Below, piece by piece: positions 1 through 35,211 of a DNA stretch of 35,211 bases; the first letter of the stretch is position 1, and each line of letters opens with the position of its first letter. Both the position numbers and the translations under genes were made by a program. This DNA is from Hydrogenobacter sp. Its GTDB lineage: Bacteria > Aquificota > Aquificia > Aquificales > Aquificaceae. The notes under the pieces were generated by a model. The model worked only from the letters and a program-made list of their open reading frames with translations, made no database searches and had not been told where the DNA came from. Location: assembly GCA_023255875.1 (NCBI GenBank), contig JAGDVY010000023.1, positions 1-35,211 of the forward strand, in the 5' to 3' direction.

Positions 1-190
1 CTTGTTGAGACTTCCTACCTAAAACTCAAAAGTTTGCTTAAATGCGTAAGTGCGGATAAGTATGGTTAGGAAAAATGGGACGGTAATGGAAGTAAATAAG
101 ATGATAAAAGCCTTTGGTGCTCCAGTAAAACAGGAAGATGTACCCAAGATCGTGGAATACCTTACTAAGTACTACGGCAAAAAGGAGTAA
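1..190 (+). pseudogene. Decayed C-terminal remnant of a SorB-like cytochrome c subunit
   Basis: The last ~43 codons before the TAA at 188-190 read KMIKAFGAPVKQEDVPKIVE and end in YYGKKE, which resembles the C-terminus of the small cytochrome c subunit of sulfite dehydrogenases (SorB-like: a KMI-x-AFGAP segment, then an acidic helix and YL-x-KY). This reading frame is closed by stops at 20-22 and 47-49. The preceding family-like sequence lies in another frame (1-81: LVET..., then KCVSADKYG, a TAG at 67-69, then EKWD). Joining the two frames near base 80 restores a SorB-like EKWD...TVMEVNKMIKAFGAP run, so a frameshift and a stop are both present. The expected CxxCH haem motif is missing: KCV-SADKY looks as if the codons for Ser-Cys-His were deleted. 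Only the tail is inside the window, so a sequencing error or a distant paralogue cannot be excluded. Confidence 0.42.
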
Positions 191-194
191 AGAA

Positions 195-200
195 TAAAAT
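195..200 (+). promoter_or_regulatory. -10-like hexamer of the flavoprotein-encapsulin unit
   Basis: TAAAAT lies 6 bases before the ATG at 207, so transcription would begin at or next to the start codon. A GGAG at 184-187 is about 19 bases from the ATG, too far to be a normal ribosome site. No clear -35 is seen. Confidence 0.4.
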
Positions 201-206
201 ATCTTT

Positions 207-1310
207 ATGAACTTTTATGACTTGATAGTAGTAGGTGGAGGACCAGCAGGCTCCTCCACCGCTTATTATGCTTCCCAAAAAGGTCTCAAGGTCCTGGTAC
301 TTGAAAAGAAAAAAGTACCGCGTTTTAAACTTTGCGCGGGATGCATCTCTAAAAGAATTTCCTCCTATCTTCCTCCAGGTTGGGAAAAGTTGGTACTCAA
401 TAGGATAAGCTCAGGTGTGCTGGGATATGCAGGAGGCGAAAGTTTTGAAGTTCCTGCAGAAGAAGACATTGCTTATATCATAGATAGGTCTGAGTTTGAT
501 GCCTTTCTCTTAGAAAAGGCTCAAGGGGCAGGTGCACATCTTTTACAGGAGTGTGAGTTTCTTCATTTAGATAAGGAAGGTGAAAGGTATAGGATAAGCA
601 CCTCAAAAGGAACATTTTATGCGGATTATGTAGTGGGGGCAGATGGATTTTACTCAAAGGTTGCCACGAGCTTGGGCTATAGAAAAAACAAGTTCTTTAA
701 AGCCTTAGAGTTTTTTGCCGATGGTGAGCTTTCCCATAAAGTTTTAATAGATATAGGTATAGTAAAAAGGGGGTACGCTTGGATATTTCCCAAAGGTAAC
801 AAAGTCAGCATAGGAGTAGCTTGCAACGGTAGTTATAACCTTGCCAAAGTTTTGAAAGATTATGCGGAAAAGAGAGGATTTAAAAACATAACGAGAGTAT
901 ACGGTTGGTACATACCATACGCAGAAAGCAGTAGAGATGTATTTTACGGAAAGGAGCGCATTCTTTTAACTGGAGATGCAGGAAACCTCACAGACCCTCT
1001 ATTAGGAGAAGGTATATACTATGCGGTTTGGAGCGGTAAAGTTGCTGTAGATGCCATCATCTCTTCTCCTTCTAACCCAACGAAGAACTACAAAATATTG
1101 TTAAAGGACTTAGTTTCGGAACTTGTTTATGCTGGAAAGATAGCGCGCCTTGGCTACAGATTCCAAAAGGTAGCCTACAAAATGGCTAAAAAAGGAGCAC
1201 TTAAAACTTATTACAGACTACTCACGGGAAACATGAGCTACAAAGAGCTTTTTGCAAAAGGTTTGTTGGATTTTCTTAAAGAACTTGCTTATAATTATGT
1301 GTGGAGGTAA
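207..1310 (+). CDS. Geranylgeranyl-reductase-family FAD oxidoreductase
   Basis: A 367-residue flavoprotein of the geranylgeranyl reductase family, which saturates isoprenoid chains (of quinones, lipids or pigments) using reduced flavin. The N-terminus carries the FAD Rossmann motif GGGPAGSS at residues 10-17. A Cys pair (C43, C46 in LCAGCISKR) sits where archaeal family members carry their conserved redox cysteine. The second FAD motif is GDAGNLTDPLLGEGIYYA at roughly residues 257-274. Length is normal for the family. It is followed 4 bases later by the encapsulin gene, so the two are almost certainly co-transcribed. The C-terminus (LAYNYVWR) does not match the usual GSL-type encapsulin targeting peptide. 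The natural substrate cannot be read from the sequence; a respiratory quinone side chain is a reasonable guess. Catalytic family is sure, substrate is not. Confidence 0.86.
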   Translation: MNFYDLIVVGGGPAGSSTAYYASQKGLKVLVLEKKKVPRFKLCAGCISKRISSYLPPGWEKLVLNRISSGVLGYAGGESFEVPAEEDIAYIIDRSEFDAFLLEKAQGAGAHLLQECEFLHLDKEGERYRISTSKGTFYADYVVGADGFYSKVATSLGYRKNKFFKALEFFADGELSHKVLIDIGIVKRGYAWIFPKGNKVSIGVACNGSYNLAKVLKDYAEKRGFKNITRVYGWYIPYAESSRDVFYGKERILLTGDAGNLTDPLLGEGIYYAVWSGKVAVDAIISSPSNPTKNYKILLKDLVSELVYAGKIARLGYRFQKVAYKMAKKGALKTYYRLLTGNMSYKELFAKGLLDFLKELAYNYVWR

Positions 1311-1314
1311 AAAG

Positions 1315-2160
1315 ATGGACTTCTTTGGAAGGGATATGTCACCTTTGACGGAGGAGGAGTGGAACACCTTAGAAAGTGCAATAATAGATGTAGCTAAAAA
1401 ATCTCTGGTGTGCAGAAGGTTTATGAGCGTTGTAGGACCAGTGGGTGTAGGACATCAGGTGATCTCTTATGATGTGTTCTTAGGGGTAGAGCCAGGTAGC
1501 TGTGAGGTAAGACCCGGTGAGGAAAGCGAAGTTTGCCAACCTGTCAGAACTGGCACAAGAAAACACATAGTGCTTCCCACCATATACAAACCTTTTAACA
1601 TAAGCTGGCGTGACCTTGAGTACTGGAGACAGTTTAACCTTCCTATAGACACATCCTCAGCGTCAGTTGCAGCTTTTGCCACTGCGGTAGCAGAAGACAC
1701 CCTTATCCTTCACGGAAACAAAAAGCTCGGCATAGAAGGACTTCTAACAGTGGAAGGCAGACAAACCATGTCCATGAGTGATTGGGAAGTGGTGGGTAAT
1801 GCCTTTAACGATGTGTCTTTGGGTATAGCTAAGCTCTCTGAAATGGGATTCTTTGGACCTTACTACCTGATCCTAAATCCTAAGCAGTACTTTCAACTAA
1901 ACAGGGTCTATCACAATACGGGACTTTTGGAGCTGGAACAGATCAAAAAGGTGGTATCGGACATCTTCTACACACCCATAGTACCAGAAGGTAAAGCTTT
2001 GTTGGTTTCTGCAGGTCCCCAAAACATGGACATAGTGATAGGAATGGACATGAGTTTAGTTTATGTGGAAAGTAGCAACATGGTGCATCAATTTAGGGTT
2101 ATGGAAGTGCTTGCTCCAAGGATAAAGCGTCCGGGTGCAGTCTTAGTTATTGGGAAGTAA
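1315..2160 (+). CDS. Family 1 encapsulin shell protein (HK97 fold)
   Basis: A 281-residue shell protein of the linocin/CFP29 encapsulin family, which self-assembles into a protein nanocompartment that encloses an enzyme. Recognisable features are the N-terminal PLTEEEWNTLE (10-20), the motif RRFMSVVGPVGVG (34-46), the segment equivalent to the E-loop ending in RKHIVLP (82-88), GIEGLL (139-144), GPYYLILNP (181-189) in the A-domain and APRIKRPGAVLVI near the end. The start at 1315 is preceded by GGAGG at 1302-1306 with 8 bases spacing; an in-frame ATG at 1252 lies inside the upstream gene and has no such site. Compared with the ~265-residue Thermotoga protein it has an insertion bearing C63 and C74 (C-x10-C). 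No ferritin-like, DyP-peroxidase or hemerythrin cargo gene is adjacent: upstream is a flavoprotein, downstream a convergent TetR regulator. Family assignment is firm; cargo is unknown. Confidence 0.93.
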   Translation: MDFFGRDMSPLTEEEWNTLESAIIDVAKKSLVCRRFMSVVGPVGVGHQVISYDVFLGVEPGSCEVRPGEESEVCQPVRTGTRKHIVLPTIYKPFNISWRDLEYWRQFNLPIDTSSASVAAFATAVAEDTLILHGNKKLGIEGLLTVEGRQTMSMSDWEVVGNAFNDVSLGIAKLSEMGFFGPYYLILNPKQYFQLNRVYHNTGLLELEQIKKVVSDIFYTPIVPEGKALLVSAGPQNMDIVIGMDMSLVYVESSNMVHQFRVMEVLAPRIKRPGAVLVIGK

Positions 2161-2193
2161 GAGCCTTTCACAGAAGGTCAGCAACCTCTTCCT

Positions 2194-2703
2194 TTATACC
2201 TTCCTTTCTTTCAATGACACCAGTCTGAGTGAGCAAAAAACTCTCTCAAGAGTGCCCACAAACATTGCAAGCGCAAGCTCAAGCCTAACCTTTATAACTC
2301 CCTTTCCTTCCTCTAAAAGTTTTATTATAGCATCTTTTGGTAGCTTCAAAAACTCCTTTACTTCTTCAGCTTTAAGGTAGTGAAATATGTTGAGGTACTT
2401 GAAAGCCTCGGGATTTTCAAAGCAAAATTTAAGGAATTCCTTAACCATCCTATAAAACTTTTCTTTGTATGTCTTTTCCTCAAAAGCAGACACGAGCCTG
2501 TTGTAAAACTCTTCCGAATACATACTAAAAAGTTCTTTAACTATTTCGTCCTTGCTCATAAAATGTCTGTATATAGCTCCCTCTGTTATACCAACATCCT
2601 TAGCTATATCCTTTATAGTGGTTTCCCTTATACCTTTTTCAGAGAAGAGCCTAAGTGCAGATTCAAGAATTCTCTTTTTTGTATCCTTCCTCTTAACTCT
2701 CAT
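2194..2703 (-). CDS. TetR/AcrR-family transcriptional regulator
   Basis: A 169-residue regulator. The N-terminal helix-turn-helix is typical of TetR: RILESALRLFSEKG (about 11-24), then TTIKDIAKDVGITEGAIYRHF (about 28-48) with the recognition helix ending in YRHF, then KDEI. The remainder is a helical ligand/dimer domain that is not recognisable; at 169 residues it is shorter than the usual 190-210. It lies convergent to the encapsulin gene (33-base gap) and 51 bases downstream of the PII-like gene on the same strand, but has its own TATAAT at 2712-2717. A perfect 7-base inverted repeat brackets that hexamer and the start codon, which suggests autoregulation. The target genes cannot be deduced; the neighbouring bicarbonate transport genes and the encapsulin unit are candidates. 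Confidence 0.9.
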   Translation of the reverse strand: MRVKRKDTKKRILESALRLFSEKGIRETTIKDIAKDVGITEGAIYRHFMSKDEIVKELFSMYSEEFYNRLVSAFEEKTYKEKFYRMVKEFLKFCFENPEAFKYLNIFHYLKAEEVKEFLKLPKDAIIKLLEEGKGVIKVRLELALAMFVGTLERVFCSLRLVSLKERKV

Positions 2704-2727
2704 GCTTTTTTATTATAGCCTGAGAGT
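2696..2727. promoter_or_regulatory. Inverted repeat over the tetR promoter; candidate TetR operator
   Basis: ACTCTCA at 2696-2702 and TGAGAGT at 2721-2727 form a perfect 7-base inverted repeat with an 18-base spacer. On the minus strand the spacer contains the TATAAT (2717 to 2712) and the repeat reaches the first codons of the regulator. A dimeric repressor bound here would block its own promoter. This is inference from position and symmetry only. Confidence 0.45.
2712..2717 (-). promoter_or_regulatory. -10 hexamer of the TetR gene
   Basis: TATAAT on the minus strand ends 8 bases before the ATG at 2703, predicting a leaderless transcript. No strong -35 hexamer is seen. Confidence 0.55.
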
Positions 2728-2754
2728 AATGGTTCACTTTAGTATCTTATTTAG

Positions 2755-3045
2755 TTACTTAACCCATAAAACATCCGATATTGCACAAATTCCACCATAC
2801 TTTTTAAGCATAGGTTTTACAACTTCCGCTATTCTGTTTGCAGTTTCTTCGTCGCATAAAGTAAACAAATAGCTGTTTTTAAAAACATCCGTAAGTTCAT
2901 CTCCCGCCATTATACCTCTTTCGCCCATTCCAATTACATCTTTAAACACCGAGTATCCAGAAACCCCAACTTCTTGTAGCTTTTCTAAAAGATTGTTAAG
3001 ATGAATGCTGTCAATAACAATTTCCACCTTTTTTGCCTTTTCCAT
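2755..3045 (-). CDS. sbtB: SbtB-like PII-family regulator of the bicarbonate transporter
   Basis: A 96-residue PII-like protein (ferredoxin-like fold) encoded directly behind the SbtA-like transporter, 3 bases after its stop codon, with a purine-rich GGGGGTAAG upstream of the ATG. Family features are VEIVIDSIHLNNLLEKLQE at the first strand-helix, GVSGYSVF (about 27-34), a T-loop region with GMGERG, and the C-terminal KYGGICAISDVLWVK that matches the ending of SbtB proteins. In cyanobacteria SbtB is a trimer that binds adenine nucleotides such as cAMP and AMP and gates SbtA. This copy stops at LWVK and lacks the Cys-flanked C-terminal R-loop of many cyanobacterial SbtBs, so redox control through that loop is not expected. 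Gene order and the C-terminal motif make the assignment good. Confidence 0.85.
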   Translation of the reverse strand: MEKAKKVEIVIDSIHLNNLLEKLQEVGVSGYSVFKDVIGMGERGIMAGDELTDVFKNSYLFTLCDEETANRIAEVVKPMLKKYGGICAISDVLWVK

Positions 3046-3048
3046 GGC

Positions 3049-4041
3049 TTACCCCCATATGTTATTTATTATTGTGTAATATAAAGGAATACCAAAGGAT
3101 ATGTTGAAAGGAAACGTTACAGCTAATGAAGGTGTTACGTATAAGCTTGGGTTAGCTTCAGGAATGGAGATTCTCATCGCAGCAGGAACTGCTATATAGG
3201 AAGCGCTCGCACATAACACTGTAAACATTAACGCATCTCCCTTAGATAAACCAAAAAGTTTAGCTAATCCTATAGCAACGGTCGCGTTAAACACAGGAAG
3301 GAATATAGCAAAACCTACAAGAAATGGTCCTACCTTTTTAATTTCCGCTAAGCGTTTGCCAGCAACAATACCCATATCCAACAAGAAGAATGCTAACATA
3401 CCTTTAAACAAATTTCCAAATAAAGGTTCCATTGCTTTCCAACCCTTTTCACCAGTAATAAAACCTATAGTGAGAGTACCAATTAGAATGTACACAGAAG
3501 GGTTAAGTAAAGATTCGTTCAAAACTTCTTTTAAGTTAAGTCTTGAAGTCTTTCCATTTGAATTATCATTTAAACTTTTTCCTGCAAAGAGCGAAACTAA
3601 GATTAGACCTATAATAATAGCTGGTGATTCCATCAAAGTCATGGCTGCTACCATGTATCCACCATAATTAACTCCAAGCGTGCTTAAGAAGTTACCCGCA
3701 GTTATGAAGGTAACTGCGCTTATAGAACCGTATGTAGCTGCTATTGCAGCAGCGTTGTAAACATCAAACTTTATTCTCAAAACAAAGAAGGCGTAAATAG
3801 GAACTAAAATAGCCATCAACATAGCTAAAAGTAAGACTTTCAGGACATTTCCTGTTATTCCACTCTTGGACAGCTCATAACCTCCATGAAGTCCTATAGA
3901 TATCAGAAGGTAAAAGGAAAAGAATTTAGGTAAAGGCTGAGGAATTTCTAGCGGACTTTTCAATAAGGCTGCTAGCAGTCCTAAGAAAAACATCATTATT
4001 GCAGGGTTAAGTATATTTTGCATTAAAAGGTCCAAACTCAT
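3049..4041 (-). CDS. sbtA: SbtA-family sodium-dependent bicarbonate transporter
   Basis: A 330-residue polytopic inner-membrane protein of the SbtA (DUF897) family. It has about ten hydrophobic segments; recognisable stretches are ILNPAIMMFFLGLLAALLKS at the N-terminus, PLPKFFSFYLLISIGLHGG (about 36-54), TYGSISAVTFITA around residue 105-120, and AVPAAMRISIPEANPSLYV near the C-terminus. A polar cytoplasmic loop rich in Asn, Lys and Ser separates the two halves. It is shorter than the ~370-residue cyanobacterial protein, mainly in that loop. The start is supported by GAGGAGG upstream of the ATG. It lies 28 bases behind the serine-protease gene and directly before the PII-like gene. In this setting it would import bicarbonate for carboxylating enzymes of the reductive TCA cycle. 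Confidence 0.88.
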   Translation of the reverse strand: MSLDLLMQNILNPAIMMFFLGLLAALLKSPLEIPQPLPKFFSFYLLISIGLHGGYELSKSGITGNVLKVLLLAMLMAILVPIYAFFVLRIKFDVYNAAAIAATYGSISAVTFITAGNFLSTLGVNYGGYMVAAMTLMESPAIIIGLILVSLFAGKSLNDNSNGKTSRLNLKEVLNESLLNPSVYILIGTLTIGFITGEKGWKAMEPLFGNLFKGMLAFFLLDMGIVAGKRLAEIKKVGPFLVGFAIFLPVFNATVAIGLAKLFGLSKGDALMFTVLCASASYIAVPAAMRISIPEANPSLYVTPSLAVTFPFNISFGIPLYYTIINNIWG

Positions 4042-4069
4042 CAGCTTACCTCCTCATAATAGTGCATCA

Positions 4070-4930
4070 TCACTTCATGCCGTGAGTTTTGTAAGGAACT
4101 GGTATGTATTGAACAGAAGGCACTTGCGAGCCCATAGGTTGTGGGAAGAGCTCCATAAGAGCGTACACCTCTTCCGGCACATCTGTGCTTACATTAAGTC
4201 CTATTTCTCTTAGCTTTTCCACACTTAGAGGGTAATCGTGAGTGTATTTGCCTGTGGCAAGCTCCTGAGCTATAGCCTTTGCCTTCTCTTCTTCCATACC
4301 GTTATTTTTTAAGAGATTCACAAGGTATTCCACCATCTGATCTATAGCTTTTTTAGCCACATCAGCCAGTATAAGGGTTTGATCGTCTATCTCGTTGATG
4401 TTTTTGAGCTCAAGCACCTTAAGTATAGATGCAGCAGGCATCTGTCCCAACTGTGGGTCCACGGGACCAAGCACTGCGTTGGGGTCCATTATGATCTCAT
4501 CAGCAGCAAGGGCTATAAGGGTACCACCAGACATGGCATAGTGGGGTATTATTACTCTTACAGGAGCCTTGTGTCTTGAAAGAGCATTAGCTATCTGCGT
4601 AGCGGCAAGAGCAAGACCACCAGGTGTGTGTATGATAAGGTCTATGGGCATATCTTCTGGAGTCATTCTTATGGCTCTTAGAACTTGCTCTGAGTCCTCT
4701 ATGTTTATGAACCTGAATATGGGAACACCCAACAGTGCCAGACTTTCCTGTCTGTGTATTAGAGTTATCACTCTGCTTCCTCTCTTTCTTTCAAGCTTTT
4801 CTATTAGGGCTTCCCTGGCTTTATCCAGCAAAAACCTTCTCCATATGGGTAGAACTACAAAAAGTACAAGCAATAAAATCCATAAGAAATTAAAGATGTA
4901 CGCTATCGGATTAAAATAGGGTTGCTCCAT
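4070..4930 (-). CDS. Membrane-anchored serine protease, SDH/ClpP-fold (S49-related)
   Basis: A 286-residue protein with an N-terminal membrane helix (residues about 10-30) followed by a basic stretch and a ClpP/crotonase-fold domain of the serine dehydrogenase proteinase family. Key motifs are IIHTPGG at about 99-105 (oxyanion region), the nucleophile S134 in HYAMSGGTLIALAADEI, and LGPVDPQLG. Its targets are unknown; such proteins are thought to act in membrane quality control. I start it at the ATG at 4930 (MEQPY...) rather than at 4939, because the 4939 ATG overlaps the TATAAT at 4938-4943 while 4930 is 7 bases behind it, matching the leaderless pattern of the window. It precedes sbtA by 28 bases and may be co-transcribed with sbtA and sbtB. 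Confidence 0.87.
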   Translation of the reverse strand: MEQPYFNPIAYIFNFLWILLLVLFVVLPIWRRFLLDKAREALIEKLERKRGSRVITLIHRQESLALLGVPIFRFINIEDSEQVLRAIRMTPEDMPIDLIIHTPGGLALAATQIANALSRHKAPVRVIIPHYAMSGGTLIALAADEIIMDPNAVLGPVDPQLGQMPAASILKVLELKNINEIDDQTLILADVAKKAIDQMVEYLVNLLKNNGMEEEKAKAIAQELATGKYTHDYPLSVEKLREIGLNVSTDVPEEVYALMELFPQPMGSQVPSVQYIPVPYKTHGMK

Positions 4931-4937
4931 GAAATCC

Positions 4938-4943
4938 ATTATA
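4938..4943 (-). promoter_or_regulatory. -10 hexamer deciding the protease start
   Basis: TATAAT on the minus strand overlaps the upstream in-frame ATG (4937-4939) and ends 7 bases before the ATG at 4930. Transcription from this promoter could not include the first ATG, so 4930 is the likely start. Confidence 0.5.
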
Positions 4944-4954
4944 ACTTAAATGCA

Positions 4955-5674
4955 CTAAATTACCAACTTTTCTAACTCCCTTCTTTTTAATATCTCTATG
5001 TATCCTCTTTCTGTGTTTATAATACCTTGCTTTTTCCACTTGCTCATGACTCTTATAGTGGTCTCCACTGTGGTACCTGTCATTTCCGCTATATCAAGCC
5101 TTGTTAAAGGTGCTTCTATTATTATGGTGTCATCGTACTTTTTCCCAATTCTGTCTGCTATCTCCAAAAGCACCTTTGCGATCCTCTCTTCTACTTTTCC
5201 TCCCGCTATGCTCTTTATGGTCTCGTAGGTCTGAATGAGGTTTGCTGTTGCCTCACAGGTCATTTTTATGGCTACTGCAGGGTGTTTTATAGCAAGGTTT
5301 ATAAAGTCTTTGTTGGAAATGTAAAGAGCTTTGGACTCTGTCATAGACTTGGCTGTGTATGTGTTTTTGGGAGCCTTTTTACCCCACTCTATCCACCCAA
5401 ACACATCTCCAGGATACACGAGCCTCACTATCACTATGCGAGCATCTTGCGTTTCCTTCAAGAGCTTTATAAGCCCTTCTAAGAGTATGTATATACCGGG
5501 TTCTGCCTCTTCCTCAAAAAATATGTACTCGTTTCGTTTAAACTCCTTGACCTGCATATACTTTATAGCCTCTTTTAAGTCCTCTTCTCCCAAACCTTCA
5601 AAAAGGTGTATGCTTTTGAGCGTATCCAGCTTTATGTGCATATCTTCCCTTTCTCTAATAGCCTCTTTTGCCAT
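4955..5674 (-). CDS. Crp/Fnr-family transcriptional regulator
   Basis: A 239-residue regulator with a cyclic-nucleotide-binding-like beta-barrel (about residues 20-130, with GLGEEDLKE, IYILLEGLIKLLK and YPGDVFGWIEWG) and a C-terminal winged helix: LTRLDIAEMTGTTVETTIRV is the helix-turn-helix with the TVETTIRV recognition helix, followed by WKKQGII. No Fnr-type N-terminal Cys cluster is present, so it is not an oxygen-sensing FNR in the usual sense; the effector is unknown. An AGGAGG 7 bases upstream of the ATG at 5674 fixes the start, although this makes the gene overlap the 3' end of the M29 peptidase gene by 43 bases; the alternative ATG at 5641 has only a weak site. Regulatory targets cannot be read here. 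Confidence 0.9.
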   Translation of the reverse strand: MAKEAIREREDMHIKLDTLKSIHLFEGLGEEDLKEAIKYMQVKEFKRNEYIFFEEEAEPGIYILLEGLIKLLKETQDARIVIVRLVYPGDVFGWIEWGKKAPKNTYTAKSMTESKALYISNKDFINLAIKHPAVAIKMTCEATANLIQTYETIKSIAGGKVEERIAKVLLEIADRIGKKYDDTIIIEAPLTRLDIAEMTGTTVETTIRVMSKWKKQGIINTERGYIEILKRRELEKLVI

Positions 5675-6711
5675 CCCTTACCTCCTACTATAACTTCTGG
5701 TCTAAAAACTACATAATCCGTATGAAAGGGTACTCTGTTGATACCACCAAAGGTGTGGTTATCTCCTATAGCTATGTGAATAGTACCAAGTATTTTTTCT
5801 GCTTCTAATACATTATCAGGTCTTTTAGCTCCTGGGTTTGTACCTACACCAAACTCCGCTATAAACCTCGCATTTTCGTACTTCTTAAATACATCTTCAA
5901 GAGTGTACCTATATGGCTCAAAGCCTTCTATCTCTTCCACCGCACCATCTTTAAACTTAAGACTGATGGGTCTTTCTAACCTTCTGTCAGGACCGTAGGT
6001 GATCACGAGCTTTCCGTAAGCTGATGTTTCCAAAGGTGCGATAAATGCTTCTCCTGCGGGAAGGTTTCCAAAATCACCCATTTTATGAAATAGTCCCGTA
6101 TCCGCTATGGCTTTTCTGTCTTTAAGAGAAAACTCTAAGTTTGTGCCTTCCTCACCTTTTACAACAGCCCACTCTGCTTCTGTTAGTATATCTGCCACAT
6201 CGCTACTTAGTCTGCTCACCAAATGCCAATCTACGTTCATGGGACCTTCAAACATTTCAGGATCAAAGAGAGGCATAGATGCGTAGCGAGCACCAAACAC
6301 CTCTGTAAGAACCTTTCTGTAGAATGTGTGAGTAGTAGAATAGTAAGGGAATGCCACCACCACTTGAGGAACATCTTGCGCATGCTCCTTGATAATGCTT
6401 ATCACCTCTTGTTCTGGGTAAGCTTCTTTGTTGAGCATTTTTTCTAAAAATCCCTTTTCTTTTAAAAGGTCTATCGCCCTTTCTCCAAAGGTAACTCTCC
6501 ATACCTCCTCTGGTGGTTCTTTACCGTGAGACTTAAGGGATGCATAAAGAACATACTTCACTTTTGTGGTTATACCTTTGGCAACCTCTAAAAACTCCTC
6601 TAAAAGCTCCACTAAGTAATCCTTTTCATCATCTACAAGCAAAAGTAGGCTCTCGCCTGGCTTTAAGTCCATATTCACCTTGTAGAGTTTGTATATATGA
6701 TCTTCATACAT
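5632..6711 (-). CDS. M29-family metallo-aminopeptidase
   Basis: A 359-residue cytosolic aminopeptidase of the M29 (thermophilic aminopeptidase T/AmpS) family, which uses two divalent metals to remove N-terminal residues. The C-terminal half shows the family signatures: GNLPAGEAF, then AEFGVGTNPGAK, then the metal-binding run ILGTIHIAIGDNHTFGG and VPFHTDYV. The N-terminal half is variable, as usual. Length is close to the family's ~370-410, slightly short. The gene follows the MCE gene by 26 bases, with only AT-rich sequence (TAAATT 8 bases before the ATG) between them, and overlaps the Crp-family gene downstream by 43 bases. Confidence 0.88.
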   Translation of the reverse strand: MYEDHIYKLYKVNMDLKPGESLLLLVDDEKDYLVELLEEFLEVAKGITTKVKYVLYASLKSHGKEPPEEVWRVTFGERAIDLLKEKGFLEKMLNKEAYPEQEVISIIKEHAQDVPQVVVAFPYYSTTHTFYRKVLTEVFGARYASMPLFDPEMFEGPMNVDWHLVSRLSSDVADILTEAEWAVVKGEEGTNLEFSLKDRKAIADTGLFHKMGDFGNLPAGEAFIAPLETSAYGKLVITYGPDRRLERPISLKFKDGAVEEIEGFEPYRYTLEDVFKKYENARFIAEFGVGTNPGAKRPDNVLEAEKILGTIHIAIGDNHTFGGINRVPFHTDYVVFRPEVIVGGKGWQKRLLEKGKICT

Positions 6712-6737
6712 GTTAATAAAATTTAAGCCATTTTCTG

Positions 6738-8285
6738 TTAAAAAGGTATTTTTAGGGTACCAATTAGGTATTTAAGGTCATTGTCTGTAAATAAGAGTCC
6801 TACACCACCAAAAGCACCTCTGAGCTTGGAATTCAAAAGGTCATCTCCCCCAAAGCGCACAAAGAGTGGACCCTTTACTTTATAATTTACAGCTACCTGA
6901 AGGTTAGGTTTGAGATTTTTATCCTGTGGTCTGTCACGCCTTCCAAAATCCCACAGGTCAGAAGTAAAGGTGATTCTCTCGTTATAAACAAGATCCACAC
7001 CAATGCCACCAGTGGATTCTTTTAGTCCACCTCTTAGCACCAAGCTTTTATCTCCCATTATGGGAAAGATCCTTGCATACTGTAGGGTAAATTGAGGTTT
7101 AAATTCCTTCTTTACTATAGTCTGGTTAGGAAGGATCTCTTCTCTATAAACCCTACCCCTTGAGTTTCCCACCACCTCAAGAAGGTAATACTTTTGTTCA
7201 TCGGGTTGCAAGGCTATACTTAGTATTCCCTTTGAATCACCCGCTTTGTAAAGTTCTGCTCTAAAGCCTATATAGAGGTTAGTTTTGTCAGCCAGTTCTC
7301 CCGCTTTGGCAAAAGTTTTGGTAGCAGAAGTTATATTTCTGTATAGCTCTTCGTCTTTGACTAGCTTACCCAAAGTGCCCTCACCCCTTTCTATCCTTGC
7401 AAGGATTTTTTGAAGGTTCTCTGTGGCTTCTGCAAGGTTTGAAGTGGTTGCTTTGAGATTCTGCCTATTTTCCACCACAACTGCATTGAGGTTTTTAGAG
7501 AGCTCGTTAAGATTTTTGGCAAGCTCAGGAAGCGTTTCTTTAAGTCCGTATGTAAGTTCTTTTAGGTTTTCAACGGTTTGTCTAAGATCCTGCCTGTTTT
7601 CAACCGCCAGTTTATCCACATCTTGAGCCAATCTGTCTACAGACACTATGGCAGAAGGAAGTGTCCTGTTTAGGTTTGCAAGCAGTATATTGAGGTTAGC
7701 TATAGCTTGTCTGAGATTCTCTCTGTTTTCCACAGATATCTTGCTCAATGTGTCTGAAAGTACCACAAGGTTTTGAACTATTTTCCTTATGTCCTCTCTG
7801 TTCTCTGAAAGAATTATATGGAGGTTTTCTACCATGAGCTTTACAGACTCAGAGGCACTGGTAAGTTCTTTTATCATCCTGTCTGTGTCTGCATAGCTGT
7901 AGGTTTTGGTTATGGTAGAACCCTCAGAAAGTACACCAGAGGAGGGATCACCGGGATTTATAGATAAGTACTTGTCCCCCATAAGCCCCAATGTGCCTAT
8001 CTGAGCGCTTGCATTTCTGTAGAGTTGTATATCCTTATCTATTTCAAACACTACCTCTACTTTTCCATCTTTTAACTCTACACTACGCACCTTTCCACTC
8101 TTTATTCCCGCAACCCTCACCTCCGCACCCTTTGATAGTCCACCCGCATCGTCAAAATAAACTTTATAAACCTTTACGCCGGGTTTTAAAAAGGGAATCT
8201 CTCCAAAGGTAAGCACAATAAAGGCAAAAGCAAGAGCTACAGCAACTATAAAGGCACCTACCTTAAATTCCGTGGACAGCTTCAT
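6738..8285 (-). CDS. MCE/MlaD-family lipid transport protein with predicted outer-membrane barrel tail
   Basis: A 515-residue protein. Residues 8-26 form one N-terminal membrane helix, and residues about 36-113 an MCE domain (VYKVYFDDAGGLSKGAEVRV, GDKYLSINPG), the hexameric pore unit of lipid-transport ABC systems such as Mla. Residues about 135-330 are helical, with four copies of an ENRxx(L/I)(R/K) motif at 161, 186, 229 and 272; the last three are 43 residues apart, which indicates a repeated coiled-coil needle. Residues about 336-515 alternate hydrophobic and polar residues in beta-strand fashion and end in GTLKIPF, with the terminal Phe typical of BAM substrates, so I infer an outer-membrane beta-barrel. 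No MlaE/MlaF permease or ATPase genes are adjacent. The next gene divergent upstream is a peroxiredoxin. The MCE assignment is firm; the barrel is inference. Confidence 0.85.
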   Translation of the reverse strand: MKLSTEFKVGAFIVAVALAFAFIVLTFGEIPFLKPGVKVYKVYFDDAGGLSKGAEVRVAGIKSGKVRSVELKDGKVEVVFEIDKDIQLYRNASAQIGTLGLMGDKYLSINPGDPSSGVLSEGSTITKTYSYADTDRMIKELTSASESVKLMVENLHIILSENREDIRKIVQNLVVLSDTLSKISVENRENLRQAIANLNILLANLNRTLPSAIVSVDRLAQDVDKLAVENRQDLRQTVENLKELTYGLKETLPELAKNLNELSKNLNAVVVENRQNLKATTSNLAEATENLQKILARIERGEGTLGKLVKDEELYRNITSATKTFAKAGELADKTNLYIGFRAELYKAGDSKGILSIALQPDEQKYYLLEVVGNSRGRVYREEILPNQTIVKKEFKPQFTLQYARIFPIMGDKSLVLRGGLKESTGGIGVDLVYNERITFTSDLWDFGRRDRPQDKNLKPNLQVAVNYKVKGPLFVRFGGDDLLNSKLRGAFGGVGLLFTDNDLKYLIGTLKIPF

Positions 8286-8315
8286 AATAGTTTATATTAA
8301 CCTAATTTCTTCTTA

Positions 8316-8399
8316 ATACGCAGAGTGAGAAATTAGTTATATGCCAAAACTTTAGCATACAAAAGAGCTTTAGCGGTTTAGAATTTCTCATCAGCGTAT
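8316..8399. repeat. Long interrupted inverted repeat in the divergent MCE-peroxiredoxin region
   Basis: ATACGC (8316-8321) and TGAGAAATT (8326-8334) are mirrored by AATTTCTCA (8382-8390) and GCGTAT (8394-8399): 15 perfect pairs with a small internal loop (AGAG against TCA). Between the arms are a smaller hairpin TATGC...GCATA and a direct repeat CTTTAGC at 8350-8356 and 8368-8374. No T-run follows on either strand, so it is not an intrinsic terminator. It could be a small structured RNA, a cruciform site or a regulatory leader. Confidence 0.6.
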
Positions 8400-8414
8400 G
8401 CTGTTATTGTATTG

Positions 8415-8420
8415 TATAAT
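8415..8420 (+). promoter_or_regulatory. -10 hexamer of the peroxiredoxin gene
   Basis: TATAAT ends 6 bases before the ATG at 8427. It argues that translation does not begin upstream at the TTG at 8412. The intervening AGGGGT might act as a weak ribosome site if transcription starts farther upstream. Confidence 0.55.
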
Positions 8421-8426
8421 AGGGGT

Positions 8427-8906
8427 ATGCTGAAAGAAGGTGAAAAAGCACCAGATTTTTGTTTGGAAGGGATAGATGAAGAAGGAAAGGAAGGTAGGTT
8501 CTGCCTTAAGGACTTTTTAGGAAAGCCTCTTATTTTGTACTTTTACCCAAAGGATGACACGCCTGGCTGTACCCAAGAAGCTTGCGACTTTAGAGACAGT
8601 ATGTCTGTACTTAGCTCTATGGGTATAAAGGTTGTAGGCATAAGCCCTGATAGTTTATCCTCTCATAAAAAATTCAGAGAAAAACACGGACTTAACTTTA
8701 TTCTGCTTAGCGACCCAAACAAAGAGGTGGCAAAGCTTTACTTTGCATACGGCAAGAAGAAGATGTATGGAAAAGAAACGGAAGGCATCATAAGAAGTAC
8801 CTTTTTAATAGACAAAGAGGGAAAGATAGTAAAAGCTTGGTACAACGTAAAAGCCAAAGGTCATGTGGAAAGCGTGTTAAAGGAGCTAAAGGCATTAAAT
8901 TTATAG
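8427..8906 (+). CDS. bcp: Bcp/PrxQ-type thiol peroxiredoxin
   Basis: A 159-residue atypical 2-Cys peroxiredoxin that reduces hydrogen peroxide and organic peroxides with thioredoxin as partner. The active site is YFYPKDDTPGCTQEACDFRD: the Cys after PG is the peroxidatic cysteine and the Cys five residues later is the usual PrxQ resolving cysteine. GISPDSLSSHKKF and IIRSTFLIDKEG are further family motifs. The first ATG (MLKEGEKAPDF) is used here; the in-frame TTG at 8412 overlaps the promoter. It stands 16 bases before mqnE and probably shares its transcript, giving peroxide defence next to an oxygen-sensitive radical SAM enzyme. Confidence 0.93.
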   Translation: MLKEGEKAPDFCLEGIDEEGKEGRFCLKDFLGKPLILYFYPKDDTPGCTQEACDFRDSMSVLSSMGIKVVGISPDSLSSHKKFREKHGLNFILLSDPNKEVAKLYFAYGKKKMYGKETEGIIRSTFLIDKEGKIVKAWYNVKAKGHVESVLKELKALNL

Positions 8907-8922
8907 GTAAGGAGTGCTAAAA

Positions 8923-10035
8923 ATGCAAGTATCGGAGCTTTTGGAGTACGTATCTGACAAGAGGTTAAGAAGTATAGGGGAAAAGGTATTAAAGGGTGAA
9001 AGGCTTTCTTTTGATGATGCGGTTTATATGTTCTACTCCAACGAACTTACCTTTATAGGAGCTCTTGCGGAGTATGTGAATAGAAAAAAGAATGGTATGT
9101 TTGCTTACTTTATTGTAAACAGACAGATAAATCCAACAAATATATGTGTGTATCAGTGCAGTTTCTGTGCCTTTGGAGTGGTTAAATCCGATCCGAGAGC
9201 TTACGAGATGAGCCTTGAAGAAATACTCAAAAAGGTGGAAGAAACATACGCTCAAGGTGGCAGAGAAATTCATATGGTGGGAGGATTGCCACCTCACTGG
9301 AAGGTAGAAGACTATATAAGGCTCGTGAGAGAGATTAAAAAGGCTTTCCCTAAAATAACTATAAAGGCATGGACAGCGGTAGAGATACATCACATGTCAA
9401 AGATATCAGGAAGGTCCTATGAAGACATTCTAAAAGAGCTTATAGATGCAGGGCTTGAGGTGCTCCCAGGTGGTGGTGCAGAGATATTCTCCGAGAGAGT
9501 CAGAAAAATAATAGCGCCTTATAAAGCCAACGCGGAGGAGTATCTTGAAGTCCATAGAACAGCTCACAAGCTTGGCATTCCCACAAACGCAACCATGCTC
9601 TATGGTCATATAGAAACTTACGAAGAGAGAGTGGAGCACATGTTAAAACTTAGGGAACTTCAGGACGAAACTGGTGGTTTTCAAGTTTTCATACCTTTAG
9701 CTTACTGGCCAGAAGGTACCAGGTTAGGTGGAAAAAGGACATCCTCCGTTGATGACCTAAAGACAATAGCCATATCAAGGCTCTTCCTTGACAACTTTAA
9801 TCACATAAAAGCCTATTGGATCACCTTAGGTGAAAAGATAGCACAGATAGCTCTAAACTTTGGAGCGGATGACTTGGATGGCACTATAGAAGAGGAAAAG
9901 ATAGTACATTCTGCTGGTACCAAATCCGCCTACGGACACTCAAAGGAAAAGCTCATTAAACTAATAAGAGATGCACAAAAAATACCCGTTGAGAGGGACA
10001 CCTTTTATAGACCTGTAAGCATATACAGTAGCTAA
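8923..10035 (+). CDS. mqnE: Aminofutalosine synthase MqnE (radical SAM)
   Basis: A 370-residue radical SAM enzyme that joins a SAM-derived adenosyl radical to the enolpyruvyl benzoate intermediate, giving aminofutalosine in the futalosine route to menaquinone. The [4Fe-4S] motif is CVYQCSFC (C75, C79, C82), inside NPTNICVYQCSFCAFG. MqnE-specific stretches include EIHMVGGLPPHW, IKAWTAVEIHHMSK, PGGGAEIF, NATMLYGHIETYEERVEH and QDETGGFQVFIPLAYWPEGT; PGGGAEIF and the DETGGF run distinguish it from MqnC. TAAGGAG at 8908-8914, 8 bases before the ATG at 8923, sets this start rather than the GTG at 8914. No other mqn gene is in the window. Confidence 0.93.
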   Translation: MQVSELLEYVSDKRLRSIGEKVLKGERLSFDDAVYMFYSNELTFIGALAEYVNRKKNGMFAYFIVNRQINPTNICVYQCSFCAFGVVKSDPRAYEMSLEEILKKVEETYAQGGREIHMVGGLPPHWKVEDYIRLVREIKKAFPKITIKAWTAVEIHHMSKISGRSYEDILKELIDAGLEVLPGGGAEIFSERVRKIIAPYKANAEEYLEVHRTAHKLGIPTNATMLYGHIETYEERVEHMLKLRELQDETGGFQVFIPLAYWPEGTRLGGKRTSSVDDLKTIAISRLFLDNFNHIKAYWITLGEKIAQIALNFGADDLDGTIEEEKIVHSAGTKSAYGHSKEKLIKLIRDAQKIPVERDTFYRPVSIYSS

Positions 10036-10094
10036 ATTAAAAAACCTTATATCTTAAGCCCATCACTCCTTCATGAATAAAAGAGCAAGGTTAT

Positions 10095-10100
10095 TATAAT
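10095..10100 (+). promoter_or_regulatory. -10 hexamer of sppA
   Basis: TATAAT ends 10 bases before the ATG at 10111. The predicted leader is only a few bases. Confidence 0.5.
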
Positions 10101-10110
10101 TAAGACCATT

Positions 10111-10947
10111 ATGAAAAAGGTTATATTAGTACTGATCCTTTTTGTGGGAATAGTAATGGTGGGAAGTCTATTAGCCAGACTACCTGTGGGAGACAGGATA
10201 GCGGTTATAAAAGTAGAGGGTGTTATAGTGGACCCAGAACCAGTAATAAGGAAAATAGAGAAAGCAAGGGAGGATAGTAGTGTAAAGGCTTTGGTGCTTA
10301 GAGTAGATAGTCCGGGTGGTTCTGTGGGAGCTTCCCAAGAGATATACAGAGCCTTGGAACGTTTTAAAGAAAGTAAAAAACCTGTTGTGGTGTCTATGGG
10401 AAATGTTGCTGCATCTGGAGGTTATTACATATCTGTGCCTGCTGATTATATATATGCCAACCCGGGCACAATAACAGGTAGCATAGGTGTGATTATACAA
10501 CACATAGACTATAAGGAGCTTTTAAATCGCATAGGTGTAAGTACCACCGCCATAAAAACGGGTAAGTTCAAAGATACTCTCTCACCCTTTAGAAAACTCA
10601 CAGAAGAGGAAAAAGAGTATCTGGAGAGCACTATACAGGACGCTTATCAACAGTTTATCTCAGCCATACTAAAATACAGATCGGGAAAGATAAGCGAAGA
10701 GAAGTTAAAAAGTATTGCAGATGGCAGAATAATGACAGGTCTTATGGCTCAGAAAGTTGGGCTTGTAGATGGTATAGGCAATATTGAAGATGCCATAGAT
10801 ATGGCTAAGAAGCTCTCACGCGCAGAGAAAGCCAGAGTTTTTTATATGGAAGACAGAAAAGGATTCCTCAGGAGGTTCTTAGGAGCAAATCTTCCTCATC
10901 TGGACCTAAGCCAGTATGGCACAATGGTTTATTATCTGATGAAGTAG
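10111..10947 (+). CDS. sppA: Signal peptide peptidase SppA, short 36K type
   Basis: A 278-residue S49 protease with one N-terminal membrane helix (residues about 3-22) and a single protease domain facing the periplasm, as in Bacillus SppA. It cleaves leftover signal peptides in the membrane. The oxyanion motif is VDSPGGSVGAS (65-75), the nucleophile is S102 in GNVAASGGYYI, and the general base Lys is K154 in TGKFKDTLSPF. Length fits the short bacterial form rather than the duplicated E. coli enzyme. It has its own promoter-like hexamer, stands 75 bases behind mqnE and 21 bases before the methyltransferase. A second S49-related protease is encoded at 4070-4930. Confidence 0.92.
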   Translation: MKKVILVLILFVGIVMVGSLLARLPVGDRIAVIKVEGVIVDPEPVIRKIEKAREDSSVKALVLRVDSPGGSVGASQEIYRALERFKESKKPVVVSMGNVAASGGYYISVPADYIYANPGTITGSIGVIIQHIDYKELLNRIGVSTTAIKTGKFKDTLSPFRKLTEEEKEYLESTIQDAYQQFISAILKYRSGKISEEKLKSIADGRIMTGLMAQKVGLVDGIGNIEDAIDMAKKLSRAEKARVFYMEDRKGFLRRFLGANLPHLDLSQYGTMVYYLMK

Positions 10948-10956
10948 TGCAAAGGA

Positions 10957-10962
10957 TATAAT
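10957..10962 (+). promoter_or_regulatory. -10 hexamer of the restriction-modification unit
   Basis: TATAAT ends 6 bases before the methyltransferase ATG at 10969, so the mRNA should be leaderless. It lies 10-15 bases after the sppA stop. Confidence 0.5.
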
Positions 10963-10968
10963 TATATT

Positions 10969-11817
10969 ATGACTTGGCACAAACTTATCATCGGAAATTG
11001 TGCAAGCATGGAGGAAATTCCCGATGAAAGTGTGCACTTAGTAGTTACTTCACCACCTTACTTTAACGCTCCTTTTGATTACAAAGATATGTTTAAAAAT
11101 TACGACGAATATTTAAATCTTTTGGATAAAGTCGCAAAAGAACTGTTTAGAGTTTTAAAGAATGGCAGGGTTGTTGTGATAAACATTGATGATATGCTTG
11201 TAAACGGTGAAAAATTTCCGATTGTTGCTGACGCAACCAAAATATTTCAAAGTGCTGGGTTTAGATATAGGGACAGAATAATTTGGAAAAAGCCTGATGG
11301 TTATTTAAGGATAAGCAGAAGAAGTGGTGTGCTTTTGCAACATCCTTATCCTATGTACTTTTATCCTGACAATCTTCTGGAGAGTATATTGATCTTTCAA
11401 AAGGGTAAATTTGATTACTCTTCAGTACCAAAAGAAGTAAAAGAGGCATCAAAGATAGACATTAAAGAGTTTTTAGATAACAAATGGTATATGACACTTT
11501 GGGAGATGGTAAATGTTTTACCTAATTCACCACTTGAGAAAGACATCGCTGCTTTTCCTGAAGAACTCCCCTATAGAATTATAAAACTATTTTCCTATGT
11601 TGGCGAAACCGTCTTAGATCCATTTGTGGGAAGCGGAACAACCATGAAGGTGGCAAGACAACTTGGTAGGAATAGTATAGGAATAGAAATTAAAAAGTCA
11701 TTAATTCCAATAATTAAGAAGAAAGTTGGTTTTGATGAACAGTCATTATTTAATAATCAAAATGATACATTTGAAGTGATAATAAGAGAAAATGTTGAGT
11801 ATGGATATATTGGCTGA
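10969..11817 (+). CDS. Type II DNA methyltransferase, beta class (TSPPY)
   Basis: A 282-residue amino-methyltransferase that methylates the same site cut by its partner nuclease. Motif IV is TSPPY at residues 27-31 and precedes the SAM-binding motif I, DPFVGSGTT at 217-225; this order defines the beta class. SPPY is more usual in N4-cytosine enzymes but N6-adenine activity cannot be excluded. The middle region (KNYDEYLN to IIWKKPDG) carries the conserved helical and motif VIII-type segments; the target recognition region is probably around 110-200. The gene is visibly more AT-rich than its neighbours and overlaps the next gene by 26 bases. The recognition sequence cannot be read. Confidence 0.9.
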   Translation: MTWHKLIIGNCASMEEIPDESVHLVVTSPPYFNAPFDYKDMFKNYDEYLNLLDKVAKELFRVLKNGRVVVINIDDMLVNGEKFPIVADATKIFQSAGFRYRDRIIWKKPDGYLRISRRSGVLLQHPYPMYFYPDNLLESILIFQKGKFDYSSVPKEVKEASKIDIKEFLDNKWYMTLWEMVNVLPNSPLEKDIAAFPEELPYRIIKLFSYVGETVLDPFVGSGTTMKVARQLGRNSIGIEIKKSLIPIIKKKVGFDEQSLFNNQNDTFEVIIRENVEYGYIG

Positions 11818-12874
11818 AATCACAGGAATAAAATACAGCCCTTTTTTGTGCAAGAAATTAGAAATTTATGATATTCAAGATCTTGATACTGCTTTGGTCA
11901 AAGATGGCTCTTTTATATTGGATTTAAAAGGTAAAGGACGTGTCGCTTTGAGTTGGTGGGTTTCACCGAAGCGAACGAGATCATACCCTTATGCCAGAGT
12001 GTATGATACTCTAAAGTTTGATGGTAAAAAGGTAACAGTGATCCCTATAATGAAGGATGAAGGTATAGAAGGGGATAGAGATTTCCTGCAATGGGATACG
12101 GTTTCCTTAATGAGTCTACTTGGCATATATGTAATTATTGGCTATTACAAGCATGCGGAAAAGAGTAGAAGATACGCAAATAAAATAACAAACCAAAGAT
12201 TTGATTCAGATTATATTAGAAAGGAGATAAACGATCTTTTATCATTTCAATCGGATGCATTGCATTGGAATCTATATCAAGTAGAAAAGGTCGGAGAAAT
12301 AGCCAAGATTGCGCTATCTTATTATGAACAAATTTCAAAAAGTCTTGGAGTTAAAATGCATTCAATGAGTCATGCAGAGAAAAGAATAAATGAAATTATA
12401 AAAGGTAAAGAAGCTTTTATGAAGCTTTCAAGAGAATTATCAAAAAAAGCCCAAAGCAGAGAAAGTATCACCAAACAGCCAAAAGAAAAATTATCTGGTA
12501 TAAAGGCAAAACTAACAATTAAAAACTATCTTGGAGGATACTACTTTTTTACCTGTGATGAAGTTGAGATTAAAGATGAAACAGTTTATCTGATTGAAGG
12601 TAAGCACAGCAAGCACAATTTAATTCCATCCTTAGAGGATATAAAAGATGGTTTACTGAAAATGATGCTATTTACTAACCTTAAAAAAGTAGAAGTGAAA
12701 GGGAAGGAGTATAAACCTATCGCGGTCCTAAAATTAACTAGCGATCTAATACTCTCAAAGGAAAAATTAAAACCTTCACAGAGTAGAATAATAGATTTAT
12801 TAATGCAGGAAGCAAGACAGAACAATTTTATTTTAAGAATTAACGATACAAACTTAACAAACTTTGCATGTTAA
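11792..12874 (+). CDS. Putative type II restriction endonuclease (PD-(D/E)XK)
   Basis: A 360-residue protein encoded directly after, and overlapping, the methyltransferase. A candidate PD-(D/E)XK core is found at about residues 256-275: TCDEVEIKDETVYLIEGKHS, with acidic D256/E257 followed by E269-G-K271. The N-terminal part (VALSWWVSPKRTRSYPYARV) looks like a separate recognition or substrate domain; I do not recognise a subfamily. Residues about 195-235 are lysine-rich and helical. Codon usage is strongly AT-biased: in 12181-12240 I counted 14 G+C of 60. The start may be the ATG at 11792 or the one at 11801. Function is assigned mainly from partnership with the methyltransferase plus the ExK motif. 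Confidence 0.75.
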   Translation: MLSMDILAEITGIKYSPFLCKKLEIYDIQDLDTALVKDGSFILDLKGKGRVALSWWVSPKRTRSYPYARVYDTLKFDGKKVTVIPIMKDEGIEGDRDFLQWDTVSLMSLLGIYVIIGYYKHAEKSRRYANKITNQRFDSDYIRKEINDLLSFQSDALHWNLYQVEKVGEIAKIALSYYEQISKSLGVKMHSMSHAEKRINEIIKGKEAFMKLSRELSKKAQSRESITKQPKEKLSGIKAKLTIKNYLGGYYFFTCDEVEIKDETVYLIEGKHSKHNLIPSLEDIKDGLLKMMLFTNLKKVEVKGKEYKPIAVLKLTSDLILSKEKLKPSQSRIIDLLMQEARQNNFILRINDTNLTNFAC

Positions 12875-12878
12875 GTAG

Positions 12879-12884
12879 TATAAT
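12879..12884 (+). promoter_or_regulatory. -10 hexamer of tRNA-Val
   Basis: TATAAT 10 bases before the tRNA 5' end, shortly after the stop codon of the nuclease gene. Confidence 0.5.
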
Positions 12885-12894
12885 TAAAATTCTA

Positions 12895-12969
12895 AGGTGC
12901 GTAGCTCAGAGGGAGAGCGCTGGCCCGACACGCCAGAGGTCGGGGGTTCGAGTCCCCCCGCACCTACCA
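12895..12969 (+). tRNA. tRNA-Val(GAC), CCA encoded
   Basis: A complete cloverleaf: acceptor AGGTGCG pairs with CGCACCT, T8-A9, D stem GCTC/GAGC, anticodon stem CTGGC/GCCAG with loop CCGACAC (anticodon GAC), T stem GGGGG/CCCCC with loop TTCGAGT. Discriminator A at 12966 is followed by an encoded CCA. It lies at the border of the AT-rich restriction-modification pair. Confidence 0.97.
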
Positions 12970-12972
12970 TGT

Positions 12973-12978
12973 TATAAT
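12973..12978 (+). promoter_or_regulatory. -10 hexamer of the 3-dehydroquinate synthase II gene
   Basis: TATAAT begins 4 bases after the tRNA CCA end and ends 8 bases before the ATG at 12987. Any -35 element would lie inside the tRNA gene. Confidence 0.5.
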
Positions 12979-12986
12979 GTTTTTAC

Positions 12987-13982
12987 ATGAAAGAGTTTTG
13001 GTATTGGGCGGAGAACTACGATAAAAAACTTATAACCACAGCAATAGAGTCTGGAGCTACTGCAATAGTCCTCAGCGATCCATCCAAAAAGGAAGAGGTG
13101 AAAAAGCTCGGAAGGGTGAGCGTTGTATCTGAGGAAGGAGACCTAAAGCTGGGAGAGGATGTGGTCCATGTGCTTATAAAGGGAAAAGAAGATGAAGAAA
13201 GAGCAGTCAAATACCCTCCCCATGTGAAGGTAATAGTGGAAACCACAGATTGGACCATCATACCCCTTGAGAACATCATAGCTCAGAGAGAAGAAGTCTA
13301 TGCGGTTGTCAAAAATGAAGAGGAGGCAAAGACCGCTGTTAAGATCTTGGAAAAAGGTGTCAAAGGAGTTGTGCTAAAAAGCTCTGACATAAACACCATA
13401 AAACGAGTAGGCAAGGCTTTAGAAGAGGAAGAGGAGAAGCTAAACCTTTGTGTGGTGCGTATAACACGCATACTACCTTTGGGACTGGGAGATAGGGTGT
13501 GTGTGGATACCACCTCTTTGCTCTCAAGGGGTGAGGGAATGCTTGTGGGAAACTCTTCTGCAGGTATGTTTTTGGTGCATGCGGAAACGGAGGAAAATCC
13601 TTATGTGGCTTCCAGACCCTTTAGGGTTAATGCGGGGGCGGTTCATATGTACATAAGGGTTCCTGGCAACAAGACCAAGTATCTCTGTGAGCTGTCCACA
13701 GGAGATGCTGTAATGGTCTATGACTACAAAGGAAGGGGTAGACTTGTTTATGTGGGAAGAGCAAAGGTAGAGAGGCGTCCCATGATCCTCGTAGAGGGAA
13801 AGGTAGAAAACAAAAAAGTGAGCGCTGTACTTCAGAACGCAGAAACCATAAGGCTGACAAAACCTGATGGCACACCCATATCTGTAGTAGAGCTAAAAGA
13901 AGGAGACGAAGTGCTTGGATATATAGAAGAAGCAGGAAGACACTTTGGTATAAAAGTGGAGGAAACCATCACAGAAAAGTAA
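12987..13982 (+). CDS. 3-dehydroquinate synthase II (archaeal type)
   Basis: A 331-residue protein of the archaeal AroB' family, which oxidatively deaminates and cyclises 2-amino-3,7-dideoxy-D-threo-hept-6-ulosonate to 3-dehydroquinate, the entry to aromatic amino acids that avoids DAHP. Family features are the N-terminal FWYWAENYDKK, the central RVCVDTTSLLSRGEGMLVG with SSAGMFLVHAETEENPYVASRPFRVNAG, HMYIRVPG, YLCELSTGDAVMVYDYKGR and the C-terminal QNAETIRL. It is unrelated to the standard AroB. It stands 3 bases before murE, so the two are co-transcribed. Its partner aldolase-type enzyme is not in the window. Aquificales are among the few bacteria known to carry this type. Confidence 0.88.
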   Translation: MKEFWYWAENYDKKLITTAIESGATAIVLSDPSKKEEVKKLGRVSVVSEEGDLKLGEDVVHVLIKGKEDEERAVKYPPHVKVIVETTDWTIIPLENIIAQREEVYAVVKNEEEAKTAVKILEKGVKGVVLKSSDINTIKRVGKALEEEEEKLNLCVVRITRILPLGLGDRVCVDTTSLLSRGEGMLVGNSSAGMFLVHAETEENPYVASRPFRVNAGAVHMYIRVPGNKTKYLCELSTGDAVMVYDYKGRGRLVYVGRAKVERRPMILVEGKVENKKVSAVLQNAETIRLTKPDGTPISVVELKEGDEVLGYIEEAGRHFGIKVEETITEK

Positions 13983-13984
13983 AA

Positions 13985-15385
13985 ATGGACATACTAAACT
14001 TGCTAAAAGATGCCAAAGGCATCACAGACAACTCAAAGGAAGTGCAGGAAGGCTACATCTTTGTAGCCATAAAAGGATCTCAGACAGATGGACACAACTT
14101 TGTGGAAGAGGCATTGAAAAGAGGTGCCAAGTGGGTACTTGTGGAAAAAGACCTGAACATACAAGACAGCAGAATAGTAAAAGTAGAAGACACAAGACGT
14201 GCCTTAGGAGAACTTGCCCATGCCTTCTACGGAGAGCCATCTAAAAAGCTAAAAGTGATAGGCATAACTGGAACTAATGGAAAGACTACTACAACTCACA
14301 TAATAGAATCTGTGCTAAACAAAGGTGGTATAAAAACGGGACTTATAGGTACCATATATTACAGGTTTATGGACAAAGTTTATCAGTATGAAAGTAGAAC
14401 AACACCCAACCCCATTTTGTGGCATAGCACTCTCAAAAGCATGTTAGAAGATGGAGCACAGGCGGTATCTGCGGAAGTATCTTCTCATGCCCTTGACCAA
14501 AAGCGCGTATGGCCCACACACTTTGAGATCGTTGGCTTTACGAACCTATCTCATGATCACCTTGACTACCACAAAACCATGGAGGAGTACTTTAAGGCAA
14601 AACTAAGGCTATTCACAGAGTACAACCACAAACACGCTATTGTGAATATAGATGATCCTTACGGAAAGAGGATATATGAGGAGCTAAAAGGAAAAGCCAT
14701 AACTTACGGAAGGGAAGGAGACTTTAAAATCCTTGACTTTAGCACCAATTTTGATGGATCAAGGTTAAAAGTCCATTACCAAGGCAGGGTTTATAACTTT
14801 TATTCAAACCTTGTAGGAGATTTTCAGGCTTATAACCTGTCTGCGGGAATACTCTGTGGTATGCTTCTTGGTGTTGATCCGCAAGCCATTCAGGAAGGTA
14901 TAGAAAAAGTTTATGTGCCCGGACGATTTGAAACCTACAAAGGAGATGGGTTTTTGGTTATAGTGGACTATGCTCACACACCAGATGCCCTTGAAAATGT
15001 GCTAAAAAGTGTGAGGAAACTTTGCAAAGGGAAGGTAATAACTGTTTTTGGTGCAGGTGGCAACAGAGACAGAACCAAAAGGCCAATAATGGGAAGAGTG
15101 GCAGAAACTCTGTCAGACCTTGTGGTGATTACATCAGACAATCCAAGGGATGAAGAACCAATCCAGATCATAAGGGATATACTGGAAGGTATAAACGACA
15201 CCTCAAAAGTTCTAGTGGAAGAAGACAGAAAAAGAGCTATAGAACTTGCTATAAATATGGCAAAAGAGGGAGATGTGGTTCTCATTGCAGGCAAAGGACA
15301 CGAGGACTATCAAGAAATAAAAGGAGTAAAATATCCTTTCCGAGACTCACAAGTGGTAAAGGAGGCTTTAGGTGTGCGACTTTGA
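13985..15385 (+). CDS. murE: UDP-MurNAc-tripeptide synthetase MurE, meso-diaminopimelate type
   Basis: A 466-residue Mur ligase that adds the third stem-peptide residue in peptidoglycan synthesis. The ATP site is ITGTNGKTTTTH at about residues 93-104; further motifs are STTPNP-like TTPNPILWHS, SAEVSSHALDQKR, FTNLSHDHLDYH and the C-terminal TSDNPRDEEP, the DNPR variant that selects meso-diaminopimelate over lysine. GNRDRTKRP and AGKGHEDYQ are also typical. The ATG follows the synthase stop by 2 bases. The 3' end overlaps the next small gene by 14 bases. MurD is encoded elsewhere in the window (30864-32120). Confidence 0.95.
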   Translation: MDILNLLKDAKGITDNSKEVQEGYIFVAIKGSQTDGHNFVEEALKRGAKWVLVEKDLNIQDSRIVKVEDTRRALGELAHAFYGEPSKKLKVIGITGTNGKTTTTHIIESVLNKGGIKTGLIGTIYYRFMDKVYQYESRTTPNPILWHSTLKSMLEDGAQAVSAEVSSHALDQKRVWPTHFEIVGFTNLSHDHLDYHKTMEEYFKAKLRLFTEYNHKHAIVNIDDPYGKRIYEELKGKAITYGREGDFKILDFSTNFDGSRLKVHYQGRVYNFYSNLVGDFQAYNLSAGILCGMLLGVDPQAIQEGIEKVYVPGRFETYKGDGFLVIVDYAHTPDALENVLKSVRKLCKGKVITVFGAGGNRDRTKRPIMGRVAETLSDLVVITSDNPRDEEPIQIIRDILEGINDTSKVLVEEDRKRAIELAINMAKEGDVVLIAGKGHEDYQEIKGVKYPFRDSQVVKEALGVRL

Positions 15386-15632
15386 GAATTTACACTACCA
15401 TCTAAAAGATGAGCTTTTGAGGATATACAAAGAGGCAGATGTACCTCAGCCCAGAGTAAAGATAGAGGATCTTAAGAGCGCAAGGATATGTGGTCTTTCC
15501 AACTTGGCAAAACTCATTTTGTATCTTGAGAGAGAAGGATATCTTACAGTAATTAACAAAGATGAAAGCTTTAAAAACTGGGAGATACAGATAGAGCCAG
15601 GGATACTTGATCTTATGTTTGGTTATGGATAG
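15372..15632 (+). CDS. Small protein of unknown function coupled to murE
   Basis: An 86-residue protein I do not recognise. It starts at a GTG (15372) that overlaps the end of murE by 14 bases and has a strong GGAGG at 15361-15365, 6 bases before it, so translation is well supported. The sequence is mixed helix and strand: an acidic N-terminal helix (FENLHYHLKDELLRIYKEA), then LSNLAKLILYLEREGYLTVI, which resembles the second half of a winged helix, and a short strand region ending in FGYG. There is no signal peptide, membrane helix or Cys motif. Its position between murE and clpC suggests co-expression with cell-wall synthesis, but no function can be assigned. Confidence 0.75.
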   Translation: MCDFENLHYHLKDELLRIYKEADVPQPRVKIEDLKSARICGLSNLAKLILYLEREGYLTVINKDESFKNWEIQIEPGILDLMFGYG

Positions 15633-15685
15633 CTTGCCAAAGGCACTACTTCACATATCTTTATTAATTAAGCGAGGTGTAAGAG

Positions 15686-19104
<3,419 letters not shown>

Positions 19105-19107
19105 ACA

Positions 19108-19416
19108 ATGGAGCAGGAAATTTACGAAAAACTAAAGGAGATAAGGGATCCAGAGATACCCCTTGACATAGTAAACTTAGGTTTGGTTTATGGAGTTGTG
19201 GTAAAAGACAATGTTGCATACATAGATATGACCCTAACAGTACAAGGATGTCCTGCAAAGTCATACTTTGCACAGCACGTAAGGGACCACATACTTAAGA
19301 ACTTTCCTAATCTAAGAGATGTGGTAGTAAACTTTGTCTTTGAACCTCCGTGGAATAAGGATAAAATATCTGAAGAAGGCAAAGAGAAGCTCAGGAGCAT
19401 GGGATGGAGTATTTGA
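19108..19416 (+). CDS. MIP18/DUF59-family iron-sulfur assembly protein (SufT/PaaD-like)
   Basis: A 102-residue protein with the DUF59 fold: LKEIRDPEIPLDIVNLGLVY near the N-terminus (DPE-x-P-x-DIV-x-LGLVY is the family signature) and TVQGCPAK around residue 48-55, where the single conserved Cys lies, then FVFEPPWNKDKISEEGKEKL. Relatives include SufT, PaaD and the N-terminal domain of Mrp, which act in iron-sulfur cluster maturation. It follows galE by 3 bases and overlaps the V4R gene by 13 bases. Which Fe-S protein it serves cannot be told; this autotroph has many. Confidence 0.88.
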   Translation: MEQEIYEKLKEIRDPEIPLDIVNLGLVYGVVVKDNVAYIDMTLTVQGCPAKSYFAQHVRDHILKNFPNLRDVVVNFVFEPPWNKDKISEEGKEKLRSMGWSI

Positions 19417-19889
19417 AGGATAAGTTTCGTGCGCTGGCAGAAGCCATAGAGAGAGAATCTGTGCTTATACATCGCGCGGCGCTCATAGACGGATACAGGG
19501 ACCTGCACAAGCTTTCCAAGTTAGGTATAGAAAAGGTTATAAAGAGGGCTGCAAGTTATGGAGGAAAAAAGGGCGCAAAGATATTAAAGGAAAGGTATGG
19601 CGTCTATACAGACAGGCTTGACGAAGCCCTTGAGATACTTACCGTAATAGCGGAATCTTCAAGACTCTTGGATGTGTTTGAGTATGACATAGATGCCATG
19701 GAGATAAGGATAGAGGGTTCTATATTAGTTGAGGCGGTAGGAAAGAGTAAGAACCCTGTTTGTGAACCTATGGCTGGTTTTTTTGAAGGCTTTTTAAGCA
19801 CCCTCCTTGACAAGAACTTTGAAGTAAAAGAGATAAGGTGCAAAGCGCAAGGACACGAAAAGTGCGTTTTTAAGATAACGCAGAAGTGA
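19404..19889 (+). CDS. V4R-domain protein
   Basis: A 161-residue protein with a 4-vinyl-reductase (V4R) domain, a small-molecule-binding fold found in XylR/DmpR-type sensors, BchJ and TRAPP Bet3. The C-terminal half shows the family pattern: CEPMAGFFEGFLSTLLDKNF, then VKEIRCKAQGHEKCVFKI with the conserved Cys residues. There is no attached DNA-binding domain. The ATG overlaps the DUF59 gene by 13 bases and has AGGAG 6 bases before it. The ligand is unknown; in related stand-alone proteins it may be a hydrophobic or porphyrin-like compound. Confidence 0.82.
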   Translation: MEYLKDKFRALAEAIERESVLIHRAALIDGYRDLHKLSKLGIEKVIKRAASYGGKKGAKILKERYGVYTDRLDEALEILTVIAESSRLLDVFEYDIDAMEIRIEGSILVEAVGKSKNPVCEPMAGFFEGFLSTLLDKNFEVKEIRCKAQGHEKCVFKITQK

Positions 19890-20290
19890 TGGGTACCTTT
19901 ATCGTAAGAACTACCAAAAGGACAAGCTTTGTGAATATTACCGCAAACGTAAAAGAGGAGGTGAGAAAGTCAGGCGTAAAGTCAGGTATCTGTTTAGTGT
20001 ATGTGCCTCATACTACTGCAGCGGTTTTCATTAACGAAGGTGCGGACCCTGACGTGATCAGAGACATAGCCAACACTATAGAAAAGCTCATACCTTGGGA
20101 GGATAGATCTTACACTCATGCGGAGGGCAATTCTGCAGCGCACATAAGAAGTGCACTAATAGGAAACTCAAGGGTTATACCCATTGAAGACGGTCAGCTA
20201 CTTCTTGGAAGGTGGGAAGCCATATTTTTGGCGGAGTTTGACGGTCCCAGAGAGAGAAAGGTGGTGGTAAAAGTTATAGGAGGAGTGTAA
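19889..20290 (+). CDS. YjbQ/UPF0047-family protein
   Basis: A 133-residue protein of the YjbQ (UPF0047) family, small trimeric enzymes with reported weak thiamine-phosphate-synthase side activity. Signatures are [25 protein letters not shown], then [18 protein letters not shown] and [24 protein letters not shown]; the conserved His residues lie in PHTT, YTHAEGN and AAHI and probably bind a metal. The ATG at 19889 shares one base with the preceding TGA (TGATG), and the GTG at 19886 is not needed. The true physiological role of the family is not settled. Confidence 0.88.
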
Positions 20291-21235
20291 TTGCGCGTCC
20301 TTATAACAGGGGCAGCGGGGTTTATAGGCTCCCATCTGTGTGATAGGTTTATCCAAGAAGGGTTTGAAGTTATAGGTATGGACAACTTCATTACGGGTTC
20401 ACCGGACAACATAGCGCATCTTTTTGGACATCCTAAGTTCAAATTTATACACTACAACGTAGTAAACTATATATACCTTGAAGGTCCTGTGGATATAGTT
20501 TTGCATTTTGCCTGTCCCGCTTCGCCTGCGGACTACATGTCCCACCCTATCCACACCATGAAGGTGGACTCTTTGGGAACTTTAAACACTCTTGGTTTTG
20601 CTAAGTTAAAGAAGGCAAGGTATGTGTTTGCTTCCACTTCTGAGGTTTACGGTGATCCCACAGTTCATCCACAACCGGAAACTTACTGGGGAAACGTAAA
20701 CCCAATAGGACCGCGTAGCGTTTATGACGAAGCCAAAAGGTTTTCGGAAGCTCTGTGTATGGCTTATCATAGGGAACACGGCATAGATGTCAGGATACTC
20801 AGAATATTCAACACCTATGGACCTCGCATGAGAATGAACGATGGTAGAGTCATACCCAACTTTATAACACAGGCGCTCAAAGGAGAGCCCCTCACTGTAT
20901 ACGGAAGTGGTGAACAAACCAGAAGCTTTTGTTACATAGACGATTTGGTAGAAGGTATCTTTATGGCATCTGTAAAAGATGGTTTGTCTGGTGAGGTCAT
21001 AAACCTTGGAAATCCCCAAGAGTTTAGGATCATAGACATAGCTAAGCTCATAATAGAGCTAACTAACAGTAATTCTAAGATAGTGTTTTATCCACCACTG
21101 CCAGACGATCCCAAAAGGAGATGTCCAGACATAAGCAAAGCCAAAAGACTTCTCTCTTGGGAGCCAAAAAAGCCTCTCAGAGAGGGACTCTTGGAAACCA
21201 TAAACTGGTTCAGAAAGAAACTAAAAGACGCATAA
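20291..21235 (+). CDS. UDP-glucuronate decarboxylase-like SDR enzyme
   Basis: A 314-residue extended short-chain dehydrogenase closest to UDP-xylose synthases, which decarboxylate UDP-glucuronate with NAD. The Rossmann motif is GAAGFIGSH (7-15), followed by [25 protein letters not shown], the catalytic YDEAKRF (Tyr-x3-Lys), [21 protein letters not shown] and [15 protein letters not shown], all typical of this subfamily. It begins at a TTG (20291) with AGGAG 5 bases before it; no ATG is available at a better place. It ends overlapping the convergent AEC transporter gene by 26 bases. A dTDP-glucose 4,6-dehydratase-like role is a less likely alternative. It would supply a sugar for surface polysaccharide. 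Confidence 0.88.
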
Positions 21236-22079
21236 AGATGGGAAGGGTGATAAAGCTAAGGAGTAGTCCAAGACCTACAGTTGCAAAAGCAAGCTCGTAA
21301 TTTAGGCCATATCTCAAAGAGAGAACGCCAGCCATCATCATACTTGGCATTCCAGATTCTAAAAGAGATACTTTAAAAGCTAAGCCCTGAGCGTTGAAAA
21401 GTTGTCCCATCTGATAGGTTATGAGTACTGACAGGAACATCTTTATGAAAAGTGCCAAAAGGCTAATGGGCAGATACTTCTTTATTTCTGAATAGCTAAG
21501 GGACAAACCAAGTGTAAAGAGCACCACGGGTGATAAAGAGCCAGCAACAGTATCCAAAACTTTTATCACTTCCGGATGAAGGTTGTAATCTTTTAGCAGA
21601 AAGCCAAGAACCAAGCCCCAAAAAGGCGGAAATGTCAGAAGCTCCTTTATGTTAAACCTACCTATGGACACAAAAAAGCCCAGTGTGGAAACCAACAGAA
21701 AAGAGCCTAAGCTGTCGTATATAACCGCATACTTTAAGCCCTCTTGTCCAAAAAAGGACAGTGTGTAAGGATATCCCAAAAAGGCGGTATTACCAAAGGA
21801 AGAAACCAAAAGAAAAACTCTCAGGTCTTTGTCTTTTAATCCAATAGCCTTTCCTACAATAAAGGACACAAGCATACAAAAAATTATTCCGCTCCAAGCA
21901 AGAGCCACCACTAAAAACACGCTCCTGTTTATTCCAAGACTGTGCGCAGACCTAAAGCTGACCGCAGGAAGGGTTATGTATATGATGTAATTGATGAGCA
22001 CCTTTGTGTCATCTTCTTTAAAAATGCGAACTTTCTTGAGGAAGTAAGCCAAGATAACTAAAAGTATTACTTCAGGCAT
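21210..22079 (-). CDS. AEC-family (auxin efflux carrier-like) transporter
   Basis: A 289-residue membrane protein with eight to ten hydrophobic helices of the AEC family, which export or import small carboxylates. Characteristic are the N-terminal [54 protein letters not shown] with its conserved Asn-Thr/Gly-Pro break, and the C-terminal [20 protein letters not shown]. Its substrate is unknown. The ATG overlaps the stop of the NurA-like gene by 8 bases and no clear ribosome site is seen, so translation is probably coupled. Its 3' end runs 26 bases into the convergent sugar-nucleotide gene. Confidence 0.87.
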
Positions 22080-23010
22080 ATATGAGCTTTTGTATCTGTC
22101 TTCTTACTATGGAGTAAGAGCCCAAGTGTTTTCTTAGAAAGTTCTCAAGGCTTTTTATTGGGAGTAGGTTCTGTGGAGCCCTTCTGTCTTGAAAAACACT
22201 GCTTATTAGCTTAGGAAGGACTCCTGCAGTTATGTCCGCTATACGTTTTGCATTATCCAAGCCTATCTTTTCAAAGACCTCAAGTCTGACAAGAGAGCCT
22301 ATGCCCTCACCATCTGTGAGTTTCACATACCAAGTGTATTTTTCTACCTTTTCTGTCTCTTCTTGTCCGCGCTGGTAATGCACCTTTATTATAGGTGTTC
22401 TCTGCCCACGCTTCAGACGGCTAAGCAGGTATGCATCCTCCTTCCTCATAAAGAGCTTCTTTATAGTTTTGATGTATCCCACGCAGTGTGTACCCTTGAG
22501 CTTATTGCTAAGAGTCCCATCGCATATCAAAAGGCTATATCCTGTGCCCATAGCCACATTTCTTGCCACGCTCACCTCAAGTTCTTCTTTCAATATCTTG
22601 TTTATTTCCTTAGAGACATCATCTTTTACAGGAAGCACCTCAAACCCCAAATCCAAAGGAGGTATGTCCTGTAACATACCCCTAACTACCATATAGCGCT
22701 TCACTACAGGGTTATACATGGATTCCTTTATCTGATTGAGCCTACCCAACTTTACTATTACAGCACCAGCTCCAAGGGAAACAAAAGCACCTTCGTAGCT
22801 TACTCCACTTTCGTCCATAAGATACAAAGCGTACTCTGTCCTTCTCACACCATCTACAAAAGCTATGGTGATGTCTTCTTCTGGGTCTACACCTGGATAA
22901 GGTACAGGGTCTTCAGCCATATCCACAAACTGCTCTGACTCTTCGTACTCCAAAAGCTCCACATCGGGAATTTCCCAAGGTTTTAGGGCTATCTTGTACT
23001 TTCCCAACAT
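22072..23010 (-). CDS. NurA-domain nuclease-like protein
   Basis: A 312-residue protein with the NurA layout: an acidic ITIAFVDGVRRTEYALY near the N-terminus, a second metal-site region LLICDGTLSNKLKGTHCVGYIKTIKKLF, and the C-terminal QDRRAPQNLLPIKSLENFLR followed by HLGSYSIVRRQI, which matches the QN-x2-PI-x2-LE...R(R/K) ending of NurA. NurA is a 5'-3' nuclease that works with the HerA translocase in DNA end resection in archaea; bacterial stand-alone versions exist. No HerA gene is in the window. The start is set at the ATG at 23010, one base after the preceding stop codon (TAG-C-ATG); an upstream TTG at 23022 is the alternative. It is followed by the AEC gene with an 8-base overlap. Confidence 0.78.
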   Translation of the reverse strand: MLGKYKIALKPWEIPDVELLEYEESEQFVDMAEDPVPYPGVDPEEDITIAFVDGVRRTEYALYLMDESGVSYEGAFVSLGAGAVIVKLGRLNQIKESMYNPVVKRYMVVRGMLQDIPPLDLGFEVLPVKDDVSKEINKILKEELEVSVARNVAMGTGYSLLICDGTLSNKLKGTHCVGYIKTIKKLFMRKEDAYLLSRLKRGQRTPIIKVHYQRGQEETEKVEKYTWYVKLTDGEGIGSLVRLEVFEKIGLDNAKRIADITAGVLPKLISSVFQDRRAPQNLLPIKSLENFLRKHLGSYSIVRRQIQKLIYA

Positions 23011-23011
23011 G

Positions 23012-23728
23012 CTACAAGCCAAAGATTACGGGCTTGCCACCTACGGTTTTAAGGGGAGTTTTGTGCCTTAGAAGATTAAGAGAGAAGGCTAAGTTATCGT
23101 ATAGGTCTATGGAGTAGTTGTCCCAAAAAACGCAAGTGCCTGCAAGACAGAAATATCCACCACTTGTAGGTGCTATATGTTCTGCTATAAGCAGTGTGTA
23201 GTTATCTTGACTTGACTTTGCGGTATCCTCTGCGCGAGCTACCACTTTTATGTCTGGCATAAGAGGCTTTATGGATGCGGTACAAGGAAGGACTATCTTT
23301 TGAACTACCACCTCGTTTTTTTCGTTCTTTGTGTACCTTCTTAGCTTGGATGTGACCACAAAGTACTTGTCTCCTTGATGATTGTTTACTTCATCAATAA
23401 CCTCATCGGAGTTTAGTTCCATGCCAAAACGCCTTGCGAGGGTGTTGCATGTGTCCGCTATGTGGTCCTCGTTTTTGTAGTATCCCAAAAGGATAACCTT
23501 TTTACCTTCTTCCCAGACAAGTCTTTCTATGTCCTGAATTTCCTTTTCTGTAAAGGGTATCTCAGGATAGTTAAACACTATGGTGTCATAATCCTTGAGC
23601 TTGTCCCAGCTATCCACCTCGTCTATCTGTATGCCAACCTTTTGTGCCTCTCTGCTAAGCTTAGAAAAGTAGTAATAGTCTGTGATGGTAAACTCCTGAT
23701 GGGTTATACTCCAAGCTACTCTCGTCAT
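23012..23728 (-). CDS. GIFT/DUF4350-like protein of unknown function
   Basis: A 238-residue protein whose N-terminus (VAWSITHQEFTITDYYYFSKL, about 4-24) matches the GATase-like GIFT/DUF4350 domain, a fold that binds rather than cleaves and is found near membrane proteases and IFT52. EVDSWDKLKDYDTIVFNYPE and EEGKKVILLGYY continue the alpha/beta pattern. The C-terminal part contains CLAGTCVFWDNYSIDLYDN. There is no signal peptide. The start at 23728 has TATAAT at 23736-23741, 7 bases before the ATG; the frame stays open to 23917, but that extension only mirrors the next gene's codons in another frame. It stands directly before the NurA-like gene and is the likely functional partner. Confidence 0.7.
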   Translation of the reverse strand: MTRVAWSITHQEFTITDYYYFSKLSREAQKVGIQIDEVDSWDKLKDYDTIVFNYPEIPFTEKEIQDIERLVWEEGKKVILLGYYKNEDHIADTCNTLARRFGMELNSDEVIDEVNNHQGDKYFVVTSKLRRYTKNEKNEVVVQKIVLPCTASIKPLMPDIKVVARAEDTAKSSQDNYTLLIAEHIAPTSGGYFCLAGTCVFWDNYSIDLYDNLAFSLNLLRHKTPLKTVGGKPVIFGL

Positions 23729-23735
23729 AGTTTTA

Positions 23736-23741
23736 ATTATA
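23736..23741 (-). promoter_or_regulatory. -10 hexamer containing a TAA stop codon
   Basis: TATAAT on the minus strand, 7 bases before the GIFT-like ATG. Its inner TAA (23739 to 23737) is the stop codon of the upstream membrane-protein gene. Confidence 0.5.
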
Positions 23742-23937
23742 ACGGTAATCGCTTCTTTTTTATCCAGAAGATGATAACCAAAGCTACAGACAGCAAGGTG
23801 ATAAACAAAGATGCAGGCAGTGCTATACTGCTGTTTATCCTCAGGAAGGTATCCAGCAAAAACAGGAAAAGAAGGTAAAAACCATAAACCACCAAAAGAA
23901 AAGAAAAAGCCTGCCAAAGCTTACCAAGTATGTTCAA
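23737..23937 (-). CDS. Small two-helix membrane protein
   Basis: A 66-residue protein with two predicted membrane helices: about residues 9-30 (QAFSFLLVVYGFYLLFLFLL) and about 38-59 (SIALPASLFITLLSVALVII), ending in a basic KKKRLPL tail. I do not recognise a family. It begins at a TTG (23937) that lies 1 base after the stop of the deacetylase-like gene and has GGAGG 6 bases before it, which supports real translation. Its stop codon is part of the promoter of the next gene. It may be a membrane anchor or accessory for its neighbours; this is speculation. Confidence 0.7.
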   Translation of the reverse strand: MNILGKLWQAFSFLLVVYGFYLLFLFLLDTFLRINSSIALPASLFITLLSVALVIIFWIKKKRLPL

Positions 23938-23938
23938 T

Positions 23939-24868
23939 CTAAGCCTCCAGCATAAGTTCTATGGTTGCACTAACACAGCTTGCCAGAGCCCTCAGGTTAT
24001 ATCCACCTTCAAGAGCAAATAAGGAAGGCACTTTTAATTCTACGCACACGTTGAGAATGTTCCTTACTATGTCCTTTACCCCCTCGGTGCTAACATTTAG
24101 GTAGGTGAGAGGATCATCTTTGTGTATGTCATAGCCTGCGGAGACAAGCACAAATTCGGGTTTAAACTGTCTCATAAGTTCAGGCAGAATTTTTCCATAC
24201 ACCTCTCTGTACTCATCATCACCAGCACCTGCGCTAAGAGGTACATTGTAGGTGTAGCCCAGTCCCTTGCCTGCGCCTCTTTCTTTGTCAGAACCAGTGC
24301 CGGGATAAAAGGGATACTCGTGAGTGGAAAAGTAAAAGACCCTGTCCTCTTCGTAAAAGCTCTTTTGAGTGCCATTTCCGTGGTGAGCATCAAAGTCTAT
24401 GATGAACACCCTTTTGAAACCCTTTTGGAGAAGATACCATCCACCTATAGCTATGTTGTTAAAGAGGCAAAAGCCCATAGCCTTTGCATGCTCCGCATGA
24501 TGACCTGGAGGTCTTATGGCACAAAACACCGTATCTACCTCACCTTCAATAAGTTTATCTATACCTTCAAGGACTCCTCCCACTGCGTAAAGAGCGGTTT
24601 CGTAAGAATCATGGACAGCGTAAGTGTCAGGGTCCAAATAGCCTCCGCCAGCCTCACAAAAGTCGTGCACCTCCTGTATGTAAGCAAGGTCATGATTTAG
24701 AGCTACCTCTTCTATCTTTGCTCTCCTGGGTTTTATCCTTTTTAAGCTTTTAAACAGGTTATTTCTGTCCAGCTCTTGAATTATGCTTATAAGTCTGTCC
24801 ATGTTTTCTGGATGGTTTTTCCGATTGTGCCTTAGGTATATCTCATCGTAAACAAAACCTGTCCTCAT
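23939..24868 (-). CDS. Histone-deacetylase-family zinc amidohydrolase
   Basis: A 309-residue member of the arginase/deacetylase superfamily, close to bacterial AcuC and acetylpolyamine amidohydrolases. Motifs: AIRPPGHHAE with the His pair 123-124, GFCLFNNIAIG, IIDFDAHHGNGTQ with zinc ligands D160 and H162, SAGYDIHKDDP with the third acidic ligand, and EGGYN near the end. It would remove acetyl groups from lysine side chains or polyamines in the cytosol; thermophiles in this group make long and branched polyamines, so a polyamine substrate is possible. The start at 24868 (MRTGFVYDE) is chosen because TATAAT at 24878-24883 stands 9 bases before it and an upstream TTG falls inside that promoter. 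Confidence 0.9.
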   Translation of the reverse strand: MRTGFVYDEIYLRHNRKNHPENMDRLISIIQELDRNNLFKSLKRIKPRRAKIEEVALNHDLAYIQEVHDFCEAGGGYLDPDTYAVHDSYETALYAVGGVLEGIDKLIEGEVDTVFCAIRPPGHHAEHAKAMGFCLFNNIAIGGWYLLQKGFKRVFIIDFDAHHGNGTQKSFYEEDRVFYFSTHEYPFYPGTGSDKERGAGKGLGYTYNVPLSAGAGDDEYREVYGKILPELMRQFKPEFVLVSAGYDIHKDDPLTYLNVSTEGVKDIVRNILNVCVELKVPSLFALEGGYNLRALASCVSATIELMLEA

Positions 24869-24877
24869 ACAAAAAAG

Positions 24878-24883
24878 ATTATA
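24878..24883 (-). promoter_or_regulatory. -10 hexamer of the deacetylase-like gene
   Basis: TATAAT on the minus strand ends 9 bases before the ATG at 24868. The divergent small gene begins at 24911, so both promoters share about 40 bases. Confidence 0.5.
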
Positions 24884-24896
24884 CAAGATTTTGTGC

Positions 24897-24902
24897 TATA
24901 TT
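24897..24902 (+). promoter_or_regulatory. -10-like hexamer of the small secreted protein and rimO
   Basis: TATATT (overlapping TATTAT at 24899-24904) precedes the ATG at 24911 by 8 bases. The GGGT just before the ATG also occurs before the peroxiredoxin start. Confidence 0.35.
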
Positions 24903-24910
24903 ATAAGGGT

Positions 24911-25114
24911 ATGAAAGCTATAGTGTTTTTGCTTTTACTTTTTGCTTTGGGATTTTCCAAAGAGATGAACCTCAAAAAGAAGGAAGAGGGCAAGTTCATA
25001 GATGAGATAAAAACTGCCTTGCAAGATTCTCCTTATAAATCAGACGCTATGTATGGGCAGTTTCACAACGCCAACATATTTAAAGTGGATAGCGAACTAG
25101 ATTTAGAACCATGA
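24911..25114 (+). CDS. Small secreted protein upstream of rimO
   Basis: A 67-residue protein with a clear signal peptide: MKAIVFLLLLFALGFSKE, a short basic start, a Leu/Phe core and a likely cleavage after GFS. The mature part (~50 residues) is charged and soluble, with no Cys and no recognisable domain. The ATG at 24911 is used; the in-frame start at 24893 lies in the promoter region. Its TGA overlaps the rimO ATG (ATGA), so the two are translationally coupled although one product is exported and the other cytosolic. No function can be assigned. Confidence 0.65.
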   Translation: MKAIVFLLLLFALGFSKEMNLKKKEEGKFIDEIKTALQDSPYKSDAMYGQFHNANIFKVDSELDLEP

Positions 25115-26373
25115 AAGTAGGTGTAATAAGCTTAGGATGTGCCAAAAACCTTGTAGATACGGAAGTTCTCCTTGGTAAGCTTAAATCAAGCGGTGCGGTT
25201 ATCGTAAGTGATCCCAAAAAGGCAGATGTAATCATCATAAACACCTGCGGTTTTATAGAACCTGCAAAGGCAGAGTCCATAGACACCATACTGGAGTTTG
25301 CGGAAAAGAAAAAGGTTATAGTAATGGGATGCTTGGTCCAAAGGTACAAGGAGGAGCTCCAAAAGGAGATACCAGAGGTTAGTGCTTACTTTGGCACAGA
25401 AAGCTGGGATTCCATATTAGAGTTTCTAAGGCTAAAGCCAAAGGAAGACATCAAAAGAGTGCTTACCACACCAAAATCTTATGCATACCTTAAAATATCC
25501 GAAGGGTGCAACAGGCTCTGTTCTTTCTGCGCCATACCTCTCATAAGGGGAAGGCACAGATCAAGACCCATAGAAGAGATCGTTGAGGAAGCTAAATACT
25601 TAGCAGATCAAGGTGTAAAGGAGTTGTGCATAGTATCTCAGGATACCACTTACTATGGCAGGGACCTGTACGGTAAAGCTCATCTTATAAAACTTCTGCA
25701 AGAGCTTGAGAAGGTGCAGGGCATAAAGTGGATAAGATTGCTCTATCTTTACCCTACAGAAGTGGAAGATGAGCTTCTCTATTACATGGCAAATTCCGAA
25801 AAAGTAATTCCTTACCTGGATGTTCCACTACAACATATATCCACAGAAGTGCTAAAGAGCATGAGAAGAGGCTACGATGAGAACTTTGTAAGGAAATTCT
25901 TAGATAAGGTGATCAAAATATTACCCCATGCTGTTTTGAGAACCACATTTATAGTAGGCTATCCTTCCGAAACTCCGCAGGACTTTCAAAAACTTTTGGA
26001 TTTTGTGCGAGAGGGACACTTCCATTGGGTGGGAGTCTTTACTTACTATCAGGAGGATAACACTCACGCTTATGCCTTGGGAGATCCAATACCCATGCAA
26101 GAGAAAGAAAGTAGAAAGGAAGAGCTTTTAAAGGTGCAAAAAGATGTAACTTACAAAAAGAATCTTGATCTTGTAGGAAAGACTTTAGAGCTTGTGGTGG
26201 ATGGCTTTGACGAAGAGCTGGGCATAGTACCAGTAGGAAGAATTTACACACAGGCTCCTGAGGTTGATGGCATTACTTACGTAGAGGCAGAAAGGGAGCT
26301 AAAGCCTGGAGAGATGATAACAGTCAAGATCACTCAAGCAAAAGATTATGACCTTGTAGCGCAGTGCCTTTAG
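25111..26373 (+). CDS. rimO: Ribosomal protein uS12 methylthiotransferase RimO
   Basis: A 420-residue radical SAM methylthiotransferase that modifies an Asp of ribosomal protein uS12. The N-terminal UPF0004 domain has the three cluster cysteines C10 (SLGCAKNLVDTE), C46 (NTCGF) and C74 (GCLVQRY). The radical SAM motif is CNRLCSFC (C133, C137, C140), followed by IPLIRGRHRSRP. YPSETPQDF and GVFTYYQEDNT are typical of RimO. The last ~65 residues form the TRAM domain. SLGCAKN and the CNRLCSFCAIP spacing favour RimO over the tRNA enzyme MiaB. It overlaps the secreted-protein gene by 4 bases and, convergently, the fumarase gene by 4 bases. Confidence 0.95.
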   Translation: MKVGVISLGCAKNLVDTEVLLGKLKSSGAVIVSDPKKADVIIINTCGFIEPAKAESIDTILEFAEKKKVIVMGCLVQRYKEELQKEIPEVSAYFGTESWDSILEFLRLKPKEDIKRVLTTPKSYAYLKISEGCNRLCSFCAIPLIRGRHRSRPIEEIVEEAKYLADQGVKELCIVSQDTTYYGRDLYGKAHLIKLLQELEKVQGIKWIRLLYLYPTEVEDELLYYMANSEKVIPYLDVPLQHISTEVLKSMRRGYDENFVRKFLDKVIKILPHAVLRTTFIVGYPSETPQDFQKLLDFVREGHFHWVGVFTYYQEDNTHAYALGDPIPMQEKESRKEELLKVQKDVTYKKNLDLVGKTLELVVDGFDEELGIVPVGRIYTQAPEVDGITYVEAERELKPGEMITVKITQAKDYDLVAQCL

Positions 26374-26927
26374 ATATCAATGCGAGCAAACTTTCTTCTT
26401 CCTTCCTCAAACACATCTCCGCCGTATATGTCGTTAGCCACTATTACAGGAAAGTCTTCCACGTAGAGCCTTCTTATAGCTTCTGTGCCTAAGTCCTCGT
26501 ATGCTATTACCTCAGAGGACTTTATGCTCTTTGCAAGCAGGACCGCAACGCCACCAACCGCAGCAAAGTAAACCGCCTTGTACTCTTTGAGAAGTTCCTT
26601 TACCTGTGGGCTTCTGTATCCTTTGCCTATCATACCTTTTAGTCCTAACTTTAAAAGAGGTTCCACATACTTGTCCATTCTAATGGCTGTAGTAGGTCCT
26701 GCTGAGCCTATTACCTGTCCAGGTTTGGGTGGGGTGGGTCCCACGTAGTATATAACCTGTCCTTTCATATCAAAAGGTGGCATTTCTCCTCTGCTTATAG
26801 CCTCAACCATCCTCTTGTGAGCTGCATCTCTTGCGGTGTATATGTAGCCGTTTAGCAGTACTTTATCGCCTGCCCTGAGCTCCTCTATAACTTGTTCCGT
26901 TAAAGGGGTAAAAATCCTTTTTTCCAT
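26370..26927 (-). CDS. Class I fumarate hydratase, beta (C-terminal) subunit
   Basis: A 185-residue beta subunit of the two-part iron-sulfur fumarase. In the reductive TCA cycle it acts on malate to fumarate. The Fumerase_C pattern is complete: LRAGDKVLLNGYIYTARDAAHKRM, PFDMKGQVIYYVGPTPPKPG, IGSAGPTTAIRMDKYVEPLL, GMIGKGYRS, AVGGVAVLLAKSIK and AYEDLGTEAIRRLYVEDFPV. The catalytic cluster cysteines are on the alpha subunit, which is not next to it in this window. The C-terminal domain of L-tartrate dehydratase is a possible alternative but the central-carbon setting favours fumarase. It has its own TATAAT, 11 bases before the ATG. Confidence 0.93.
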   Translation of the reverse strand: MEKRIFTPLTEQVIEELRAGDKVLLNGYIYTARDAAHKRMVEAISRGEMPPFDMKGQVIYYVGPTPPKPGQVIGSAGPTTAIRMDKYVEPLLKLGLKGMIGKGYRSPQVKELLKEYKAVYFAAVGGVAVLLAKSIKSSEVIAYEDLGTEAIRRLYVEDFPVIVANDIYGGDVFEEGRRKFARIDI

Positions 26928-26938
26928 AACATTATTGT

Positions 26939-26944
26939 ATTATA
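26939..26944 (-). promoter_or_regulatory. -10 hexamer of the fumarase beta gene
   Basis: TATAAT on the minus strand ends 11 bases before the ATG at 26927, predicting a leader of about five bases. It is divergent from the tRNA promoter 28 bases away. Confidence 0.5.
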
Positions 26945-26971
26945 AACCCTGCAAAATGACAAAAAATGTTT

Positions 26972-26977
26972 TATAAT
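26972..26977 (+). promoter_or_regulatory. -10 hexamer of tRNA-Met(CAT)
   Basis: TATAAT 12 bases before the tRNA 5' end at 26990. Confidence 0.5.
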
Positions 26978-26989
26978 ATTAAGTTGTTA

Positions 26990-27061
26990 GGGCGCGTAGC
27001 TCAATGGCAGAGCGGGCGGCTCATAACCGCCCGGTTGGGGGTTCGAGTCCTCCCGCGCCCA
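26990..27061 (+). tRNA. tRNA with CAT anticodon (elongator Met or Ile2), CCA not encoded
   Basis: Acceptor GGGCGCG/CGCGCCC, T8-A9, D stem GCTC/GAGC, anticodon stem GGCGG/CCGCC with loop CTCATAA (anticodon CAT), T stem GGGGG/CCTCC with loop TTCGAGT, discriminator A at 27061. The 1-72 pair is G-C and the anticodon stem lacks three consecutive G-C pairs next to the loop, so it is not the initiator. Elongator Met is more likely than lysidine-modified Ile2. The next bases are TTA, the reverse of a convergent gene's stop codon, so CCA must be added enzymatically. Confidence 0.95.
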
Positions 27062-27538
27062 TTAATGAAGGAACCTTTCCAAAAGATTCCCAAAAAAGAC
27101 AAAAGCGGAGATCCTCAAACCCCTTGCTATAACACTTGCCACAAGAAAAGTCATCACAGGCATCTTAAATATGCCAGAGAGCCAACAAACTAACTTATAG
27201 GGTTCTCCTATTATGACTGCAAAAAACCCATACTTATTGAATATGCTCTCTCCTTTTAGGTAAAGCTTCTCACCCAAAAGGCGCTTTACAAAAGCCTCTC
27301 CAAGGAAACCCGCAAGATAGTAAGCCACCAAAGCACCAAGCAGATTTCCTGCAAAGGCTACAAAGCCTGCCACATATGTATTTAGTTTAAACAGGGGTGC
27401 GCTTACAATAAAGGGATAAGGAGGTATGGGTTGGAACAAAGATTCAGTGAAGGATATAAGAAATATAGCCATATAACCATACTGGCTAACAAACTCTTGA
27501 GCGTACCTTTTTAGTTCAGGGAAAAACTGCTCTATCAA
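27062..27538 (-). CDS. DedA/VTT-domain (YqaA-type) membrane protein
   Basis: A 158-residue inner-membrane protein of the VTT/DedA family, linked to lipid scrambling and membrane homeostasis. It has re-entrant and membrane segments: YGYMAIFLISFTESLFQPIP (FTES...P-P motif), AGFVAFAGNLLGALVAYYLAGFLG with the G-N-x-LG-A motif, and the C-terminal FLVASVIARGLRISAFVFFG with the conserved Arg. The KYGFFAVIIGEP stretch corresponds to the second conserved motif. It starts with a 4-base ATGA overlap with the metallo-hydrolase gene, and its stop codon touches the 3' end of the tRNA on the other strand. Confidence 0.88.
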   Translation of the reverse strand: MIEQFFPELKRYAQEFVSQYGYMAIFLISFTESLFQPIPPYPFIVSAPLFKLNTYVAGFVAFAGNLLGALVAYYLAGFLGEAFVKRLLGEKLYLKGESIFNKYGFFAVIIGEPYKLVCWLSGIFKMPVMTFLVASVIARGLRISAFVFFGNLLERFLH

Positions 27539-28293
27539 TGTAAATAAACCTCCATATTGTCAAAAGCGGATACGGTATTTATGCCTGTTATTGAGGTTAT
27601 GTAGTCTGCCACCTCTTGAGGATCGTGGTTTTTTAGGAACTCATAACCAAAGTGGGTAAGGATAGCTCTTTGGGGATTCAATCCTTTTATAAGTTTAATA
27701 GCGTCTTCCACAGAAAGGTGTTCTACATTTTCCCTTTTGTTGTAAAGGGTAGTGTTTATGATCATGACCTGTACATTTTTGGGGTATAAGCTTAGCATCT
27801 TATCTTCAAACATGGCGCACGATACATAAAGCACTTTGTCATTGAGCAAAAGAGCGTAAGTTTCTGTGTTGTGATGCCTGTGTTTCATAACCGCTTTTAC
27901 TTTTATGCCCATGTACTCAAGAGTTTTACCTTCTTCAAGAAAAGCTTCAAAGGCAAGCCTCTTTCTCAAGTAGGGCAGAACTACTCTATCTTCTCCCTCC
28001 AAGGCTGACCTTGGTGCAAATAGAGCGGTGTGAATTCTTTTTCCGCCATCTGTTGATGCCTCTATGAGGGAATTCACATCTGCAGAATGATCTAAGTGTA
28101 TGTGTGATAGTACTATCAAATCCAAAGCTCTTGGGTCAAATCCTCTCTCGTGAAGGTAAACAAAAGCGCCAGGTCCGGGGTCCACATGCACCCATCTTCC
28201 CGATAGGTGCATCAGCATACCACCGGACCTTCTTATCCTTCTAAAAGTGCTCGCTCTACCTCCTGCGGTTCCTAAGAAAAGTATCTTATCCAA
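27535..28293 (-). CDS. Metallo-beta-lactamase-fold hydrolase
   Basis: A 252-residue metal-dependent hydrolase. The metal motif SHIHLDHSADVN (HxHxDH) lies at about residues 63-74; further candidate ligands are the His in KHRHHNTE and the C-terminal ILTHFGYEF. GTAGGRAS at the start and HVDPGPGAFVYLHERG are typical of the RNase Z-like/PhnP-like branch without a large insert. The substrate is unknown; a cyclic phosphodiester or nucleotide is usual for the branch. It overlaps the second ferredoxin gene by 8 bases and the DedA-type gene by 4, so all four genes from 28701 downwards are one transcription unit. Confidence 0.88.
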   Translation of the reverse strand: MDKILFLGTAGGRASTFRRIRRSGGMLMHLSGRWVHVDPGPGAFVYLHERGFDPRALDLIVLSHIHLDHSADVNSLIEASTDGGKRIHTALFAPRSALEGEDRVVLPYLRKRLAFEAFLEEGKTLEYMGIKVKAVMKHRHHNTETYALLLNDKVLYVSCAMFEDKMLSLYPKNVQVMIINTTLYNKRENVEHLSVEDAIKLIKGLNPQRAILTHFGYEFLKNHDPQEVADYITSITGINTVSAFDNMEVYLH

Positions 28294-28486
28294 CTTCTTC
28301 TAATTGTATAGAGCCGCTGGGACAGCTTTCTGCTACCTCCTGTATGGAAGACTTCAAAGAATCGTCTATCTTAACCCTAAGCCAAACTATAGGTATGCCA
28401 TCACCTCTATCTACAAACACTTGAGGTAGCACATCGTAGCACAACCTACAGGCTGTACATGTATCTATATCAATAAGTATCTTCAT
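28286..28486 (-). CDS. [4Fe-4S] ferredoxin, second copy (Fd2-like)
   Basis: A 66-residue monocluster ferredoxin with four Cys: C10, C13, C16 (CTACRLC) and C55 (SCPSGSI). It carries the same RGDGIP turn as its neighbour but lacks part of the loop after it. The start is the ATG at 28486, which overlaps the TGA of the first ferredoxin (ATGA); an in-frame start at 28519 would only extend into that gene. Paired ferredoxins of this kind in Hydrogenobacter donate low-potential electrons to pyruvate and 2-oxoglutarate synthases in the reductive TCA cycle. Sequence identity with the upstream copy is moderate, so the two may have different potentials or partners. Confidence 0.92.
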   Translation of the reverse strand: MKILIDIDTCTACRLCYDVLPQVFVDRGDGIPIVWLRVKIDDSLKSSIQEVAESCPSGSIQLEEVG

Positions 28487-28701
28487 ACTTCTTCTGTTAT
28501 GATGGAACCGCTGGGGCATTCATCAGTGACTTCTTTGACTTCCTGCTCCAGCTCCGAAGGGACCATCATCCAACCGTCGGGTCCAGGACTTACCACTTCC
28601 GCTATGCCATCGCCCCTGTTTTTGTAAACCTCAGGGACCCTATCGTAGCATAGCTCACAAGAAGTGCAAGTGTCTGGATCAACTTTTGTTCTAAGTGCCA
28701 T
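28483..28701 (-). CDS. [4Fe-4S] ferredoxin, first copy (Fd1-like)
   Basis: A 72-residue monocluster ferredoxin. Cys ligands are C12, C15, C18 (CTSCELC) and C62 (ECPSGSI). The acidic chain resembles, from memory, Fd1 of Hydrogenobacter thermophilus, an electron donor to 2-oxoacid:ferredoxin oxidoreductases in reductive TCA carbon fixation. AGGAGG stands about 7 bases before the ATG, and the 77-base gap to sucD contains AT-rich promoter-like sequence (TTATATT on the minus strand), so this gene probably starts the ferredoxin-hydrolase-DedA unit while also possibly receiving read-through from sucCD. Confidence 0.94.
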   Translation of the reverse strand: MALRTKVDPDTCTSCELCYDRVPEVYKNRGDGIAEVVSPGPDGWMMVPSELEQEVKEVTDECPSGSIITEEV

Positions 28702-28778
28702 ATTACCTACCTCCTTAAACAGATTTTTAGGTTATGTAAAAAATATAACACATATTTGAAACATAAGTATATCCTAAA

Positions 28779-29657
28779 TCATGTGCGCAAAACTTCGTAC
28801 ACAGTCTTGCCTATGAAGGCAGGATTCTCTATGACATATACTCCTGCTTCCCTCAGTGCGGACATCTTAGCCTGAGCTGTTCCCTTGCCTCCACTTATTA
28901 TAGCTCCTGCGTGTCCCATCCTCCTACCTGGTGGTGCGGTGATACCTGCTATATATGCAAACACTGGTTTTTTCACGTGATTTTTTATATACTCAGCTGC
29001 TTCTTCCTCCGCTGTGCCACCTATTTCTCCTATCATAAGAATGGCTTCTGTTTCTGGGTCCTCATTAAACATAGCTATGACATCTTTGTGAGAGAGTCCA
29101 TGCACTGGGTCTCCGCCTATGCCTACCGCAGTGGATTGACCAAGTCCGTAGCGTGTGAGCTGATAAGAAGCTTCGTAGGTCAGAGTTCCACTTCTTGATA
29201 CTATGCCTATTGTTCCCCTCTTGAAAATGTGTCCGGGCATTATACCTACCTTGGCTTCACCGGGAGTTATTACTCCGGGGCAGTTGGGACCTATCAGCTT
29301 TGCGTTAGGATAGTTCTTCTTCATGTAATCCTTTACCTGCATCATATCCTTGACGGGAATACCTTCTGTGATACACACTACAAGCTCTATGCCTGCATCT
29401 AAGGCTTCCACTATGGCATCGCCCGCAAAGGCAGGAGGCACAAATATTAAAGAACAGTTAGCACCTGTCTCTTTTACCGCCTCTTCTACAGTGTTAAAGA
29501 CGGGTATATCTTCTACCTTTTGACCGCCTTTGCCTGGTGTGACACCAGCCACAACTTTTGTACCGTAAGCTTTACATTGCAAAGCGTGAAAAGACCCTTC
29601 TTTTCCAGTTATACCCTGAACTACCACTTTTGTGTCTTTGTTTACCAGTATAGACAT
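28779..29657 (-). CDS. sucD: Succinyl-CoA synthetase alpha subunit
   Basis: A 292-residue alpha subunit that carries the phosphohistidine and the CoA site. Features: [22 protein letters not shown] (CoA-binding Rossmann domain), [53 protein letters not shown] and [21 protein letters not shown], where the His is the phosphorylated residue. In the reductive TCA direction it makes succinyl-CoA for 2-oxoglutarate synthase. Length (292) fits SucD and not CcsB, the ~345-residue citryl-CoA synthetase subunit also present in Hydrogenobacter. GGAGG precedes the ATG, and the gene lies 21 bases behind sucC. Confidence 0.96.
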
Positions 29658-29678
29658 GTTATACCTCCCATCCTTGAT

Positions 29679-30833
29679 TTAACTCTTGCTTGCCAATTCT
29701 ACAGCTTTCTTAGCTCCGTCCCACATATCTTCAGCGTTAATGAAGTTAAGTCCTGATTGAGCAAGAAGTCTTCTGCCCTCTTCCACATTTGTACCTTCCA
29801 TGCGGACAACTACTGGTACTCTTATCTGTACCATCTTTGCTGCCTCTATAAGCCCCTGAGCCAGTCTATCACACCTGAGTATGCCACCAAATATGTTTAT
29901 AAATACCGCTTTCACATTTTGGTCCGCCATGAGTATCCTAAAAGCGTTGGCTATCTGCTCCACATTAGCTCCTCCTCCCACATCAAGAAAGTTGGCAGGC
30001 TCTCCACCTGCGAGCTTTATTATGTCCATAGTGGTCATAGCAAGACCAGCACCGTTTACCATACATCCTATATTGCCATCGAGTTTTATGTAATTGAGAC
30101 TGTAGCGCTTGGCTTCTACCTCAAGGGGATCAAGCTGTGTAAGGTCTTCTAACTCTTCCAGGTCTTTGTGTCTTATTAGAGCGTTGTCATCTATTTCTAC
30201 CTTTGCGTCAAGCAGGATAAGGTTTCCTTCTTTTGTAAGCACCAAAGGGTTTATTTCCACAAGGCTTGCATCTAAGTCCATATAAGCTCTGTATAAGGCT
30301 AACGCTATCTTGACAAACTCATTCACAGGAAGTCCCAGTTTAAAAGCTACCCTTCTTGCCTGAGAAGGCATAAGCCCTAAGGCAGGGTCTATGTGGAGCA
30401 TATGTATGGCTTCTGGTTTTTCCTTTGCCACCTCTTCTATTTCCATACCACCTTCCGCAGAAGCCATAAGTACTGGCTTTGAGACCGCCCTGTCAAGGGT
30501 TATGGAAAGGTAATACTCCTTTTGTATGTTAGTTGCCTTTTCTATCCAAACTCTGCTCACGAGTTTTCCTTCTGGACACTGGAAGGTTTTTAACACTTTT
30601 CCCAACATACCCTCTACTGCCTGCTTTAGCTCCTCTTGGTTTTTTACGAGCTTTACACCTCCCGCTTTACCTCTTCCTCCACAATGCACCTGAGCCTTTA
30701 CCACCAGAGGATACTCCCCAAGCTCTTCTGCGATCTGCAAGGCTTCCTCTAAGGAAAAAGCTACCCTTCCTTCTGGGACAGGAAGTCCATATTTTTTTAG
30801 AAGCTCCTTTGCCTGATGTTCGTGCAGTTTCAT
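29679..30833 (-). CDS. sucC: Succinyl-CoA synthetase beta subunit
   Basis: A 384-residue ATP-grasp beta subunit. [42 protein letters not shown] (nucleotide site), LEINPL-type VEINPLVLT with metal ligands, [29 protein letters not shown] and [17 protein letters not shown] are all SucC signatures. The start is the ATG at 30833, with GGAGG 7 bases before it, rather than a TTG six bases upstream. A TATAAT at 30863-30868 gives a leader of about 20 bases that carries this ribosome site. It forms an operon with sucD. CcsA, the citryl-CoA synthetase homologue, is longer (~428), so SucC is preferred. Confidence 0.96.
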
Positions 30834-30862
30834 CCACAAACCTCCGTCAAGTTTAAGAAAAA

Positions 30863-30868
30863 ATTATA
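30863..30868 (-). promoter_or_regulatory. -10 hexamer of sucCD containing the murD stop codon
   Basis: TATAAT on the minus strand, 29 bases before the sucC ATG. The inner TAA is the murD stop codon (30866 to 30864). Confidence 0.5.
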
Positions 30869-32120
30869 CAGAAAACAGAGAATAAACCAATTCTTTAAAC
30901 TTTTCACCTCTTTCCACATAGTCCCTGAACATATCAAAGGAAGCGCACGCAGGAGAAAAAAGGATAACATCACCACTCTGAGAGAAGTCTTTTGCCATTT
31001 TTACCGCAGTTTCTAAGCTATCTGCCATTTCAATTTTGACAGCTCCTTTCCAAGCTTGAAATATCTTGTCTTTTGCCTCACCTATAAGTATAGCTATCTT
31101 TACCTTTTGAGCAACAAGATGATAAAGGCTTTCAAAATCTCCTCCTTTATCCCTTCCGCCTGCTATGAGTATGACCTTTTTGTCTGGCATGTTTCTTAGA
31201 GCTACCTTTAAAGCATTCACAGTGGTAGATTTAGAATCGTTAAAAACTTTTACACCCTTCCACTCTCCCAAAAACTCAAGCCTAAAAGGCAGTCCAGAAA
31301 ACTCGTAAAGAACCTTTCTTATGGTATCAGCAGACACACCCATTAGCCTGCACATGATGGCACTTGCAAGAGCGTTAAGTTGGTTGTGATACCCAAAGAC
31401 CTTTAACTCGCTTACTTCAAAAAGCTCTTCATCCATGAAGTAAGCTTTACCGTCTTTTATAAAACCGTGTGCGTCTTCTGAACCAAAGAGAAACTTTTTA
31501 GCTTTTGTGGGAGTGCCAACTACCTCCTCCTGCTTTGAATAAAGCACTATAAAGTCCTCCTCTTGTTGATTTCTAAAGATGTTGTACTTGCTCTGAAGGT
31601 AGTCTTCAAGGTCTTTGTGCCAATCTAAGTGATCCCGAGAGAAGTTTAAGAAGGCTCCACCGTGTGGTCTGAAGGTCTTTAGAGTTTTACCCTGAAAGGA
31701 GGATACTTCAAGCACCGCAAGACACGATGGATTTTTTAAAACTATCTGGGAAAAGGGTGTTCCTATATTGCCTCCTTCACAGACATTTCCAAAGTGTTCT
31801 TTGAGTATAAGGTATGTCATTCTTGTGGTGGTTGATTTTCCGTCAGTACCTGTAATGGCAATGGCTTTTCCTTTAAAGAATCTATAAGCCAATTCAAGCT
31901 CACCTATAACCTCTATGTTCCTTTTCTCAGCGGACAACCAAAGGGGATGGTGTGGAGGTATGCCCGGTGATAACACTACAGTATCAACCAGATCAAGATA
32001 CTGCCTAAAGTCCGTGCCATCTTTATCATCCCCTGCATACACTTCGTAGTTTTTAGCCTTGAGAAGCTCTATAGCAGATCTTCCGCTTACACCAAGACCC
32101 CATACAAGTATGCGTTTCAT
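30864..32120 (-). CDS. murD: UDP-MurNAc-L-alanine:D-glutamate ligase MurD
   Basis: A 418-residue Mur ligase that adds D-Glu in peptidoglycan synthesis. LVWGLGVSGRSAIELL is the N-terminal substrate domain, ITGTDGKSTTTRM the ATP site (with Asp where Asn is usual in GTNGKST), EVSSFQGKTL and NFSRDHLDWH the central motifs, and FNDSKSTTVNALKVAL plus GGRDKGGDFESL the C-terminal ones. The start is the ATG at 32120, which overlaps the TGA of the UPF0104 gene (ATGA); the frame extends upstream to 32216 only inside that gene. Length is slightly short of the usual ~440. It is translationally coupled to the upstream membrane protein. Confidence 0.95.
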   Translation of the reverse strand: MKRILVWGLGVSGRSAIELLKAKNYEVYAGDDKDGTDFRQYLDLVDTVVLSPGIPPHHPLWLSAEKRNIEVIGELELAYRFFKGKAIAITGTDGKSTTTRMTYLILKEHFGNVCEGGNIGTPFSQIVLKNPSCLAVLEVSSFQGKTLKTFRPHGGAFLNFSRDHLDWHKDLEDYLQSKYNIFRNQQEEDFIVLYSKQEEVVGTPTKAKKFLFGSEDAHGFIKDGKAYFMDEELFEVSELKVFGYHNQLNALASAIMCRLMGVSADTIRKVLYEFSGLPFRLEFLGEWKGVKVFNDSKSTTVNALKVALRNMPDKKVILIAGGRDKGGDFESLYHLVAQKVKIAILIGEAKDKIFQAWKGAVKIEMADSLETAVKMAKDFSQSGDVILFSPACASFDMFRDYVERGEKFKELVYSLFSV

Positions 32121-33082
32121 AAGTAAGATTTTAATTTTTTGGCGTCTATAAGCAAAAGTATGGATAATAGGATGCCACCCAAGATGGCGCTCAAATACTG
32201 GCTTAAAAACCTCCAAAGGATGGCAAATACTCCCACAAGAAAGGGCTCTAAGAAGGGAGAGAACACAGAAAGAGCTCCCAGCTCTCCCACACCGCTACCA
32301 CCAGGAGTAGGGCTTATAAACAGGGCATAAACTAAGAAAAGCTGATTAAAAAAGACACTCAGTGAATCAGCTTTTGTATTGAAAGCCTTCACAAGAAACA
32401 CACCTACTAAAGTAAAACACACGTAAAGCAGTATGCTACTGATGGTTGCCACAAGTATGTGAATCTTTTTATCCCTCAGGAATATCTTCATGGTTACCGC
32501 ATACCTTTTGAACAAACTTTTGATTTTGTTTATGAGCTTTCCGTTGGAGGAATTTTTTCTAAAAAACACTCTCAGAAGTATGTAAATGGTGCCTGTCAGG
32601 ATAAGCACTATCGCAACAAGTTCAAAGAGATCCTTTGCCTGTGAAGGATTCTTAAACAGTGCATAAAGAGTGATAGGTAGGGCTAAGATAAAGAAGACCA
32701 TACCTGTTATGGTTTTCATGGTTATCACGCTCATGACCTTGTGAAGCTTTCCACCCTTTCTCATTAAGGTGTATATGGAGATGAACTCACCGCCTACATG
32801 TGCAGGTGTGATTGTGGCACCAAAGGTATTTATCAGGGATATCACATAACCATAAAAAAAAGAGTATTTAAGACCCATAGCTCTTGAAAGGACAAAAAGC
32901 CTAATGTTGTCAAAGGTGTGATAAAAGAACATACTCAGTAGAGCAAGCAGGAGATACCTCTTTTCCAACGTAAAAAACACGCTCATTAAGTCTTTGGTAA
33001 AGGTTTTTTTAAGGATGTAGAAGGCAGTTGCAAATATTATACATACAGTGATAAAAGATCCATAAAAGATGGACTTGTACAT
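32117..33082 (-). CDS. UPF0104/LPG-synthase-TM-family membrane protein
   Basis: A 321-residue polytopic membrane protein of the lysylphosphatidylglycerol-synthase TM (UPF0104) family, lipid flippase-like proteins without the catalytic GNAT-like domain. Typical are FYGYVISLINTFGATITPAHVGGEF, YTLMRKGGKLHKVMSVITMKT and the late ALFISPTPGGSGVGELGALS, the family's P-x-PGG-x-G-x-E motif. About eight membrane helices are predicted. The start at 33082 (MYKSIF) is 6 bases after a TATAAT; the open frame upstream to 33130 lies in rlmN. It precedes murD with an ATGA overlap, which hints at an envelope role. Confidence 0.87.
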   Translation of the reverse strand: MYKSIFYGSFITVCIIFATAFYILKKTFTKDLMSVFFTLEKRYLLLALLSMFFYHTFDNIRLFVLSRAMGLKYSFFYGYVISLINTFGATITPAHVGGEFISIYTLMRKGGKLHKVMSVITMKTITGMVFFILALPITLYALFKNPSQAKDLFELVAIVLILTGTIYILLRVFFRKNSSNGKLINKIKSLFKRYAVTMKIFLRDKKIHILVATISSILLYVCFTLVGVFLVKAFNTKADSLSVFFNQLFLVYALFISPTPGGSGVGELGALSVFSPFLEPFLVGVFAILWRFLSQYLSAILGGILLSILLLIDAKKLKSYL

Positions 33083-33088
33083 AGTAGG

Positions 33089-33094
33089 ATTATA
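33089..33094 (-). promoter_or_regulatory. -10 hexamer of UPF0104-murD containing the rlmN stop codon
   Basis: TATAAT on the minus strand ends 6 bases before the ATG at 33082. The inner TAA is the rlmN stop (33092 to 33090). Confidence 0.5.
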
Positions 33095-34124
33095 CCATCT
33101 GTCTTTTTCTGAGCTGTCCACAGGCACCAAACACGCTTATACCTTTGCTAAAGCGAATAAAGGTGGATATACCCATACTCCAAAGTACCTTCTGAAATTC
33201 ATACACATCTGACAAAGATGGTCTCTCATAAGGAAGTTCTGGGTCTGGATTGTAAGGTATTAGGTTCACTTTAAACTTATTTTTATGCCTTCCAATAAGC
33301 TTGCCAAGAGCGATAGCACACTCCTTTGTGTCATTTATACCTTTTATGAGTACATACTCTAACATTATCCTCCTACCTTTTGGGTATGGGTAGTCTTTTA
33401 GTGTTTGAATAAGCTCTGAAAGACTGTTAGTTTTTGATATGGGCATGAGAGCTTCTCTGAGCTTTTCGTAAGGTGCGTTTATGGAGACCGCAAGGTTTAC
33501 ATCCCTCAGGATAGGATCCTGTGACATTCTCTTTATCTGAGCTATAATACCGCTTGTGGATACACTGATCCTTCTCTTTGAAAGGTCTATACCCCAAGGA
33601 CTTACCATGATCTCAATGGCCTTTCTGACATTTTCGTAGTTGGCAAGAGGTTCTCCCATTCCCATGAACACCACATTCCTTATTCTTTGTGGCAGGATCC
33701 TCTTTTGAATTTGCAAAAACTGGTCTATTATCTCTTCCGTTCTGAGGTTTCTCACAAGCCCGTCTATAGCGGTAGCACAAAACTTACACCCTACCGCACA
33801 GCCTATCTGTGAGGAAACGCACAGAGTAAGGTGATCTCTTTCTTTTATGAGCACACTCTCTACAGTGTGTCCATCTTTAGTTTTAAAAAGGTATTTGGTG
33901 GAATCCTCTGCAGGTACTTCTTTTTGCAACTCAAGAGGATGCACCAAGAAATTCTCCTTTAGAAACCTTCTTTCTTCTTTTGATATGTTGGTCATAAGGT
34001 CAAAGTCCGTTTGAAACTTCTTATAGAGCCATCCAGTTATCTGCACCGCTCTGTAGGTGGGCATACCCCACTTGGAGACCAATGCCTTTAGCTCATCAAG
34101 ATTGTAAGATGTAATGTATTCCAT
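33090..34124 (-). CDS. rlmN: Dual-specificity rRNA/tRNA adenine-C2 methyltransferase RlmN
   Basis: A 344-residue radical SAM methyltransferase that methylates A2503 of 23S rRNA and A37 of some tRNAs. The cluster motif is GCAVGCKFCATA (C109, C113, C116). The two catalytic cysteines are C102 (LCVSSQIGC) and the one in the C-terminal SVFGACGQLRKR. VVFMGMGEPLANYENV, RRISVSTSGI, NLAVSINAP and EYVLIKGINDT are family motifs. The start at 34124 (MEYITSYN) is chosen over an upstream non-ATG start; an AT-rich TTATAAG lies a few bases before it. Length is normal. Confidence 0.95.
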   Translation of the reverse strand: MEYITSYNLDELKALVSKWGMPTYRAVQITGWLYKKFQTDFDLMTNISKEERRFLKENFLVHPLELQKEVPAEDSTKYLFKTKDGHTVESVLIKERDHLTLCVSSQIGCAVGCKFCATAIDGLVRNLRTEEIIDQFLQIQKRILPQRIRNVVFMGMGEPLANYENVRKAIEIMVSPWGIDLSKRRISVSTSGIIAQIKRMSQDPILRDVNLAVSINAPYEKLREALMPISKTNSLSELIQTLKDYPYPKGRRIMLEYVLIKGINDTKECAIALGKLIGRHKNKFKVNLIPYNPDPELPYERPSLSDVYEFQKVLWSMGISTFIRFSKGISVFGACGQLRKRQMV

Positions 34125-34145
34125 AGTCTTATAATTTAGCACAAG

Positions 34146-34219
34146 TGAGCCGGGCGGGATTTGAACCCGCGACCCACGGATTAAAAGTCCGTTGCTCTAC
34201 CAGGCTGAGCTACCGGCTC
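34146..34219 (-). tRNA. tRNA-Lys(TTT), CCA not encoded
   Basis: Read on the minus strand: acceptor GAGCCGG/CCGGCTC, T8-A9, D stem GCTC/GAGC, anticodon stem ACGGA/TCCGT with loop CTTTTAA (anticodon TTT), T stem GCGGG/CCCGC with loop TTCAAAT, discriminator A at 34146. The following bases are not CCA. Confidence 0.97.
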
Positions 34220-34232
34220 TGCAGTCCTATAA

Positions 34233-34238
34233 ATTATA
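34233..34238 (-). promoter_or_regulatory. -10 hexamer of tRNA-Lys
   Basis: TATAAT on the minus strand, 13 bases before the tRNA 5' end, between the patatin-like gene's stop and the tRNA. Confidence 0.45.
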
Positions 34239-34240
34239 AA

Positions 34241-34987
34241 CTATAACTGAATTTTTCTCATCACTTCCAAAGCCTTCTTATACCCCAAAATGTATATTTC
34301 ATGAGCCTTCCATATATCTATCACAGAGTAATTTTGCAGGTCTGGTTCTATAAGCACCTGACATAACTCCCTTCTCTTTTCCACATTGGATCTTACCGCA
34401 AGGAGGAAGCTACGAGCTATTATGTGTATCACATTTCTGACCTTTTCCACCGAGTTGGTGGGATTTACATCTACTCCTACTAGAAGACCTTCTTTTTTCA
34501 GAAAAGGTTCCACTGGTAGGTTATTGGTCACTCCACCATCTACAAACACATAATCGTTGTATTTGATGGGTTCAAAAATACCAGGTAGCGCACAGCTACC
34601 CAAAAGTATAGGGTATAGCTCTCCACTGTTGAAGTGAAAGCTTTTGCCACTTTTTATGTCCAGCACTCCAATATAAAGCTCTTTTTTGAGATCCTCTATG
34701 CGTTCCACCTGTAGGTACTTTCTCAAAAACTTTTCCGCTCTACTTAAACTAAAAAAGCCGTATTTTGGCACTTTTGGACGTATAAGCTTTATCCAATCGG
34801 TGTTTTTCACAAGCCTTAGCATCTCCTCAGGTGAATAACCCGCACAGAAAAAAGCACCCACAAGTGCACCAGCACTCACTCCACTTATGGCTTGCACTTC
34901 AAATCCCATCTCCTCCAAAGCCTTAAGTATGCCTATATGGGCTATACCTCTTGCTGCACCACCAGAAAGAACAAGGTTAACCTTCAC
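34241..34987 (-). CDS. Patatin-like phospholipase (RssA type)
   Basis: A ~248-residue serine lipase of the bacterial patatin family. LVLSGGAARGIAHIGILKAL holds the oxyanion GGxxRG loop, ISGVSAGALVGAFF the nucleophile (GxSxG), and YVFVDGGVTNNLPVEP the DGG of the Ser-Asp dyad. DWIKLIRPK and LLGSCALPGIFEPI are typical of the short RssA-like form. It would hydrolyse membrane lipid acyl esters; the substrate is unknown. No ATG is available: I place the start at the GTG at 34987 (first residues VKVNLVLSGG), where family members usually begin. TTG codons at 35008 (with GGAG 8 bases before it) and 35023 are alternatives and would overlap the upstream open frame. Confidence 0.85.
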   Translation of the reverse strand: MKVNLVLSGGAARGIAHIGILKALEEMGFEVQAISGVSAGALVGAFFCAGYSPEEMLRLVKNTDWIKLIRPKVPKYGFFSLSRAEKFLRKYLQVERIEDLKKELYIGVLDIKSGKSFHFNSGELYPILLGSCALPGIFEPIKYNDYVFVDGGVTNNLPVEPFLKKEGLLVGVDVNPTNSVEKVRNVIHIIARSFLLAVRSNVEKRRELCQVLIEPDLQNYSVIDIWKAHEIYILGYKKALEVMRKIQL

Positions 34988-34994
34988 AGAGTGT

Positions 34995-35211
34995 TTAAAA
35001 AATCCCAAAGCCTTGTTCTCCAAGACTTTTGTCGCCCCTCCACTCTGAAAAGGAGCTAACCCTTCTTGCTATCCTCTTCCAGTCCCCTAAGATCAATATT
35101 CTTCTCAAGGGAGAGAAGTCTCTTGAAAAAGACTTCTCAAGAAGAGGAATAGCAACGGCTACCTTGAGAACTTGCCAAGTATTTTTCAGGCATTTTAGCC
35201 TGCCACTTTGG
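34995..35211 (-). other. Open frame running off the window edge, unidentified
   Basis: On the minus strand a frame of 71 sense codons stays open from the window end to a TAA at 34997-34995. It contains PLLEKSFSRDFSPLRRILIL and ends EQGFGIF. I do not recognise it. It could be the C-terminus of a real gene just upstream of the patatin-like gene. However, other frames also give plausible peptides and the DNA is packed with inverted repeats, so it may instead be a structured non-coding or mobile-element end. Nothing else is seen in this stretch. Confidence 0.25.
35066..35155. repeat. Nested inverted repeats at the right edge
   Basis: Outer arms TTGCTAT-CCTCTTC (35066-35079) and GAAGAGGAATAGCAA (35141-35155) pair over 14 bases with one bulge. 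Inside, GAGAAGTC (35113-35120) pairs perfectly with GACTTCTC (35131-35138) around a 10-base loop, and CTTCTC at 35101-35106 can compete for the same GAGAAG. A further hairpin CAGGC...GCCTG lies at 35187-35202. This looks like a folded RNA or element end. Confidence 0.5.

What the first reader, a model, noticed from the sequence alone, without database searches (positions are those of the whole stretch)
8316..8399. 84-base structured element between divergent mlaD-like and peroxiredoxin genes
Fifteen base pairs with an internal loop, an inner hairpin and a direct repeat CTTTAGC fill most of a 141-base gap. Without a T-run it is no ordinary terminator. It may be a small RNA, a cruciform regulatory site or a remnant of a small mobile element.
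Basis: seen in the sequence. Interest (0 to 1): 0.52.

Follow-up and report, generated by a model that had tools for sequence, protein, structure and literature searches.

The report
Miniature transposon at a rearrangement junction
The hairpin is a tiny, gene-less relic of a jumping gene, one of about a dozen in this heat-loving bacterium's genome, and it sits exactly where chromosome pieces were rejoined; its parent is unusual because it duplicates an exceptionally long stretch of DNA wherever it lands.

Summary
In detail: an 84-base inverted-repeat structure with no Rfam match. The genome holds at least ten further copies with the same terminal repeat, ATACGCTGAGTGAGAAATT. Relatives hold parent insertion sequences (IS) of about 960 bp (a broken 748-bp copy in G004, same genus); the largest MITE is the IS minus its middle. 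The parent transposase is DDE-type, closest to IS982 but far below that family's cut-off. This genome has no match to its C-terminal half.

The parent makes target duplications of 23-38 bp, variable in length, usually bounded by C^AT...AT^G (15 of 24 copies). IS982 members are listed with 2-10 bp.

The element sits on a rearrangement breakpoint. In two siblings peroxiredoxin adjoins ispH, and mlaD adjoins another gene. Here the ispH and peroxiredoxin sides lie at two different MITEs, each with a diverged copy of the target duplication. So a MITE landed between ispH and peroxiredoxin, and recombination between MITEs probably joined mlaD to peroxiredoxin. A regulatory RNA role has no support.

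The parts
8318..8397 (.). MITE proper (80 bp), ACGCAGAG...CATCAGCGT
   Evidence: Ends set by the parent IS, whose target duplications begin right outside ACG...CGT; sibling homology on the mlaD side ends at 8317.
8316..8334 (+). left terminal inverted repeat with target-derived AT (8316-8317)
   Evidence: Same 18-mer, with up to 2 mismatches, in 13 other places of the genome; pairs with 8382-8399.
8382..8399 (-). right terminal inverted repeat with target-derived AT (8398-8399)
8316..8373 (-). stretch derived from the 3' (transposase C-terminal) end of the parent IS, with internal deletions
   Evidence: Aligns to MITE C18:6160-6378 (reverse complement) positions 1-38 (31/38), 67-72 (6/6), 79-92 (12/14).
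8374..8399 (-). stretch derived from the 5' end of the parent IS
   Evidence: Aligns to MITE C18:6160-6378 (reverse complement) positions 193-209 (14/17) and 211-219 (8/9).
8284..8317 (.). mlaD-side half of a presumed target duplication, from C^AT (mlaD start codon) to AT^G
   Evidence: In G002 and G001 the same sequence runs on into ...GAT^GACATT; the G000 element starts exactly at that AT. Its second copy was not found: inferred.
8398..8428 (.). prx-side half of the target duplication, ending at AT^G of the prx start codon
   Evidence: A diverged second copy lies on the ispH side of the MITE at C15:1837-1931; the ispH-prx gap of G002 holds it once.
6738..8285 (-). MlaD/MCE-domain protein gene; next to prx only in this genome among those compared (G001, G002)
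   Evidence: Pfam MlaD E 2e-21; neighbour differs in G001 and G002.
8427..8906 (+). PrxQ/BCP-type peroxiredoxin gene; neighbour of ispH in G001 and G002
   Evidence: Pfam AhpC-TSA E 7.7e-38, NCBIfam PRK09437 over its cut-off.

Best explanation
It is a MITE: a non-autonomous internal-deletion derivative of a ~960 bp insertion sequence of Aquificota. The transposase of the parent IS, acting in trans, recognised the ~17-bp terminal repeats and inserted such elements into AT-rich sites. It cut the two strands at C^AT...AT^G some 23-38 bp apart, so repair duplicated the whole interval. One MITE landed in the 35-bp gap between the divergent genes ispH and prx, and another upstream of mlaD. Later, recombination between MITE copies swapped flanks, so that mlaD now faces prx across one element (the focal one) while ispH faces another gene across a second. 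The duplication leaves each gene its own -10-like region and start codon, which may be why the insertions are tolerated. Shown here: copies, parent, deletion structure, target duplications of the parent, swapped flanks. Inferred: trans-mobilisation, recombination through the MITE sequence, tolerance through promoter duplication. The family looks immobile here today, since no match to the C-terminal half of the transposase was found in the assembly.
For: Copies: 4 further matches to the 84-mer; 28 sites with up to 3 mismatches against 10 for the reversed control; 10 elements at E<1e-13, the focal one not among them. Parent: L034 in G004, 748 bp, broken; intact transposase ORFs of 276-282 aa in G003, G056, G038, G043. 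Deletion structure: MITE C18:6160-6378 aligns to IS 1-72 and, with short gaps, 609-748. Long duplications: 15 of 24 IS copies, 23-38 bp with 0-1 mismatch. Swapped flanks: (prx, ispH) and (mlaD, C7-left) adjacent in G001 and G002; (C18a-right, C36-right) and (C18b-left, C36-left) adjacent in G002 but at different MITEs in G000. A 24-base match, 28 with the AT edges, is shared by the edges C1-right and C5-right. The ispH-side edge matches the G002 gap up to AT of the prx start codon (score reached by 17 of 20,000 shuffles; best of 21 edges).
Against: The focal element has no duplication at its own two edges; flank swapping explains this but it removes direct proof of its own insertion. In the edge-pair scan only 2 of 210 pairs exceed the best wrong-strand control score of 30; the ispH-prx pair (30) and the C18b/C36 pair (30) tie with that control and lean on synteny, C18a-right/C36-right scored 18 and mlaD/C7-left 10. 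Another edge (C15-right) scores 16 against 18. The genome is rearranged elsewhere too: the first 20 kb of the window shows other breaks relative to G002 with no MITE found there, so recombination through MITEs is not proven for each junction. The assembly is in 42 contigs and one MITE is cut by a contig end, so an intact parent IS could hide in a gap.
Confidence: 0.93

Rival explanations
1. A structured small RNA or cis-regulatory RNA of the mlaD-prx intergenic region.
For: Stable fold on both strands, z -3.55 and -5.63.
Against: No Rfam match; the stem is the terminal repeat shared with a transposase-coding IS; mlaD-prx adjacency is absent from G001 and G002; copies lie beside unrelated genes.
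Confidence: 0.03
2. A MITE that has been co-opted as a promoter or regulatory site for mlaD and/or prx (-35 region, protein-binding or cruciform site).
For: It replaces everything upstream of the conserved -10-like regions of both genes; other prokaryotic MITEs carry promoters (PMC10969869, passages).
Against: The consensus scan found 1 promoter-like site in 8200-8500, on the - strand and outside the element, against 0.9 expected. The arrangement is not conserved in G001 or G002.
Confidence: 0.12
3. The MITE inserted into an already rearranged mlaD-prx junction; it did not take part in the rearrangement.
For: Other breakpoints of this genome carry no MITE found here.
Against: The ispH edge, now at another MITE, carries the prx-proximal sequence up to AT of the prx start codon, so a MITE was there before ispH and prx parted. 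A similar pattern is seen at C18a/C36 and C18b/C36.
Confidence: 0.12

Closest known systems
MITEs of bacteria (e.g. Correia elements, MITEAba12, BrickBuilt)
   Same: Short, non-coding, terminal inverted repeats of an IS, several copies in intergenic gaps, said to be hotspots of recombination (PMC10969869, passages read).
   Different: The parent belongs to an unclassified Aquificota IS group, and its target duplication is far longer than usual.
IS982 family insertion sequences
   Same: Best profile match of the full-length transposases (NF033520, E 9.8e-13 to 2.4e-7); length ~960 bp, one ORF of 276-282 aa, ends beginning AC as in 57 of 69 members (PMC7335449 section 4).
   Different: Scores 31-48 bits against a cut-off of 130; duplications of 23-38 bp against 2-10 bp listed; has an invariant K seven residues after the presumed catalytic E, which IS982 is said to lack (PMC7335449 passages).
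IS1202 group and IS1182 family (long or variable duplications)
   Same: IS1202 group members make 16-28 bp duplications (PMC10132070, passages); IS1182 is said to range over 2-60 bp (PMC7335449 section 4).
   Different: The IS1202-family elements described there (ISAjo2 type) are 1.5 kb with 441-457 aa transposases and TGT ends; no IS1202 profile match was returned, and the IS1182 profile matched only 28 residues at E 0.087.

Membership tests
MITE | terminal inverted repeats matching those of an autonomous IS | tested here: met
MITE | multiple copies in the genome, short, no transposase gene | tested here: met
   11 elements incl. the focal one plus lone ends; no match to the C-terminal transposase half in G000
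MITE | flanking target-site duplication | tested here: inconclusive
   None at the two edges of the focal copy; split duplications between different MITEs
MITE | mobilisation by the parent transposase in trans | not testable with these tools
   needs an experiment
IS982 family (parent IS) | transposase above the family cut-off | tested here: not met
   30.6-48.2 bits against 130
IS982 family (parent IS) | ends beginning 5'-AC | tested here: met
   24 of 24 copies start AC and end GT at the edges set by the duplications
IS982 family (parent IS) | direct repeats of 2-10 bp | tested here: not met
   23-38 bp in 15 of 24 copies (repeats shorter than 10 bp were not searched in the other nine); reference range
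IS982 family (parent IS) | no K/R six or seven residues after the catalytic E | tested here: not met
   K242 is invariant after E235 in 4 of 4; E235 as the catalytic residue is inference
Rfam RNA family | covariance-model match at gathering score | tested here: not met
   Only three tRNAs in the window

The most novel reading that the evidence does not exclude
The parent is a distinct group of DDE insertion sequences of Aquificota whose transposase does not cut with a fixed stagger. It cuts each strand at its own C^AT half-site, 23-38 bp apart, so that whole promoter-sized intervals are duplicated and a divergent gene pair can keep a promoter copy on each side. Its MITEs then act as portable recombination points that re-pair genes, each side keeping its start codon and -10 region, and so have reshuffled this genome.
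Probability: 0.4. Interest if true: 0.6.

Novelty: new variant of a known kind. Interest (0 to 1): 0.38.

Why it matters
It removes a candidate small RNA and replaces it with a readable insertion and rearrangement history. It also exposes an IS group with unusually long and variable target duplications, which sits badly with the usual picture of a fixed cutting stagger per transposase and could be tested biochemically with a small enzyme from a thermophile. The swapped flanks make this a readable case of MITE-associated gene-order change in a small genome.

Tried and rejected
Small RNA / riboswitch / terminator: no Rfam match, no terminator site. Compensatory change was not counted, because pairing of terminal repeats is expected of the DNA element.

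Start-codon targeting: several duplications end at a start codon (mlaD, prx, glyA), so I asked whether that is general. Of the 16 parent copies examined (32 edges), only 6 edges carry an ATG opening a frame of 64 or more codons. The C^AT/AT^G preference is better read as a sequence preference: in the 15 clean duplications C precedes in 12 (P 7e-7) and G follows in 9 (P 2e-4) against flank composition.

Promoter (TATAAT) targeting: 14 of 15 duplications hold a TATAAT-like hexamer, but shuffles give 12.7 on average (P 0.29). Not supported.

L033 (G008) matched the 84-mer weakly, and its 27 bases lie away from the terminal repeat; read and dropped. A search for solved relatives of the transposase gave 0. 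No structure prediction was run.

Papers: searches returned no paper; searches were read as listings (54 showed 15 of 46, 77 showed 12 of 159). I found no description of this IS or MITE; that is a statement about those searches only.

Full report
What is there. The 84 bases at 8316-8399 lie in the 141-base gap between a divergent MlaD-domain gene (6738-8285, -) and a PrxQ-type peroxiredoxin gene (8427-8906, +). The inverted repeat is real and folds better than shuffles on both strands (z -3.55 and -5.63). Rfam finds only three tRNAs in the window.

Further copies. The 84-mer as a query finds four more places in the genome. The terminal 18-mer with up to 3 mismatches finds 28 sites against 10 for the reversed control. 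A 218-base copy at C18:6160 finds ten elements at E below 1e-13, itself included and the focal one not. I therefore count 11 elements, plus a lone end at C30:5403 and weaker ends at C19:500 and C30:366. The copies read share ATACGCTGAGTGAGAAATT-like ends; the five with both ends set are 84 to 219 bases long.

Parent. Same-genus genome G004 holds a 748-bp element with the same ends and a broken transposase. Intact relatives of 276-282 aa occur in G003, G056, G038 and G043; 19 of 61 genomes have a match to the C-terminal half, G000 has none. In a scan of named genomes all 9 loci returned come from Aquificota records. G004 is probably Hydrogenobacter thermophilus TK-6 (size recalled; the paper gives 1,742,932 bp for one version), so the window genome would be a Hydrogenobacter-like member of the Aquificaceae; this is inference.

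Deletion structure. MITE C18:6160-6378 aligns to positions 1-72 and, with short gaps, 609-748 of the G004 element, that is, the IS without its middle. The focal copy aligns to that MITE in blocks 1-38, 67-72, 79-92, 193-209 and 211-219, that is, a further shortened derivative.

Target duplications of the parent. Of 20 copies fetched from G043 (of 23 matches), 19 had both ends found; with five copies from G056, G038 and G003 this makes 24. In 15 of 24 the flanks repeat with at most one mismatch, length 23-38 bp (23, 23, 24, 24, 26, 27x4, 28x3, 32, 34, 38). Two more show imperfect or offset repeats (L065 22 of 26, L082 25 of 25 with two extra bases). Seven, all in G043, show none; some of these look swapped among copies (L073/L074, inference). 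Edges prefer C^AT...AT^G: C before in 12 of 15, G after in 9 of 15, AT last in 14 of 15. The preference for G is seen in G043 and G003 and not in the four copies from G056 and G038, where T follows. IS982 members are listed with 2-10 bp (PMC7335449, section 4).

The empty site. In G001 and G002 prx is the divergent neighbour of ispH with a short gap (35 bases in G002), and mlaD has another neighbour. In G000, ispH lies at C15:940-1785 and is followed by the MITE at C15:1837-1931. The ispH-side edge of that MITE continues, in G002, through the prx promoter up to AT of the prx start codon; the prx-side edge of the focal MITE carries the same stretch. The mlaD-side edge matches G002 and G001 up to ...GAT^G, and the element starts exactly there. 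Thus both edges of the focal element obey the AT edge rule of the parent, but at two different target sites.

Other swapped flanks. C18a-right and C36-right are adjacent in G002, as are C18b-left and C36-left. C1-right and C5-right share 24 bases in the right orientation, 28 with the AT edges. For the eight MITEs whose two flanks could both be placed in one sibling (C12, C18a, C18b, C15, C1, C36 in G002; C35, C30b in G001) none has its flanks adjacent there (0 of 8). The other three of the 11 (C18c, C7, C5) could not be tested this way. The genome also has breaks without a MITE: the first 20 kb of the window falls into at least five blocks relative to G002, so a whole-genome control is still needed.

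Mechanism. Most likely a transposase once active in the lineage inserted internally deleted copies into AT-rich gaps, duplicating 23-38 bp; recombination between copies then exchanged flanks. The element at 8316-8399 is the product of such an exchange between a MITE upstream of mlaD and one between ispH and prx. In G002 the two sites are 14.4 kb apart on one contig, in the orientation that an inversion would join. Its own effect on transcription is unknown and probably small.

Verdict. MITE: firmly supported. Small RNA or cruciform regulator: not supported. The parent IS, with long and variable duplications, is the more interesting part.

Noticed in passing
G043 copies L065-L083: Target duplications of 23-38 bp with C^AT/AT^G edges in an IS982/IS5-like element; far longer than listed for IS982.
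   Followed up: partly
window 2745-4061, 10049-10110, 10949-12872: Breaks in collinearity with G002 and G001 that carry no MITE found by the searches used.
   Followed up: no
L184 (G001:C50:97200-98400), after the match to the C35 left flank: A ~70-bp MITE-like element (ACACGCTGGGTGAGAAATT...) at the site orthologous to the left flank of the G000 element C35:62136-62322.
   Followed up: no
G000 C7:5459 (L009, L190): The neighbour gene of mlaD in G001/G002 appears cut by a MITE near its 5' end in G000, so it may be a pseudogene.
   Followed up: partly
L066 and L072 (G043): Left flank of L072 looks like the reverse complement of the right flank of L066: a duplicated or rearranged region around IS copies.
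   Followed up: no
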